Below, in pieces: positions 1-51,737 of a stretch of 51,737 nt of DNA. The notes under the pieces are model-generated. The model did no database searches and was not told the DNA's origin. It saw only the letters and a list, made by a program, of their open reading frames with translations. The position numbers were made by a program, and so were the translations under genes. Each line of letters begins with the position of its first letter. Positions within the stretch are counted from its first letter, which is position 1. Origin of the DNA: a virus. The DNA lies in the IMG/VR virus record IMGVR_UViG_3300005589_000740, positions 1-51,737 of that record; one strand, given 5' to 3'.

Positions 1-999
1 TCACCCATCGAGCAAATGCACCGGCAGGAAGTCCGGCGACCATTGCGCGTAGTGCTTCCTCACCACCTCCTCGCTGTCACCCAGGACGGCGGCGACCTGT
101 GCGAATGTCGCGCCCTTCATCAGAAGCCAGCTTGCACATGTCCGGCGTAGATCGTGGATAGTGGCGTCTCTCACGCCTGCCCGCTCGCAAGCGCGCTGCC
201 ATGCCCGCTTTATGTCCGTGACCTTCTCTCCCCTCCATTCGATCACATAGACCGTTTGCGCGATGCTCTTGGCCTCGTCCAGATCGGCCCGCAACTCGGC
301 ATTGATCGGCACCACCGCCCGGCGCTTGTTGTGCGTCGTCTGTGTGTACCAGACCTGCCCGCGATCAAGGTCAATCTGCGTCCATTTCAGTTCGAGGATT
401 GCCGCCTTACGCTGGCCTGTGTTGATCGCCAGCGAGAGGAATAGCCGCAGGTGAGCGCTCGCGTGTTCGCGTAGAGCCTGGTACTCGTCACGGGTCAGGA
501 AGCGATTGCGGGGCGGGTTGTGTCCGGGCGCGCGTATCTTCGGCGCGGTGGTCATCCATCCTTCGGAAACCCCGAATGCCAGCACCTGACGCAGGAAGCG
601 CAGCTCTTTGTCTATTGTGGAGGGTTGAACCGGGCCGGGGCGGGACGTGCCGGAATATCTGTGCCGATTCTGGCTGTATTGCCGGACAATCTCAGGCGAT
701 ATCTGGCCGGGCGAATATCTGCCGAAGTGGATCCGGATCGGGCGGAGCGCGGCGCGGATGGACTTCATGCGCTTGCCAGCGGCTTCGCGGTCGCGTTCGT
801 ACTCGTCAGCCAGCTCGTTTATGTCGAACTCTTCTGGTGGACGGGCTAGTGTGGCGGTGAAGCTGGCGAGGAACTTCTCAGCGTCTAGCCTGTCCGTTGT
901 GCGTGTCGAAGCGCGATGACTTCTCCCGCCTGCTTGCCAGACAACGTACCACGTCGCGGTTTCCTGTCCGTTGATTTTTGGTCTGGCGAGACGGTACAT
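1..999 (-). CDS. int: Phage integrase, tyrosine recombinase
   Basis: This 332-residue protein would catalyse site-specific integration and excision of the phage. The C-terminal half carries the tyrosine-recombinase residues: R197 (TGQRKAAIL), K225 (HNKRRAVV), H282-x-x-R285 (HDLRRT) and nucleophile Y317 (RKHYAQW). The usual box II histidine (LGH) is replaced by aspartate (LGDSEE, D308). The N-terminal 60-150 region looks like a SAM-like core-binding domain. It is the last gene of the leftward operon and overlaps the excisionase-like gene by 115 bp. The stop codon is the first three bases of the window, so any adjacent attachment site is not included. Confidence 0.95.
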   Translation of the reverse strand: MYRLARPKINGQETATWYVVWQAGGRSHRASTRTTDRLDAEKFLASFTATLARPPEEFDINELADEYERDREAAGKRMKSIRAALRPIRIHFGRYSPGQISPEIVRQYSQNRHRYSGTSRPGPVQPSTIDKELRFLRQVLAFGVSEGWMTTAPKIRAPGHNPPRNRFLTRDEYQALREHASAHLRLFLSLAINTGQRKAAILELKWTQIDLDRGQVWYTQTTHNKRRAVVPINAELRADLDEAKSIAQTVYVIEWRGEKVTDIKRAWQRACERAGVRDATIHDLRRTCASWLLMKGATFAQVAAVLGDSEEVVRKHYAQWSPDFLPVHLLDG

Positions 1000-1151
1000 T
1001 TGCGCTCGTATTCCTCCACGTCAGCCAGTCTAACGCGGACGGTTGCGCTCGCAAGGCGGATCGTCGGCAGCTCGTGCATGATGGCGTAGGCGTGGGAAAG
1101 CGAGCACTGCCAGCGGGAGGCCAAATCGGATGCTGTGAGAATGGCGCTCAT
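885..1151 (-). CDS. Excisionase-like HTH DNA-binding protein
   Basis: This 88-residue protein starts with a winged-helix/MerR-type HTH (ILTASDLASRWQCSLSHAYA), as in excisionases and AlpA-like regulators, followed by a basic tail. It sits directly upstream of and overlapping the integrase, which is the usual place for a recombination directionality factor. The start ATG is preceded by AAAGG within a repeated gene-junction sequence. Excisionase function is inferred from size, fold and position; a transcriptional regulator is the alternative. Confidence 0.72.
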   Translation of the reverse strand: MSAILTASDLASRWQCSLSHAYAIMHELPTIRLASATVRVRLADVEEYERKCTVSPDQKSTDRKPRRGTLSGKQAGEVIALRHAQRTG

Positions 1152-1167
1152 GTCCTAGCCTTTCTGG
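1146..1167. repeat. 22-bp gene-junction repeat, copy 1
   Basis: Exact 22-bp match to 1335-1356. Read on the minus strand it holds the last Lys-Gly codons, the stop TAG, an AAAGG ribosome-binding site and the next ATG-AGC start, so the same junction occurs twice in the operon. Confidence 0.9.
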
Positions 1168-1340
1168 CGCTGTAGGATGACCTGCACGTCGTCTTTCGAT
1201 AGCGGAGATGACATTGGAAGCATTCCGAAGCACCAAGACACGCGCTGTTCCTCGCGCTCGGTTGGGGTCATTTTGTGTTGGGTGGCCAAGCGCAGTTGAC
1301 GCAGGAGGGCCGGATCGGTGCGCAGGGGTGTGGTGCTCAT
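1155..1340 (-). CDS. Small protein of unknown function
   Basis: A 61-residue protein I do not recognise; it is charged and has no membrane segment or clear motif. Support for it being real comes from context. It fills the gap between two genes, its start and stop both lie in copies of the same 22-bp junction repeat, and that repeat supplies an AAAGG ribosome-binding site. Its C-terminal QRQKG resembles the LFQKG end of the upstream gene because of the repeat. Confidence 0.6.
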   Translation of the reverse strand: MSTTPLRTDPALLRQLRLATQHKMTPTEREEQRVSWCFGMLPMSSPLSKDDVQVILQRQKG

Positions 1341-1356
1341 GTCCTAGCCTTTCTGG
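1335..1356. repeat. 22-bp gene-junction repeat, copy 2
   Basis: Exact copy of 1146-1167, placed between the HD-hydrolase gene and the 61-residue gene, with the same stop, ribosome-binding site and start arrangement. Confidence 0.9.
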
Positions 1357-1919
1357 AAGAGTTGGAGGGTGGCTTCGCTGTCGCTACGCTGCGTGTCCTC
1401 ACTGGCGTTGCGGGACGCTTGAGTGAGCGAGTCGAGTTCCTGGCGATATTTTTCGCGGCGGGTCAGGTCTTTCTGTGTCGGAGCGGGTATCCGGCGCAGG
1501 TCCATGTTGTGGGCAAGGTCGCAGCGCTTGACGGTGCAGGCGATGGGGTCGTGAGCAATAGACCGGATGTAGGCCGACCTGCTCTCGTCGCCATCTTTCG
1601 TCAGCCTGATAACGCTTACCAGATCGACCGCGCCGATAGCCTCTTCCACCATTTCCAGCGTTGCCCATTCACAATCTTCCAGCACGTCATGCAGAAGGCC
1701 GACGCGATAGCAGCGCAAGGCAAAATCGACCGTTCGACATTCAATCAACGCGGTTTCATACGCTCGACCGGCGACGTGCAGACAGTGGCCGATATAGGCG
1801 GCACCGCCTTTGTCGGTCTGGCCTTCATGCGCAGCAATAGCCAGTGAGAGCGCGTCCCACCGGCCCGCAGCTTGCGAGGACACGGAGCGACCTTCGGGAG
1901 CCACATCATCATCAGTCAT
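1344..1919 (-). CDS. RelA/SpoT-like HD-domain hydrolase
   Basis: A 191-residue single-domain HD protein. It has the order typical of the (p)ppGpp hydrolase domain: HEGQTDKGGAAYIGH (residues 31-45), HD at 77-78 (GLLHDVLED) and KRCDLAHNM with D134. No synthetase domain is present. Small stand-alone proteins of this class hydrolyse (p)ppGpp or related nucleotides; other HD phosphohydrolase substrates are possible. ATG at 1919 was chosen because it overlaps the previous stop (ATGA); the frame extends further upstream. It lies in the early operon, so it would act before or during takeover. The function is inferred from motifs. Confidence 0.75.
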   Translation of the reverse strand: MTDDDVAPEGRSVSSQAAGRWDALSLAIAAHEGQTDKGGAAYIGHCLHVAGRAYETALIECRTVDFALRCYRVGLLHDVLEDCEWATLEMVEEAIGAVDLVSVIRLTKDGDESRSAYIRSIAHDPIACTVKRCDLAHNMDLRRIPAPTQKDLTRREKYRQELDSLTQASRNASEDTQRSDSEATLQLFQKG

Positions 1920-2182
1920 GGGGTTGTTCCTTCTGTGAGAGTCCGAAGCCAGCACGCCGCTGCCAAAGCATCGCGCCGGGACTGGGGCGTGCTTCCCGTG
2001 ATCTTCGCGCACTGGTCGTCAGCCAGCTTCGCCAGCCTCTCCCGCTCTTCCGCTGCCCCTTGTGCGCGGGCTTCGGTGAGGGCGGCTTCGAGAAGGTCGG
2101 TGACTTTGGCTGGGTCGATCTTTCCTGAGTGGACATAAGCCCACAGCATGGATGCCTGAGAAGGCTTTGCTGTGCCGCGCAT
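1916..2182 (-). CDS. Unknown small protein, C-terminal WLRTLTEG
   Basis: An 88-residue, Ala/Glu/Arg-rich, probably helical protein that I do not recognise. The ATG at 2182 overlaps the upstream stop, and its own stop overlaps the next ATG. Its last residues (WLRTLTEG) match the end of the upstream gene product because a 20-bp DNA segment is repeated at both 3' ends. The similarity is confined to the tail. Confidence 0.7.
   Translation of the reverse strand: MRGTAKPSQASMLWAYVHSGKIDPAKVTDLLEAALTEARAQGAAEERERLAKLADDQCAKITGSTPQSRRDALAAACWLRTLTEGTTP
1932..1951. repeat. 20-bp gene-end repeat, copy 1
   Basis: Exact match to 2195-2214. On the minus strand it encodes WLRTLTE at the extreme C-terminus of the gene ending at 1916. 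Confidence 0.9.
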
Positions 2183-3024
2183 CACCCTTCCCCCTCTGTG
2201 AGAGTCCGAAGCCATTCAGCCACATGTCCGTCATAGCGGGCGTAGTTGTCCGCCTCAGACCCAAGGGCGAGCGACATCAGCTCTGCCCTCACGCTCTCCA
2301 CAGACCGGGCATTGACGAGTTCCAGGGTGCGGCGGGTGAAGTCGGCTTGGCAGGCGGCCTCGGCTGCCTCCATGCTTCCGTATGGCCCAAGAGGCTCAAG
2401 CGGATACTCCCCCCATTTCGCGCTATAGCCTCCATCGAAAATCTGATACCGCCCGAACGGGGTATCTCCGAGCCACCACTTTTCGCGGGACCGATCCCAT
2501 TCAATCGGCTTCGCCTCCACACATACAGGGGAGGGGCCAGGCCAATCTGTGTCGGCATTAAACCGAAGCGTCACGCCTAGCGCTTTGGCCCTTGATGACG
2601 CGCAGTCGGGGCAAAGCAGGCCGCCCAATGCGTGTTCCGGATGATCGCCAATAGCTTGCGGGTTCGGCGCGATCTTCAACCAGATGTCATCCGGGACGCG
2701 GTAGGTGATTCCGTAGGATCGACCGCAAGAATCGCACGCCTCACCATAGCCAGCAGGGGAGGGGTCAGGATTGGGGGTGGCTGCTTTGATGATGGCCGCA
2801 AAGTCGTCAATGATCGTCCGGCGAACACTGTCATCAACCTTGCACCACTCCCATTTCAGAACCGCCCGGTCGCCGATGTCATAAGCAATGCCCCGCGCTG
2901 CTTGATAGGCCGGATCGTCGGCGTGACGCAGCGGTTGCAAATCGTCATCCTTCCAAACACCGTCATACGGGTACTCTTGCCCGCTCCGGATTCGGCGCAC
3001 CGCAATCGTCTCTTCATCACTCAT
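2182..3024 (-). CDS. Unknown protein with a CxxC...CxxC zinc ribbon
   Basis: A 280-residue protein. The middle contains CDSCGRSYGITYRV and about 30 residues later LLCPDCASS, a four-cysteine arrangement that probably binds zinc. I do not recognise the family. ATG at 3024 overlaps the preceding stop (ATGA). The C-terminus (WLRTLTEGEG) carries the 20-bp repeat shared with the next gene. A nucleic-acid or protein-binding role is possible but not shown. Confidence 0.72.
   Translation of the reverse strand: MSDEETIAVRRIRSGQEYPYDGVWKDDDLQPLRHADDPAYQAARGIAYDIGDRAVLKWEWCKVDDSVRRTIIDDFAAIIKAATPNPDPSPAGYGEACDSCGRSYGITYRVPDDIWLKIAPNPQAIGDHPEHALGGLLCPDCASSRAKALGVTLRFNADTDWPGPSPVCVEAKPIEWDRSREKWWLGDTPFGRYQIFDGGYSAKWGEYPLEPLGPYGSMEAAEAACQADFTRRTLELVNARSVESVRAELMSLALGSEADNYARYDGHVAEWLRTLTEGEG
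2195..2214. repeat. 20-bp gene-end repeat, copy 2
   Basis: Exact match to 1932-1951 at the 3' end of the zinc-ribbon gene; same reading frame and same encoded tail. Confidence 0.9.
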
Positions 3025-3989
3025 GATGGTCTCCATTGGTGGCTTGCTCTGCTCGCTGCGCTCCGGGCCGCTTCCAGCAAGAATTGCGCGGCTGGGTGGC
3101 TGTAGTCTTGCTGATAGCCGCAGGCGACACAGACCAGATACGCGCTGATTGGCATCAATGTGCCGACATCAACGGCGGCGCCGTTGCCGAACACCTCCGC
3201 ATGATGCGCATCGCCTCGATTGGGACAGGTCAGCGGGTGCATATCGCGACCCTCGGCTTGGATTTCGATTGCCTTCTGAAGAACCCCGACAGGGATCAGC
3301 TCCCGCCCATCATCCCCTCCATTGGTCTGCCCCACCCCTTCACTGTCTGAGAGGGCTTTGCACGCTTTCGCGTTCGCGATTTCAGCTTTGTTCCAAGCAT
3401 CGATGGCGTTCGCATCAAGACAGGAATTGGCCACGTTCATCAGTGGCATTGATTCACGGAAAAAGCGGTCGCACGCCCGCACAGCCTCCACCAGCTCACC
3501 ATTACCCCTGGTCGGGAACGAGCCTTTGCGGATGTGGACGACCCAATCACCCACCTCTTCCCCGTCAATATCAGCCTCGCCAAGGTCAATTTTCAGGGAC
3601 GCAGCGTTGACGGAAAGGGCGTGACGAACCAGAAACAGGGCGGCGGCAGTTGTGGATGAAACCGTTGTCTCGTGCCCGTCGATCTTGTCCAGCGGGTCGC
3701 CCTTGTCTGCCATTGCCTTAACGAAGGCGCGCTCGACAAATTTCAGAACCCGACCAGCGCTTTCGTCTGACAAGTCGCCCATGAAGGGCATCGCCTTCTC
3801 TTCATCCGTCAGCCCTGTGCCACCATTACCCTTGGTATAGCCAGAGGAGAGGAGGGCGGTGGCTACGGCTCGGGTAGCCTCGCGCATTCTCAAGCGGTCC
3901 AGCTCGCCGCCCTGATCGGCACAATCGCGCATCGGCAAGCCTTCGATAGCGCCCGCAATCACGGCTTCCAGTTCTTCACGGTTGGTCAT
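3021..3989 (-). CDS. Unknown protein, Cys/His-containing C-terminus
   Basis: A 322-residue protein starting at the ATG that overlaps the upstream stop. The N-terminal half is helical and rich in charged residues. The C-terminal part has CPNRGDAHH followed by CVACGYQQDY, which may bind a metal. I do not recognise the family. Its neighbours are also unassigned proteins, together forming a block of unknown genes (1916-4697) at the distal part of the early operon. Confidence 0.7.
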   Translation of the reverse strand: MTNREELEAVIAGAIEGLPMRDCADQGGELDRLRMREATRAVATALLSSGYTKGNGGTGLTDEEKAMPFMGDLSDESAGRVLKFVERAFVKAMADKGDPLDKIDGHETTVSSTTAAALFLVRHALSVNAASLKIDLGEADIDGEEVGDWVVHIRKGSFPTRGNGELVEAVRACDRFFRESMPLMNVANSCLDANAIDAWNKAEIANAKACKALSDSEGVGQTNGGDDGRELIPVGVLQKAIEIQAEGRDMHPLTCPNRGDAHHAEVFGNGAAVDVGTLMPISAYLVCVACGYQQDYSHPAAQFLLEAARSAASRASHQWRPS

Positions 3990-4444
3990 TGTCCGATGCT
4001 CCCGACTTCCAGCCACACGCGCTCACCATCCCGACGGAATGTGAGGTGCGCCTTTGCGCCATAGGAAAGGGCCGCGACCGGCCCACTGTCCGGGTCCGCT
4101 TCGGCTTCCTCTTCCATGATTTCTTGAAAATCTTGCAGGTCTCCGGCAAGGCTATCGCCAGACCACCCGCCACCTGGGTAATAGCAGAGCGCCAGACAAT
4201 CCCACTTGGCGGGCAGAGGTGGATCGAATGACAGTTCCCCGCTTGCCAGCGTGACCGTGTGATCGGTGCGCGTGGCCGTTGTCGCGGTGAATGTGTCGCC
4301 ATCCTTGGCGGGCTCGGTGCGCCCCCAACTGTTCTCAGGATCAACCGTGCCAAGCCACTCGGCCCAGCCTTCCAAGGTGCTGTCACAAGGGACGCACTCG
4401 TCAGCAAATTCATTGATCCAGTAAAGCGTTTTCCGTTCACTCAT
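3986..4444 (-). CDS. Unknown acidic protein
   Basis: A 152-residue acidic protein. ATG at 4444 (MSERKTLYWINEF) is preferred over upstream in-frame starts because it overlaps the preceding lipoprotein stop (ATGA) and follows AGGACA. It has several tryptophans and two separated cysteines (CVPC) near residue 16. No family recognised. Confidence 0.7.
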   Translation of the reverse strand: MSERKTLYWINEFADECVPCDSTLEGWAEWLGTVDPENSWGRTEPAKDGDTFTATTATRTDHTVTLASGELSFDPPLPAKWDCLALCYYPGGGWSGDSLAGDLQDFQEIMEEEAEADPDSGPVAALSYGAKAHLTFRRDGERVWLEVGSIGQ

Positions 4445-4566
4445 TGTCCTGTTTCCTCGGTTTGCGCTTCGCTCTGGGAGCGTTTGGTGTCTTCGCCGGC
4501 CAGCCAGAGACACCCGGACAGGATCAGGGCGATCCAGAGGGCAAGGCTTAGGCGGCGCCGGGTCAT
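4441..4566 (-). CDS. Small predicted lipoprotein
   Basis: A 41-residue protein. It has a basic start (MTRRR), a hydrophobic core (LSLALWIALILSGC) and a lipobox LSGC with the acceptor cysteine at residue 19, then a short polar Glu/Gln-rich tail. It would be anchored in the cell envelope. Both ends overlap neighbouring genes by ATGA, which supports it strongly despite its size. Its place in an early or lysogenic-type operon makes an envelope role such as superinfection exclusion possible; this is inference. Confidence 0.7.
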   Translation of the reverse strand: MTRRRLSLALWIALILSGCLWLAGEDTKRSQSEAQTEETGQ

Positions 4567-4697
4567 GCTGCACGCTCCATCTCGGCGGCCTTCACCGCGT
4601 CATGGAATGCGGTCGCCGTAGCCTCGGCGCTATCGCGCTTCGCTTCGTATTCCGCGACCAGGTCAGCGACGGTCCGTTGAAGGGCGAGCGCATTCAT
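4563..4697 (-). CDS. Small helical protein of unknown function
   Basis: A 44-residue protein (MNALALQRTVADLVAEYEAK...) that reads as one amphipathic helix rich in Ala and Glu. Its ATG overlaps the stop of the HTH regulator gene and its stop overlaps the lipoprotein ATG. These couplings are the main evidence that it is real. Confidence 0.65.
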   Translation of the reverse strand: MNALALQRTVADLVAEYEAKRDSAEATATAFHDAVKAAEMERAA

Positions 4698-5134
4698 GCG
4701 GCCTTCCCCCAGAGTGATTTGACCTCGGCATGCGTCAGCTCCGGCCCGGCTAACGCGCGCAGCAGGTCGATCACCCGGCGCCGCGTGGTCTGGTCGCTGA
4801 TGCCGGAGAAGGCGGACGCCAGAGCCAAGCCGTCCGGGCTGGCGATGAAGTCGTAGATTGTCTCGCTGTCCGGTGAGGTCGGGTCGCCGGTCTCTTCCAG
4901 GCCCTCGAAGAAGTATCCGACCTGGACGCCAAGGACTCGAGCCAGATGGAAGAGGCGGGACGCCCCGACCCGGTTGGTGCCGCGTTCGTACTTCTGGATC
5001 TGCTGGAAAGTGACGCCGAGCTTTTCGCCAAGCTCTGACTGACTCATTTCCAATGTGGACCGACGAACCCGGACCCGGGCGCCGACGTGCTGGTCAATCT
5101 CGGTCGGTGAGCGACCGGTTGTGGTGGTGCCCAT
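4694..5134 (-). CDS. XRE-family HTH transcriptional regulator
   Basis: A 146-residue protein with a Cro/C1-type HTH at about residues 13-65 (VGARVRVRRSTLEMSQSELG, then FQQIQKYERG with the recognition helix). The C-terminal extension resembles that of single-domain regulators common in alphaproteobacteria. The GTXMG-like start MGTTTTG at 5134 is chosen because it begins just after the upstream membrane-protein stop. It is likely a modulator of the early operon; the target is unknown. Confidence 0.85.
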   Translation of the reverse strand: MGTTTTGRSPTEIDQHVGARVRVRRSTLEMSQSELGEKLGVTFQQIQKYERGTNRVGASRLFHLARVLGVQVGYFFEGLEETGDPTSPDSETIYDFIASPDGLALASAFSGISDQTTRRRVIDLLRALAGPELTHAEVKSLWGKAA

Positions 5135-5135
5135 G

Positions 5136-5390
5136 TCAGGCCTCCTTTGCGGAATCGTTGACGGCCTTGGCGATGGCGTTCTCAACGGCTGCGGAAATCG
5201 GATCGGTGACGTCCATCAGGCGAAACCCGGCGAAGGCCAGGCCGGCGGAAATGCCACCCAGAAGAATGAGCGGGACGACAGACGCGATGAGCGCTATCAG
5301 GTAGCCGACGCTCATGAGGGCGACGGCGGCGGCCGCAGCAAAGAGCAGGACTGCCCCGATCACTGCGAGAACGCGGGAGAAGTGTTTCAT
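5136..5390 (-). CDS. Small membrane protein, two TM helices
   Basis: An 84-residue protein with two strongly hydrophobic stretches (about residues 7-28 and 30-57) and a short acidic cytoplasmic-type tail. The ATG overlaps the NinB stop. No family is recognised. It is unlikely to be the holin, since the lysis cassette is at 48 kb; an early membrane protein of this kind might act in host-envelope modification. Confidence 0.72.
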   Translation of the reverse strand: MKHFSRVLAVIGAVLLFAAAAAVALMSVGYLIALIASVVPLILLGGISAGLAFAGFRLMDVTDPISAAVENAIAKAVNDSAKEA

Positions 5391-5821
5391 GCTGCTTTGT
5401 CCTTTTTCGGTTCGGCGTGGTGGCTGATGTCGATGCCCTTTTCGGCGCAGAAGCGCTCGATGATTTCAAAGAGCATGTTGAACTCTGAGACAGACAGGTC
5501 GCTCGATGAGTAGGGAATCGGGATTACGCCTTCGCCAGTCATGTCCGGGATGAAGCGCGCTTCTTTGCGTAGACCGTGGACGAACAGAACCTTGTAGTCA
5601 TCGTCATCCATGATCCGCCCGAAATGGCGTGGCCGGGCCTTGGCGATGGTCCGCAAAATGGCCCACATCCGAGCGTTTTGCAGATCCGTGCGCTTGCGCG
5701 TGAACGAGAGAATCCACCCTTCGGCGAGACGCTTCGTCTCCACCATTTGGCGCAGCCACGAGGTCGCCTTGGCGACGTTTTTCTCGCTGTTCAGCCGGAT
5801 TGTCTCGCGATCCTTGCTCAT
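5387..5821 (-). CDS. ninB: NinB-family recombination protein
   Basis: A 144-residue protein matching the lambda NinB/Orf recombination-mediator family: a basic N-terminal half (LSFTRKRTDLQNARMWAILR) and the central segment FGRIMDDDDYKVLFVHGL. NinB-type proteins assist annealing and loading by phage recombinases and can replace RecFOR functions. It is coupled by ATGA to the exonuclease gene and sits in a set with ERF and YqaJ proteins, which fits the assignment. Confidence 0.85.
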   Translation of the reverse strand: MSKDRETIRLNSEKNVAKATSWLRQMVETKRLAEGWILSFTRKRTDLQNARMWAILRTIAKARPRHFGRIMDDDDYKVLFVHGLRKEARFIPDMTGEGVIPIPYSSSDLSVSEFNMLFEIIERFCAEKGIDISHHAEPKKDKAA

Positions 5822-6438
5822 GCCGCCTGTGCGCCCTCATACCGGAAGCGAAGTTTGTCGACCTCGATCGACAATTCCTCGAGGAATGAGCGGGTAGCCG
5901 CTTCGAGCTTGCGGATATGGGCATCATCGCGCTGGACGCGGACGACCTTCAGTCGCATGACCTCCGGGAAGTCCGGATTGAATGAAACGAAGTCGCACCA
6001 GGCCCGACCCGTGCAGGCCATCTCCCATTGCATTTGCGAGACATATTCCGGCTTGATCGACTTGCCTTCGAGGAAGTCGAGGTGCGCCGGGGCGAGCGGG
6101 CATTTGACCTCAACCACGCCGTCAATCCCGACAAGACGGTCAGGGCTGGCGCCCGCAAGGTCGAACGTCGGATGCGTGACGAATCCGACTTCAACCGCCG
6201 CCTTGTCATGAAAGAACTCATAGGCCCGCACGGCGTCGGGTTCGAGCTCGTTGCCCCGATCCATAGCGGCCGACCGAAAACCCTCGGCGACCTTGCCAGT
6301 CAGCCGTTCGAGCAGAAGTTCGCGCATGTAGGATTTGCGGCCGGCGCCGTTGCCGGAGGCAATGAGGCAATGAATGCGCGAGCCGGTGACGCGACCGCGC
6401 CTTTGCTCGTGCCACTCCGGGCTGCCCTGGGCAATCAT
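5818..6438 (-). CDS. YqaJ / lambda-type 5'-3' exonuclease
   Basis: A 206-residue nuclease of the YqaJ viral recombinase (PD-(D/E)XK) family. Visible motifs are SPEWHEQRRGRVTGS (residues 6-20), NELEPDA (acidic residues 64/66), GASPDRL with D100, and VEVKCP with E110 and K112. It would resect double-stranded DNA ends for single-strand annealing with the ERF protein encoded just upstream. Length and motif order are normal for the family. Confidence 0.9.
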   Translation of the reverse strand: MIAQGSPEWHEQRRGRVTGSRIHCLIASGNGAGRKSYMRELLLERLTGKVAEGFRSAAMDRGNELEPDAVRAYEFFHDKAAVEVGFVTHPTFDLAGASPDRLVGIDGVVEVKCPLAPAHLDFLEGKSIKPEYVSQMQWEMACTGRAWCDFVSFNPDFPEVMRLKVVRVQRDDAHIRKLEAATRSFLEELSIEVDKLRFRYEGAQAA

Positions 6439-7334
6439 TGCTGATCCCCTTCCGCAGAGCCCTTGGCGGCGGTGGCCTCAGCTTCCGCCTTCGCCTTGGC
6501 TTTCTCGGCGTGCCGGCGCTTCGCGGCCAGAGCCTCGCAAGCGTCGGAGAAGCGCCCGGCCGGCATTTCCATGAGGTTCGGAACCCTGAGATATTCGCAG
6601 AATGCGGCCTCTTCCGCGCCAAGAGCTTCCAGCTCGTCCCGGATATGCTTCACCCGGTCTTCGCTGAGCGGCGCGCGATCCTCCTCACGCTCATCCGCCT
6701 TCGCCGCGTCATCATCATGCGCGGACGACAGGCCGAGGGCGGCCTTGAGCGTGTAGCGTTGCAGGTAAGTGACGGCCGATCCGAGGGCCTGGATCGTGTT
6801 CTTACCCCCAGACTCGTCGCGGCTTGCGGGCAGACGCGTTTCCTCGCTGTGCCCGTCGCGATGCGACATCACGCATGTCACCCATATCAGGCCGTCCTCG
6901 ACCTCAGTGCGGTAGCGATAGGACAGCCCGTGCGCCGCGAGGATAGGATCGACGACGCGGGCGATCCCGGCGAGGTCTTCGTGTTTGTAGTTCGTCCGAC
7001 CCTTGGACGAGGTATAGTCAACCTCGCGGTTCTTGACGATCGGCGGGATAGAGGCTTTCGCGTCCGCCATAGCGTTGTCGAACGCTTTGCGGCCCAGGTT
7101 CTGCTCCCAGCGCTCCTGCAGGTCCATCAACTTGTCGATGATCTCGATGCCTTGGCCCGATGCCAGGGCGCGGTCCAGCATGACCATCGGCGTCAGGCCG
7201 CCAGCGGCGACAGGCGCAAGCTCGCCCGTTTCCCTGTAACTGGTGACCGCCGTCGATTGCGCCGGAGTGTCGTCTTGCTCGACGGTTTCTGCTTCGACTG
7301 TCTCGACTTCACCGTGTTCGGTTTCTGCAACCAT
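6435..7334 (-). CDS. erf: ERF-family single-strand annealing protein
   Basis: A 299-residue protein with the ERF core at about residues 70-200: DNAMADAKASIPPIVKNREV, NYKHEDLAGIARVV, and LGSAVTYLQRYTLKAALGL. The N-terminus is acidic and the C-terminus is an Ala/Lys/Glu-rich helix. It would anneal complementary strands produced by the adjacent exonuclease during recombination or circularisation. The gene is ATGA-coupled to the exonuclease. Confidence 0.9.
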   Translation of the reverse strand: MVAETEHGEVETVEAETVEQDDTPAQSTAVTSYRETGELAPVAAGGLTPMVMLDRALASGQGIEIIDKLMDLQERWEQNLGRKAFDNAMADAKASIPPIVKNREVDYTSSKGRTNYKHEDLAGIARVVDPILAAHGLSYRYRTEVEDGLIWVTCVMSHRDGHSEETRLPASRDESGGKNTIQALGSAVTYLQRYTLKAALGLSSAHDDDAAKADEREEDRAPLSEDRVKHIRDELEALGAEEAAFCEYLRVPNLMEMPAGRFSDACEALAAKRRHAEKAKAKAEAEATAAKGSAEGDQQ

Positions 7335-7343
7335 GATGGCCTC

Positions 7344-8396
7344 CTAAAACTGGATTGAGGTGTGAGGGACGTGGCCGCCCGCGATGGCGTCGGCGATCAA
7401 CTGGGACTGGCCACCGTCAAGTTTGAATTGGGTTTCCAGCGCTTCCGCGACCTCGGCCAGGATGCGGGCGCGGTGACGCTTGTTCTGGGCCTTGCGCTCC
7501 GCGTCGGCGGCGGACTTAACCTTCGCTTCGTGCTCAGCACGCCGCTCAGCCTCGATGCGCTCGCGCTCTTCCTGCCGGGCCTTCTCGGCGGCTTCTGCGG
7601 CCAGCCGTTCGGCTTCGGCCTGGCGTTCTTTCGCCTCGGCCTCCCGGCGTTTGGCTTCCTCGGCTTCGCGTTCGGCGCGGGCCTTGGCTTCGGCTTCCTC
7701 GCGTGCCTTGGCTTCGCGCGCCTCGGCGTCGGCCCGGTCCTTGGCCTCGCGCTCGGCGGCGGCCCGGCGCAATTCTTCCAGCTCGGCCTTTTCGGCCTCT
7801 GCCTTCTCGACGCTGGCCAGGGCGGCGTTCAACGCCTCCACAGCTTGGGCCTTCTGCGACTGCGCGAACTCGGTGTCTTCACCGAAGACGGCAACATCGA
7901 TCTCGACCGTTTCGGTGGTCGCGATCCGCGCCCGGATATCATCGGCGGTTGCGCCCATCGGCGCCGGGCTGGCGATGATCGCGCGCAGGTCGGTGAGGGT
8001 TTGCTTGGCAGCTTCCTCGCGCTGCCGCTCGGCTTCCTCCCAATCGCTGACCGGGCGCCGGATTTCGGCCGCAAGCTGGGTGAACTCGTCGCGGATTTCC
8101 TTGCGGGCCTCGTTGACCGCATTGGTCTTCGCGCGCCATTCCTCGGTCATCGCCTTGCCGGCGTTATCGATCGTCGTCTTGCAGCGGGTGACCTTGGCGG
8201 CGAGGGACACGATGTCGGACCGGCTCTTGGACGTGGAAACGTCGGTCCCGGCGTTGCCGGCGACGGCGCGAACCTGATCCATGAAATCGCGGCGCGCATT
8301 CGTATCGGTCAGGAACGGAGTGGCATCTTTCTCGACGATGGCGACGAGATTGCCAGCCAGGTCGGTTTCGGTGTCGAGGATTACGGCTTCAGCCAT
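7344..8396 (-). CDS. Large coiled-coil protein of the recombination module
   Basis: A 350-residue protein. Residues 1-150 form a helical domain. Residues about 195-310 are an extreme Ala/Glu/Arg/Lys coiled coil, TolA-like in composition, and the end (AIAGGHVPHTSIQF) is compact. Start ATG 8396 is chosen over an upstream frame extension that covers the small membrane gene. Proteins with this layout often accompany phage ERF or RecT genes, but I cannot name a biochemical role. The codon bias of the coil creates a long antisense frame that should not be annotated. Confidence 0.8.
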   Translation of the reverse strand: MAEAVILDTETDLAGNLVAIVEKDATPFLTDTNARRDFMDQVRAVAGNAGTDVSTSKSRSDIVSLAAKVTRCKTTIDNAGKAMTEEWRAKTNAVNEARKEIRDEFTQLAAEIRRPVSDWEEAERQREEAAKQTLTDLRAIIASPAPMGATADDIRARIATTETVEIDVAVFGEDTEFAQSQKAQAVEALNAALASVEKAEAEKAELEELRRAAAEREAKDRADAEAREAKAREEAEAKARAEREAEEAKRREAEAKERQAEAERLAAEAAEKARQEERERIEAERRAEHEAKVKSAADAERKAQNKRHRARILAEVAEALETQFKLDGGQSQLIADAIAGGHVPHTSIQF

Positions 8397-8449
8397 GTCG
8401 GTGTTCTCCAAAAGGGTCAGGGCATTCGCGCCCGGCAGGGGGTGGGAGG

Positions 8450-8587
8450 TCAGTGTCCGGCCTGCGTGAGGATGCGGACGAGGGCGAAGAGGAGGCCCGC
8501 AGCGATCAGCCCGGCGGTCCCGGCGGGGGACCACTCAGCCCAGAACGCGCGGATACGGAGCTTGGATTTCTGCGAGAGCCGGATCAT
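8450..8587 (-). CDS. Small single-pass membrane protein
   Basis: A 45-residue protein (MIRLSQKSKLRIRAFW...) with a basic N-terminus and one TM helix at about residues 22-40, ending QAGH. The ATG overlaps the upstream stop (ATGA). Function unknown. Confidence 0.6.
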   Translation of the reverse strand: MIRLSQKSKLRIRAFWAEWSPAGTAGLIAAGLLFALVRILTQAGH

Positions 8588-8961
8588 GCCGCGCTCGGGC
8601 CGGGGTCATGGTCGAGAGGGGCGGTGCGGCGCTGGCCAGACGGGAAGCCGATCACGCGGGCGCTCTCGCCTTCTGCTTCACCGAGCGCCTGGTATCCGGC
8701 CGGCGTCAGCTCGAACTCAGGGCGCTTGACCGGGTCAGGCATACCCGCCTCGGCAGCGTCCAGTTCTTCAATGGCCGTGTTGAGCCAGTACCGGGCGCGC
8801 ACCGCATGGCGCTTGGCGCTCTCGATAGCGACCTGTGAGCCGCCGCAGTTTCCGAGGAACAAGCCGCGAAGCGTGCCGATCTGTTCGAGCGCGTTGGCCA
8901 AAGGTTCGGACACGTTGCGCGCCGCGCTGGATGCTTTCTCGATGTGAGGAAGATAGGTCAT
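8584..8961 (-). CDS. Unknown phage protein
   Basis: A 125-residue, mostly helical protein (SAARNVSEPLANALEQIG..., RYWLNTAIEELDAA) that I do not recognise. It is ATGA-coupled at both ends, to the preceding 102-residue gene and the following membrane protein. Confidence 0.68.
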   Translation of the reverse strand: MTYLPHIEKASSAARNVSEPLANALEQIGTLRGLFLGNCGGSQVAIESAKRHAVRARYWLNTAIEELDAAEAGMPDPVKRPEFELTPAGYQALGEAEGESARVIGFPSGQRRTAPLDHDPGPSAA

Positions 8962-9266
8962 GACTGGCCCTCCGCTTTGGCGAGAGCGGCGTCAGCGGCA
9001 ACCACGGCGTCTGATGCGTCAGTCCCCCGCGTTTCCATGATGCAGGCTCGCAGGCCTTTCAGCGCCTCATACAGATCAGGAGAGGCGGCGAACAGGTGGG
9101 CGTATTTTTCAGGGACATAACCGGAAACCAGCAGATATTTGCCGCCTTCGCCGACGCCGTGATCGATGGGGCTTGGCGAACCAATACCAATGCCGAATTG
9201 CTCGTCATAAGGAGGCTCGTGTTGCCGGACGGTCAGCGTTCCATAATCGAATTTCACATCGGCCAC
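8958..9266 (-). CDS. Unknown phage protein, GTG start
   Basis: A 102-residue protein. The frame is open to a TTG at 9278, but GTG at 9266 (MADVKFDYGT) is preferred because GGAGG lies five bases upstream and the previous small gene stops one base before it. It contains a segment of the type seen in many phage early proteins (HLFAASPDLYEALKGLRACI). Function unknown. Confidence 0.68.
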   Translation of the reverse strand: MADVKFDYGTLTVRQHEPPYDEQFGIGIGSPSPIDHGVGEGGKYLLVSGYVPEKYAHLFAASPDLYEALKGLRACIMETRGTDASDAVVAADAALAKAEGQS

Positions 9267-9267
9267 A

Positions 9268-9339
9268 TCAGCCTCCAATAAGCAGAAGAGAGAAAAGCAG
9301 GAGCCAGCTTGCGGCCCCGATCCAGTCGCGGCGGGTCAT
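9268..9339 (-). CDS. Tiny membrane peptide (23 residues)
   Basis: The sequence MTRRDWIGAASWLLLFSLLL and three further residues is a basic start plus one hydrophobic helix. Its ATG overlaps the stop of the two-TM protein upstream. Its last codons contain the GGAGG used by the next gene, so it may be a coupling leader as much as a functional peptide. Confidence 0.45.
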   Translation of the reverse strand: MTRRDWIGAASWLLLFSLLLIGG

Positions 9340-9518
9340 GAGGTGGCCCTTCCGATCACGAAGGCGGCAAAAGCCACCCAGATCGCGACGGTGGTACCTA
9401 GAGCCGCGAGCGTAAGAAGCGCCCCGCCAAAATCGTAGCTGCGCGGACGGTGCCGAGCGGCAGGAACCCATGCAGCAATAGTCAGCAGCACGCAGATGAG
9501 CCAAATAGGGATGGTCAT
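9336..9518 (-). CDS. Small membrane protein, two TM helices
   Basis: A 60-residue protein with hydrophobic stretches at about residues 4-20 and 31-57 separated by a basic loop (RHRPRS). It is ATGA-coupled upstream to an HTH regulator and downstream to the 23-residue peptide. Function unknown; it is one of several tiny membrane proteins in this operon. Confidence 0.62.
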   Translation of the reverse strand: MTIPIWLICVLLTIAAWVPAARHRPRSYDFGGALLTLAALGTTVAIWVAFAAFVIGRATS

Positions 9519-9838
9519 GAGACCTCACCTTTCAGTGCGCGAATTTCCGCATCGACATCGAGCGCAACGCGCTGGGCGATTGGATGAAGGCGCGGCGCGC
9601 ATACATCTTCTCCAAGCAGTTCGGAAACACTGCGACCGGTGGCCCGCCCGATAGCGAGCAATGAGGAAACGGTGGGGTTCTTGGACCGACCCTGTTCCAT
9701 CTCCCAAACATGCGCTTTGGAAAGCCCGCTCCGATCAGCGAGTTTTTGCAATGACCACCCAAGCGCCGAACGGGTGTCGGATATTGCGCTCGCCAATAGG
9801 ATGGTGTCGCTGCTGCTCTCGGCCTGTCGCCAGCCCAT
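9515..9838 (-). CDS. XRE-family HTH regulator
   Basis: A 107-residue protein with a Cro/C1 HTH at about residues 15-68 (ALGWSLQKLADRSGLSKAHV, WEMEQGRSKNP) and a short C-terminal helix. Start ATG 9838 overlaps the preceding stop. It is likely an early-operon regulator distinct from the main repressor. Confidence 0.82.
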   Translation of the reverse strand: MGWRQAESSSDTILLASAISDTRSALGWSLQKLADRSGLSKAHVWEMEQGRSKNPTVSSLLAIGRATGRSVSELLGEDVCAPRLHPIAQRVALDVDAEIRALKGEVS

Positions 9839-10230
9839 CACGCACCGCCTTTCTGGCGAGCGGAGAGCATGGCGTAATCGACCTTGAAAAATCCGAGCTG
9901 CCCCCGGCACGGAACGAAGGGAAGTGTGCGCGGGTTGCGGAGCACAAATCCGTAGCGCCCGAAAAACCACTCGCTTTCCATGCTCGTCACACAGTCGACG
10001 ATATCGACCACACCCACGATACCACCGCGCGGAAGGTCGAACCGATCAGCCTCAAGCGGTTTGCCGTCGTCCCATGCCTTCCCGGCGTGGACCAGAACAG
10101 GGCCGCGAAACCTAGTCGGCCAGTCTCGGTTTTCGACGTCTTTGCCGTCGTGCAAAATTCGATGACACCACGGTTGGCGAATGCTCAAAGCGACCTTGGG
10201 CAAATCACCATCTTCGATACGATCAGCCAT
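9838..10230 (-). CDS. ASCH-domain protein
   Basis: A 130-residue protein with the ASCH signature at the N-terminus: ALSIRQPWCHRILHDGKDVE, NRDWPTRF, then GPVLVHAGKAW. ASCH domains are PUA-related beta-barrels that bind RNA or act on nucleosides. In phages they are common in early regions with no settled function. The ATG at 10230 overlaps the preceding stop by one base (TGATG). Confidence 0.82.
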   Translation of the reverse strand: MADRIEDGDLPKVALSIRQPWCHRILHDGKDVENRDWPTRFRGPVLVHAGKAWDDGKPLEADRFDLPRGGIVGVVDIVDCVTSMESEWFFGRYGFVLRNPRTLPFVPCRGQLGFFKVDYAMLSARQKGGA

Positions 10231-10445
10231 CACGCGGCCTTCTCTGTTTGATTGCGGGCGGACTTGAGAAGCGCGTCGAATGCGCCAAGCTCTCGGAAGA
10301 TCGGGCCAACACGCTCTGCGAGGTCATTCGCCTCGATAGCGGAAAGGGCCAGGCCGATTGCGGAGGCACCCATCAGGATGACAGCGCCGTCGTCTGTCAG
10401 CTCGACAGGCGCATCCGGCGAAAGGCTGGCGGGAAGGGCGCTCAT
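10230..10445 (-). CDS. Unknown small protein
   Basis: A 71-residue protein (MSALPASLSPDAPVEL...) with an Ala/Leu-rich central helix. ATG 10445 overlaps the stop of the first gene of the operon (ATGA). Not recognised. Confidence 0.6.
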   Translation of the reverse strand: MSALPASLSPDAPVELTDDGAVILMGASAIGLALSAIEANDLAERVGPIFRELGAFDALLKSARNQTEKAA

Positions 10446-10768
10446 GCTGCCTCTCCCGGAATTTCGGCTGCTTCGCGGACGGCGCGCATGTAGCTCTGCG
10501 CTGCGCGCTGCAACATGGTGTCGCCAGACACGGGCGAGTTGCACATCAGCTCGTTCCAGATGGCTTTGGTGTCACCGCGATCCGCAGCGGCGATGGCGGC
10601 TTTGATCCGGCTCTCGCTCTCGATCAGTTGCTTGATCAACCATGCGCGTTTGCGTTCGATGGCTTCCGGCGAATGGTCGCTCGCCTCAGCGATGCGCAGC
10701 GATCCGATCAGGCGTTCGGTCTGATTGGTGAAGCGGTCATTGCGGGGGGCTGGTTCGGCGTAGGTCAT
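10442..10768 (-). CDS. First gene of the leftward operon, unknown function
   Basis: A 108-residue helical, charged protein. It begins at ATG 10768 (MTYAEPAPRN), preceded by GGGAGA. A frame extension to 10825 would run into the promoter, so it is rejected. Being promoter-proximal, about 22-25 bases after the predicted transcription start, it should be among the first leftward products. No family recognised. Confidence 0.7.
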   Translation of the reverse strand: MTYAEPAPRNDRFTNQTERLIGSLRIAEASDHSPEAIERKRAWLIKQLIESESRIKAAIAAADRGDTKAIWNELMCNSPVSGDTMLQRAAQSYMRAVREAAEIPGEAA

Positions 10769-10796
10769 GGCGTCTGTCTCCCGTGTCGTTGAGGAG

Positions 10797-10825
10797 ACGT
10801 TACGCAGAGTTACTGTTAGGGTCAA
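10797..10825 (-). promoter_or_regulatory. Leftward early promoter PL with operator
   Basis: On the minus strand there is a -35 TTGACC (10820-10825), 17 bp, and a -10-like TAACGT (10797-10802). The 17-bp block at 10797-10813 is the exact reverse complement of 11306-11322 in the rightward promoter, and the distance to TTGACC is the same. A shared repressor operator covering the -10 is the natural reading. Confidence 0.75.
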
Positions 10826-10831
10826 TACTAA

Positions 10832-10860
10832 AAGTTACGCCGAACCGCAAAAAGTTACGC
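10832..10860. promoter_or_regulatory. Two extra operator half-sites upstream of PL
   Basis: AAAGTTACGC occurs at 10831-10840 and again at 10851-10860, exactly 20 bp apart (two helical turns). Each matches the AGTTACG/CGTAACT half of the 17-bp operator, suggesting cooperative binding upstream of the -35. Confidence 0.6.
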
Positions 10861-10888
10861 GGGGCAGATATGTCCCTATTGGTCGGGC

Positions 10889-11245
10889 TTATTTGTTGTT
10901 CGATGACTCCGCATCACTCGACGGCTCTTCATCGCTCGGCGACTCCGCCAAGCCGCGAAGCATTAGCAGTGCAGCGGACTTGTCTCTGGCCCGGATGCGC
11001 TTCCAGAGCGCTTGCATCTCGACGGTCTCTGAATCTTTGTCGCCCTTACCAGAGACCAGCCATTGAATGTCAACCTTGAAGGTGCGGGCGATGTCGTCGA
11101 GGCGAGCGGTGGGCGGCGTGCGATAGCCGCTTTCGTAGTGCCGGTAGGCATGATGTTTCATGCCTAGCCGGTCGGCGGCCTCTGATGCCGTGTCAAACCC
11201 GGCTGCTATGCGGGCGCGGCGTATCCGTTCGTGCATTTCACTCAT
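10889..11245 (-). CDS. CI-like prophage repressor
   Basis: A 118-residue protein with a Cro/C1 HTH at about residues 5-60 (ERIRRARIAAGFDTASEAAD, YRHYESGYRTPP). A short linker (KGDKDSE) and a Ser/Glu-rich C-terminus (PSDEEPSSDAESSNNK) follow. It lacks an S24 autoprotease domain, so induction would not use RecA-stimulated self-cleavage in the usual way. Its position between two outward promoters with shared operators marks it as the main lysogeny repressor. The ATG at 11245 is chosen; MHERIRR three codons later is an alternative. Confidence 0.82.
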   Translation of the reverse strand: MSEMHERIRRARIAAGFDTASEAADRLGMKHHAYRHYESGYRTPPTARLDDIARTFKVDIQWLVSGKGDKDSETVEMQALWKRIRARDKSAALLMLRGLAESPSDEEPSSDAESSNNK

Positions 11246-11293
11246 GAGCGAAACTGTAGGTGCGCGAAGGTAACTATGGGTTCCTTTTTGCGG

Positions 11294-11322
11294 TTGACCC
11301 GACTGGTAACTCTGCGTAACGT
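11294..11322 (+). promoter_or_regulatory. Rightward early promoter PR with operator
   Basis: A -35 TTGACC lies at 11294-11299, then 17 bp, then TAACGT at 11317-11322. The operator block 11306-11322 equals the PL block in reverse complement. A further GGTAAC half-site lies at 11269-11274 toward the repressor start. A 12-bp element CTTTTTGCGGTT (11284-11295) overlaps the -35 and also occurs inverted at 10843-10854. Confidence 0.75.
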
Positions 11323-11328
11323 GACTGC

Positions 11329-11586
11329 ATGAAACGGTATCCATCATTCAAGGCCCTGATTGCGGCCTTTGGGGCAAAGCGGCTGGCGGATGCGGTCGGA
11401 GTGCCACCTGGTCACGTTCGCATTTGGTCGTACCGCAGCTCGATCCCCGCTGCTCACTACGGGCCGGTTGTTCGCGCTGGCCTTGAGCTGTCGGTTCCGG
11501 GTGTGACGTTCGAGGAGCTTTCCCGACTGGCCGCTCAGCGCCAAGGGAACCCGCCGAAGCCCCCGAAAAGCAAAAAGGCCGCGTAG
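11329..11586 (+). CDS. Cro-like HTH protein, probably leaderless
   Basis: An 85-residue protein with an HTH over residues 5-45 (PSFKALIAAFGAKRLADAVG, VRIWSYRSSIPA) of the small Cro-like (carph-isopro/YdaS-like) type and a Lys/Pro-rich tail. The ATG is only seven bases after the -10 of PR and has no ribosome-binding site, so its mRNA is likely leaderless. It is divergent from the repressor, the classic Cro position. Confidence 0.78.
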   Translation: MKRYPSFKALIAAFGAKRLADAVGVPPGHVRIWSYRSSIPAAHYGPVVRAGLELSVPGVTFEELSRLAAQRQGNPPKPPKSKKAA

Positions 11587-12141
11587 ATGATCGAGCATCA
11601 AAGATTCGTGTATTTCATGCGCCCGGTGAATGCTCAGGGTCCGGTGAAAATCGGCACGTCCACACACCCAGTTGCCCGCCTTGAGCACTATGCGAAATGG
11701 TCGCCGCTCAAACTGGAAATCGTCGCAACGGTCGATGGTGGCTGGAAGCTTGAATCTCGCCTTCACGGGCTGTTTGCCGATCTCCACAGCCATCACGAAT
11801 GGTTCGCCGGGTCGGCGCGTATCGACGCGGTCATCAACGCGATCAATGCGGGAAGCTTCGACGCAAGCTCTTTGCCAGAACCTTTGAGCGTTCGGGACCC
11901 CGCTGGCGCGTTTACACGCATCCTTCGTGGCCTTAGCCATCGGCTTGTTCACCTGCCGCAGCCGCCAGACGAGGTGGGGCGTGCAGTGGACCGTCTTCGC
12001 AATCACCTGACGATGGGTGACTACCATCCGCAAGCAGATGTTCGGTTGGTTTGGGAATACCTTGAAAAGGTTGCCCCGCGCCCCAAGGCCAAGACTCGCC
12101 CGTTGGTCGAGCGTTTCTTGACCCAAAAGGACGCGGCCTAA
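11587..12141 (+). CDS. GIY-YIG (T5orf172/MUG113-like) nuclease-family protein
   Basis: A 184-residue protein with an N-terminal GIY-YIG-type fold: RFVYFMRP (residues 6-13), GPVKIGTSTHPVARLEHY (18-35), and LESRLHGLFADLHSHHEWF (55-73) with E56, H60 and W72. The C-terminal half is unassigned. It starts directly after the Cro-like stop. Members of this family occur as stand-alone phage nucleases or joined to regulators. Activity is not proven by sequence. Confidence 0.75.
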   Translation: MIEHQRFVYFMRPVNAQGPVKIGTSTHPVARLEHYAKWSPLKLEIVATVDGGWKLESRLHGLFADLHSHHEWFAGSARIDAVINAINAGSFDASSLPEPLSVRDPAGAFTRILRGLSHRLVHLPQPPDEVGRAVDRLRNHLTMGDYHPQADVRLVWEYLEKVAPRPKAKTRPLVERFLTQKDAA

Positions 12142-12359
12142 TGCTCGCTGTCCGCGATCCGCAAGCACAGCTCACGGGGCGTGATGCCTTCCTCACGGGC
12201 CAGCTCTCGCTGCAACTCCATGAACAGGCCGACCGCTGCGTGCCTGGTGAGAATGCGCGTGAAGGCGAGGTCGCCCGTTCTGATGTGAATGTGCATCCGA
12301 TCATCGACCCATCGCGCGGTCGGCGGCTGTTGAATGTGAAGTTCGGCGGTAAGCGGCAT
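12138..12359 (-). CDS. Small protein, paralogue of the gene at 35261
   Basis: A 73-residue protein convergent with the GIY-YIG gene. Its core (ILTRHAAVGLFMELQRELAR) aligns with GLTRHASVGLMMGLQQTLSD of the 70-residue protein at 35261-35473, so the two are paralogues. The start is preceded by GGGAGG at good spacing. Function unknown; the shared core is a predicted helix with a conserved TRHA.VGL motif. Confidence 0.75.
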   Translation of the reverse strand: MPLTAELHIQQPPTARWVDDRMHIHIRTGDLAFTRILTRHAAVGLFMELQRELAREEGITPRELCLRIADSEH

Positions 12360-12409
12360 GTGTCCTCCCGTGAAATCCTGCCCAGGTCGTCAGGGTTGCA
12401 CAGTGGAGT

Positions 12410-12442
12410 GACAGAATCTGTCGCGATTACGGCAAGCGACTC
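12410..12442. promoter_or_regulatory. Palindrome and two GANTC sites in a promoter region
   Basis: GACAGAATCTGTC (12410-12422) is a palindrome with six-base arms and GAATC at its centre. A second GANTC site, GACTC, lies at 12438-12442. Both are in the 177-bp gap between two minus-strand genes, upstream of the gene at 12138-12359. This may be an operator or methylation-sensitive site. Confidence 0.4.
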
Positions 12443-12493
12443 AAATTTCTCGAAAAATCCTATTCGCCGACGGCCATCCCTCCGAGCGGCGAA

Positions 12494-12530
12494 GCGCGTC
12501 CGGGTCTCTCCCCCCTTGCCCCGGACGCGC
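12494..12530. terminator. Perfect 11-bp hairpin after a minus-strand gene
   Basis: Arms 12494-12504 and 12520-12530 pair perfectly (GCGCGTCCGGG) around a 15-base loop. It lies seven bases beyond the stop of the minus-strand gene ending at 12537. No T-run follows on either strand, so termination is likely only partial or Rho-assisted. Confidence 0.5.
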
Positions 12531-12536
12531 ACCCCT

Positions 12537-12722
12537 TCACGCATGACGGCGACCATGAAGCCGCGCCAGTCTGGTCATTGCCAGATCACAATGCGCCGCG
12601 TGGAAAGCCCGCTCCGGGTCATTCTCCGGGAGGCTGGCTGCACGCCTGTCAGCAGCGACGGCAATCCGGCTCAATCGTTGAGCCATGTCGCCGCCCCGCG
12701 CGGTTTGGTCCGCACCCTTCAT
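12537..12722 (-). CDS. Small helical protein, tentative
   Basis: A 61-residue helical protein (MKGADQTARGGDMAQRLSRI...). The ATG at 12722 has GAGGG eight bases upstream; longer in-frame starts lack a ribosome-binding site. A hairpin follows its stop. No family is recognised, and the opposite strand is also open here, so the call rests on the ribosome-binding site and composition. Confidence 0.45.
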   Translation of the reverse strand: MKGADQTARGGDMAQRLSRIAVAADRRAASLPENDPERAFHAAHCDLAMTRLARLHGRRHA

Positions 12723-12805
12723 TTCAATCGCCCTCATTTCGCCCGCCGTGAACATGGCCGGGCAGGGGCGCAACCGTCCATGACAATCGGAAAGGCAATT
12801 CGGCC

Positions 12806-13336
12806 ATGACCAAGATCAGGAAGCCCGGAACGTTTGAAAGCGCGTCTGTGGCGCTGCGAGATCATTTCCGCATCGAAGGGTGCGCGGCAATCATCGGCAT
12901 GACCGAGGGCCGGGTGCGTCACGCCTGCGACAGCGATCGGTCGAGCTATACGCCCTACACCCTCTCGCAGGCTCTCGACCTGGACGTTGCCTATTTCGAG
13001 AGCACGGGTCGGCCCGGCCCGCTTGGGGCGGTCTACGGCCAGCTCTATCGCGACCGCACCGGGCAGGGCGCCTCTGCTTGCGACATGTCAGCCCTTGAGC
13101 GCGTCGGCCATATCTCTGGCGAGCTCAATGACGTGGTGCAGACCATCACGGCATCGACCAATCCGGACAGTGATGGCGGGGAAACCGAGACGCCGGCGGA
13201 ATGCTTGCAGACCGTTCGCGAGATCGATGAAGCCATTGCCGAGTTGAGCCGCCACCGCGCCAGCTATGCCCGCAAGGCCGGTATCTCTCCGAATGTCCGC
13301 CCGTCGGCTGTCGTCAAGATGATGGGGGCTGCGTGA
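12806..13336 (+). CDS. CII-like phage regulatory protein
   Basis: A 176-residue protein. Residues 15-65 read as an HTH unit (HFRIEGCAAIIGMTEGRVRH, YTLSQALDLDVAYFE) and the C-terminal half is helical with a Ser/Thr/Glu linker. Size and place (downstream of Cro, ahead of replication genes) suggest a CII-type activator or another middle regulator. Family assignment is tentative. Confidence 0.6.
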   Translation: MTKIRKPGTFESASVALRDHFRIEGCAAIIGMTEGRVRHACDSDRSSYTPYTLSQALDLDVAYFESTGRPGPLGAVYGQLYRDRTGQGASACDMSALERVGHISGELNDVVQTITASTNPDSDGGETETPAECLQTVREIDEAIAELSRHRASYARKAGISPNVRPSAVVKMMGAA

Positions 13337-13500
13337 TGCCCCATCCCAACCCTCACCCCATCGCAATGGAGCCGGCCCGCGCTGCGGCCCGTGAGCGCTG
13401 GATACGCGCGCAAAAGGGCCAGCGCAAAGCCCGCTGGAAAGACCTGCGCGACGTCACCACGGAAGCCCTGATCTGGAACCGGGAGGCGCGTAATGGCTAA
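13336..13500 (+). CDS. Small basic protein
   Basis: A 54-residue protein (MPHPNPHPIAMEPARAAARE...) rich in Arg, Lys and Trp. Its ATG overlaps the upstream stop (TGATG), and its 3' end overlaps the HNH gene start by eight bases. A nucleic-acid-binding role is plausible from composition only. Confidence 0.6.
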   Translation: MPHPNPHPIAMEPARAAARERWIRAQKGQRKARWKDLRDVTTEALIWNREARNG

Positions 13501-13873
13501 TCGCCGCAAGCTCACAAAGCGCCAGAAGGCTGATCTGTTCCTCCAGCACAACGGGCAGTGTGCTGAATGCGGGTCAAAGCTCTCTCTTGGCGAAGTCGAG
13601 TGGGATCACGTCAAAGAACGCCGCATGGCCGTTGATGAAAACGATGCTGCCGAGCGCGAAGAGCTGACCAATTTTCAACCGCTGTGCGAGTGTTGCCACG
13701 CGGCCAAAACCGCCGAGTGGTCCGGTATCCACGCGAAAGCTGAACGCCAAGGCGGTCGCGGCGGTAGCCAGTACGCGCGCCGGGCCAAGGGCAAGACCAA
13801 ATCCATCCCATCGCCGGTCAACCAATGGCCCCCGAAAGGCTCTCGCAAGCTGCAAAGCCGGGGGCTCGCATGA
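13493..13873 (+). CDS. HNH endonuclease
   Basis: A 126-residue HNH nuclease. C23-x2-C26 and C65...C68-H69 form a zinc site around the catalytic D38-H39 (VEWDHVKERR) and N60 (LTNFQPLC), with K72 following (CHAAKTAEW). The C-terminus is basic (RRAKGKTKS). It is coupled by ATGA to the DNA methyltransferase gene, so it could be a nuclease partner of that enzyme or a packaging/homing nuclease. Confidence 0.85.
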   Translation: MANRRKLTKRQKADLFLQHNGQCAECGSKLSLGEVEWDHVKERRMAVDENDAAEREELTNFQPLCECCHAAKTAEWSGIHAKAERQGGRGGSQYARRAKGKTKSIPSPVNQWPPKGSRKLQSRGLA

Positions 13874-14589
13874 GCTATCAGCGCAAGGAAGTTATCGGAG
13901 ACTGCACGCTGTATCAGGGTGATTGCCTTGAGGTGATGCCGACGCTTGGCGAGTTTGATGCTGTGGTGACTGATCCGCCTTATGGGATTGGGTTTGTGCA
14001 TAGCGGAAATGCTGGACCATCGGGGAAGTGGGGCGGGCGTCACACAGAAAAAATTCTTGGTGATGATGAGCAATTCGACCCATCACCGTTTCTGTCGATG
14101 CCGTGCTTGATGTTCGGCGGCGATCACTTCGCATCGGCCCTGCCAAGCGGCGGCGTGTTTCATGTTTGGGATAAGGAATGCGGCCGCACCAATCGATACG
14201 ACAGCTTCTCAGATGCGGAAATTATGTGGTGCAGCCTGCCCGGTAAGCGGCAAGTGTTTCGTTATATGTGGAAGGGGCTGCAGGTCGAAGAGCCGCAGAT
14301 TGACCAGAGGCGTCAGCACCCGACGCAAAAGCCTGTTGCGGCAATGCGCTGGTGTCTTGGCTTCGTCCCCAACGCCGAAACCATCCTAGACCCCTTCATG
14401 GGTAGCGGCACCACTGGCGTTGCTTGCGTCAACCTTGGCCGGAAGTTCACCGGCATCGAGCTGGACCCCGGCTATTTCGACATCGCGTGTCGGCGGATCG
14501 AAGAGGCCTACAAGCAGCCGCGTCTGTTCGAGGAACCAGCGCCGAAGCCGGTGCAGGAACGTATCAGCTTTGATGGGGATGCCGCATGA
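13870..14589 (+). CDS. DNA methyltransferase, beta class (N6-adenine or N4-cytosine)
   Basis: A 239-residue S-adenosylmethionine-dependent DNA methyltransferase. Motif IV DPPYG (residues 35-39) precedes the C-terminal HPTQKP (150-155) and the AdoMet-binding FMGSGTTG (176-183) followed by GIELDP, which is the beta-class order. It lacks the long C-terminal domain of CcrM. Start ATG 13870 overlaps the HNH stop; an upstream frame extension is rejected. It may protect phage DNA or alter promoter methylation; the target site cannot be read from sequence. Confidence 0.9.
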   Translation: MSYQRKEVIGDCTLYQGDCLEVMPTLGEFDAVVTDPPYGIGFVHSGNAGPSGKWGGRHTEKILGDDEQFDPSPFLSMPCLMFGGDHFASALPSGGVFHVWDKECGRTNRYDSFSDAEIMWCSLPGKRQVFRYMWKGLQVEEPQIDQRRQHPTQKPVAAMRWCLGFVPNAETILDPFMGSGTTGVACVNLGRKFTGIELDPGYFDIACRRIEEAYKQPRLFEEPAPKPVQERISFDGDAA

Positions 14590-14711
14590 ACGCCCCCATT
14601 CCACCCTTCAAATGCCAGACCTGCGGTAAGCCCGCTCGATACGGGTTCAACGTGTCGATGCGCTCGCGTGGATCCTGGTTCTGTCCCCAACACAAGCCGG
14701 AGGGCCGGTGA
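14586..14711 (+). CDS. Small zinc-finger-like protein
   Basis: A 41-residue protein with CQTCGKPARY and, near the end, FCPQHKPEG: a Cys-x2-Cys...Cys-x2-His arrangement fit to hold one zinc. It overlaps the methyltransferase stop (ATGA) and is linked to the GcrA-like start by TGATG, so the three are translated together. Confidence 0.68.
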   Translation: MNAPIPPFKCQTCGKPARYGFNVSMRSRGSWFCPQHKPEGR

Positions 14712-15289
14712 TGAGAGCTTTGATTGACTGGACACCAGAGCGCGTGGAGCAGCTTTTCGAGATGTGGAAAGCTGGACACTCTGCCGCCCATGTCGCGAAG
14801 GCAATGGGCCTGCCTAGCCGCAGCGCGGTAATTGGCAAATGGCACCGCATGGGCTGGACCAGCGCGCACCCGGACGCCCCGGAGCGTACCAAAGACATGA
14901 TCGCCGCCCGTGGAACCCGGACACGCATCGCCGGTGGCGGCAAGAGGGCAAATCAAAACCCGGTCGGCCCGCGTGGGTCTGGTCGCGCGCCCGTGGTTCA
15001 CCAGACAGTCAAGAGCCAGCTCAAGTCAGGGTCGGCAATCTTCCCGATCCAGATGAACCCGACGCGGTTTATTGACCTCGAGCGCGACCAGTGCCGGTTC
15101 CCGATTGACGACGTGAACGCACCTGGGACCGCTGAGACGCTTTTCTGCGGCGCCAAGCAGAAAGACGTCTCGTCATACTGCGAGCATCACCATGCCCGCT
15201 GCATGACCCCCTACAAGCGCCGGAAGAAGCCATTGGACCGCAGCAAGATTGCCGCGCGTGATCGGTTCGTGTTCGGGGTGGCAGCATGA
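14711..15289 (+). CDS. gcrA: GcrA-family cell-cycle regulator
   Basis: A 192-residue GcrA homologue. The N-terminal HTH (residues 6-50: WTPERVEQLFEMWKAGHSAA, then SRSAVIGKWHRMGW) is the hallmark of the family. The C-terminal sigma-interacting domain shows CRFPID (C128), LFCGAK (C146) and YCEHH (C157, H160). In alphaproteobacteria GcrA binds sigma70 domain 2 and stimulates promoters with methylated GANTC sites. A phage copy beside a DNA methyltransferase could redirect host or phage transcription. ATG 14711 is preferred to a GTG one codon upstream. Confidence 0.88.
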   Translation: MRALIDWTPERVEQLFEMWKAGHSAAHVAKAMGLPSRSAVIGKWHRMGWTSAHPDAPERTKDMIAARGTRTRIAGGGKRANQNPVGPRGSGRAPVVHQTVKSQLKSGSAIFPIQMNPTRFIDLERDQCRFPIDDVNAPGTAETLFCGAKQKDVSSYCEHHHARCMTPYKRRKKPLDRSKIAARDRFVFGVAA

Positions 15290-15543
15290 CCCGCGTCTTC
15301 CTGAAACCGGGCGAGTTTTCCGACTGGCGACGCTTTGCCCATGTGAAGCAAGGGGCCGTCGCGGATGACTGCGGATGGACGCAAGGCATGCAATCCCATG
15401 TCGAGCGGGGCGCTCAATCAGTCGAGCTCGAAAAACTGAACATCATGCATTCGACGGTCGCTGCGCAATTGAAAGCGAAAGGCCGGCCGGTCCCGAATAT
15501 CACCGACCTGATAGCCGAGGGAGAGCGCAATGACCGCTCCTAG
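15286..15543 (+). CDS. Small HTH-like protein
   Basis: An 85-residue protein. The central part (FAHVKQGAVADDCGWTQGMQ) has helix-turn-helix character but no confident family match. ATGA-coupled to the GcrA-like gene; its 3' end overlaps the next gene by 14 bp. Confidence 0.6.
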   Translation: MTRVFLKPGEFSDWRRFAHVKQGAVADDCGWTQGMQSHVERGAQSVELEKLNIMHSTVAAQLKAKGRPVPNITDLIAEGERNDRS

Positions 15544-15784
15544 CGCAGCCCTGTTGACTCGCCAGAGTGCAGAGATCGCCGACCGCCACGCCGAGCAGAT
15601 CCGCGCCTATTGGGCAGAGCGAGGCTATGAGATCGAAACCCGCATTTTCCAGATCGGTTTCCAGGAAAAAACCCGCTGCGTTCCTTCCTGCGTGCGGAGC
15701 AACATGCAGAACGGCCTTCCCCGTGGATACCGGGCGCCGTCACGCCTCGACCGTCTCCGCAAACAGCGGGGGCATGTGTCATGA
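15530..15784 (+). CDS. Unknown small protein
   Basis: An 84-residue basic protein with one long N-terminal helix (SAEIADRHAEQIRAYWAERG) and a basic end (APSRLDRLRKQRGH). It overlaps both neighbours. Not recognised. Confidence 0.62.
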   Translation: MTAPSAALLTRQSAEIADRHAEQIRAYWAERGYEIETRIFQIGFQEKTRCVPSCVRSNMQNGLPRGYRAPSRLDRLRKQRGHVS

Positions 15785-16296
15785 GCCAGCAGCGAAAAAA
15801 GGCGATTGACGATTGCGGCAACGGGGACCGTTTGCCGCCGCTTCTGAGTTGCGCGAAGCGCTTCATGGAGAAGGTTGAGGTTGACCCCCATACTGGGTGT
15901 TGGGTTTGGACCGCAAGTCGGACGCCAGGTGGGTACGGGCAGATTGGTGTGGGTAGCAAGTACGATGGCACCCGTCGCTTGGCCGTTGCGCATCGTGTCG
16001 CTTATGAGCTTTTCCGAGCGGAGATCGAAGATGGGTTGCAGATTGATCATCTGTGCCGAAATAGGGCCTGTGTGAACCCCGCACATTTAGAGCCTGTGAC
16101 TCAGGCGGAAAACATACGCCGTGGGGATGGTGGGCGACACTGGGCGCAAAAAACGCATTGCCCGAAAGGTCACCCGTATTCGGAAGAGAACACCTACATC
16201 TATCGGGGGAGTAGGTTCTGTAGGGAGTGTTCGCGGATTGCTAGTCGCGAGGCTTACCGCAAGCAAAAAATGGGGGTGCGCCCCAATGCTTCCTAA
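15781..16296 (+). CDS. HNH homing-type endonuclease
   Basis: A 171-residue HNH protein of the kind common as free-standing phage homing endonucleases. CWVWT (40-44) is followed by AHRVAYELF, the core QIDHLCRNRACVNPAHLEPV (D89-H90, N99, H102), and a C-terminal zinc ribbon (C127, H131, C147, C150). Its DNA looks less GC-rich and has different codon use from its neighbours, suggesting recent acquisition. The 3' end overlaps the helicase start by 11 bp. Confidence 0.85.
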   Translation: MSQQRKKAIDDCGNGDRLPPLLSCAKRFMEKVEVDPHTGCWVWTASRTPGGYGQIGVGSKYDGTRRLAVAHRVAYELFRAEIEDGLQIDHLCRNRACVNPAHLEPVTQAENIRRGDGGRHWAQKTHCPKGHPYSEENTYIYRGSRFCRECSRIASREAYRKQKMGVRPNAS

Positions 16297-17653
16297 CGTG
16301 TCAGAGCATGTCTATGAAGCCGAGAGCGGTTTGCCGCAGAACGTGTCTGCCGAACAAGCCATCCTTGGTGCCCTCCTGTACGACAACGCGACCTATCACC
16401 GGATCGCAGACTGGCTCAAGCCAGAGCATTTCCATGACCCGGTTCACGCCCGCATCTTCGAGGCCATCGGCGACCAGATCGGAATCGGCAATCTGTGCGA
16501 CCCGATCACCCTGAAAGCCAAGCTCGAACAGGATGACGGCCTCGCACAAATCGGCGGGACCGCGTATCTGGTCGAATTGGTTCAATCCGCTCCCCTGACC
16601 AGCAATGCCGCGGTCGAATACGGCCGCATCGTCGCCGAGCTCGCTTTGCGCCGGGCCCTTATCCGCGTTTCGAATCAAATGGGGTATGCGGCCAGACAGG
16701 ATTCCGAAGATACCGCGTCCGCGCTGATCGAAGAGGCGGAAGCCAGCCTTGCCGCTCTCACGGATACCGAGGAAGGCGAGACGGAGTGCACCGCCGGCCA
16801 AGCACTTCGCGCCGCCCTGGACCAGCCCCTGACCTTCATCGAGACGGGATTGCGCGGCTTTGACGACATGCGGACCATATCGCCCGCCCTGATCATCGTC
16901 GGAGCTCGCAGTTCTATGGGCAAGAGCGCCATCGTGGCTGACCAGGTGCTGCGCTCTGCCCGCAACGGCAAGCCGTCCCTGATGCTCTCCAATGAGATGA
17001 CCGCTCGCCAGATCGCGGCCAGATGGGCGGCAAGCATGACCGGCGTCCCGTATTTCGCGATCACCAACGGCACCATGCACCGGGACCAGCGTGATCGAGT
17101 CGCGCAATGCATCGCTGAGATCGAAGCGTTGCCAATCACGATCATCGATTGCCCGGGCATTGGCATTTCCGGTCTGCGTTCACGGATTCGCCGCTGGCTT
17201 CGCAAAGTCGAGAAGTCAGGGCAAGAGCCGGGCGTTGTCGGCCTTGACTATCTCCAGAACATATCAGGACCGGGTAGCGGCCTCTACGAGCGCACCAGCG
17301 ACATCGCGCTCGGTTTGCAGACCATCCAGCTCACATTCGGTATCTGCCTTCTGGTGGCCTGTCAGCTTGCCCGTGCTGCCGAGCATGAGAAAGACAAACG
17401 CCCGTCGATCCGCCACCTGCGAGACAGCGGGAAGATCGAGGAGGTCGCAGACAAGATCCTGCTGGTCTACCGGGACAGCTATTACGCCGAGCGCGAGCCG
17501 GAGGAATCCGACGCCGCGAAGGAACACGAGCGCCGGGAACGCGCCGCGTCGAAGCTGGTCGAGATCGACCTCGCAAAGAACCGCCTTGGCCCGCTCGGCA
17601 AGATCAAACTCGCGGGCGACATGGCCTGCAATCACTTTGAGGATTGGGGCTGA
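16286..17653 (+). CDS. dnaB: Replicative DNA helicase, DnaB family
   Basis: A 455-residue helicase. The N-terminal domain (NVSAEQAILGALLYDNATYH onward) is followed by a RecA-type ATPase with Walker A GARSSMGKSA (206-215), SNEM (235-238), Walker B VVGLDYLQ (D321), QLARAAE and RHLRDSGKIEEVAD. It would unwind DNA at the phage fork as a hexamer. ATG 16286 is chosen because it aligns with the conserved DnaB start; upstream in-frame sequence covers the HNH gene. Confidence 0.93.
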   Translation: MLPNVSEHVYEAESGLPQNVSAEQAILGALLYDNATYHRIADWLKPEHFHDPVHARIFEAIGDQIGIGNLCDPITLKAKLEQDDGLAQIGGTAYLVELVQSAPLTSNAAVEYGRIVAELALRRALIRVSNQMGYAARQDSEDTASALIEEAEASLAALTDTEEGETECTAGQALRAALDQPLTFIETGLRGFDDMRTISPALIIVGARSSMGKSAIVADQVLRSARNGKPSLMLSNEMTARQIAARWAASMTGVPYFAITNGTMHRDQRDRVAQCIAEIEALPITIIDCPGIGISGLRSRIRRWLRKVEKSGQEPGVVGLDYLQNISGPGSGLYERTSDIALGLQTIQLTFGICLLVACQLARAAEHEKDKRPSIRHLRDSGKIEEVADKILLVYRDSYYAEREPEESDAAKEHERRERAASKLVEIDLAKNRLGPLGKIKLAGDMACNHFEDWG

Positions 17654-18345
17654 TGGGAAGTATTATCGACACCATTGAAGCGCTGGAAGTGGCCGGGGCA
17701 GACGCTGATACGATTGTCCGCGCGATCAAGCATCTTGCCGCCAAGGACGAGAGCCGCGCGGCAGAGCGACGCAGCAATGACCGCAACCGGAAACGCCGAC
17801 AACGCGCGGCGCAACCCTCTGAAAAGGTTGAAATCGGTCACGCGGACAGCGCGGGACATGGCGTGACGCCGCGTGACAATGCGGACCCCCTTCTTTCCCC
17901 CCACACCCCCCAAACAACCCCACCCTCCAAAAACCCCCCTAAAGGGGGTCAAAAAGGTTCCCGCCCCGATATTCAGCAAGCGATGGACCGCATTTGGCCA
18001 AAGCTGCCAGCGCAAGCCCGGCGTTGTGGCGAGCCTGGGGCGAGGGTCGCGATGGCGAGGGCTGTTCTGTCAGGCGTCGATCCGGCTGATGTTGAGCGGG
18101 CGGTCGGCCCGTGGCTTGAGGCTTCCGGCGATTGCGTGGATCGGTTCGACCGCTGGCTTGACGGCGAGAAGTGGCGGGAATGGCTACCGGCAAAGCCCGC
18201 CGGCACGGATTGGGGCGGCGAGATCCGGCTTTTCCAGAAGTTCGGCGACTGGCGCCCCGATGGCCCACCTCCCGGCCAGCCCGGTTGCCAAGCTCCTGCC
18301 GATGTCCTGGCAGAGTTCGGATATGCCGAGGGGAGGGCGGCATGA
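17653..18345 (+). CDS. Probable replication accessory protein
   Basis: A 230-residue protein. It has a short N-terminal helical domain (MGSIIDTIEALEVAGADADT), a basic stretch (RNRKRRQRAA), a Pro/Thr-rich linker and a C-terminal helical domain with many Trp residues. It directly follows the helicase with a one-base overlap (TGATG). That position and the two-domain layout suggest a helicase loader or replisome organiser. No catalytic motif is visible. Confidence 0.6.
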   Translation: MGSIIDTIEALEVAGADADTIVRAIKHLAAKDESRAAERRSNDRNRKRRQRAAQPSEKVEIGHADSAGHGVTPRDNADPLLSPHTPQTTPPSKNPPKGGQKGSRPDIQQAMDRIWPKLPAQARRCGEPGARVAMARAVLSGVDPADVERAVGPWLEASGDCVDRFDRWLDGEKWREWLPAKPAGTDWGGEIRLFQKFGDWRPDGPPPGQPGCQAPADVLAEFGYAEGRAA

Positions 18346-18875
18346 CCGCCAAGCTCCACATATGCGCCCTGTGCTCGGCCCGGTTTGGCAGCGAGACAGC
18401 CGCCGCAAACCACGTCAAGGCGAAGCACGCGACGGATCTGGTTTACCGGGATGGCGAGCAGCCACCGGCACGTCCGCGCGGTGTGCCTCGGCGGCGACGC
18501 CGATTGCGTTGCCCCAAGCCCGACCGGTCCTATTCTCGGCTCTGGCGCATTGTGGATGGTGCGGTTGCGGATGCCTTCAATCAGCACCCGGAATATTTGA
18601 AGGGCGCCCGTCGATCGGTGGTGCGAAACAGCATCACGAAACGAGTGACGGGCGCTGTAATGGGCTTTGCCTCTGAACAGGCGAAGGGCCGGTCTGGTAG
18701 CCAATCCAGCGGCTGTACTGGGGAAGACGGGGCGCTAACCCCTCTCCCCGCGCGATGGGTTGCTACGGCCTGTCGTGTGCTTCGCGGGATAACGACCACG
18801 AAGCAACAGCGGGGAGGCGCTGAACACGTCTCCCCGCATTCTTCTCCCGAGATTAAATCGAAAGGTGGTGTGTGA
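18342..18875 (+). CDS. C2H2 zinc-finger protein
   Basis: A 177-residue protein that opens with a C2H2-type finger (residues 7-28: CALCSARF, then NHVKAKH). An Arg-rich segment (RGVPRRRRRLR) and a helical domain (LWRIVDGAVADAFNQHPEYL) follow, with a low-complexity Ser/Gly tail. Nucleic-acid binding is likely. Coupled by ATGA upstream. Confidence 0.68.
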   Translation: MTAKLHICALCSARFGSETAAANHVKAKHATDLVYRDGEQPPARPRGVPRRRRRLRCPKPDRSYSRLWRIVDGAVADAFNQHPEYLKGARRSVVRNSITKRVTGAVMGFASEQAKGRSGSQSSGCTGEDGALTPLPARWVATACRVLRGITTTKQQRGGAEHVSPHSSPEIKSKGGV

Positions 18876-19117
18876 TGACGAATGAATGTGGTGGCTCGCA
18901 AGGCTCGCTCCGGTCCTCAGCGTCGCCTGCGGATGTCGAGTTCGCGCTGAAGATATCCGGCCAGCAAGTCGAGAGGTTCGAACGCGCAATCAAGGCGGGG
19001 GGCGCCAGAACCGTAGCGCTGGAAATTCTCTCCAGCAGCGGCCCAGTCGATATGCTGGAGCGGTTGCTGGTAGAGGCCGTGGGCATCCCCGCCCCCAACA
19101 CGGAGACCGGACAATGA
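18875..19117 (+). CDS. Unknown small protein
   Basis: An 80-residue protein whose central helix (DVEFALKISGQQVERFERAI) suggests a compact helical fold. It overlaps its neighbours (TGATG upstream, ATGA downstream). Not recognised. Confidence 0.6.
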   Translation: MTNECGGSQGSLRSSASPADVEFALKISGQQVERFERAIKAGGARTVALEILSSSGPVDMLERLLVEAVGIPAPNTETGQ

Positions 19118-19716
19118 CGCAATCACGCATGGGATACCGCGAAGATGAAATCGGCCGGCACAACTCCCCCGGTCGGGATGGGCATCGCCAGAGCCTGGAT
19201 GCGCGTGTTCTGGTCTCGAAGCCGAAGGAACCGGCCCGCTACGCCCTCTTCGACACCAGCAACCCGATTGAGAAGATGCGTCTTCGCGGGACGCTGGGCA
19301 AGGATGAGCCGGAAGAGGTCCGGCGCTACAAGGCAGCCCGGTTGTGGGCTCGCCTGCACCATGTGGCCAGCTCTGGCGCTCACACATGCGAGATCGTGGA
19401 CCGGGTGCAGGGATCGGGCGGCGGCGGCGAAAAGGCTCTCGCAGCCCGTCTGGACGCCAACCATGAGCGTGTCCGGATCCAGATCGAGGCAAAGGGCATG
19501 ACGATGCAGCGTTTCTTCGACCTGGACGCCTGCTGTGCGATCGGCTTCAACTTCAACGCCCGCGCAAGGCTGACAGGTCGCCATCACTCCACGGTGCAGG
19601 CCAGCGTTATTGCCGGTCTGGATGCGGTCGCGGACTATGAGCCGTGGCAGCGTCGCCTTGATGCGGAGCCGGTCATGAGGATCGAGCGGTTGCCGAAGCG
19701 GAGGAAGGCAGCGTGA
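19114..19716 (+). CDS. Unknown protein at the end of the middle operon
   Basis: A 200-residue basic protein. It has a conserved-looking helical C-terminal half (IQIEAKGMTMQRFFDLDACC, RARLTGRHHSTVQASVIAGL) that may include an HTH. ATG 19114 overlaps the preceding stop. It is the last plus-strand gene before the minus-strand cassette and the late operon, where late-gene activators are often encoded. That role is inference from position. Confidence 0.6.
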   Translation: MTQSRMGYREDEIGRHNSPGRDGHRQSLDARVLVSKPKEPARYALFDTSNPIEKMRLRGTLGKDEPEEVRRYKAARLWARLHHVASSGAHTCEIVDRVQGSGGGGEKALAARLDANHERVRIQIEAKGMTMQRFFDLDACCAIGFNFNARARLTGRHHSTVQASVIAGLDAVADYEPWQRRLDAEPVMRIERLPKRRKAA

Positions 19717-19908
19717 CGCTGGATATAGCGGTTGGAAAAAATCAGGACACCACCCCTTGAACAAACCGCAAAAATCAGCGATAAATCCCCACAATGGAAT
19801 TACTGCGCGGCGCGGCCTTTCGAGGTGGCGCCGTTTGCATGTCCAAACACCCTTCCCCGGTCACACTCACTCTGACAATCCTTGAACCGAGGGCCGGAGG
19901 AAGGGGTG

Positions 19909-20103
19909 CTATGTACCATAGGGCGGAAGCCCCATAGCCAGCGCAGAGCAAGCCAGCGCGATGTAGCGCGGGATATCAGCCTCGCCTGACTCATACTTGG
20001 CGGGCATGTTCTTGGACACGCCTAGCGCCTCGGATGCGCCTTTTGGCCCGGTCCTTTTGAGACCGAGCCGTTGACGCCATTCGGTGAATTGCTGGGGTGT
20101 CAT
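19909..20103 (-). CDS. Small XRE-type HTH regulator
   Basis: A 64-residue protein that is almost entirely one HTH (QFTEWRQRLGLKRTGPKGAS, EALGVSKNMPAKYESGEADI). It is the last gene of a minus-strand cassette transcribed from 20811-20839 and could autoregulate that promoter. ATGA-coupled to the gene upstream. Confidence 0.78.
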   Translation of the reverse strand: MTPQQFTEWRQRLGLKRTGPKGASEALGVSKNMPAKYESGEADIPRYIALACSALAMGLPPYGT

Positions 20104-20471
20104 GTCGGCAGCTCTTCTTCAAAGTGCGATCTATGAAAATTGCGCCTGCCAGTCTCTCCGGTCGTAAGGCATTTTCGATAAACGCTGCCGTTGCCATTTA
20201 TTAATAGGCCGCCAAACATATCAGGGTTGTCCGGGTCGCGACGATCTATAAGGAAGCGCTGTTCAGCAGTGCCCCGAAGAGTAACAATCCACGGTAGACG
20301 CTCCCAGCTCTCCAGCCCGCCGTCGCATGGCAGCGCATTGCAGGCCCAGCAGGACGACGTTTCGCCGCTCGGAAACTTGACCCCACCTGTCAAGCGTTTC
20401 TTGATGGCTCGGCGAACTATTGAATTTTTCTCAATAGTTGCGCCGGAGTTCATGTTCTCGGTTTTTGGCAT
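20100..20471 (-). CDS. Unknown protein, cysteine-containing
   Basis: A 123-residue protein with CWACNALPCDGG near the middle and RHDP-type basic/acidic patches (RFLIDRRDPDNPDMFGG). The CxxC...C pattern could bind metal. Start ATG 20471 follows AGGG. Its base composition is more AT-rich than its neighbours, consistent with an acquired cassette. Not recognised. Confidence 0.65.
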   Translation of the reverse strand: MPKTENMNSGATIEKNSIVRRAIKKRLTGGVKFPSGETSSCWACNALPCDGGLESWERLPWIVTLRGTAEQRFLIDRRDPDNPDMFGGLLINGNGSVYRKCLTTGETGRRNFHRSHFEEELPT

Positions 20472-20616
20472 GATTGGCTATCCCTAGGGTTAGGCGTCGG
20501 TGAAAAATGTAGAGTCGGTCAGCGTCGTCGCAGCACTCTATCGCTTCCTAGGTTTCGGCAAGAATTCCACTTAGCCTGTTATCGCCTATAGCGGACACCC
20601 AGAAATCTCGGTCCAT
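20431..20616 (-). pseudogene. Small gene interrupted by an in-frame amber codon
   Basis: From ATG 20616 (overlapping the preceding stop as TAATG) the frame reads MDRDFWVSAIGDNRLSGILAE plus Thr, then TAG at codon 23. It continues without other stops as EAIECCDDADRLYIFHRRLT... for 38 more codons to a TGA at 20431-20433. The downstream part reads like a genuine helical protein end. It may be a decayed gene, a sequencing error or a suppressible stop. Confidence 0.5.
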
Positions 20617-20786
20617 TATTTGGCCTGACATTCTGACACCGGGACTATGAAGCGAAGGTGGGGAAACTCGGGCGCTGAAACTTCGAAACACTCAGGCTGG
20701 TCAACATTGAAGTATCCGCGCGCGACCACATTACCGGTTATTGTCTTGTTTCCGCGCTGAAATTTCACTGTTTGCGTGCCGGTCAT
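20616..20786 (-). CDS. Small protein, first gene of the minus-strand cassette
   Basis: A 56-residue protein (MTGTQTVKFQRGNKTITGNV...) with a beta-rich pattern and two cysteines. GGGAGG lies just upstream of its ATG, and a strong promoter lies 25-53 bases upstream. Not recognised. Confidence 0.7.
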   Translation of the reverse strand: MTGTQTVKFQRGNKTITGNVVARGYFNVDQPECFEVSAPEFPHLRFIVPVSECQAK

Positions 20787-20810
20787 GTCGACCTCCCTTG
20801 TTGATGACCC

Positions 20811-20839
20811 TTTATCCCATATCTGGGGTGAGGCGTCAA
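20811..20839 (-). promoter_or_regulatory. Sigma70-type promoter of a lysogenic-type cassette
   Basis: On the minus strand TTGACG (20834-20839), a 17-bp spacer and GATAAA (20811-20816) form a near-consensus promoter. The spacer holds an inverted element (CCCA...TGGG) that could be an operator for the HTH protein at 19909. A second inverted repeat (CGGGA/TCCCG) lies at 20857-20872. Confidence 0.72.
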
Positions 20840-20894
20840 TAGGAAAATCACATATTCGGGAATTATCTCCCGCTTTAGTCCGCCGTGAGGGAAA

Positions 20895-21104
20895 ATGACC
20901 AAGCCAACCCTGCCCGAAAGCATCATGAGCCAGTCATTCGGCCTCACCGGCGATCAAGTCACCAAGGTTGAAATGCTAGGAGCCATGCTCGACCGGGCCA
21001 AGGCGTCGGGAGCTATGGCAGCGGCTGCATGGATCGACCCGGACGGCGCGCCGCACCTGGAAGCAGAGTTCGCGCCGACCATCATCCTGGAGAGCGAGTC
21101 CTGA
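20895..21104 (+). CDS. Unknown small protein at the start of the late operon
   Basis: A 69-residue acidic protein (MTKPTLPESIMSQSFGLTGD...). GAGGG precedes the ATG. It is the first gene of the plus-strand late block leading to the terminase. Function unknown. Confidence 0.65.
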   Translation: MTKPTLPESIMSQSFGLTGDQVTKVEMLGAMLDRAKASGAMAAAAWIDPDGAPHLEAEFAPTIILESES

Positions 21105-21105
21105 C

Positions 21106-21318
21106 ATGACTGAGATATGCAACCTGACCTGTCGCGTTCATGGGCGCCGCACGGCCCTTGTATTGGCGAAGGTGTTCGCTTGGGTTTGCACCCCGTTCCT
21201 GATCGTCGGTGCCATCAACCCGGACGGAGAACGTGTTCATTCAGCCATGCGCTGGATTGCCAACCGCGTCCGCCTCGGTGAGGCCCGCGCCGTACCAGTT
21301 GGAACAGAGACGGCCTGA
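21106..21318 (+). CDS. Small protein with one hydrophobic segment
   Basis: A 70-residue protein with a hydrophobic stretch at about residues 17-37 (ALVLAKVFAWVCTPFLIVGA) and a basic amphipathic C-terminus. It starts one base after the preceding stop. Possibly a membrane protein; no family recognised. Confidence 0.6.
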   Translation: MTEICNLTCRVHGRRTALVLAKVFAWVCTPFLIVGAINPDGERVHSAMRWIANRVRLGEARAVPVGTETA

Positions 21319-21319
21319 C

Positions 21320-21436
21320 ATGACCGAACGCGAACACACCATCGCCGCATCCATCCTCACTGCTGGAATGCTGGCAGCTTTTGCCCTTGGCGCTCTGTGT
21401 GGTGCCGTATGGGCCATAACACAGGCCGGAGGGTGA
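21320..21436 (+). CDS. Small single-pass membrane protein
   Basis: A 38-residue protein ([20 protein letters not shown]...) with one TM helix at about residues 9-34. It starts one base after the previous stop and ends just before the small terminase gene. Function unknown. Confidence 0.6.
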
Positions 21437-21440
21437 GCTG

Positions 21441-21962
21441 ATGGCTGGTGGTGATCGAGACGAAGAGACAGGCCGTTTCAAGGCTGGCAATCGCTTTTGG
21501 GAAGCTCGCAGCTCCCACGGTGCGAAGCCGAAGTTTGAAAGCGCCGACGCCCTTCGCGACGCCTGTCACCAGTATTTCGCTTGGGTCGAAGAGAACCCGC
21601 TGTATGAGGCGAAGGCCTTTGCGTTCCAAGGAAGCGTGACGGTCGAAAACCTCCCCAAGATGCGCGCCATGACGCTGCAAGGCCTTTGCCTGTTCATCGA
21701 TGTGACCCGCGAAACATGGGGCGAATGGAAGAAATCGCGCCCCGATTTGTCTGACGTCCAACGTGAGGCGGAAGAGATTATCTACTCTCAGAAGTTCGCC
21801 GGCGCCGCTGCGGACCTGCTGAATGCTAACATCATCGCCCGCGATCTGGGCCTGACTGACAAGACGGAATCGAACGTCAACGTGAACCACACGGGCGTCA
21901 TGGTGGCTCCGGCTGCGACCACAACGGAAGACTGGGAGAAACAGGTCTCCGGGGAAGACTGA
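21441..21962 (+). CDS. terS: Terminase small subunit, P22 gp3-like
   Basis: A 173-residue DNA-packaging protein. It shows the conserved stretch of the P22 gp3-like family: [55 protein letters not shown], and [20 protein letters not shown]. It recognises phage DNA and hands it to the large subunit encoded immediately downstream. The family association suggests headful packaging, though no pac site was identified. Confidence 0.9.
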
Positions 21963-21966
21963 CCCT

Positions 21967-23421
21967 ATGGCAATGCGGATCGCTTGGAGAGCGAACCCAG
22001 GGCCGCAGGAATGGTATCTGTCGTGTCCGGCCTTCGAGCTTCTTGGATGGGGGAACCGGGGTGGCGGCAAGTCTGACGCGCTCCTGTTCTCGTTCGGGCA
22101 GCATGTGGGGCGAGGCCATCGGCAAGCGTGGCGCGGGGTCATCTTCCGCCGTGAGTACAAAGACCTTACCGATCTGGTCGAGCGGTCGAAGAAATGGTTT
22201 GGCCGGATTTTCCCCGGCGCGAAGTTTCACCAGAGCGCATCGGACTATTACTGGCAGTTTCCCGATGGGGAGCGGCTTTATTTCCGGCACGCCAAGCGGG
22301 AAGACGATCTAGGCGAATTCCTCGGCCAGGAGTGGCCGTTCATCGGCTGGGACGAGTTGCCACAGTGGCCCAATGACAAGCTCTACACCGCGGTGATGGG
22401 CTCGTGCAGGTCGTCTGACCCTGATGTGCCTCGCATGATCCGCTGCACAGGCAACCCCTGGGGCGTTGGCGCGGCATGGGTGAAGGCCCGCTATGTGGAC
22501 CCGGCGCCGGCTGGTGTTATCCAGCGCGAGCGGGTCGAGGTTGACGGCCTGGACGGCAGCAAGGCCACGGTTGAGATCACCCGCACGCATCTGAAAATGA
22601 TGTTCGCGGACAACCCGGAGCTGATCAAGGCGGATCCAGCCTATCAGGCGCGCTTGCAGCCGTCCGACATGGCCAAGCGCAAAGCCTGGATCGACGGTGA
22701 GTGGTCAACGGCCATCGGCGGGTTCTTCTACGGCATCCACGACCCGGACACGCACGTTATCGAGGCATTCAAGCCGCCGCTGACGTGGAGGGTGGACCGT
22801 AGCCATGACTGGGGTTGGTCGAGCCCGCACGCGACAATCTGGTGGGCAGAGGCGGACGGGTCGCCAGCCTTGGTCGCGCCAGGCATTGAATACGCCTTCC
22901 CGAAAGGGACGCTTTTCGCAATCCATGAGCTTTACGGCACGGCCGGCAATGTCTCGGACTGGAATGTCGGCCGGCGCGATACGGACGCGAAGATTGCCGA
23001 GGATATCCGGTCGATCGACAAGGCGCTGGCGCGGCGGTGGGGATCGAACGTCCAGCCCGGCCCGGCGGACACGCAGATATTTCAAGGCGCGGGAAAGCGC
23101 TCGATCCATGACAGCTACAAGGCAGAGGGCGTTCGCTTCACGGAGGCCGACAAGCGCCCTGGCTCGCGGGTCACTGGATCGAAGGCCATTGCGGATCGCC
23201 TTGTGGCATCACGGCCCTATGAGGCGGGCAGGCCGATGGAAAAACCGGGCCTGTTCATCTTTGGCGAAGAATGCCCGCACCTGGCCCGAAACATGGGTGA
23301 GGTCCAGCGCTCGGAGAAAGACCCGGACGCTTACGACACCGAGGGCGAAGACCACCTCATTGACACCACGAGATACCGGGTTTCAGCGACCAGCACGACA
23401 ATGACACAGCAGGAGATTTGA
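21967..23421 (+). CDS. terL: Terminase large subunit
   Basis: A 484-residue packaging motor. Walker A GNRGGGKS lies at residues 29-36 and Walker B FIGWDE at 125-130. The nuclease region begins around VDRSHDWGWSSPH (D277/D281), with later acidic residues in the C-terminal domain. It cuts concatemeric DNA and pumps it into the prohead through the portal encoded next. Length is normal. Confidence 0.94.
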   Translation: MAMRIAWRANPGPQEWYLSCPAFELLGWGNRGGGKSDALLFSFGQHVGRGHRQAWRGVIFRREYKDLTDLVERSKKWFGRIFPGAKFHQSASDYYWQFPDGERLYFRHAKREDDLGEFLGQEWPFIGWDELPQWPNDKLYTAVMGSCRSSDPDVPRMIRCTGNPWGVGAAWVKARYVDPAPAGVIQRERVEVDGLDGSKATVEITRTHLKMMFADNPELIKADPAYQARLQPSDMAKRKAWIDGEWSTAIGGFFYGIHDPDTHVIEAFKPPLTWRVDRSHDWGWSSPHATIWWAEADGSPALVAPGIEYAFPKGTLFAIHELYGTAGNVSDWNVGRRDTDAKIAEDIRSIDKALARRWGSNVQPGPADTQIFQGAGKRSIHDSYKAEGVRFTEADKRPGSRVTGSKAIADRLVASRPYEAGRPMEKPGLFIFGEECPHLARNMGEVQRSEKDPDAYDTEGEDHLIDTTRYRVSATSTTMTQQEI

Positions 23422-23425
23422 GCCC

Positions 23426-24817
23426 ATGAGCGACGTTGCAACGCCACGCGCCGAACATGCCGCAATGGCAAAGCGCTGGGCCTTGCCGGTAGCGCTGATG
23501 GGCGGGACGCCTGCGATGCGGGCAAAGGGCGAAGCTTTCCTCCCCCAAGAGCCGGCGGAATCTGACACGGCCTATAAGCGCCGTTTGGGCCGTGCCGTCT
23601 TGTTGAATGAGTTCGCGCGAAACCTGACCACCTTGTCGGGTTATGTGTTCGCCAAGCCGGTCGAGTTCAAAGCGGGTGACGAGGAAGCGACAATTTCGAC
23701 GCGCATGTCCGAAGTCATTGGCGACGTGGACCGCGATGGCACGCCGCTGATGGAGTTCGCGCAAGAATTGTTCGATGTGGGCGCCTCTACTGGCCTTGCT
23801 CATATCCTGGTCGACTTCCCCGTGAACACCGGGGATGGATCGCGCGAATCCGACATGGCGTTGACGCTGCGACCATACTTCGTGCTGATCCGCCCGGAAA
23901 ATCTGATCGGCTGGCGCACGGAGCAGGTGAACGGGCAGACGTTCCTGTCGCAAATCCGCTACCGGACTTGGCGCGAGCACTCGGAAGAAGAGTTTGGCAG
24001 CGAAGAGATGATCGAGCAGATCCGGGTGCGCCGGGTGGCCGGTGCTGTGTCGGAAGAGGTCGTCTTCGAGAAAGATGACGAAGACGAATGGTCCCCTGTT
24101 GGCGACCCGACGCTGATCAAGCTGGGATACATCCCCCTCGCGACATTCTTTGGCGGCCGCACGGGATACCTGACCAGCAAGCCGCCGTTTGAAGACCTTG
24201 CGCAGATGAACTTACGCTGGTGGCAGTCCTACGCCGACCAGGCGAACATCCTGCATTATGCGCGTGTGCCCTTCCTGCATATCGCGGGTGGTGATGAAAG
24301 CCAGGCAGTCGAGATCGGCGCGAATACGGCCATGAAAACCGGCCAAGAAGTCAAAATCGGCTGGGTCGAGCACAAGGGTGACGCAATCAATGCGGGCCGC
24401 GCCGACATCCAGGACATTCAGGAATGGATGGTCCGCATGTCGATTGAAACCTACATGACGCGCCGGGCGGCAACGGCAACAGAGGCCGGGATCGACGCCA
24501 ACCAGTCCATGTCACTTGGCCAGCTTTTGGCGGTGAACCTGTCGCAGTGCATCACCAAGGCGTTGGTTATGGCTGCCGATTGGATGGATGAAAAGTTCGA
24601 CGCGAAGGCGGAGTTCAACAGCAAGTTTGCGATCCGCGCCGCCAATCAGGCCGCGGTGGTCGGGCTCAACTCCGCCCGTGATCGCGGCGATCTGAGCCGC
24701 ACCGACTATCTCGAGCAGCTCGGCAAGATCGGTGTGGTCGAAGACCTGGACATCGAGGCCAATGATGCACGCCTTGACGTGGAAGGCGGAGGCTTGAGCG
24801 CCGATGACGCCGCCTGA
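23426..24817 (+). CDS. Portal protein, DUF4055 family
   Basis: A 463-residue protein recognised as a DUF4055 portal. It has the typical start (AKRWALPVALMGGTPAMRAK), the segment RAVLLNEFARNLTTLSGYVF, and the C-terminal YMTRRAATATEAGIDANQSM. It would form the dodecameric ring for DNA entry and tail attachment. It overlaps the next gene by 14 bp. Confidence 0.9.
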   Translation: MSDVATPRAEHAAMAKRWALPVALMGGTPAMRAKGEAFLPQEPAESDTAYKRRLGRAVLLNEFARNLTTLSGYVFAKPVEFKAGDEEATISTRMSEVIGDVDRDGTPLMEFAQELFDVGASTGLAHILVDFPVNTGDGSRESDMALTLRPYFVLIRPENLIGWRTEQVNGQTFLSQIRYRTWREHSEEEFGSEEMIEQIRVRRVAGAVSEEVVFEKDDEDEWSPVGDPTLIKLGYIPLATFFGGRTGYLTSKPPFEDLAQMNLRWWQSYADQANILHYARVPFLHIAGGDESQAVEIGANTAMKTGQEVKIGWVEHKGDAINAGRADIQDIQEWMVRMSIETYMTRRAATATEAGIDANQSMSLGQLLAVNLSQCITKALVMAADWMDEKFDAKAEFNSKFAIRAANQAAVVGLNSARDRGDLSRTDYLEQLGKIGVVEDLDIEANDARLDVEGGGLSADDAA

Positions 24818-25895
24818 TGGAAGCTCGGCACGCGATGCAACTGAGCAATACGCCGAACGCCTTCGCCGCCGTGCAATAGGCGGGCTTCGCTTCGACGGCA
24901 GCGAGCGCCGGCGCATCCTGGGTATCCTCAAGGAGGTCGAGGAAGAAATCGTCATCCGCTTGTCCCGGTTCAATCCGACTGGCGTAACGCAGACCGCAGC
25001 GCAGCGGCGACGGCTGGAATCGCTTTTGACGGATACCCGCGCCCGAATGCGCGAGATGATCCGGGACATTCGCAACACATCGGCCAGCGCGTTGACCGAT
25101 TACGCAGCCGCAGAGGCCGCATGGGCGCACACGGCGCTGAATAGCGCAGTTTCCTCAGCTGGTATCCAGACGGCGATCCGCGTCGCGCCTGCGGAGGTTC
25201 TTCGCGGCCTGGTGGCTAATGCGCAGATTGTGGGTGTGCCGCTCAATGACTGGTGGTCTCGGCAGGCCGACAGTCTGACGCAGGGGTTCGCCCAACAGAT
25301 GCGGCTCGGGGTGGCTCAAGGCGAAACGCTCGACCAGCTCATCCGCCGGGTGCGCGGGACCCGGGCGAATAGCTTCAAAGACGGGATAATGGAGACCACC
25401 CGCCGCCAATCGGCCGCGCTGGTGCGAACCTCCGTCAATGCAATCGGCAACCAGGCCCGAACGGCAGTCTACGAGGCCAACGCGGATCTGATCACGGCAG
25501 AGGTTCATTCCTCCACGCTGGACAGTCGAACGACGCTTCAATGCTCTGCCCGCGACGGCAAGTCCTGGGACATGCAGACCAAGGCGCCGGTCGGTGGGCA
25601 CTCAGTTCCCTATCAGGTGCCGCCCATTCATGTGGGGTGCCGATCGGTCCTGTTGCCTCGCATCGGATCGGGTGTCCGGATTCCTGGGCAGCGCGCATCA
25701 GCGGATGGGCCGGTCCCGGCAAGCCAGACATTCGAGACGTGGCTGAAAAACAAGACGGTCGCAGAGCAGAACGATCTGCTTGGCCCCGGTCGGGCGCGTC
25801 TCTGGCGCGAGCAGAAATTGACCCTTTCGCAGCTCTTGGACTTCCGCGGCGACCCGCTCTCGCTGGATGAGCTGACCAGGCTTTACGCCAACTGA
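24804..25895 (+). CDS. Head morphogenesis protein, SPP1 gp7 / Mu gpF-like
   Basis: A 363-residue protein. A helical N-terminal half precedes the SPP1 gp7-like core (residues about 150-290: RRQSAALVRTSVNAIGNQAR, LDSRTTLQCSARDGKSW, PPIHVGCRSVLLPRI). The end (FETWLKNKTVAEQNDLLGPG) is shared with Mu gpF-type minor head proteins. These are minor internal head proteins bound to the portal. Confidence 0.88.
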   Translation: MTPPDGSSARDATEQYAERLRRRAIGGLRFDGSERRRILGILKEVEEEIVIRLSRFNPTGVTQTAAQRRRLESLLTDTRARMREMIRDIRNTSASALTDYAAAEAAWAHTALNSAVSSAGIQTAIRVAPAEVLRGLVANAQIVGVPLNDWWSRQADSLTQGFAQQMRLGVAQGETLDQLIRRVRGTRANSFKDGIMETTRRQSAALVRTSVNAIGNQARTAVYEANADLITAEVHSSTLDSRTTLQCSARDGKSWDMQTKAPVGGHSVPYQVPPIHVGCRSVLLPRIGSGVRIPGQRASADGPVPASQTFETWLKNKTVAEQNDLLGPGRARLWREQKLTLSQLLDFRGDPLSLDELTRLYAN

Positions 25896-25924
25896 AATCT
25901 GCCCATTCGGGCGATGTGACCTGA

Positions 25925-25968
25925 CCGGGAGGAGCCCGGCGGGGCGAACCCTTGCGCCAGGACGGCGC
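25925..25968 (+). other. Two small hairpins in the scaffold-gene leader
   Basis: CCGGG/CCCGG (25925-25939) and GCGCC/GGCGC (25954-25968) each close a five-base loop in the 98-bp gap before the scaffold gene. They could set scaffold translation or partial termination; short stems make this tentative. Confidence 0.4.
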
Positions 25969-25993
25969 TTTACTCTCACGGGACGTGAAAACA

Positions 25994-26794
25994 ATGGCAT
26001 TGAAAGCAATTCTCGACAGTATCGACAGCGCTGATGAGGCGGTGCGTGGCTTTTACACCGAGCAAGCAGACGGCCCGCTCAAGGGCAAGTTTGTCCTGCA
26101 AGTGGACGGCGCGTCCGGTTATGCGTTGGAAGACGTTTCCGGCCTGAAATCGGCCCTCGGCAAGGAGCGCGCCCGCGCGGATGCGGCTGAAAAGCAGGCC
26201 GCGGCATTCGGGGATATTGACCCCAAGAAGGCGGCGGAAGCGCTGGCCAAGTATGAAGAGCTCTCGCAGCTCGACCCGGCCAAGGAAGCCGACAAGCTCA
26301 TTGAAGAGCGCGTCAAGGCTGTCCGCGAGAAAATGATGGCTGAGTTCGACAAGGAACGCGCCACGCTGCAAAGCGAAAACCAGAGCCTGAAAGGTGAGGC
26401 AGACCAGACCGCCCGGCTTCGTGCCAAGGGCGAGGCGTTCGACGCCCACGGCGTCATGCCGGAGCGCCGCAAGGCCCTGGATGCCTATGTGGATCGCTAC
26501 ATCAAGACCGACATGCGCGACGGCAAGCGCGTCGTGATGGTCACGGATGAAGACGGCAATCCGCGCATCGCCGGCGACGGCTCGAACATGAATATCAACT
26601 CTTTCGTCGAGAGCCTGAAGAATGACCCCGGTTTCCAGTGGGCATTCCAAGGCACCGACAAGACCGGCGGCGGGACGCCACCGGGCAAAGGCGGGGGAAC
26701 CGTCAATCCGCAGGCATCGAAGATGTCGAAATCCGAAAAGGCTCGCGCCTTGGCGGATGGGTCCATCAACCCGGCCGATCTCGCGAAAGCCTGA
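25994..26794 (+). CDS. Scaffolding protein
   Basis: A 266-residue protein placed directly before the capsid gene. It is highly charged, with a coiled coil (residues about 55-140: SALGKERARADAAEKQAAAF, KMMAEFDKERATLQSENQSL) and a basic, lysine-rich C-terminus (ASKMSKSEKARALADG) that suits capsid binding. ATG 25994 is used rather than an upstream frame extension. The role follows from composition and position. Confidence 0.85.
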   Translation: MALKAILDSIDSADEAVRGFYTEQADGPLKGKFVLQVDGASGYALEDVSGLKSALGKERARADAAEKQAAAFGDIDPKKAAEALAKYEELSQLDPAKEADKLIEERVKAVREKMMAEFDKERATLQSENQSLKGEADQTARLRAKGEAFDAHGVMPERRKALDAYVDRYIKTDMRDGKRVVMVTDEDGNPRIAGDGSNMNINSFVESLKNDPGFQWAFQGTDKTGGGTPPGKGGGTVNPQASKMSKSEKARALADGSINPADLAKA

Positions 26795-26799
26795 TCCCC

Positions 26800-26827
26800 G
26801 GCTATCGATGCCGTTCCCGAGATAGCC
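26800..26827 (+). other. Hairpin in the major capsid gene leader
   Basis: GGCTATC (26800-26806) and GATAGCC (26821-26827) form a seven-base stem around a 14-base loop, ending 14 bases before the capsid AAAGGAA ribosome-binding site. It may protect or tune the capsid mRNA. Confidence 0.45.
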
Positions 26828-26852
26828 CCTAACTCCCGAAAGGAACATCGAT

Positions 26853-27842
26853 ATGGCTATCGGCAAGGCATCGGATATGAAGGTCTACGACCCGCGTATC
26901 CAGGGTGGTTTCATTGAAACCCTCGTGCAGAACACCGATGTGTTCAACCAGGCGTCCCGCAATGCGATCCGCCTGTCCAACAACTTCAAGCCCGGCGATT
27001 ACGATTACTCTTCGTTCTTCGCCAACACCTCTTCGCTGATCACGCGGCGTGACACGACCTCGGTCTCCGGTGTCACTGACATCGCGCTCGCTCAGTCCGA
27101 AGAGCTGAAGGTCAAGCTCAATTGGAAGCTCGGCCCGATCGCCAACACGCTGGACAGCTTCAAGAAGGCCACCAATGGCCAGTTCGACGAAGACGAGTTC
27201 ATGTTCGTGGTCGGCGAGCAAGCTGCGAAGGCCGCGCTGGTCAAGCAGACCGATGACGCCGTTCTGTCGGCCAAGGCTTTCCTCAACGGTCAGTCGGCCA
27301 ACAAGCACACGGTTGCCTCGGACGGCACCATCGCGACCTCCGACCTGGTCGACGGCCTGTCCAAGTTCGGTGATGCGGCTTCGAACGTCATCCTGTGGGT
27401 GATGCACTCGAAGGTGTATTTCGATCTGGTCAAGCAGCAGATCGCGGCCAACATCGACGGCGTGTCCAACTTCAACGTCGCCGAAGGCAATCCGCTCACC
27501 CTGAACCGCCCGGTTCTGGTGACGGATTCCGCGTCGCTCTACGCCACGTCTGGATCGCCGGAAGTGACCGACTATTACACGCTCGGCCTGACCGCCGATG
27601 CTGTGGGTGTCGAGACCTCCGAAGGCGAAACCATTCACGGCGAAATGGTGACGGGCCTCGAGAACCTGGCCTATCGCATCCAGGGCGAAGGGGCGTTCAG
27701 CCTCGGCGTCAAGGGCGCGAGCTGGGATGTCGCCAATGGCGGCGCCAACCCGAACGGCACGGCTCTCGGTACGAGCTCGAACTGGGACAAGGTCTACAAC
27801 GACAAGCGCTCGCTTGCCGGCGTGATCATCCAGTCCCGCTAA
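26853..27842 (+). CDS. Major capsid protein
   Basis: A 329-residue protein with features of an HK97-fold capsid. It lies just after the scaffold gene, has a strong ribosome-binding site (AAAGGAAC), a beta-rich sequence with few rare codons, an N-terminal arm (MKVYDPRIQGGFIETLVQNT) and a spine-helix region (DEDEFMFVVGEQAAKAALVK). No separate protease domain is fused. Assignment rests on context and pattern. Confidence 0.88.
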   Translation: MAIGKASDMKVYDPRIQGGFIETLVQNTDVFNQASRNAIRLSNNFKPGDYDYSSFFANTSSLITRRDTTSVSGVTDIALAQSEELKVKLNWKLGPIANTLDSFKKATNGQFDEDEFMFVVGEQAAKAALVKQTDDAVLSAKAFLNGQSANKHTVASDGTIATSDLVDGLSKFGDAASNVILWVMHSKVYFDLVKQQIAANIDGVSNFNVAEGNPLTLNRPVLVTDSASLYATSGSPEVTDYYTLGLTADAVGVETSEGETIHGEMVTGLENLAYRIQGEGAFSLGVKGASWDVANGGANPNGTALGTSSNWDKVYNDKRSLAGVIIQSR

Positions 27843-27849
27843 TCCCGAT

Positions 27850-27879
27850 CGGCGGGGAGGGGCTCGCCTCTTCCCGCCG
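27850..27879 (+). terminator. Hairpin after the capsid gene, possible attenuator
   Basis: CGGCGGG (27850-27856) pairs with CCCGCCG (27873-27879), with an inner GAGG/CCTC extension. Only a short CTTTT follows some bases later, so it is more likely a partial terminator or 3' stabiliser separating high capsid expression from the genes downstream. Confidence 0.5.
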
Positions 27880-27905
27880 TATCGCTTTTGATGAAAGGCG
27901 CAGCC

Positions 27906-28418
27906 ATGAAGCGCGTAGTGATGATTTTCGAAGACAGCCCGCGCGCGAAAGAGCTGGCCGCGCAGTTCCGCGAGAACAAGATGGCCGCCCAGATCCGCAA
28001 TCCGGTTCTGTTCCATGCGCCCGGCAAAGACGCGCACGGTCGTCAGGTTCTGGCTGAGGGCGCGCACGGCGTCGTGGTGCCTTTGGACGCTCCTAATGGT
28101 GATTTGATCGCCGAAACTTACACCGCAGCCGGCGTTCCGGTGCGGCGCGAAATGGCGGTGTTCAACCCGGATGAGGCGATGCCCGAGGCCGCGACGAAGG
28201 CGGAAGGTGGCGCCCCCGTTTCGAAGTCGGACGCTGTGAGCATCCCCGACAACTGGCAGGCTTTGAAGCCCTGGACGAAGAAGGTTTCGCTTGCCAAGCA
28301 GATCAATGCGAATTTTGAGCCGGACCCGAAAGACCGTGTTGCGAGCGCGGAACGGGTCATTCAGGCTGAACTGGACCGGCGCGAGGCTGAAACCGAAATG
28401 GCTTCGTTTCCCGGCTGA
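27906..28418 (+). CDS. Head-associated protein of unknown function
   Basis: A 170-residue protein right after the capsid. The N-terminal part is a beta-rich domain (MKRVVMIFEDSPRAKELAAQ), followed by an Ala/Glu-rich linker and a helical end (WQALKPWTKKVSLAKQINAN). ATG 27906 has AAAGG nine bases upstream; another ATG at 27891 is possible. It could be a decoration or head-completion protein; no motif decides this. Confidence 0.62.
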   Translation: MKRVVMIFEDSPRAKELAAQFRENKMAAQIRNPVLFHAPGKDAHGRQVLAEGAHGVVVPLDAPNGDLIAETYTAAGVPVRREMAVFNPDEAMPEAATKAEGGAPVSKSDAVSIPDNWQALKPWTKKVSLAKQINANFEPDPKDRVASAERVIQAELDRREAETEMASFPG

Positions 28419-29097
28419 TATCGTCCCGCGACAATGGCCGGGTGAGGTGTGCGTCATCATCGCCTCCGGCCCGTCGCTGGGTTTGGATCAGATCGAGCTG
28501 GTGAGGCGCTATCATGAGCGCGGCATGTGCCGTGTGATAGCGATCAACAATAGCTGGGAGCTCGCCCCTTGGGCTGATGCCCTTTATGCCTGCGATAGCC
28601 GCTGGTGGCATCACTACAAGCCCGCGTTCACCGGCCAGCGATGGACGCAAAGCGGTGCGGCGTCCGGATTTGGCGCGAGGCAGGTCAAGGGCCGTGATGG
28701 CGTGCAGTTGAGCCTCGACCGATCGGTCATCACCTACGGCAATAATTCAGGGTTCCAGGCGCTCAACCTGGCCATTCATTTTGGCTGCACGAAGGTCATT
28801 TTCATCGGGCTTGATTGCGGCGCCACGGATGGTGGATCGCACTGGCACGGCGACCATGACGAGGCGTCGCCACACGGGCTGAAAAACCCGACCGACAACA
28901 GCTTCCAGAAATGGCGCCGGGCCTTCGCGCACGCGGCCAAGTCCTGTGAGGCGTGGGGCGTTGACCTGATCAATGCGAGCGAAAGAACTGCGCTCACGTC
29001 TATTCGCCGGGTGCCACTTGCGGAGGCGCTGCATGATCTCGATCAAAGCGGACATTCACCCGCGGGCCGTCACGGATTCGACGGTGCAAATCGGTGA
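28306..29097 (+). CDS. DUF115/MptE-like protein (glycan-type enzyme)
   Basis: The conserved domain begins around position 28450 (VCVIIASGPSLGLDQIELV) and continues through IAINNSWELAPWADALYACD, GNNSGFQALNLAIHFGCTKV and IFIGLDCG...HWHGDH. This resembles DUF115/MAF-type proteins related to hydroxymethylpterin pyrophosphokinase-like and flagellin-glycosylation enzymes. The start is uncertain. ATG 28306 gives 263 residues and overlaps the previous gene; GTG 28336 is an alternative. It opens a four-gene block of sugar-type enzymes. Confidence 0.7.
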   Translation: MRILSRTRKTVLRARNGSFRLNWTGARLKPKWLRFPADIVPRQWPGEVCVIIASGPSLGLDQIELVRRYHERGMCRVIAINNSWELAPWADALYACDSRWWHHYKPAFTGQRWTQSGAASGFGARQVKGRDGVQLSLDRSVITYGNNSGFQALNLAIHFGCTKVIFIGLDCGATDGGSHWHGDHDEASPHGLKNPTDNSFQKWRRAFAHAAKSCEAWGVDLINASERTALTSIRRVPLAEALHDLDQSGHSPAGRHGFDGANR

Positions 29098-29548
29098 CGG
29101 CACGGTCATTCGCCAGTTCGCGTCAGTGACGGGCGGCACGGTGCTTGGCCGGGATTGCTCGGTCTCGCCCTTCGCGATGCTGCACGGGCCGGTGATTGGC
29201 GACCGTTGCCGGATCAGCGGCGGTGTGATGATGGGGCCGGGGTTCTTGATCGAGGATGACGTGTTCATCGGGCCGAACGTGACGCTGGCAAACGACGCCT
29301 GGCCGCGCACGGACAAGACCGGGTATCGGCCGGAAGAGTTCGACGGCACCCGCTGGGCTGTCATCGTGGAGGATGGGGCAAGCATTGGGGCGAACGCGGT
29401 CGTTTTGCCGGGCGTGCGTATCGGGGCGAGGGCCATGATCGCCGCGGGCGAGCGCGTGACGCGGGATGTTCCCGCCGGCGCGCTTTGGGTCAACGGTCGG
29501 TCATGCACCCGCGCCGGGCCTTCCGAGCGGATGAGGTTTGCATCGTGA
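29033..29548 (+). CDS. Hexapeptide-repeat acyltransferase
   Basis: A 171-residue left-handed beta-helix protein. Imperfect hexapeptide repeats run across most of it (IKADIHPRAVTDSTVQIGDG, FLIEDDVFIGPNVTLANDAW, VEDGASIGANAVVLPGVRIG). This is the WbbJ/LpxA-type O- or N-acetyltransferase fold, usually acting on nucleotide sugars or glycans. GGAGG precedes the ATG. It overlaps the DUF115-like gene by 65 bp and is joined to the next gene by GTGA. Confidence 0.85.
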   Translation: MISIKADIHPRAVTDSTVQIGDGTVIRQFASVTGGTVLGRDCSVSPFAMLHGPVIGDRCRISGGVMMGPGFLIEDDVFIGPNVTLANDAWPRTDKTGYRPEEFDGTRWAVIVEDGASIGANAVVLPGVRIGARAMIAAGERVTRDVPAGALWVNGRSCTRAGPSERMRFAS

Positions 29549-30174
29549 TCACCGTCGCGGTGCCGTTCTGGCAGACAAACCAGCACAGCAAGTCGTTTTC
29601 GAGCCGGTACAATGAGGCATGGGTCGAGCGGCTTTATCGGGGATTTGCCCGAAACCTGACTGTGCCGTTCAACTTTGTTGTCTTCACGGATCGGGTGCGG
29701 GAATACAGCGAGCCGGTCTCGCAGGAGCTTTTGAGCAACCCGACGCCGGGATATGCCGACTGTCTTGAGCCTTACCGGCTGGGAGAGCCGATGATCCTGG
29801 TCGGGCTCGATACGGTCGTCACCGGCAATATCGACCACCTGGCCGAATACTGCCTGACTGCGGACAAGATCGCGCTACCGAAGGCGGTCTATTTGCCGAA
29901 CACGGTGTGCAACGGCGTTGCTCTTGTGCCGGCCGGTTTCGACTGGATATGGCATGACTTCGACGGGCTTGGCGGCGATCAGGCCGACATGGTCTGGCTG
30001 CGCAAGCAGGATTACGCGGTCATTGATGACCTCTTCCCCGGGCAGGTGGTGAGCTACAAGGGCCATGTGAAGTCGCGCGGACTTGGTGATGCCCGCGTCG
30101 TGTTCTTTCACGGCGCCGAAAAGGCCGACCAGATCGCCGCTCAAACACCTTGGGTTCGGGAGCATTGGGCATGA
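29545..30174 (+). CDS. Glycosyltransferase-like protein
   Basis: A 209-residue protein with a GT-A-like layout. It opens with an N-terminal strand (ITVAVPFWQTNQHSKSFSSR) and NFVVFTD. A nucleotide-sugar-type acidic motif follows in LGEPMILVGLDTVVTGNIDH, and the later YKGHVKSRGLGDARVVFFHG resembles the product-side loop of GT8-like enzymes. GTG 29545 overlaps the acyltransferase stop; an in-frame upstream ATG would overlap more. Donor and acceptor are unknown. Confidence 0.7.
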   Translation: MITVAVPFWQTNQHSKSFSSRYNEAWVERLYRGFARNLTVPFNFVVFTDRVREYSEPVSQELLSNPTPGYADCLEPYRLGEPMILVGLDTVVTGNIDHLAEYCLTADKIALPKAVYLPNTVCNGVALVPAGFDWIWHDFDGLGGDQADMVWLRKQDYAVIDDLFPGQVVSYKGHVKSRGLGDARVVFFHGAEKADQIAAQTPWVREHWA

Positions 30175-30788
30175 TCTTGATTACGGGTTGCGCCCGATCG
30201 CGCACGTCCATGACCACCGCGATGCTGCAAGCGTGCGGCGCCAATCTTGGCCGCCCCGCTGATGTGAACACGCTGTATGAAAACCTCTCCGTTCGGCAGA
30301 CCATCCTGAAGCCCATGATCTCGCGTTTTGGCGGCGATCCGCTGGGCCAGACGCATTTTCCCAACGCTAACGCGGTTAAACCCGTCGAGGGGTTGAAATT
30401 CCGGGCGCTGGACGCGCTTGGCGGGCCTCGCGCGGACCTTGCCTACAAAGACGCCAAACTGTCCCTTGTGTGGCAATCCTGGGCTGATGCATTCCCCGAA
30501 GCGAAATGGGTAATCGTGCGCCGGCCTCGCGAGGGCATCATTGATAGCTGCATCCGCACCCACTTCATGCGGGCCTATGGCGACAGCCGGGCCGGGTGGG
30601 GCTCTTGGGTGGATGCGCAGGTTGCCCGCTTTGACGCCATGAAGGCGGCGGGGCTGGACCTGATCGAAATCGACACGGACGCGCTTGTTGCTGACCCGGG
30701 CTTGTTCGAGCCGGTCGCGGCGCATTGTGGACTGGAATTTGACCGGGCGGCGGTTGCTGCCTGTATCAGACCGAGGGCGCGAGGATGA
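30171..30788 (+). CDS. Sulfotransferase-like P-loop protein
   Basis: A 205-residue protein with the PAPS-binding 5'-phosphosulfate loop at the N-terminus (ILITGCARSRTSMTTAMLQA) and a 3'-phosphate-binding-type segment (KWVIVRRPREGIIDSCIRTH). Late residues (LDLIEIDTDALVADPGLFEP) are also usual in bacterial sulfotransferase-family proteins. It would transfer sulfate to a sugar or other hydroxyl. ATGA-coupled upstream and four bases overlapped with the protease gene downstream. Confidence 0.78.
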   Translation: MILITGCARSRTSMTTAMLQACGANLGRPADVNTLYENLSVRQTILKPMISRFGGDPLGQTHFPNANAVKPVEGLKFRALDALGGPRADLAYKDAKLSLVWQSWADAFPEAKWVIVRRPREGIIDSCIRTHFMRAYGDSRAGWGSWVDAQVARFDAMKAAGLDLIEIDTDALVADPGLFEPVAAHCGLEFDRAAVAACIRPRARG

Positions 30789-31207
30789 CGACGATTGCTT
30801 ATCGAGATGGCGTCATGGCCGCGGACTCGCATGTCGGGTGCAACGGCGTGCGCAGCGGGACGGCCCGCAAGGTATTCGGGCACGACGGCGGCGCAATCGC
30901 GGGGTCCGGTTCATTTGGCGAGGTGCTTCGGTTCAAAGATTGGATCGTGGCCGGGGCAGACGAAGACACGCGACCGGAGCTGAGGGAAAGCAATCTCATC
31001 TGGTTTCGGCGTGACGGGTCATTCATCGAGTACGACCCGTCCGGCTCGCTTTCTTTTGAGGCGCCCTTCTATGCGATCGGTTCTGGCCGGGAAATCGCCA
31101 TTGGTGCGATGGCTGCTGGCGCAACGGCTGAAGAGGCCGTTCGGATCGCGTCGGACTGGGATAGTGAGACGGGCGGCAAAATCGTGACAATTCGGATTGG
31201 GGACTGA
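30785..31207 (+). CDS. HslV/proteasome-like Ntn-hydrolase
   Basis: A 140-residue protein of the HslV-like family. MTTIAYRDGVMAADS would expose Thr2 as the N-terminal nucleophile after Met removal. Further landmarks are KVFGHDGGAIAGSGSFGEVL and FYAIGSGREIAIGAMAAGAT. Such proteins appear in phage head modules. A capsid or scaffold processing role is likely since no other prohead protease is visible, but host-protein degradation is possible. Confidence 0.8.
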   Translation: MTTIAYRDGVMAADSHVGCNGVRSGTARKVFGHDGGAIAGSGSFGEVLRFKDWIVAGADEDTRPELRESNLIWFRRDGSFIEYDPSGSLSFEAPFYAIGSGREIAIGAMAAGATAEEAVRIASDWDSETGGKIVTIRIGD

Positions 31208-31209
31208 TC

Positions 31210-31710
31210 ATGGCATTGACTGTCGAGGACGGCACGGGCCTTGCGGCGTCGGATTCCTATGTCTCGCTTGCAGACTTCGAGACGTTCATCACCAATCGGA
31301 ACATCACGACCACCGCGACGGACGCGGCCAAGGAAGCGGCATTGCGTGAGGCCACCAGCTTTGTGGATGCGGGCTACCTGTTCCCGTCCACTCCGCTCCT
31401 GGCAGCGCAGGCGCTCTCATTCCCGCGCTTCTCGCAATACTATATCGAGGGCAAGCTGATCGACATCGGCGTGCCGGCCAAGCTGGAAGAGGCCGTTTGC
31501 CTGCTGGCCAATGAGGCGCTTTCCGGCTCGCTCACCCCGATGGATGACACCAGCGCGATCAAGCGGATCCGCGAAAAGGTCGATGTGATCGAGGAAGAGA
31601 CGGAATACGCCGGGGCCAAGGGTGCGCGCAAATTCATCGCCGTGGATCGCCTGCTTGCCCAGATCGGCGGCAATAACCGCGGCGGCTCTGCCAGCCTGGT
31701 GCGCTCGTAA
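31210..31710 (+). CDS. Head-tail connector (DnaT-like annotated family)
   Basis: A 166-residue protein with the pattern SDSYVSLADFETFITNRNIT, FVDAGYLFP and KLEEAVCLLANEAL, typical of phage adaptor proteins often labelled DnaT-like. It sits where gp6/gp15-type adaptors are found and would bind the portal ring. Confidence 0.78.
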   Translation: MALTVEDGTGLAASDSYVSLADFETFITNRNITTTATDAAKEAALREATSFVDAGYLFPSTPLLAAQALSFPRFSQYYIEGKLIDIGVPAKLEEAVCLLANEALSGSLTPMDDTSAIKRIREKVDVIEEETEYAGAKGARKFIAVDRLLAQIGGNNRGGSASLVRS

Positions 31711-32138
31711 TGGCCGATTACACGAAACAGATCGCCACGGCACTTCGCCTGATTGCGAAAAAGGGCTCGACCTTCACACTGACCCGCTATTTGGACGGCA
31801 GCGATGGCGTTGATGATGCCGTCTCGCCTCCTGAAAACCCTTGGGATGCGGATTTTACCGACCAGACGGACGAAGGCGAAAACGACGCCACCACGACCTA
31901 TACCGCAAGCGCCGTGGTACTACCGTATTCCGCCCCGCGCGGCTCGGACACGCTGGACGCCGCGACGGTCTCGAAAATGCGATGGTTCATCATGGCCGCG
32001 TCCGGCTGTGATCTTGAGCCACGCGCCGGGGACACTGTGACGGTTGAAGGCAAGGTCTTCTCAATTCTCGGCATGACGCCGCTCAACCCCGATGGTCAAA
32101 GCCCGATCATCTACAAGGCTGTGATCGAGCTCGGCTGA
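31710..32138 (+). CDS. Head-closure (stopper) protein candidate
   Basis: A 142-residue protein, beta-rich after a short helix (DYTKQIATALRLIAKKGSTF), ending VEGKVFSILGMTPLNPDGQS. Order in the neck block (after the adaptor, before the gp10-like protein) suggests the stopper that seals the portal. It overlaps its neighbours by one base on each side. Confidence 0.68.
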   Translation: MADYTKQIATALRLIAKKGSTFTLTRYLDGSDGVDDAVSPPENPWDADFTDQTDEGENDATTTYTASAVVLPYSAPRGSDTLDAATVSKMRWFIMAASGCDLEPRAGDTVTVEGKVFSILGMTPLNPDGQSPIIYKAVIELG

Positions 32139-32551
32139 TGGCGGGTTTCGGTGACGACCTTCGACGCTTCGCTGACAAGGCAGAGCGGCGGCTCGACTAT
32201 GTGGCGCGTGGGACGGCGATGGTCGGCCTGACGAGCATTGTGCAGGCCACGCCGGTTGATGAAGGCACGGCGCGGGGAAGCTGGCAGCTCACATATGACG
32301 CGCCCGCGTCTGGCGATGTGCAGCGCCTGGACCCGACCGGCAATGTCACGATCAGCGACGGCACAAACCGGCTTCGTGCGAAATCCAGTGTCGGCGGATC
32401 AGCCATCTATGTGGTCTCGAACCTGCCCTACATCGTGCGCCTCGAGCAGGGGCACTCAAAACAGGGTTCGCATATGGTTCAGAACTTCGTGAACGCTTTC
32501 GACGGCGTGGTCATGGATCTCGCCCGTGAGGCGGAAAGGGCGATACCGTGA
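32138..32551 (+). CDS. HK97 gp10-like neck/tail-completion protein
   Basis: A 137-residue protein with the typical segment VQATPVDEGTARGSWQLTYD, then IYVVSNLPYIVRLEQGHSKQ and a helical end. This matches the gp10/minor tail-type completion proteins that join head and tail. ATGA-coupled to the terminator gene. Confidence 0.8.
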   Translation: MAGFGDDLRRFADKAERRLDYVARGTAMVGLTSIVQATPVDEGTARGSWQLTYDAPASGDVQRLDPTGNVTISDGTNRLRAKSSVGGSAIYVVSNLPYIVRLEQGHSKQGSHMVQNFVNAFDGVVMDLAREAERAIP

Positions 32552-32973
32552 CCGATTACGTCAGCCAGATCGAAAACGCGCTCCACGGCAAGTTGAGCGA
32601 CATGCCGCCGGGTGTTTCGGTCGCATGGCCGGGCCTGCGGTTCGAGCCGTCCAATGCAACGCCATATCTGCGGGTCGAGGTGTTGCACGCGCCGCTTCGT
32701 GCTGGCCAGCTCATCGGGTCGGACGCGCAAGTCTATCGCTCCGGCTCATACATCATCACGGCGGTCTATCCGATCAGCCAAGGCCCCGGCCCGTTGCGCG
32801 CGAAGATCGCGGCGCTTGAAGCCCAGTTCGCCCGGCGCTCCCGCATCAGCGCGGGAACCAGCCCGAATGATTTCTTCGTGATCCTGTCCGCTCACCAGCG
32901 CGGCCAGCTCATCACGGAGGATGGATGGAATTCGATGCCTCTCACCGTCTCTTGGTGGTGCCTGCATCCGTAA
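32548..32973 (+). CDS. Tail terminator, DUF4128-like
   Basis: A 141-residue protein with FEPSNATPYLRVEVLHAPLR and GSYIITAVYPISQGPGPLRA, a pattern of tail-terminator proteins that cap the tail tube. The next element is a strong terminator, so it closes the neck operon segment. Confidence 0.78.
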   Translation: MTDYVSQIENALHGKLSDMPPGVSVAWPGLRFEPSNATPYLRVEVLHAPLRAGQLIGSDAQVYRSGSYIITAVYPISQGPGPLRAKIAALEAQFARRSRISAGTSPNDFFVILSAHQRGQLITEDGWNSMPLTVSWWCLHP

Positions 32974-33021
32974 GGCTTTCGCCATCAGGCGATTGCGGCG
33001 CGGTCCCGACTGACCGCTAAT

Positions 33022-33042
33022 GCCCCCTTCCGGGGCTTTTTT
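33022..33042 (+). terminator. Rho-independent terminator before the tail tube gene
   Basis: GCCCC (33022-33026), loop CTTCC, GGGGC (33032-33036), then six T residues. It lies between the tail terminator and the major tail gene. Confidence 0.85.
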
Positions 33043-33064
33043 CATGACAGAAGGAGCCCGAGAG

Positions 33065-33547
33065 ATGGGTACTGCTGCAACCACCAATGCGGGCAAGCAA
33101 TTTTATGTCTGCGAAACCGCCCAAGCCTCTGATGTTGCCAACCAGGCCGCATGGGAGGGCCTGACCTGGGTCCGCGTGAATAACGTGGGCTCGTTCCCCG
33201 ACTACGGCCGCGCTGAGAACATCGCGTCCTACACCACCCTCGACAATGGCATTCTCAAGGGCAAGGGCTCGAACGACAGCGGCGGCGGCGAGATGGAACT
33301 TTCCCACCTCGCGACCGATACCGGTCAGGTCGCATTGCGCACCATCGGCGCCGACAAGGGCGTCTACGCCTTCAAGATCGTTCATGACGACGCCGTGAGC
33401 GGTTACACCGCGACTACCGACTATGTGCGCTCGGTTGTCTCCGGCCCGACCTATCCGCAAGGCGGCGATGAGGACTTCGTTCGCGAGATGTATCAGCTCG
33501 GCCACGTCCAGCACCTGCGCGTGCTGCCGGAAGCCGTCTCCTCCTGA
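33065..33547 (+). CDS. Major tail (tube) protein
   Basis: A 160-residue beta-rich protein (TTNAGKQFYVCETAQASDVA, VNNVGSFPDYGRAENIASYT) flanked by two strong terminators, which suits a highly expressed tail-tube gene. GAAGGAG precedes ATG 33065; the ATG at 33044 is possible but overlaps that site. Position just before the tail chaperones supports the call. Confidence 0.85.
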   Translation: MGTAATTNAGKQFYVCETAQASDVANQAAWEGLTWVRVNNVGSFPDYGRAENIASYTTLDNGILKGKGSNDSGGGEMELSHLATDTGQVALRTIGADKGVYAFKIVHDDAVSGYTATTDYVRSVVSGPTYPQGGDEDFVREMYQLGHVQHLRVLPEAVSS

Positions 33548-33563
33548 TCCTCACTGGCCAACT

Positions 33564-33592
33564 GGCCCCGGCTTCGGTCGGGGCCGCTTTTT
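33564..33592 (+). terminator. Rho-independent terminator after the tail tube gene
   Basis: GGCCCCG (33564-33570) pairs with CGGGGCC (33579-33585) around an eight-base loop, followed by GC and five T residues. Confidence 0.85.
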
Positions 33593-33618
33593 CAACCCAA
33601 CGATAAGCGAGAACACAA

Positions 33619-33996
33619 ATGGATATCAGCCAGATTTCCCCGAACACTGTTGATCTCAACCTGCGCCACCCCGGCACGCGCCAGCCGCTTGGCATCGTCT
33701 TCACGCTGCGCTCGAACCACGATCCGATTGTGAAGGCCGCAACCGAGGCTTTCCTTGAGAAGTCCCGCGCTGCCGAGCGCCGTGGCAACCCGCTGTCGGT
33801 CGCCGATATGAAGGTTGAAAGCGCGAAGCTGTCCGCTGCTGCGGTCGAGAACATCAAGTTCACGGGTGACGGCGAGTGGAAGGGCGGCAAGCCGAAGTTC
33901 TCGGCCGATCTTGCGCTCGACATGCTGTCGGTGGACTGGATTCGCTCTCAGATCGACAAGCAGGTCCAGGCGGACGCCGATTTTTTCGGTGGCTAG
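33619..33996 (+). CDS. Tail assembly chaperone (G-like)
   Basis: A 125-residue protein preceding the tape measure region, in the place of lambda G. The segment FTGDGEWKGGKPKFSADLAL and a helical end are typical. Its last codons contain T TTT TTC at 33981-33987, nine bases before the stop. A -1 slip there continues into the overlapping frame to 34367, giving a fused product of about 249 residues. Both forms would coat the tape measure during tail assembly. Confidence 0.82.
   Translation: MDISQISPNTVDLNLRHPGTRQPLGIVFTLRSNHDPIVKAATEAFLEKSRAAERRGNPLSVADMKVESAKLSAAAVENIKFTGDGEWKGGKPKFSADLALDMLSVDWIRSQIDKQVQADADFFGG
33981..33987 (+). promoter_or_regulatory. -1 ribosomal frameshift slippery site T TTT TTC
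   Basis: In the chaperone frame the codons are GAT TTT TTC GGT GGC TAG. Slipping back one base leaves both tRNAs on TTT and reads on as FFRWLAPLMADAARIKG into the downstream frame, which is open across the junction. The downstream gene has no ribosome-binding site of its own. Confidence 0.75.
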
Positions 33997-34004
33997 CACC
34001 GCTC

Positions 34005-34367
34005 ATGGCGGACGCGGCCCGGATCAAGGGGCGCTATGAGACGCCAGCGGTGCGCAGCAAGGGCGCCGGCCCAACTACCAGAGCGGAGCACAATCGGAAA
34101 TTCGGGGCTGACGTTCCGGTTCCTGATTGGCCTCCCGCTGGAGACTACATTTGGGACGCCTTCACGGACATGTGCCGGGATCGCGACGAGGGCGAGCGGG
34201 GGCCGCTGGTGCTTGGCCCGTCCCGCATCAAGGCGTGGATGGAGTTGACCGGAAATCACCTCTCACCGGATGAGGTCGAAGTCATCCGGCAAATGGACCT
34301 GGCTTGGGTGGGGGCTGTTTACGGTGAGATTGCGGTTTCCGCGAAGGTCGCTGCGGGTAAGGGCTAG
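34005..34367 (+). CDS. Tail assembly chaperone T-domain (GT extension)
   Basis: A 120-residue frame from the ATG at 34005. It lacks a ribosome-binding site and its open frame extends upstream through the slippery site, so it is probably made mainly as the C-terminal part of a G-GT fusion. It contains DWPPAGDYIWDAFTDMCRDR and a helical end, as in the small T-type partner of siphophage chaperones. Its stop overlaps the convergent minus-strand gene. Confidence 0.72.
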   Translation: MADAARIKGRYETPAVRSKGAGPTTRAEHNRKFGADVPVPDWPPAGDYIWDAFTDMCRDRDEGERGPLVLGPSRIKAWMELTGNHLSPDEVEVIRQMDLAWVGAVYGEIAVSAKVAAGKG

Positions 34368-34606
34368 GCGGAAGGGTCACGCTTTTCCTGATCAGCCTTG
34401 GCCTTCCCCGTCAACATCCAGAGCAGTTCGATAATCGCGGCCAGCCCTAGAAGGATCAAAGCGCCGAACGCCAAAGCGCCCAGTGAGCCGACCCTACGGT
34501 CTGAGATAATACCGCCATCTATCATCAACAGTATTTCCCAGGCCACCGCACCCAGACCGATCACTCCGGCTATCGCCAGTAGTCCTGAGACAATAAAGAA
34601 GCGCAC
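34364..34606 (-). CDS. Membrane protein, two TM helices
   Basis: An 80-residue protein with TM segments at about residues 4-30 and 41-66 and a charged tail (KAKADQEKRDPSA). It is in a minus-strand pair inside the tail operon, a moron-like setting. Function unknown; an envelope role in the lysogen is plausible. Confidence 0.7.
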   Translation of the reverse strand: MRFFIVSGLLAIAGVIGLGAVAWEILLMIDGGIISDRRVGSLGALAFGALILLGLAAIIELLWMLTGKAKADQEKRDPSA

Positions 34607-34607
34607 G

Positions 34608-34826
34608 TTAGCCCTCCTTGCCGAAAATTTTGCTGGCCAGGCCCTCTAATTTTTTTGTCGCTTCACTCACCGCCTTGTCAACGCTGCCCTCAAACAAAAC
34701 TTCGGCAGAGTATGTGAGTTTGTGTCCGCGCTCCTGAGCGAAAAGGGTCACAGTGGCGAAGTCGTAATCTTCGCCAGTGTCCGCTTTCCTCCGTATATCT
34801 ATTTCGCCCAATTCAAGTCGCAGCAT
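34608..34826 (-). CDS. Unknown small protein
   Basis: A 72-residue protein (MLRLELGEIDIRRKADTGED...) with a beta-strand first half and an amphipathic helical second half. The ATG at 34826 is chosen since AGGGG lies eight bases upstream; the ATG at 34832 touches that site. It ends one base before the membrane-protein start. Not recognised. Confidence 0.62.
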   Translation of the reverse strand: MLRLELGEIDIRRKADTGEDYDFATVTLFAQERGHKLTYSAEVLFEGSVDKAVSEATKKLEGLASKIFGKEG

Positions 34827-34882
34827 ATTCATCCCCTGAGTTGTAGGGGCGCAAAGCTACTCGCTGGGAGAATTGAGGGCAA

Positions 34883-34895
34883 GGTCAGCTTGACC
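34883..34895. promoter_or_regulatory. Operator-like palindrome GGTCA-GCT-TGACC
   Basis: Five-base inverted arms lie in the 120-bp gap upstream of the minus-strand pair 34826/34606. It is a candidate operator for the ribbon-helix-helix protein encoded at 34947-35171. Confidence 0.4.
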
Positions 34896-34937
34896 GACCC
34901 GCAATTTCATGGTGCTTTTGCCTAGTGTTGAAAGCCG

Positions 34938-34967
34938 CGCCCGGACCTAATTGGAGCCGGGCGTTTT
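34938..34967 (+). terminator. Terminator-like hairpin overlapping the RHH stop
   Basis: CGCCCGG (34938-34944) and CCGGGCG (34957-34963) flank a 12-base loop, followed by TTTT on the plus strand. The stop codon of the minus-strand RHH gene lies in the loop, so the element may act in both directions. Confidence 0.55.
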
Positions 34968-35171
34968 CGTGTCTGGCTGGGGCTTTGAGAGACTAAGCTC
35001 GACCAGGCGACGGATGGCTTCCGAGCGGTTCTTGCAGCCGTTTATCTCGGCCCAATCATCAATTCGAGCGATCAAGGCATCTGGAAAGCGAACACCAACG
35101 TTGCGGTCCTGACCGGTGGCAGGTCTGCCTCGCTTCTGTTTTTTGTCTAACGTTTTTTCTTGCGCGCCCAT
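34947..35171 (-). CDS. Ribbon-helix-helix DNA-binding protein
   Basis: A 74-residue Arc/CopG-type protein. A basic arm (KKQKRGRPATGQDRN) is followed by the strand VGVRFPDAL and the helices IARIDDWAEINGCKNRSEAI, RRLVEL. It would bind DNA as a dimer and is probably a local repressor of the accessory island, divergent from the gene at 35261. Confidence 0.82.
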   Translation of the reverse strand: MGAQEKTLDKKQKRGRPATGQDRNVGVRFPDALIARIDDWAEINGCKNRSEAIRRLVELSLSKPQPDTKTPGSN

Positions 35172-35260
35172 AGAAAAGCGTCTAACAAATATTCGAGCCG
35201 AGGGGAAGCAGCAACTTCCGCCCCGGCTCTAACCGAAGCTGATCCCGAGGAGATCGAGCC

Positions 35261-35473
35261 ATGGCTGATGCCGACGATACCCTATTTATCGAGCGCTTGC
35301 CGACAATTGAATCCGCACACGGGCTGGTGTTCGTCACCATTGCCGGTCAGCGGTACGGGCTGACGCGTCATGCGTCCGTTGGGCTGATGATGGGTCTGCA
35401 ACAGACGCTGTCTGACACAGCGACGGGCGTCACGCGTTCCGCCGAAATCCTGCCGCTCACAGCGGCTCGATAA
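35261..35473 (+). CDS. Small protein, paralogue of the gene at 12138
   Basis: A 70-residue protein (MADADDTLFIERLPTIESAH...) whose second half GLTRHASVGLMMGLQQTLSD matches the 73-residue protein encoded at 12138-12359. GAGGAG precedes the ATG. Two copies in one phage, each beside accessory genes, suggest a small mobile or regulatory gene family. Function unknown. Confidence 0.72.
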   Translation: MADADDTLFIERLPTIESAHGLVFVTIAGQRYGLTRHASVGLMMGLQQTLSDTATGVTRSAEILPLTAAR

Positions 35474-35498
35474 CCACTCACACAAGGAATTTTCAGTT

Positions 35499-35584
35499 TC
35501 TCGCGGAGGACTTGGCCGCGAGAACGCCCCCGGCTTGCCGGAGGGCAGGGGTGACGGTGTGGAATTGCAAGCCCCCGTCACCCC
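35499..35584 (+). other. Hairpin-rich leader before the KilA-N gene
   Basis: TCTCGCGG/CCGCGAGA (35499-35523, nine-base loop) and GGGGTGACGG/CCGTCACCCC (35548-35584, 17-base loop) are both perfect stems, with a CCGG/CCGG hairpin between them. There is no T-run. They may shield the KilA-N gene from upstream transcription or regulate its translation. Confidence 0.55.
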
Positions 35585-35635
35585 CTAGTTTCACTCCACC
35601 CCGCGTACCAAGTCCGCGGCACGGAGATTGTTCCC

Positions 35636-36397
35636 ATGACGGACATCACAACCACTGTCAATCAGCCGCTCGTCTATAACGGCATCGAATTGGCGCAGAA
35701 AGGCGACACGTTTTCGCTCACCGCGTTCTGGAAAGCCGCTGGGAGCGAGGAGGCAAAGCGCCCGGCCAACTGGTCGCGCAAAGATGGAAAGGACTTCATC
35801 GCGCACGTTGCCGAAATTCATAATGTGCCCGTGAGGCATATTATCAAGGGGACCAGGGGCAAGGGTGGCGTAACCTACGCTCATTGGCAGATCGCCCTGG
35901 CATATGCGCGGTACCTCAATCACGACTTCCACATGTGGTGCAACGAGGTCGTCCGCGAGCGCATGGAGGGGCGGAGCGTTTCGACCGCGAACCTGCCGGG
36001 CGAGGTGGTCGAGATGATCGAGCGCAGCTTCGGAATTCAGCGAATGCTGGCGCACAAGGTTACTGAGATGGAAAAGGCCATCGCGAACATTGGCCAGTCG
36101 GACCCGGAAAAGGGGTCAGCGGTCGAGTTTGTGACCAGCAAGAAGGTGATGACCGATTACGGGTTCCAAACCGGAGAAATCCGGGGCCGGGCCGGACAGC
36201 TCACCCATCGCCTGCGCAAGTTCTCGTTGGAGCATCACCGGCCGATGCGCCTGACCTCGGAGATGAAGCGCAACCTCTTTCACGTCGATGCAGTGCGCGA
36301 CTGGATGGAGGCTGGCGGTCGCAACTGGCTGACCAACAAGCTGGTTGAGGTTCGGTCGAAGGCGGCTGGACAGAGTCATTTGAAGCTGGTCAGTTGA
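35636..36397 (+). CDS. KilA-N domain protein
   Basis: A 253-residue protein. The N-terminal KilA-N domain spans about residues 10-110 (FSLTAFWKAAGSEEAKRPAN, DGKDFIAHVAE, GGVTYAHWQIALAYARYLNH, FHMWCNEVVRERM). A C-terminal helical/winged domain follows (FVTSKKVMTDYGFQTGE). KilA-N proteins bind DNA and often act as antirepressors or late regulators in phages. Here it is isolated between tail genes behind structured RNA, so it was likely acquired as a cassette. Confidence 0.85.
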   Translation: MTDITTTVNQPLVYNGIELAQKGDTFSLTAFWKAAGSEEAKRPANWSRKDGKDFIAHVAEIHNVPVRHIIKGTRGKGGVTYAHWQIALAYARYLNHDFHMWCNEVVRERMEGRSVSTANLPGEVVEMIERSFGIQRMLAHKVTEMEKAIANIGQSDPEKGSAVEFVTSKKVMTDYGFQTGEIRGRAGQLTHRLRKFSLEHHRPMRLTSEMKRNLFHVDAVRDWMEAGGRNWLTNKLVEVRSKAAGQSHLKLVS

Positions 36398-36401
36398 CTG
36401 A

Positions 36402-36743
36402 ATGCACGATGACGCACCGGATCTGCAATTTCGCCGCCTGACGGTGGCAACGATCAACGGCGCCCCTGTCACCCTGTACGAATGTTCGTGCAAGGGGATG
36501 GGAGCGCCGTGGGTTGATATAGCGCAGCTCGGCAGGGCGTTGGCCGGGCCGTCCGGTGCGCACCAAGCCCTTCGGATCGCGCGCGAATACCCGGATAGTG
36601 GTGCGGCCCCAACTCTTGCGGTGGCCAACAAAATCGTCACCATCGGGACTTACTGGCTCGCAGATGAGGTGATCCGGCTCATGGGGCCAGAACACGCCAA
36701 GCATATGGTAGCGGCGGTCAAGCCGTATCTGAACGCCTCCTGA
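36402..36743 (+). CDS. Unknown protein, possible antirepressor-type domain
   Basis: A 113-residue protein. A compact beta start (LTVATINGAPVTLYECSCKG) leads into VDIAQLGRALAGPSGAHQAL and a helical end. The pattern weakly recalls Bro-N/antirepressor N-terminal domains. It follows the KilA-N gene closely and ends before a strong terminator, so the two probably form one cassette. Confidence 0.58.
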   Translation: MHDDAPDLQFRRLTVATINGAPVTLYECSCKGMGAPWVDIAQLGRALAGPSGAHQALRIAREYPDSGAAPTLAVANKIVTIGTYWLADEVIRLMGPEHAKHMVAAVKPYLNAS

Positions 36744-36791
36744 TCGGCCCTCAAGGCCGCATAACAAACTGAAAACGCCGAACAACTGAAC

Positions 36792-36817
36792 AGCCCCGCC
36801 TCGCAGCGGGGCTTTTT
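36792..36817 (+). terminator. Rho-independent terminator before the tape measure gene
   Basis: AGCCCCG (36792-36798) pairs with CGGGGCT (36807-36813), loop CCTCGCAG, followed by TTTT. Confidence 0.85.
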
Positions 36818-36836
36818 CATGCCCGGAGGGTAGCCA

Positions 36837-39359
36837 ATGGATGTCGCACGGCTGGGATTTGCCATTGATAGCCGCGATGCGGTTTCGGCTGAGCGCAACC
36901 TTGACCGGCTGGCCGATACCGCAACCCGCACGGATCGTGAAGCAAAGGGAATGGGCAAGGCGTTCGACATTGCCGCCAATGATGCGCGCGGCCTTGGTCG
37001 ACAGATTGACTATGCAGGCGACCAGGCGCGGCGCGCAGAGCGAGAGTTCAATCGCATGGAGCGCGGCACCGGCCTCGTGACGCGCGGGCTTGGTCTGGCC
37101 GCAGCGGCGGGCGCGGCGTTCATCGCGAGCCTCAGTGTCGCGGAGATGCTTCGGATCGCGGACGGGTTCACTCTGCTTGAAGGCCGCATTTCGCTCTTCA
37201 CGGATTCGACATCTGAAACCAACGCGGTGATGTCGAGCCTGGACACAACTGCTTTCGAGCTCGGCACCTCAGTGCAAAGCCTTGGCGATATTTACGCTCG
37301 ACTGGCGCCGGCGCAGGAGCAACTAGGATATTCGTCGGCGCAGCTCCTAACAATTACTGATGCGATTGCGACCAGCATGGTTGTTTCTGGCGCTTCGGCA
37401 ACAGAGGCGGAAGCGGCAATCGTCCAGCTCGCTCAAGGCTTGGCAGCAGGCGCGCTTCGGGGCGACGAATTCAACAGCGTCGCGGAACAGGCGCCACGCC
37501 TAATGCGCGTTCTGGCTGACTATCTTGGAGTGAACACCGGCGAGCTGCGAGAAATGGCCGCTCAAGGGCGGCTTACTGCTGATGTTGTCGGTAACGCCCT
37601 CTTGGGTGCGGCGAGTGAGCTTCGTGGCGAGCTTGATCAGTTGCCCGAAACAATTGACCGCGCCAGCACGGCGCTCAAGGGCGAGTTGTCGCTAGCGCTG
37701 CGAGATTTCAACAATGAGCTCGGTATTACGCGCGGACTTGCATCGGCGATCCGAGCGACCGCCCAGCAGGCCAGGGGTATCCGCGTTGGATTGGAGTTCA
37801 GCGGTCTCGATGAAGCCGGAATAAGGGCTGAAATCGAGCGTATGGACCAACTTATCGGCGCGCTTGAGAGCACAGAAGACGGCCCTTTCCGCGCCCGTTC
37901 CCGTGCCCGCGCGCAAGCGCAGGAAATCCTTGGAACTCAGGCGATCCGGGAACTTGCTGATGCAGGTGCCCTTTCCGGTGAAAACTATGTTGAAGGGCTT
38001 GTCGGGGCACTGCAGGCCCGCCAAGAGGCGGCGCGAGCCGCTATCAACGCTCTTGTGGCGCCGACCGGTGGCGGCGGCCGCCCAAGCCAACTGTCTGCGG
38101 CACAACTGGCGGTGGACGGCCTGGTGTCGTCGCTTGATCGCGAGTTCACGACCCTGACGTTTAGCCGCCGCGAGCGCGAAATGCGCGTGGCACTGCTGGC
38201 AGCAGAGAAAGCCATCCAAGACGACAGCATCCCCGGTTGGGAACGCCTCACGGATCTGCAACAGGACGAGCTTCGCTCGGCGCTTCAGCGCAACGCCCTT
38301 CGTCAAGACGAGGTGCGTGAGTACGACAACATCAATGCGGCCGTCGAGGACTACCGCACGCAGATCGCCGCTCTCAATTCGCTGATGAGCGTTGGCGCGA
38401 TTACCGCCGGGGAATATTGGGGCGCGGTTCTCGATGGGCGTCTTGTCCAGGGCGCGCAAGACCTCGATTCCTTCCTGCGCTCGATGGGCGCCAATATCGG
38501 TCTGAACAATGTGCAGGCTGCTAATGACAATGCGGGCAACCCGTTCGCCGGGATGATGGAGTCGCCGGGTCTGACCGGTAGCGGCGACGAGATCATCCGA
38601 CTGCAAGAGCAGTATGCGCAGCGGCAAGCCTTGCTCGATCAGCTCCGCGAAGCCGACATCATCTCCTATGAGGGATACCAGCAACGCCTGAGCGCGCTTC
38701 AAGCCGCTGGAGCCGCTGAGCGAGTTGAATTGGAGCGCAGCGCCTATGCCATGCAGATGGGCGCGGCGTCTTCAGCCTTCGAGAGTATCGCGGATATCAC
38801 GGCAGGCTTCGCGGGCGAGCAGTCCGGCGTTTACAAAGCCATGTTCGCGGTCTCCAAGGCGTTCGCCATTGCCGAGTCCATCATCAACATTCAGCGCGGC
38901 GTCGCGCAGGCCTTGGCCCTTCCATTCCCGGCCAACATTCCGGCGATGGCGGCGGTCGCTGCCGAGGGCGCGTCCATCATCGCGAACATCCAGGCGATCA
39001 CGGGCGATGGCTTCAAGTCCGGCGGCTACACCGGCAACGGCCCGGTCAACCAGATTGCAGGAGTCGTCCACGGTCAGGAAGGCGTTCTAAACGCTAGCGC
39101 TATGCGCGGGATCGGTCGCGAAAACCTCGACTACATGAACCGCACCGGCTCCGTCCCGTCCAATGACAATGGCGGCGGCGTCACCGTCAACATCGGCACG
39201 ATCAACGCGGGTTCTGATGTCTCTCGTGAGGAGGTTTACGCCGCCGTTCGCGAGGGTTCGGAGCAGGCTGTCGTACACGCCACGAAGATCAGCGCCAAAG
39301 ACACCAACGCGAAGATTGAACGCCTCGCCCGTCCGCAGATCAGCGCAAGGGGTTACTGA
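36837..39359 (+). CDS. Tape measure protein
   Basis: An 840-residue protein. It has the lambda-type tape measure N-terminal domain, a hydrophobic segment at about residues 84-102, a long helical middle (SLGDIYARLAPAQEQLGYSS, EARSRARAQAQEI-like repeats) and the characteristic C-terminus (GGYTGNGPVNQIAGVVHGQE). It sets tail length and is ejected with DNA. By the usual 0.15 nm per residue, a tail near 125 nm is expected (inference). It overlaps the next gene by one base. Confidence 0.92.
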   Translation: MDVARLGFAIDSRDAVSAERNLDRLADTATRTDREAKGMGKAFDIAANDARGLGRQIDYAGDQARRAEREFNRMERGTGLVTRGLGLAAAAGAAFIASLSVAEMLRIADGFTLLEGRISLFTDSTSETNAVMSSLDTTAFELGTSVQSLGDIYARLAPAQEQLGYSSAQLLTITDAIATSMVVSGASATEAEAAIVQLAQGLAAGALRGDEFNSVAEQAPRLMRVLADYLGVNTGELREMAAQGRLTADVVGNALLGAASELRGELDQLPETIDRASTALKGELSLALRDFNNELGITRGLASAIRATAQQARGIRVGLEFSGLDEAGIRAEIERMDQLIGALESTEDGPFRARSRARAQAQEILGTQAIRELADAGALSGENYVEGLVGALQARQEAARAAINALVAPTGGGGRPSQLSAAQLAVDGLVSSLDREFTTLTFSRREREMRVALLAAEKAIQDDSIPGWERLTDLQQDELRSALQRNALRQDEVREYDNINAAVEDYRTQIAALNSLMSVGAITAGEYWGAVLDGRLVQGAQDLDSFLRSMGANIGLNNVQAANDNAGNPFAGMMESPGLTGSGDEIIRLQEQYAQRQALLDQLREADIISYEGYQQRLSALQAAGAAERVELERSAYAMQMGAASSAFESIADITAGFAGEQSGVYKAMFAVSKAFAIAESIINIQRGVAQALALPFPANIPAMAAVAAEGASIIANIQAITGDGFKSGGYTGNGPVNQIAGVVHGQEGVLNASAMRGIGRENLDYMNRTGSVPSNDNGGGVTVNIGTINAGSDVSREEVYAAVREGSEQAVVHATKISAKDTNAKIERLARPQISARGY

Positions 39360-39967
39360 TGTCCCTCATCACCGCTCCCAGCTCGTTTCTCTCGATCCTC
39401 ACGGACAGCGATGTCTGGCTGGAACGCCGGGATTTTGAAACCCGGTCGCTCTTCACCAAGAAGCGCCAGGTGCTTTCCTACCCGTCTGCGTCCTGCTGGA
39501 TGGTCTCGGTCAGCTTTGCCCCGCGCACCGATAGCGAGGCCGGGGAGTGGCGCAAGTTCAAGATGGCGCTGCGAGGCCGGGAGAACTGGTTTCAGTGCCC
39601 GATGCCGCAGTATTTCGGCCCGGCCACCGGCTATTCCGGCGCGATCAAGGTCGATGGGGCTGACCAGGCGGGTTACGCGCTGGACCTGAAAGGCATGACC
39701 CCAAGCGCGGACATCTTCGCGGCTGGCGACATCTTCACGGTGGTTGATCAGTGCTTTGTCGTGAGCGCCGATCTGACAGCGGATGGCAGCGGTGAGGGGC
39801 AGGTCACGTTCGACACGCCCTTGCGCACCAGCCCGGATGATGAAGACGACCTCGAGATTGCGGCCCCGTATTTCCTGTGCGCGTCCACGGACAGCAACAC
39901 GGCCCGTTGGCGCGGCCTTCCCGGTCGCCGGTCTGCGTTCACCTTCGAAGGCGCGGAGCACTTCTGA
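39359..39967 (+). CDS. Distal tail / minor tail protein
   Basis: A 202-residue beta-rich protein (SFLSILTDSDVWLERRDFET, YPSASCWMVSVSFAPRTDSE). Position directly after the tape measure is that of Dit or lambda M-like proteins that start the tail tip. Confidence 0.72.
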   Translation: MSLITAPSSFLSILTDSDVWLERRDFETRSLFTKKRQVLSYPSASCWMVSVSFAPRTDSEAGEWRKFKMALRGRENWFQCPMPQYFGPATGYSGAIKVDGADQAGYALDLKGMTPSADIFAAGDIFTVVDQCFVVSADLTADGSGEGQVTFDTPLRTSPDDEDDLEIAAPYFLCASTDSNTARWRGLPGRRSAFTFEGAEHF

Positions 39968-40602
39968 TGACGTTCTCTAGCGAAGCTGAATCGGTTGTCG
40001 TCCGGCCTGTCTGGTTCGTCTATCTCGATATCGCTGACGATCCGCTGAAGATGTGGACCGGGCCGATGGGCATCACGCTTTCCTCGACCGGGGACAGCAC
40101 GCTTGACGGTGACTGGCTGTCGAGCTCCGGCCTCGCCGATATTGGCGAGATCGTGGAAGACGAGAATGGATCTGGCCCGACCCGCCTTGAGATGTCCGGC
40201 GTCGATCCCGCATTGCCGCTTTTCAAGCAGGTGATTGCCGATGGCCGGGTATGGCGTCGCCGCCGGGCGGTGATCTGGCTGTCCTACATGAATGATGCCG
40301 GCGCACTGGCCTACACACCGCAGCGCCAGAAAGTCGGCCGCATGGATGACCTGCGCATGGTGCAGGGCGAGGATTCCGCCGTCATCACGCTGAACATTGA
40401 AGGCTTCGCGGCCCGCTCTGGTGACGCCCTTGGCACCCGCTACAGCGAGCAGCGCGATATCGACCCGACCGACAAGAGCCAGGATTGGGTTCACGACCTC
40501 GCCAACAAGACCGCGGACATCGGATCGACCGGCCAAACAGCGGGCGGCGGTGGTGGGTCTGACACAGGGCGCGGCCCGGCAACGGACTTCCAGATCAGAT
40601 GA
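39967..40602 (+). CDS. Tail-tip protein, DUF2163-like
   Basis: A 211-residue protein. VVRPVWFVYLDIADDPLKMW at the start and EDSAVITLNIEGFAARSGDA in the C-terminal half resemble DUF2163/lambda L-type tail-tip proteins. The C-terminus is Gly-rich. ATG 39967 overlaps the preceding stop by one base. Confidence 0.72.
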   Translation: MTFSSEAESVVVRPVWFVYLDIADDPLKMWTGPMGITLSSTGDSTLDGDWLSSSGLADIGEIVEDENGSGPTRLEMSGVDPALPLFKQVIADGRVWRRRRAVIWLSYMNDAGALAYTPQRQKVGRMDDLRMVQGEDSAVITLNIEGFAARSGDALGTRYSEQRDIDPTDKSQDWVHDLANKTADIGSTGQTAGGGGGSDTGRGPATDFQIR

Positions 40603-41036
40603 CGCAAAGACATCGAGACTGGCGCGCGAGGTTGAACACCTTCCTCGCGAACAACGCCGTGCGCGCTTTTCAATGGGGTGACTGGGATTGCTGCATCGGC
40701 TTGGCGGCTGGCGCTGTCCAGGCGGTGCGCGGCGAGGAGGCTGACTTCGCGGTCGGCTGGCGGGGCAAATACCGCGGCAAGATCGGCGCATTCAAGCAGC
40801 TCAAGAAGCGCGCGGGCGTCGATACGCCTTCTGCCCTGATGACGCAGTTATTCGGCGCGTCCCGCCCCCCTGTGTTCGCCAGAACGGGCGATCTGGTCAG
40901 CTTTCAAGGCTGCATCGGCGTCATGTCCGGCGCGGACGGCATTTTCATCGGCTGCGAGATGATGGGCGACGCCCTCAAACGCGAAGGTCTGGTCCGCGTT
41001 CCGCGCGCCGAGCTGGAGGCTTGCTGGCATGTCTAA
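40599..41036 (+). CDS. NlpC/P60-like tail protein (DUF6950-like)
   Basis: A 145-residue protein with the papain-like cysteine motif FQWGDWDCCIGLAAGAV (C31/C32). The usual G.Y..K.GA segment follows (GKYRGKIGAFKQL). A clear catalytic histidine is not obvious, since VMSG replaces the typical GH. Members sit at the tail tip between L-like and J-like genes and may open peptidoglycan on entry. Its 3' end overlaps the hub gene by eight bases. Confidence 0.78.
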   Translation: MTQRHRDWRARLNTFLANNAVRAFQWGDWDCCIGLAAGAVQAVRGEEADFAVGWRGKYRGKIGAFKQLKKRAGVDTPSALMTQLFGASRPPVFARTGDLVSFQGCIGVMSGADGIFIGCEMMGDALKREGLVRVPRAELEACWHV

Positions 41037-44000
41037 GGTTGTCCGCGCGGTTGTTGGTATTGGCCTCGTTGTCGCGGGGTTCTTCACCGGTAACCCGTAC
41101 CTCATTGCGGCTGGCGCCGGTATCGCGGTGTCGTCACTTCAGCCCAAAGTCAGCATCCCGTCTGTGTCCGAAGCGACCACGGCCCGCCTGAACAAGACGC
41201 TTGAGCCTGAAGCCTTCCGCAAGATCGCATTCGGCACCACGGCGCTTGGTACGGACACGCGATACTGGGAAGCCTACGGGGCTGACCAGTCCAATTATGA
41301 CGAGGTGATCGCACTCGCCGGCCACGAAATCACGTCTTTCGACGCGCTCTATGTCGAGGAAGAGCTGGTCAGCTTTGACGGGTCCGGCAACGCGACCGGC
41401 ACCTATGCGGGCGCGCTGAGCATCAAGACAGAGCTGGTCGGCACAAGCGGCTCGACCTTGAGCGGCGTGGGTGCCGGATCAAAGTGGGTCACGGCGGACA
41501 GTGAATCCGCCTCCATGACCGGTCTCGCCTACATGGTCCTCAAGTGGGTCTGGTCACAGGAAAAGCTGCCCCGCGGCTTCCCGACCCGCATCACCCCGGT
41601 TGGCAAGGGCGCGCTGGTCTATGACCCGCGTCTGGATAGCACCAATGGTGGCACCGGCTCTCATCGGGTCGATGATCAATCCACATGGGCGTTCACCACC
41701 ACGGACAGCAATGGCGAGCCGATCGGGCGCAATCCGGCCCTGCAAATCCTGCACTATCTGCTGGGTTGGTATGTCCAAAACCCGGACACGTCGGAATGGG
41801 TGCTCGTGCATGGCATGGGCATCGACCCGGAAGACATCGATTTTGCGTCCTTCATCACGGCGGCAAATGAGTGCGAGGCGGAAGAATATTACGCCGACTG
41901 CCTGCTTTCGACGGGCGACAATCACGCGACCAATCTTGGTGTCCTGGAACAGGCCTGTGCCGGCAAGGTCAGTGACGCGGGCGGGCTCTACACCCTGCGC
42001 ATCCAGGTCGATGATTTCGACGGCTCGCTGACTGAATTTACCGATGACGATGTGGTCGGCGAGTGCGATTGGCGTCCGGAAATGCCGCTGGCGCAATCGG
42101 CCTACAATCAGATCGCCGGGCAGTTCATCGATCCGGACGCGCTGTATCAACTCCGCCCGCTGCCCCTCATGCGCGACACCGCATATGAGACAGCCGACGG
42201 CGAAAAAGTTCGCACCAATGTCCGGCTTGACGCTGTGCAGGACGGCGATCAGGCGCAAAAGCTCCTGCGCATCCGGCTGAACAAGTCTCGCCAGAAGGGC
42301 ATGTTCGAGGCCCCGTTCGGGTGGCGCGCGATCAATGTCAGCGTCGGCCAGCCGGTCAAGCTCACCCTGTCCCGCTTTGGCTTTGATGAACGCTATTTCA
42401 GGGTCCGGGCGAAAAAGGTTGATCCGGGCGGCGCGGTCTGGCTCGCCCTGGAAACCGACCACCCGGACGTTTACACGGGCGGGACAATCGCGACCGTTCC
42501 AGCCATTGCGACCGGCGCGGGGTATGACCCTGCATCCGTCCCGACGCCAACATCTGACGAGTGGGAAGGCGAGGGCGGAACCATTGTTGTGGAAGACGGC
42601 GCGGAACTGCCGTCCGTCACGATAACGGCAGGCGACACGACGCAGCCGACCGGCGTCACTGGCATTCTCCTCTATACCTGCCAAGGCTCAAATTCTGGCC
42701 CGTGGGATTTTCAGGGGGAATACCCGGCTGGCACCGAGCGGTTCGTTCTTAGCGGGTTGCTGGCTGACGAGACCTATTATGTGCGGATGATGTATCGCAA
42801 CGCCTTTGGCGTCATTGATACATCGTCGGCCCTCCTTCTCGGCCCTTACACCACGGGCGAAAGCGTCTCGACCCGTGCGATAGGGTCCGTCACTCAAGAC
42901 GATATCGACGCCGCGCTGGCCTTCTTGGCGTCCGGCAATGAATCCCTCGCCGGCGGGCTGGGTGTTCTCGAGCAGGTTGGCGCGCGCAATCACTATCGCG
43001 ACCCGCTGTTCACGATGGGTGTCGGCGACCACACGTCAAACTCGGCCCCGGTCGAGACGGTGGATGGCACACCGCGAACATTGCAGGTGGCCAAGTCTCT
43101 CGAGACTGACGACGAGCTGGACTTGGTGCTGGCTCCGCTCTGGCCCATCCGTGATGGCGCCCGAGCGCAGATCGGTGTTGAGGTCACGACGACCGGATCG
43201 GTGTCGGATGCATCGCTTGCGGTCACATTCTACGACATCGACAAGGCGGTTATCGCGGGCGGCCCGGTGGAGATCGCGACGGCGAGCACGGGCAACCGCG
43301 CCGCCGGCTTCCTGGAAGACACCGACATTCCGTCCGGTGCCTATTGGGCCGAGGTGTCGATTACGGTCACGGCGACCGGTGACGGTGATGCCACGCTGGC
43401 CGTGTCTGAGATTTTCGCGGCACCCGCGGCCCCGCAACAATCGTCTGTCGAAGCCTTCCGCGATCCAAATGACGAGACGGTCTCGCAGCGCCTGGGCCGG
43501 GCCATTCTCGACCAGGCCCGCGCCTTCCAGCTCGACGGGCTTTTGTACGAGACCGCTGTTAGCCGCGCCGCTGTAACTGTGCTGCAAGAGGTCACGGCCA
43601 ATGCGGCGCGCTATCAGGTCTCGACCACATACGAAGCCGACAATGGCGAAACGCTGTCGCTGATCGAGCTGCTGGCGACCGATGGCGAGAGCCGCATCAT
43701 GCTGATGTCGCGCCTGCTGGCGTTCGTCAATGACGTGAGCGACGGCGACAAGGTTGTGGCGATGGAGATCCGCAACGGGATCGTCCATTTCCTGACCGAA
43801 GCGCGCCTGTCCGAAGACGCGGCCTTCACGCACTACACCGGCGACCCGGAAGTCCTTCGGATTTGCATTGGCAAGCACCCGGACACGGGCAAGGTCGGGG
43901 TGTTCCTGTATGACGAGGCGGGCGATCCGCTGTTGGCGTTTGACGCGACCGACAACACGGCAACGCTCTATCCGGCAATGGCGGCTGAGGGGTTCTCCGG

Positions 44001-44580
44001 AGCCGAAGCCGATTTTCTCTCGGCCTCAGCCCTGGACATGATGGCGTCGGGTCATCCGACCACCAGCCCATCGCTCAGTGATTTCGAGACGCACTCCTGG
44101 GCGACCGATGACGGCCCTGCGATCCCGTATATCGCGTCAGCCAAGGTCAAGATTCTTGCTGACTATACGCTGACCGCAACGGCCGACACGTTCAGTTGGT
44201 TCTATTGGAAGCACGAGCTGTGGCGCCGCCATGAAGGCGAGACGAGTTCGAGCTTCACGCAGACGGGCGACCTTCTGCTGCGTTCCGAACCGCAGATCTG
44301 GAATGTATCGCAAGGGACCAACGGCGCCTCTGGCAACGCTGTGTCGAACAATTGGCCGGTACCCACGCAGCGCAGTGTGGCAGCCAAGGACACCCTTCCA
44401 GCTTCGGGCGGAAACTCCGGTGGCTATCGCTACTGGGTCCGCATCGTCCCGATTGCCGGCCCTGGCGGCGGCAGCACGCCGGTCGAAGGCTTCAACATCA
44501 CCTCACCGAGAATTTTCGAATTGACCAGCCGGTACATCGAGGCTCGCCAGCCCCGGCCCGGCGTCAACCAGATCAGCTAG
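41029..44580 (+). CDS. Central tail hub / host-specificity protein (J-like)
   Basis: An 1183-residue protein. The N-terminus has a hydrophobic segment (VVRAVVGIGLVVAGFFTGNP), followed by the conserved tail-hub region (about residues 60-480). A fibronectin III-like domain is near 545-610 (TGVTGILLYTCQGSNSGPWD, RFVLSGLLADETYYVRMMYR). The C-terminal half is beta-rich and probably carries receptor-binding or baseplate domains. It is the largest structural protein of the tail tip. Confidence 0.88.
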   Translation: MSKVVRAVVGIGLVVAGFFTGNPYLIAAGAGIAVSSLQPKVSIPSVSEATTARLNKTLEPEAFRKIAFGTTALGTDTRYWEAYGADQSNYDEVIALAGHEITSFDALYVEEELVSFDGSGNATGTYAGALSIKTELVGTSGSTLSGVGAGSKWVTADSESASMTGLAYMVLKWVWSQEKLPRGFPTRITPVGKGALVYDPRLDSTNGGTGSHRVDDQSTWAFTTTDSNGEPIGRNPALQILHYLLGWYVQNPDTSEWVLVHGMGIDPEDIDFASFITAANECEAEEYYADCLLSTGDNHATNLGVLEQACAGKVSDAGGLYTLRIQVDDFDGSLTEFTDDDVVGECDWRPEMPLAQSAYNQIAGQFIDPDALYQLRPLPLMRDTAYETADGEKVRTNVRLDAVQDGDQAQKLLRIRLNKSRQKGMFEAPFGWRAINVSVGQPVKLTLSRFGFDERYFRVRAKKVDPGGAVWLALETDHPDVYTGGTIATVPAIATGAGYDPASVPTPTSDEWEGEGGTIVVEDGAELPSVTITAGDTTQPTGVTGILLYTCQGSNSGPWDFQGEYPAGTERFVLSGLLADETYYVRMMYRNAFGVIDTSSALLLGPYTTGESVSTRAIGSVTQDDIDAALAFLASGNESLAGGLGVLEQVGARNHYRDPLFTMGVGDHTSNSAPVETVDGTPRTLQVAKSLETDDELDLVLAPLWPIRDGARAQIGVEVTTTGSVSDASLAVTFYDIDKAVIAGGPVEIATASTGNRAAGFLEDTDIPSGAYWAEVSITVTATGDGDATLAVSEIFAAPAAPQQSSVEAFRDPNDETVSQRLGRAILDQARAFQLDGLLYETAVSRAAVTVLQEVTANAARYQVSTTYEADNGETLSLIELLATDGESRIMLMSRLLAFVNDVSDGDKVVAMEIRNGIVHFLTEARLSEDAAFTHYTGDPEVLRICIGKHPDTGKVGVFLYDEAGDPLLAFDATDNTATLYPAMAAEGFSGAEADFLSASALDMMASGHPTTSPSLSDFETHSWATDDGPAIPYIASAKVKILADYTLTATADTFSWFYWKHELWRRHEGETSSSFTQTGDLLLRSEPQIWNVSQGTNGASGNAVSNNWPVPTQRSVAAKDTLPASGGNSGGYRYWVRIVPIAGPGGGSTPVEGFNITSPRIFELTSRYIEARQPRPGVNQIS

Positions 44581-44603
44581 CAGTTTCAGGCGGAGACCGT
44601 CAC

Positions 44604-47600
44604 ATGGTTGAAAAAATCTATGACTTTCACGAAGACTTTTCGCCGCCGGGTTATGCGGACCTGTTCTATGCGAAAGGCCAGAAGGCCCGCGTCCTGGACA
44701 CCGATGTCCAAGATCTGATCGAGGCCAAGCCCAGTCGCGCGACGAACCTGACCGCTCTGGACATTCTGTCGGTCGACACCATCGCCGATCTCAAGGCTTT
44801 GGACCCGACGCTGCTGGGCACAGCGAACCGGATTCATGTGTTGGGCTACACCACCGCAAGTGATGGTGGCGCCCGCGTTCTGGTCTATGACAGCACCAGC
44901 ACCGCGACGGCAAACGATGTAAGCATTTTTGCGCCTGACAGCGGGGATGGTCGGTATATCCACAACGGCCCGATCTGGCCTGAGTGCGCGGGCTGCGACA
45001 AGGATGCTGCGGACAACTCCACAGCACTGCAACGGTTGGCGGATGCCAATGTTGATGTCGCGGGCAGGGGCCGGGCCTTTGCCTATCCGGTCACGTCTGG
45101 CATCACCCTTGCGGCTGGCTTCTCGGCACGCTGGGAAAACGTCTGGGTTGATGGCAGCGCCATGACCTCGAACGGCTCGATTATCTCTGGCACAGGCGCG
45201 GACTTCACCAGCCCGGTGAACCTGACGGCCAGCGCCTCGGCAGGCGATACGGCGTTGACGGTGGCGTCTGGTGACGAGTCCGGCTTTGACGAAGGCAAGA
45301 TTGCGCTGATCCACCAGAAGAAGAACTGGGCCGGGGATCAGATGAACCGGGGCATGAACTCGGACTGGCACGCGCTCGGCGTTCCGGCTGACGGGCAAAT
45401 CAACCTGGCTTCCGGCCTGCACCTCGATATGACGACCGGCGACGCCTCAATCACCATTTCCGGCATTACGCGGGCCAATCCGGGTGTCATCACTGCGACC
45501 AGCCACGGGCTGACGGTTGGCGAGATCTACGAAGTCACGTTCTCGTCCATCGCGGGCATGACTGAGTTGAATGGCACGACCGGTTATGTCGAAGTTGTGG
45601 ACGCGAACTCTGTCAAGATGGTCACGGCGGGCGGCGGCAACACCGCAACGGACCTGACCGACATTACGTTCTCGAACCTGTCCGGGTATTTCAAGTCCGG
45701 TGAAACGGTGAACTTCGCGCCGTCTTCGGCGGTCGGCACAATCACCAGCATTTCCAATTCAGGCGGCACGATGACCGTGCGCGTTTCGTCCGGCACGCCT
45801 GCGGCGTCGGACGGTATAACCGGCGCAACAACGAGCGCAACGGCTACCGCCGATACTGTCGCAGACCAGTACACCGCCTATTCCAGCGGCGGGAACATGG
45901 CCTACGCGGCGGCGACGGCGCGCGTCTGGCAGTCGGTCTTCTCTCCGAAGTTCCACAACTGCGGCATCATCGGCAACCCGCAGCGGGCGCAATTCGGCTT
46001 TGACTTCCTGCGGGCCTATCGGGCTGAAATTTTCAACTGCCACGGCGTCAACCTGCGTGACCGGTTTATCCGGCTCAAGGTCGATATTGGCACCCGCGCG
46101 GATAACAACTTTGCGGAACTGGACCGGGTTGTCGATACCGGGATTACGGGCATCACGGCGGCTCAACCGCCTGTCGTCACGTCTGTTGGCCACGGGCTGC
46201 AAGATGGCGCGCGTATCGTGGTCTCTGAGGTGTCCGGCACGACTGAGGTGAATGGGAACACCTACTATGTCGGGTATATCGACGCGAACAGCTACCAGCT
46301 TGAGAACAGCGCGGGCGATCCAATCGACGGGACCGGCTTCACGGCTTACACGTCAGGCGGTCAGGCAGAGATTGATTATGGCTCTCGCTATATGGTCGCG
46401 CCGAACGGCGGTTATGGCGGCATGTACGGGTCCGGCAAGGGCCGGGGCATCCGGCATATCGTGGCCTATGGTGCTTCTGGATCAGGCAGCGGAAACACGC
46501 CTGACTACATCGTCCAGCGTAATTGCCAGTTTGGCGACATCCACGTCATTGATGGCCAGGCCTCACCTGCGGATAGCCACGGCGGCGCGTGCGACGTGTC
46601 GTTTGGCAACATCATGGGTGACATGCGCGTTGGTGACGATGAGGACGCCATCACGCTGCAAGGCTGTCGCTTGACGGTCGGCAACGTGAACATCACCAGC
46701 AATCGCTCGATTGGCGTGTATATCCAAAATATCGGCTACGGCGATGAGACGCCGGAAGACAGCGAGAATGGCCGTCCAAACTTTGTGCGCATGGGGCATG
46801 TGGACATCACGGACTGCGGGTCTCAAACCTCCTCCGGCACTAACTCAATCTTCCGGCTTGTCAATCTCGGCAAGACGGGCGGGAAGCTGCATGAAGTGAC
46901 GGTTAACAGCTTCTCAGCCACTGGTCGCGAAGGCATCTACCTGGAACCCCGCAACGGCGATATCGGTCGGGTGACGTTTAATGGCGGGACCGTGATTGCC
47001 CGCGACTCAAGCGCGTTCAAAATCGTGAGCACCACGGCGGGCGGCGGCGCAACCGAGCGCCGCATTGAGCGCGTCACGCTGAACAATATGCACTTGGAGA
47101 ACAGCGACGAGACCGCGTTTACGGTTGATATCGACAACTCGGATTGGTTCACGGACTTCGCAACCGGTATGAGCGCATGGGTCACGTTCAACGATTGCGT
47201 CATCAAGAATGCTGCTGACCGGGAGGCGGTCAACGCCCGCGCCGCGCTGCTTGATTTCAATCGGACGCAGGTGCTCGGCACTGCGAACAATTCCTCTACA
47301 ATTCAGATTTCGGACGATCACGCGGACTTTGCGTCAGAGCCGAATGAAAACGTTATCGGGGTCAACGGCTTTTACTACATGCAGGCTGTTGCGGTGTCCT
47401 CAAACACAATCCGGGTCATGCCAAACTGTCACGTTGAAGTGGACACGTCAGGCGGCGCTGAGACGATCAACAAGGCGCTTCTGCCTAGCTGGCTGGGTTA
47501 CTACTCCGGCACGCATGACGCGACCCACGCGAAAGGCCAGTCATACAAGCTGACCATTCGCCCGTCTTCCGGCAACAACGTCACCATTACCAACTCCACG

Positions 47601-48062
47601 ACGACCGTCGGTGGCTTCAAGTGCGCGGGTGGCGTGAATACCGAGCTTTCGGACGCGGACGATCCGGCCTGCTTTGAGTGGAACCCGACGCCATCGAACG
47701 AGCGCTGGATTGCTACCAGCATGCCGCCGAACCCCGGCAGCGTGAATCTTTCGACCACGGCGGGAACCTATAAGATTCTCGGCAACACCCGGCTTGCCAA
47801 TGCCTATGCAGATGTGACCACGGAATACCGGATTGGCGGGACCAAGGTTGTCGGCTCTCAGGTGACCAATGCCGACCTTGCCGCACCCAATTCCATCACG
47901 GCCTACACGGCTGCGACCGTCTCGGCTGGCTATGTGCAAGCGGAAGTGCAGACCATTGCCGACGCGCTGGAAACCCTGCGTGACGAGGTGGCAGACGTTC
48001 GGGACAAGGCGGCGGCGAGCAATTCGACCCATACCACTCACGGGCTGGGGGTCACGTCATGA
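44604..48062 (+). CDS. Tail spike / receptor-binding protein
   Basis: A 1152-residue protein. A short N-terminal head-binding-like part is followed by a right-handed beta-helix pattern of the pectate-lyase type over the middle (GFDFLRAYRAEIFNCHGVNL, RNCQFGDIHVIDGQ). There are two FCCH-like inserts, a beta-rich C-terminal region, and a final coiled coil (VQTIADALETLRDEVADVRD). It probably trimerises and binds or cleaves a surface polysaccharide. ATG 44604 follows CAGGCGGAG; the longer upstream frame overlaps the hub gene and is rejected. Confidence 0.85.
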   Translation: MVEKIYDFHEDFSPPGYADLFYAKGQKARVLDTDVQDLIEAKPSRATNLTALDILSVDTIADLKALDPTLLGTANRIHVLGYTTASDGGARVLVYDSTSTATANDVSIFAPDSGDGRYIHNGPIWPECAGCDKDAADNSTALQRLADANVDVAGRGRAFAYPVTSGITLAAGFSARWENVWVDGSAMTSNGSIISGTGADFTSPVNLTASASAGDTALTVASGDESGFDEGKIALIHQKKNWAGDQMNRGMNSDWHALGVPADGQINLASGLHLDMTTGDASITISGITRANPGVITATSHGLTVGEIYEVTFSSIAGMTELNGTTGYVEVVDANSVKMVTAGGGNTATDLTDITFSNLSGYFKSGETVNFAPSSAVGTITSISNSGGTMTVRVSSGTPAASDGITGATTSATATADTVADQYTAYSSGGNMAYAAATARVWQSVFSPKFHNCGIIGNPQRAQFGFDFLRAYRAEIFNCHGVNLRDRFIRLKVDIGTRADNNFAELDRVVDTGITGITAAQPPVVTSVGHGLQDGARIVVSEVSGTTEVNGNTYYVGYIDANSYQLENSAGDPIDGTGFTAYTSGGQAEIDYGSRYMVAPNGGYGGMYGSGKGRGIRHIVAYGASGSGSGNTPDYIVQRNCQFGDIHVIDGQASPADSHGGACDVSFGNIMGDMRVGDDEDAITLQGCRLTVGNVNITSNRSIGVYIQNIGYGDETPEDSENGRPNFVRMGHVDITDCGSQTSSGTNSIFRLVNLGKTGGKLHEVTVNSFSATGREGIYLEPRNGDIGRVTFNGGTVIARDSSAFKIVSTTAGGGATERRIERVTLNNMHLENSDETAFTVDIDNSDWFTDFATGMSAWVTFNDCVIKNAADREAVNARAALLDFNRTQVLGTANNSSTIQISDDHADFASEPNENVIGVNGFYYMQAVAVSSNTIRVMPNCHVEVDTSGGAETINKALLPSWLGYYSGTHDATHAKGQSYKLTIRPSSGNNVTITNSTTTVGGFKCAGGVNTELSDADDPACFEWNPTPSNERWIATSMPPNPGSVNLSTTAGTYKILGNTRLANAYADVTTEYRIGGTKVVGSQVTNADLAAPNSITAYTAATVSAGYVQAEVQTIADALETLRDEVADVRDKAAASNSTHTTHGLGVTS
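45447..45660 (+). repeat. FCCH-like domain, copy 1, in the spike gene
   Basis: Residues about 281-350 (ITRANPGVITATSHGLTVGE, MTELNGTTGYVEVVDANSVK). It aligns with copy 2 in the motif HGL..G....V....G.TE.NG...YV...DANS. Confidence 0.65.
46135..46380 (+). repeat. FCCH-like domain, copy 2, in the spike gene
   Basis: Residues about 511-590 (ITAAQPPVVTSVGHGLQDGA, TTEVNGNTYYVGYIDANSYQ). It shares with copy 1 the spacing of HGL, TE.NG and DANS. Confidence 0.65.
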
Positions 48063-48403
48063 CCCTAGCAACAGAAGAGCGCGTCCGTCGATTGGCTGAT
48101 AGCGCATGGCTCCTCCTGGTATCCCGTTTGATTGCCCCTCTGGCAGTCCCTGCGATCCTCGCGATGTTCATTTGGATGTGGGACACGGATCGGGAGGTTG
48201 CGCTTAACTCGGCCAACATCGCCGCGCGCATGGAGCGAGAGCGGGAATATCTGGACCGGCTGGCAATGGTCGAGGCGAACCGCTTCACCGGGGCAGACGG
48301 TGCGCGTCTGGAAGCCCGTATAGACGCCAGCTATGACCGCCTCGCGGATCAAATCAACCAACTTCGTGAAGACATCCGAGCAGAACGGAGGGCCAACCCA
48401 TGA
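48059..48403 (+). CDS. Membrane-anchored coiled-coil protein of the lysis block
   Basis: A 114-residue protein with one or two hydrophobic stretches over residues 15-41 (AWLLLVSRLIAPLAVPAILA) and a long charged helix (residues 47-112). It is directly ahead of the holin, coupled by ATGA. It could be a holin partner or antiholin-like regulator; not proven. Confidence 0.65.
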   Translation: MTLATEERVRRLADSAWLLLVSRLIAPLAVPAILAMFIWMWDTDREVALNSANIAARMEREREYLDRLAMVEANRFTGADGARLEARIDASYDRLADQINQLREDIRAERRANP

Positions 48404-48621
48404 GCGAGCTACAAGAAATGCGAGAGACGTGGAGGCCACGCCTTGCGCACTCCGTTGTGTGGATGGTCCGTGTCTCGGTTCCGCTGGGCCTTGCGACCAT
48501 GATCGCCCGGCCAGAAGTGGGCGCGTCTGTCGTGGCGCTTGTCGGGCTGGTTTACGGGCTGGCTGCGTCCCTGTTCGGTATCCGCCAATGGGGTAAGAAC
48601 GCGGGGGTGAGCGATGCTTAG
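48400..48621 (+). CDS. Holin, two TM helices
   Basis: A 73-residue protein with TM segments at about residues 16-36 and 40-61 and short charged ends (MSELQEMRETWRPR; RQWGKNAGVSDA). Size, topology and position just before an endolysin fit a holin that opens the inner membrane at lysis. Confidence 0.8.
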   Translation: MSELQEMRETWRPRLAHSVVWMVRVSVPLGLATMIARPEVGASVVALVGLVYGLAASLFGIRQWGKNAGVSDA

Positions 48622-49048
48622 CCGCCACTTCACGCTTGCCGAGTTCACGCGCTCTGACAAGGCCAACCAACTTGGCGACCCGAACACGCCGGACGATCGG
48701 CATTTGCGCAACCTCCACGCTCTGGCCTGTGGCATGGAGCAGATTCGAGCCATCCTCGGACACAAGCCAATCACCATCACTTCGGGCTATCGCAACCCGC
48801 GTGTGAATGCGGCGGTCGGTGGCGTTCCACACTCCGCTCACGCGCTGGGCTATGCGGCTGACTTCGCGGTCAAGGGCCTGACCTCGCTTCGCGTCGCGGA
48901 ACGATTGATGACCTCCGACCTCGCCTTTGACCAGCTCATCCACGAGCCGTCCCGCAAGATCGTTCATATCAGCTTCGACCCCCGCATGCGCCGTGAGGTG
49001 AAGACGCAGGAAGGCGGGCCGGGTTCTCCTGTCCGCTGGGGGCTGTAG
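48614..49048 (+). CDS. Endolysin, M15 peptidase family
   Basis: A 144-residue D-alanyl-D-alanine peptidase-type lysin (M15A). Zinc ligands are H76 and D83 in SAHALGYAADF and H118 in IVHISFD, with ITSGYRNPRVNAAVGG upstream. It would cleave peptidoglycan cross-links. It overlaps the holin gene by eight bases. Confidence 0.9.
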   Translation: MLSRHFTLAEFTRSDKANQLGDPNTPDDRHLRNLHALACGMEQIRAILGHKPITITSGYRNPRVNAAVGGVPHSAHALGYAADFAVKGLTSLRVAERLMTSDLAFDQLIHEPSRKIVHISFDPRMRREVKTQEGGPGSPVRWGL

Positions 49049-49056
49049 AAATCCCA

Positions 49057-49076
49057 GCGACCGGGGCTGCGGTCGC
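49057..49076 (+). other. Hairpin between endolysin and gp49-like gene
   Basis: GCGACCG/CGGTCGC arms (49057-49063, 49070-49076) with a six-base loop; no T-run follows, so an mRNA-stability or weak termination role is more likely. Confidence 0.45.
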
Positions 49077-49097
49077 GTCAACCAAGGAGACCCTAAG

Positions 49098-49430
49098 ATG
49101 GGATCGCTTGAAACTACGGACGCGGAAAGCGCCGCCGTCCAGAAAACTCCGAACCGCGTTTCTCTCCAGTGCCTTGAGGGGCGTATTGCCGGCAAGTATT
49201 ACGTGACCGGCGCGAGCGCTGTGGGCGAGTGCCCGGTTATGCCGGGTTTGGAAACGTTCACTATCTGCCTGCTGGTGATGAAGAACGGCTTCATCGTGGT
49301 CGGAAAGGCCGCGCCTGTCGACCCGGAAAACTATGACGCCGAAATCGGTCGAAAGTTTGCTTACGAAGACGCCATTCGGCAGGTCTGGCCCCTTGAGGGC
49401 TACGCTTTGCGTGACCGATTGGCAGTGTAG
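49098..49430 (+). CDS. Phage Gp49-like family protein
   Basis: A 110-residue protein with the family hallmark in its second half: FTICLLVMKNGFIVVGKAAP, ENYDAEIGRKFAYEDAIRQV and the end YALRDRLAV. This is the Gp49/66-type conserved phage family, found near lysis or structural genes, function unknown. GGAGA precedes the ATG. Confidence 0.85.
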   Translation: MGSLETTDAESAAVQKTPNRVSLQCLEGRIAGKYYVTGASAVGECPVMPGLETFTICLLVMKNGFIVVGKAAPVDPENYDAEIGRKFAYEDAIRQVWPLEGYALRDRLAV

Positions 49431-49849
49431 TGGGCTTCCTGTCCAGCCTCCGGGCGAATGTGACGCAATGGGCGGCGGGGGCGGCAATCGTCCTCGCCGT
49501 CATCTTTCTTGGCCTGTGGCGCATGGCTGATGATGCACGCGCTGACGAGCACGCAGCGCGTCTCGAAGCGGAAGACGCAACGGCCAAGGCAGAAGCCGAA
49601 ATTGACCGAACGCGGGCCGCTTTGGAGGCAGCCGAGACGAGAGCGGAAAACCGCGCACTACAGAGCGCCACACAGCGCCGTGACGAAGAGGTGATAAGGA
49701 ATGCCCCGGAAACCTATAACTGCGCTTCTAGCCCTGCTGTGCGCGACAGCCTGCGCATCCTGCGGGACCGTCGAGCGGGTGATACGCCCGCCTCTGGTGA
49801 TACCGCCGAGCCTTCTGATGTGCGCGGAGTACCCGGCGACCCCGGATGA
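49430..49849 (+). CDS. Rz: Rz-like inner-membrane spanin
   Basis: A 139-residue protein starting with GTG that overlaps the preceding stop by one base. One TM helix at about residues 14-34 (WAAGAAIVLAVIFLGLW) is followed by a periplasmic coiled coil (LEAEDATAKAEAEIDRTRAA). Together with the nested lipoprotein gene it would fuse inner and outer membranes in the last lysis step. Confidence 0.82.
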   Translation: MGFLSSLRANVTQWAAGAAIVLAVIFLGLWRMADDARADEHAARLEAEDATAKAEAEIDRTRAALEAAETRAENRALQSATQRRDEEVIRNAPETYNCASSPAVRDSLRILRDRRAGDTPASGDTAEPSDVRGVPGDPG

Positions 49850-49961
49850 CACGGCCAGCGATGTGGACCTAGCCGTCTACATGCTTCGCGGTGAGGACGC
49901 ATGGCGCGATTGCCGGGACACGCTGGCAGACGTTGCCGATCTTGTTGCTAGTCAGGAATAG
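49701..49961 (+). CDS. Rz1: Rz1-like outer-membrane spanin lipoprotein
   Basis: An 86-residue protein in a different frame, starting inside the Rz-like gene. The signal peptide ends in a Cys-rich lipobox region (LLALLCATACASCG; acceptor C18 or C21), followed by the Pro-rich RPPLVIPPS typical of spanins. AAGGA abuts the ATG. Its end (LVASQE) lies in a 16-bp repeat. Comparison with the second copy suggests the original C-terminus read on to ...VASQEGD. Confidence 0.82.
   Translation: MPRKPITALLALLCATACASCGTVERVIRPPLVIPPSLLMCAEYPATPDDTASDVDLAVYMLRGEDAWRDCRDTLADVADLVASQE
49942..49957. repeat. 16-bp direct repeat, left copy
   Basis: TTGTTGCTAGTCAGGA, exactly repeated at 50603-50618. It bounds the left end of a minus-strand three-gene cassette and holds that cassette's last stop codon (TAG at 49948-49950, minus strand) together with the end of Rz1. 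Confidence 0.9.
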
Positions 49962-50133
49962 GGGCCTTCCCTTCCAAGGCTTTTATTGCGGCCTCCGTCT
50001 TTTCAATCCCTGCCAGTGTGGCGGCGAGCGTCTCGCGTTCCCTTCGCTCTTTATCGTGTAAGGATGCAAGCTGTTCCCTCATTGGGCCTATCAGCGCGCG
50101 CGCCTGTTCCTGGGTGTAATCGTCAATGTTCAT
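49948..50133 (-). CDS. Small helical protein, cassette gene 3
   Basis: A 61-residue charged helical protein (MNIDDYTQEQARALIGPMRE...). ATGA-coupled to the HTH gene upstream; it converges with Rz1. Its stop codon is contained in the flanking 16-bp repeat. Not recognised. Confidence 0.62.
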   Translation of the reverse strand: MNIDDYTQEQARALIGPMREQLASLHDKERRERETLAATLAGIEKTEAAIKALEGKAPIPD

Positions 50134-50318
50134 TTGTCTGTCCTCTCAGTTGGGCAATGCAAAATGTGCAGCACGGTTGTCGCCACGGTCTTGCGGATCG
50201 GCCTGCGTCCGGTCTCCCAGTCTCGCACCGCATCCTCTGACACTTCCAGCTCTTGAGCGAGTTGGGCTTGCGTCATGCCGAGTGCAGCGCGGGCCTGTTT
50301 GAGTTCAGCGGGCGTCAT
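50130..50318 (-). CDS. Small XRE-type HTH regulator, cassette gene 2
   Basis: A 62-residue protein that is essentially one HTH (LKQARAALGMTQAQLAQELE, VSEDAVRDWETGRRPIRK). Start ATG 50318 is preceded by GGTGA; longer in-frame starts run into the upstream membrane gene. It may control the cassette promoter at 50555-50582. Confidence 0.8.
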   Translation of the reverse strand: MTPAELKQARAALGMTQAQLAQELEVSEDAVRDWETGRRPIRKTVATTVLHILHCPTERTDK

Positions 50319-50322
50319 AGCG

Positions 50323-50529
50323 TCACCATTTATAGTCATTCGGGTTTTGGCGAAGGATCCAAGAAACAAACCAAAGAACCCCCACACCGGCCAATATGAA
50401 GATGGTGTTGACCAGCCACTGTGAGGACGGGTCCGGGTGAGCATTGTGCAGACCTGTCAGCGCCAAAAGAAAACAAAGCCAGCACACGGCGGCGAAAAGA
50501 TTTTTCGCGGTGTTCAAAAAGTCTTCCAT
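50323..50529 (-). CDS. Membrane protein, two TM helices, cassette gene 1
   Basis: A 68-residue protein with TM segments at about residues 10-28 and 39-60. GGGAGA lies ten bases upstream of its ATG, and the cassette promoter is just beyond. Being the first gene of a promoter-bearing insert, it would be expressed in the lysogen. Superinfection exclusion or another host-envelope effect is a reasonable guess. Confidence 0.68.
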   Translation of the reverse strand: MEDFLNTAKNLFAAVCWLCFLLALTGLHNAHPDPSSQWLVNTIFILAGVGVLWFVSWILRQNPNDYKW

Positions 50530-50554
50530 GTCAATTCTCCCTTGATATGGCGCA

Positions 50555-50582
50555 ATAATACCATGATTAAATCACGGCGCAA
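50555..50582 (-). promoter_or_regulatory. Cassette promoter TTGCGC-N16-TATTAT
   Basis: On the minus strand TTGCGC (50577-50582), 16 bp, and TATTAT (50555-50560), about 25 bases ahead of the first cassette gene. The spacer is AT-rich compared with the surrounding DNA. Confidence 0.72.
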
Positions 50583-50602
50583 GCGTTTTCTCAAAACCCA
50601 AT

Positions 50603-50618
50603 TTGTTGCTAGTCAGGA
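50603..50618. repeat. 16-bp direct repeat, right copy
   Basis: Exact copy of 49942-49957. The DNA after it (GGGCGATTGATG) continues the Rz1 frame as Gly-Asp-stop and overlaps the start of the metallophosphoesterase gene (TGATG). Confidence 0.9.
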
Positions 50619-50627
50619 GGGCGATTG

Positions 50628-51737
50628 ATGCCAGCCAAACCACTCTCGCAAGAGCAGGCGGCTAACGCTGTCGCTCTGGTGGAAGACTGCTTGCGTGAGG
50701 GGTTCGCGCCTCCATCCACGCCACGCGCTGGAATGGCAGCGATGACTGAGGCGGGAAAACGGTTTCAGGAGCAATCCGGCCTGACGCCAAAAGCGTTCAT
50801 CACCCGCCTCACTGTCGCGCGTGAGCGATACGGGCTAGTCCCTGATTGGTCCCTCTGGCGAGCGCCGCAGTATCAGCAGGCCAAAGGCACACGCCGCGCC
50901 CCTGGTGCCCGCGAACCAATCCCCGAAAGTGTCAAAGAACGTGAAGGCGAGCCGATCCGCGTGCTGGTGATTGGCGACTGCCACGACGACCCGCGACACC
51001 CGGACAAGTCCCGCTTTGAATGCTTTGGCAGGATGGCCGCAGAGCGCAAGGTAGACCGGGTGGTGCAGATCGGTGACTTCGCCACATGGGACAGCGTGTC
51101 GCGACATGAGGACCGCAGCACCATTGCGGGCCGGGCGCTGCCGTCTTTTGAAGACGACATGGCGTCATGCCGCATGGCCCTGATGGCTTTCAATCGCGGC
51201 ATGGGATCATATCGCTGCCCCCTTCATATCCCGCTGGGCAACCATGAAGACCGCGTGCGCCAGTATGAGAATCTGCACCCGGTCATGGAAGGCGGCATGT
51301 ATCACCGGCTGGTGGAGATGTTCGAGCAATACCGCTGGCAGACGCGGCGTTTTGGCGAATTTCTGTTCATTGATGGCGTTGCGTTTGTGCATGTCCCGCT
51401 GAACATGATGGGCAAGCCGTATGGCGGTAAGAACCCTGAAAACCAAGTAGGCAACGATGCGACATCTTCAATCGTCTACGGACACACACACAAGAAAGTG
51501 GTGAAGTCGGTTCCCAAGATTGGCCCGGTCAATCAAATCAAGGTGGTCAACGTGGGCTGCGCGCTCCCGTTCGGCCATGTCGAGGATTACGCCAAGCTGT
51601 CTACGACCGGCTGGGACTACGGCGTTATGGAGCTGACAATCCAGGGCGGGCAGATCATATCGGAAAAGTGGTTTGATATGCTGGAAGTTCTGGACCGCTA
51701 CGGCGAGACGCTGGACCGGGCTTTGATGACCGGTTAA
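50628..51737 (+). CDS. Metallophosphoesterase with N-terminal HTH-like region
   Basis: A 369-residue calcineurin-type phosphoesterase. Metal-binding motifs are IGDCHDD (D117, H119), QIGDF (D150), LGNHED (N205, H206), VHVPLN (H255) and YGHTHK (H286, H288). Residues 1-75 form a helical region with HTH character (EQAANAVALVEDCLREGFAP), suggesting DNA or protein targeting. It may act as a DNA nuclease, phosphatase or nucleotide-modifying enzyme. ATG 50628 is used rather than the TTG one codon before. The stop is the last three bases of the window. Confidence 0.85.
   Translation: MPAKPLSQEQAANAVALVEDCLREGFAPPSTPRAGMAAMTEAGKRFQEQSGLTPKAFITRLTVARERYGLVPDWSLWRAPQYQQAKGTRRAPGAREPIPESVKEREGEPIRVLVIGDCHDDPRHPDKSRFECFGRMAAERKVDRVVQIGDFATWDSVSRHEDRSTIAGRALPSFEDDMASCRMALMAFNRGMGSYRCPLHIPLGNHEDRVRQYENLHPVMEGGMYHRLVEMFEQYRWQTRRFGEFLFIDGVAFVHVPLNMMGKPYGGKNPENQVGNDATSSIVYGHTHKKVVKSVPKIGPVNQIKVVNVGCALPFGHVEDYAKLSTTGWDYGVMELTIQGGQIISEKWFDMLEVLDRYGETLDRALMTG

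Follow-up and report, generated by a model that had tools for sequence, protein, structure and literature searches.

The window analyzed here, an IMG/VR virus record of 51,737 bases, carries a gene for a DNA methyltransferase and, closely downstream in the same operon, a gene for a homologue of GcrA. In Caulobacter crescentus, GcrA binds sigma2 and recruits the polymerase to methylated promoters (PMC7403470). This arrangement raises the question of whether the phage encodes a compact, self-contained pair of a writer and a reader of methylation, as an earlier note on this DNA had proposed, or two genes that occupy one operon independently. Judging from its gene content, the record derives from a temperate siphophage: an integrase gene lies at the left end, the minus strand encodes a RecE-like exonuclease, an Erf-like annealing protein and a CI-like repressor, and the plus strand carries a replication operon and, after it, the genes for terminase, portal, head and tail. 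A megablast search of the structural region against 50,697 phage records returned nothing, and the large terminase shares about 41% identity with those of proteobacterial phages (a Rhodobacter phage being listed first); this phage thus has no close sequenced relative. In genome contigs, a GcrA search found no relative of its GcrA subtype, and a methyltransferase scan found no close alphaproteobacterial relative.

The locus (13870-15289) is part of the replication module, and the methyltransferase gene, a 41-aa ORF and the GcrA gene were all located at the coordinates given previously. Their translational chaining was also confirmed, in that start-stop overlaps of the form ATGA or TGATG join neighboring genes; the methyltransferase gene overlaps by ATGA both the 41-aa ORF and an HNH endonuclease gene upstream. 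The ORF (14586-14711, plus strand) is rich in Cys and His and contains a CxxC...CxxH pattern that may represent a zinc ribbon. It had been described as a small zinc-finger protein; the ORF and its CxxC and CxxH motifs are present, but the ORF has no match in Pfam or PHROG, so that ‘zinc finger’ describes a pattern and not a family.

The GcrA homologue (14711-15289, plus strand; alternative GTG start at 14708) is 192 aa long when read from its ATG, and shows the layout of an N-terminal helix-turn-helix (HTH) DNA-binding domain, a disordered linker and a C-terminal sigma-interacting domain. It matched PF07750 with 87.7 bits against a cut-off of 26.9, over profile positions 2-151 of 155 and thus over both domains. 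The best sequence match in the PDB was C. crescentus GcrA (7ye1, E 1e-11), with 5yiu also found, and the five best PDB matches of the AlphaFold model were all GcrA chains (7ye1, 5yiv and 5yix). The DNA-binding domain corresponds closely to 5yiv, a structure on methylated DNA (TM 0.91 by target, rmsd 1.0), and 5yix_B, which is bound to sigma2, was among the top Foldseek matches for the sigma-interacting domain (TM 0.60 by target, E 0.16), a domain with a conserved Cys/His pattern in the GcrA alignment. The linker and tail were modelled poorly, as is expected for a disordered linker. Pfam, PDB sequence and fold matches thus all bear out the presence of both GcrA domains. Given its score of 76.5 bits against a cut-off of 280 for NF050816, the profile of the cellular equivalog, the phage protein is to be classed by sequence as a homologue of GcrA rather than as the cellular equivalog. 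A second PF07750 match in the window (30275-30556, minus strand) is weak, below cut-off and interrupted by an internal stop codon, and is probably due to chance. We also observed GcrA-like proteins with several HTH modules followed by one C-terminal sigma-interacting-like domain, namely L033:2291-3277 (plus strand; three PF07750 matches, perhaps four HTH modules by eye) and L020:2232-3110 (plus strand; two HTH modules by eye); a GcrA with multiple readers would be unusual.

The methyltransferase gene (13870-14589, plus strand; ATG at 13870, stop codon at 14587-14589) encodes an orphan amino-methyltransferase of 239 aa. Its identification as a beta-class enzyme held up, and it is of the N6/N4 type: DPPYG (motif IV) precedes FMGSG (motif I), PF01555 is matched with 72 bits, and the AlphaFold model (mean pLDDT 81.5, weak at residues 41-64 and 135-149) has a methyltransferase fold. 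Structural comparison with CcrM and GcrA, which had been suggested as a check, thus led the GcrA model to GcrA chains and the methyltransferase model to CcrM as top match (6pbd), with M1.HpyAVI (5hfj) also among its best. At the sequence level, the enzyme scored 62 bits against the curated cut-off of 830 for NF050803, the NCBIfam CcrM equivalog, and the match spans only positions 181-272 of 350. It was also correct that the CcrM C-terminal domain is missing, since the protein ends at 239 aa and nothing matches beyond profile position 272.

We then compared the locus with the seven nearest loci that carry the same GcrA subtype, of which L003-L008 were sampled by GcrA and L100 by DnaB. GcrA is present in all eight phages of the group, the DnaB-sampled L100 included, and in the closest relatives a DnaB-like gene is kept downstream of it. 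In the window this gene, an ORF identified as a replicative helicase by sequence reading, lies at 16289-17653 (plus strand, approximate start), and its region shows DNA identities of 92% in L097 and 89% in L098. The position before GcrA is variable: it holds a RusA-like resolvase gene in L003, L004 and L007 (a label that rests on sequence reading, the Pfam search having given no match), and a VRR nuclease gene in L008, whereas in L005, L006 and L100 the HNH gene is directly followed by the small ORF or by GcrA. The methyltransferase is missing beside GcrA in six of the seven relatives; several of these records are fragments, so that the absence concerns the GcrA-adjacent position. Conserved adjacency in related phages had been proposed as a check, and the pair occurs together at this locus in only one of seven, L008 (same contig as L053), where the methyltransferase follows GcrA in the opposite order.

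The methyltransferase cassette is bordered by CGCATGA at both ends, and its replacement can be followed at the DNA level. In the empty state of L006/L097, window positions 13324-13873 (90% identity) and 14583-15289 (72%) correspond to two stretches that lie side by side with a 7-base overlap, and in L100 the gene is cleanly absent between the HNH gene and the small ORF, which precedes GcrA there as it does in L003 and L006. Where the methyltransferase is absent, an identical ATGA connects RusA or HNH genes with the small ORF or GcrA; in L003 and L004, for example, it couples the RusA gene that fills the slot to the gene that follows. Since ATGA also joins other genes in this way, the coupling is not evidence of partnership, and the overlap structure reflects cassette exchange within an operon. 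Because cassettes are exchanged at these very seams, finding a methyltransferase coupled to GcrA in a phage operon provides little evidence for a common epigenetic circuit. The operon also encodes two HNH endonucleases (13493-13873 and 15781-16296) and a GIY-YIG/T5orf172-like protein (11587-12141), which lie at or near the borders of the variable slots. A mixed arrangement of cassettes was seen in L017:111-2368, where three genes stand in a row: GcrA, a gene resembling C5 methylases (about 40% identity to its RHph_Y1_10 counterpart), and a beta-class methyltransferase.

The upstream border of the slot is the HNH endonuclease gene of 126 aa (13493-13873, plus strand; PF01844 with 24.8 bits and PHROG HNH families). 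Its ATGA overlap with the methyltransferase might be taken to indicate a restriction-modification unit composed of the two. However, the HNH gene is kept with about 90% DNA identity in L097/L006, which lack the methyltransferase, a state that would be lethal if the HNH protein were the cognate restriction enzyme, and other relatives carry different HNH genes at this position. We therefore consider such a unit very improbable.

We also asked how the two genes are associated across viral sequences in general. Of the 50 best methyltransferase records, 11 carry a GcrA above the Pfam cut-off (15 at E<=1e-3), mostly within 0-4 kb and on the same strand, and none of 30 more distant methyltransferase records does so. 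In the other direction, two of 14 viral GcrA records match the window methyltransferase, one of them only over a catalytic fragment, and PF01555 was found in two of 22 GcrA records (0/8 among annotated phages). On a tree of the methyltransferase catalytic ends, the label ‘has GcrA’ requires 9 changes, as compared with 8.7 for shuffled labels. Probing viral contigs with DnaB, RusA, HNH and portal for an unbiased 2x2 sample yielded at most five loci each, too few for a baseline rate of GcrA in alphaproteobacterial phages. As far as these sequences indicate, the two genes share the replication modules of alphaproteobacterial phages and are not co-inherited, and it is this common residence that would account for the frequency of GcrA near the enzyme family. 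The figure of 11/50 nevertheless speaks against independence of the two genes, and a modest enrichment of GcrA near the methyltransferase may exist.

These results bear directly on the proposal of a self-contained epigenetic switch, in which the phage methyltransferase writes a mark, at GANTC or a private site, that the phage GcrA reads. The direct adjacency with start-stop overlaps speaks for it, as does the second contact between GcrA and the same enzyme family in L008/L053, within the same phage group and in reversed order. Against it, GcrA stands without the enzyme in six of the seven relatives, the presence of one gene does not predict that of the other across phages, and the two GcrA-adjacent enzymes have unrelated middle, target-recognizing modules. 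The compact pair envisaged by the earlier note is thus mostly unsupported, and we regard such a switch as improbable.

The divergence of the middle module was then characterized. At the DNA level, the window methyltransferase and that of L053/L008 are 90% identical over 13868-13995 and 85% identical over 14385-14590, with no similarity between these segments; the conserved ends start and stop at the ATGA seams. At the amino acid level, the ends of the window and L008 enzymes are 88% and 84% identical, whereas the middle (aa 41-145) is 15% identical. The exchanged module thus corresponds to 13996-14384 (plus strand; about aa 41-145 plus margins), with borders after motif IV and up to the HPTQKP motif, and contains the target-recognition region. 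In beta-class enzymes, the order of the motifs places motifs V-VIII and the target-recognition region in this middle part. Among 33 aligned relatives the ends are about 66-70% identical and the middle about 25%, and the ten GcrA-linked methyltransferases, with averages of 70% and 24%, do not share a fixed target-recognition module either. Near-constant ends around a highly divergent middle were seen throughout the short beta-class phage methyltransferases (window 13873-14586, L017-L068), and the abrupt borders in the window/L053 pair point to a possible system for swapping methylation specificity. When searched alone, the middle module matched nothing in the PDB and retrieved only weak relatives from phages, with uncharacterized specificity. 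If the enzyme were the writer for GcrA, its recognition module would be predicted to be the most constrained part; it is the least constrained, which by sequence comparison counts against that role.

GcrA shows a different distribution of constraint. Its best conserved part is the sigma-interacting domain, at 80-93% in the five closest relatives, and in four of them the DNA-binding domain falls to 50-60%. Given that both this domain and the methyltransferase middle vary, a co-varying code is conceivable: the two would be exchanged together, so that each GcrA reads only the mark of its own enzyme, against a constant background of catalytic ends and sigma-binding domain. However, the GcrA DNA-binding domain is equally variable in phages without the methyltransferase, which also argues against a self-contained switch, and we consider a private code per phage highly improbable. 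That phage GcrA proteins combine a strongly conserved sigma-binding domain with variable DNA-binding domains is itself a testable finding.

Next, we examined GANTC sites. The window contains 63, as compared with 142 expected from its own sub-words (observed/expected 0.45), and no other among the 16 palindromes of this form is as strongly depleted. The ratio is 0.39 in close relatives and 0.84 in mostly non-alphaproteobacterial contigs; among methyltransferase loci it is 0.54 with GcrA and 0.53 without. We suggest that such a depletion agrees with an alphaproteobacterial host in which GANTC is already methylated by CcrM, in which case the phage GcrA would need no writer of its own. Near-total loss of GANTC, far exceeding the general depletion, was observed in L104 (Rhizobium phage RHph_X2_24; 1 site versus 24 expected in 10.2 kb) and in L026, L027 and L029 (0 sites versus 16, 9 and 13 expected). 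Within the window, no GANTC occurs between 12438 and 15556, the GcrA region included, or in the cI-cro intergenic region. Sites are present before the terminase genes, and because they are not conserved in L004/L005, we assign no target promoter to the phage GcrA. A search for sigma70-like promoters across 11.1-21.5 kb returned one weak site, fewer than in shuffled sequences.

The depletion, together with CcrM being the top fold match, could also suggest host mimicry, in which the enzyme methylates GANTC as CcrM does and maintains the mark on phage DNA during replication, for use by the GcrA of host and phage. There is precedent in Sinorhizobium and Paracoccus prophage methyltransferases, which methylate GANTC and so mimic CcrM, and which sit in alphaproteobacterial phage replication modules (PMC5537653). 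However, these enzymes carry NPPW/F/Y where the window enzyme carries DPPY, the sequence likeness to CcrM is confined to the common catalytic C-terminal part, and the middle module differs among relatives. In Rhizobium phage 16-3, p097 is the same kind of short DPPY beta-class enzyme (43% identity over 92%), and it directly adjoins the NPPF-type methyltransferase p096, which suggests that the two types have separate jobs. Host mimicry thus seems unlikely, if somewhat less so than a self-contained switch. In this phage (L102, 5375-6678), p096 overlaps the start of p097, placing two different orphan methyltransferases in tandem; unlike in the window, no GcrA is annotated nearby and none was found in the 12.6 kb read.

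We favor, at a probability of roughly two in three, the explanation that the locus consists of two independent parts of a replication operon: a stable GcrA, serving as sigma70 cofactor at sites methylated by the host, and an exchangeable anti-restriction methyltransferase cassette. The conserved C-terminal domain of the phage GcrA most likely contacts sigma2 in the primary sigma factor of the host, and the variable HTH would bind promoter DNA, so that DNA targets may differ between phages. The protein would read GANTC methylation made by host CcrM and bring RNA polymerase to phage and/or host promoters. The link between promoters and methylation state that had been proposed is plausible by this route. 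The methyltransferase, an ATGA-bounded cassette whose middle, target-recognizing module is itself exchanged between phages, most likely methylates phage DNA at a phage-variable site, and this would allow escape from host restriction; as no restriction system was identified, this role is drawn from the swap pattern. Short orphan beta-class methyltransferases with swapped recognition modules are in this respect likely to give rise to new methylation specificities among alphaproteobacterial phages.

In a limited literature search, we came across no publication describing GcrA and a methyltransferase that share a phage operon, and none describing module swapping in this group of short beta-class enzymes. 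Phage GcrA, phage GANTC methyltransferases, and orphan methyltransferases in alphaproteobacterial phage replication modules are each already known separately. Compared with C. crescentus GcrA, the window protein has the same HTH, disordered linker and sigma-interacting domain; its DNA-binding domain is 52% identical, but its sigma-interacting domain only 27%, and it differs in an extra conserved C-terminal tail (...RFVFGVAA) and in being encoded in a phage replication operon. The control of phage genes by GcrA has a precedent in Brevundimonas subvibrioides, in which a prophage-like structural operon is expressed GcrA-dependently (PMC7987155). Phage-encoded GcrA was reported in 2012 in phiCbK-like Caulobacter phages (gp222; PMC3556154) and is also annotated in rhizobial and other phages. 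Like the window protein, gp222 and the proteins of the rhizobial phages RHph_Y1_10 and RHph_X2_30 contain PF07750 and possibly steer host or phage transcription, but they have no adjoining PF01555 methyltransferase, and neither has any of the eight annotated GcrA phage records. RHph_Y1_10 instead carries a C5-type methylase and RusA near GcrA. We had considered its ‘DNA methylase’ as a GANTC enzyme and dropped it, several relatives being annotated as C5 cytosine methylases. With CcrM (6pbd), the GANTC-specific beta-class enzyme, the window methyltransferase shares the common fold and catalytic motifs, but it lacks the C-terminal domain and its target-recognition segment bears no similarity to that of CcrM. 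The published GANTC phage methyltransferases (PMC5537653) are likewise orphans in alphaproteobacterial phage replication modules; they are unrelated to CcrM in sequence, whereas the window enzyme is a DPPY beta-class methyltransferase.
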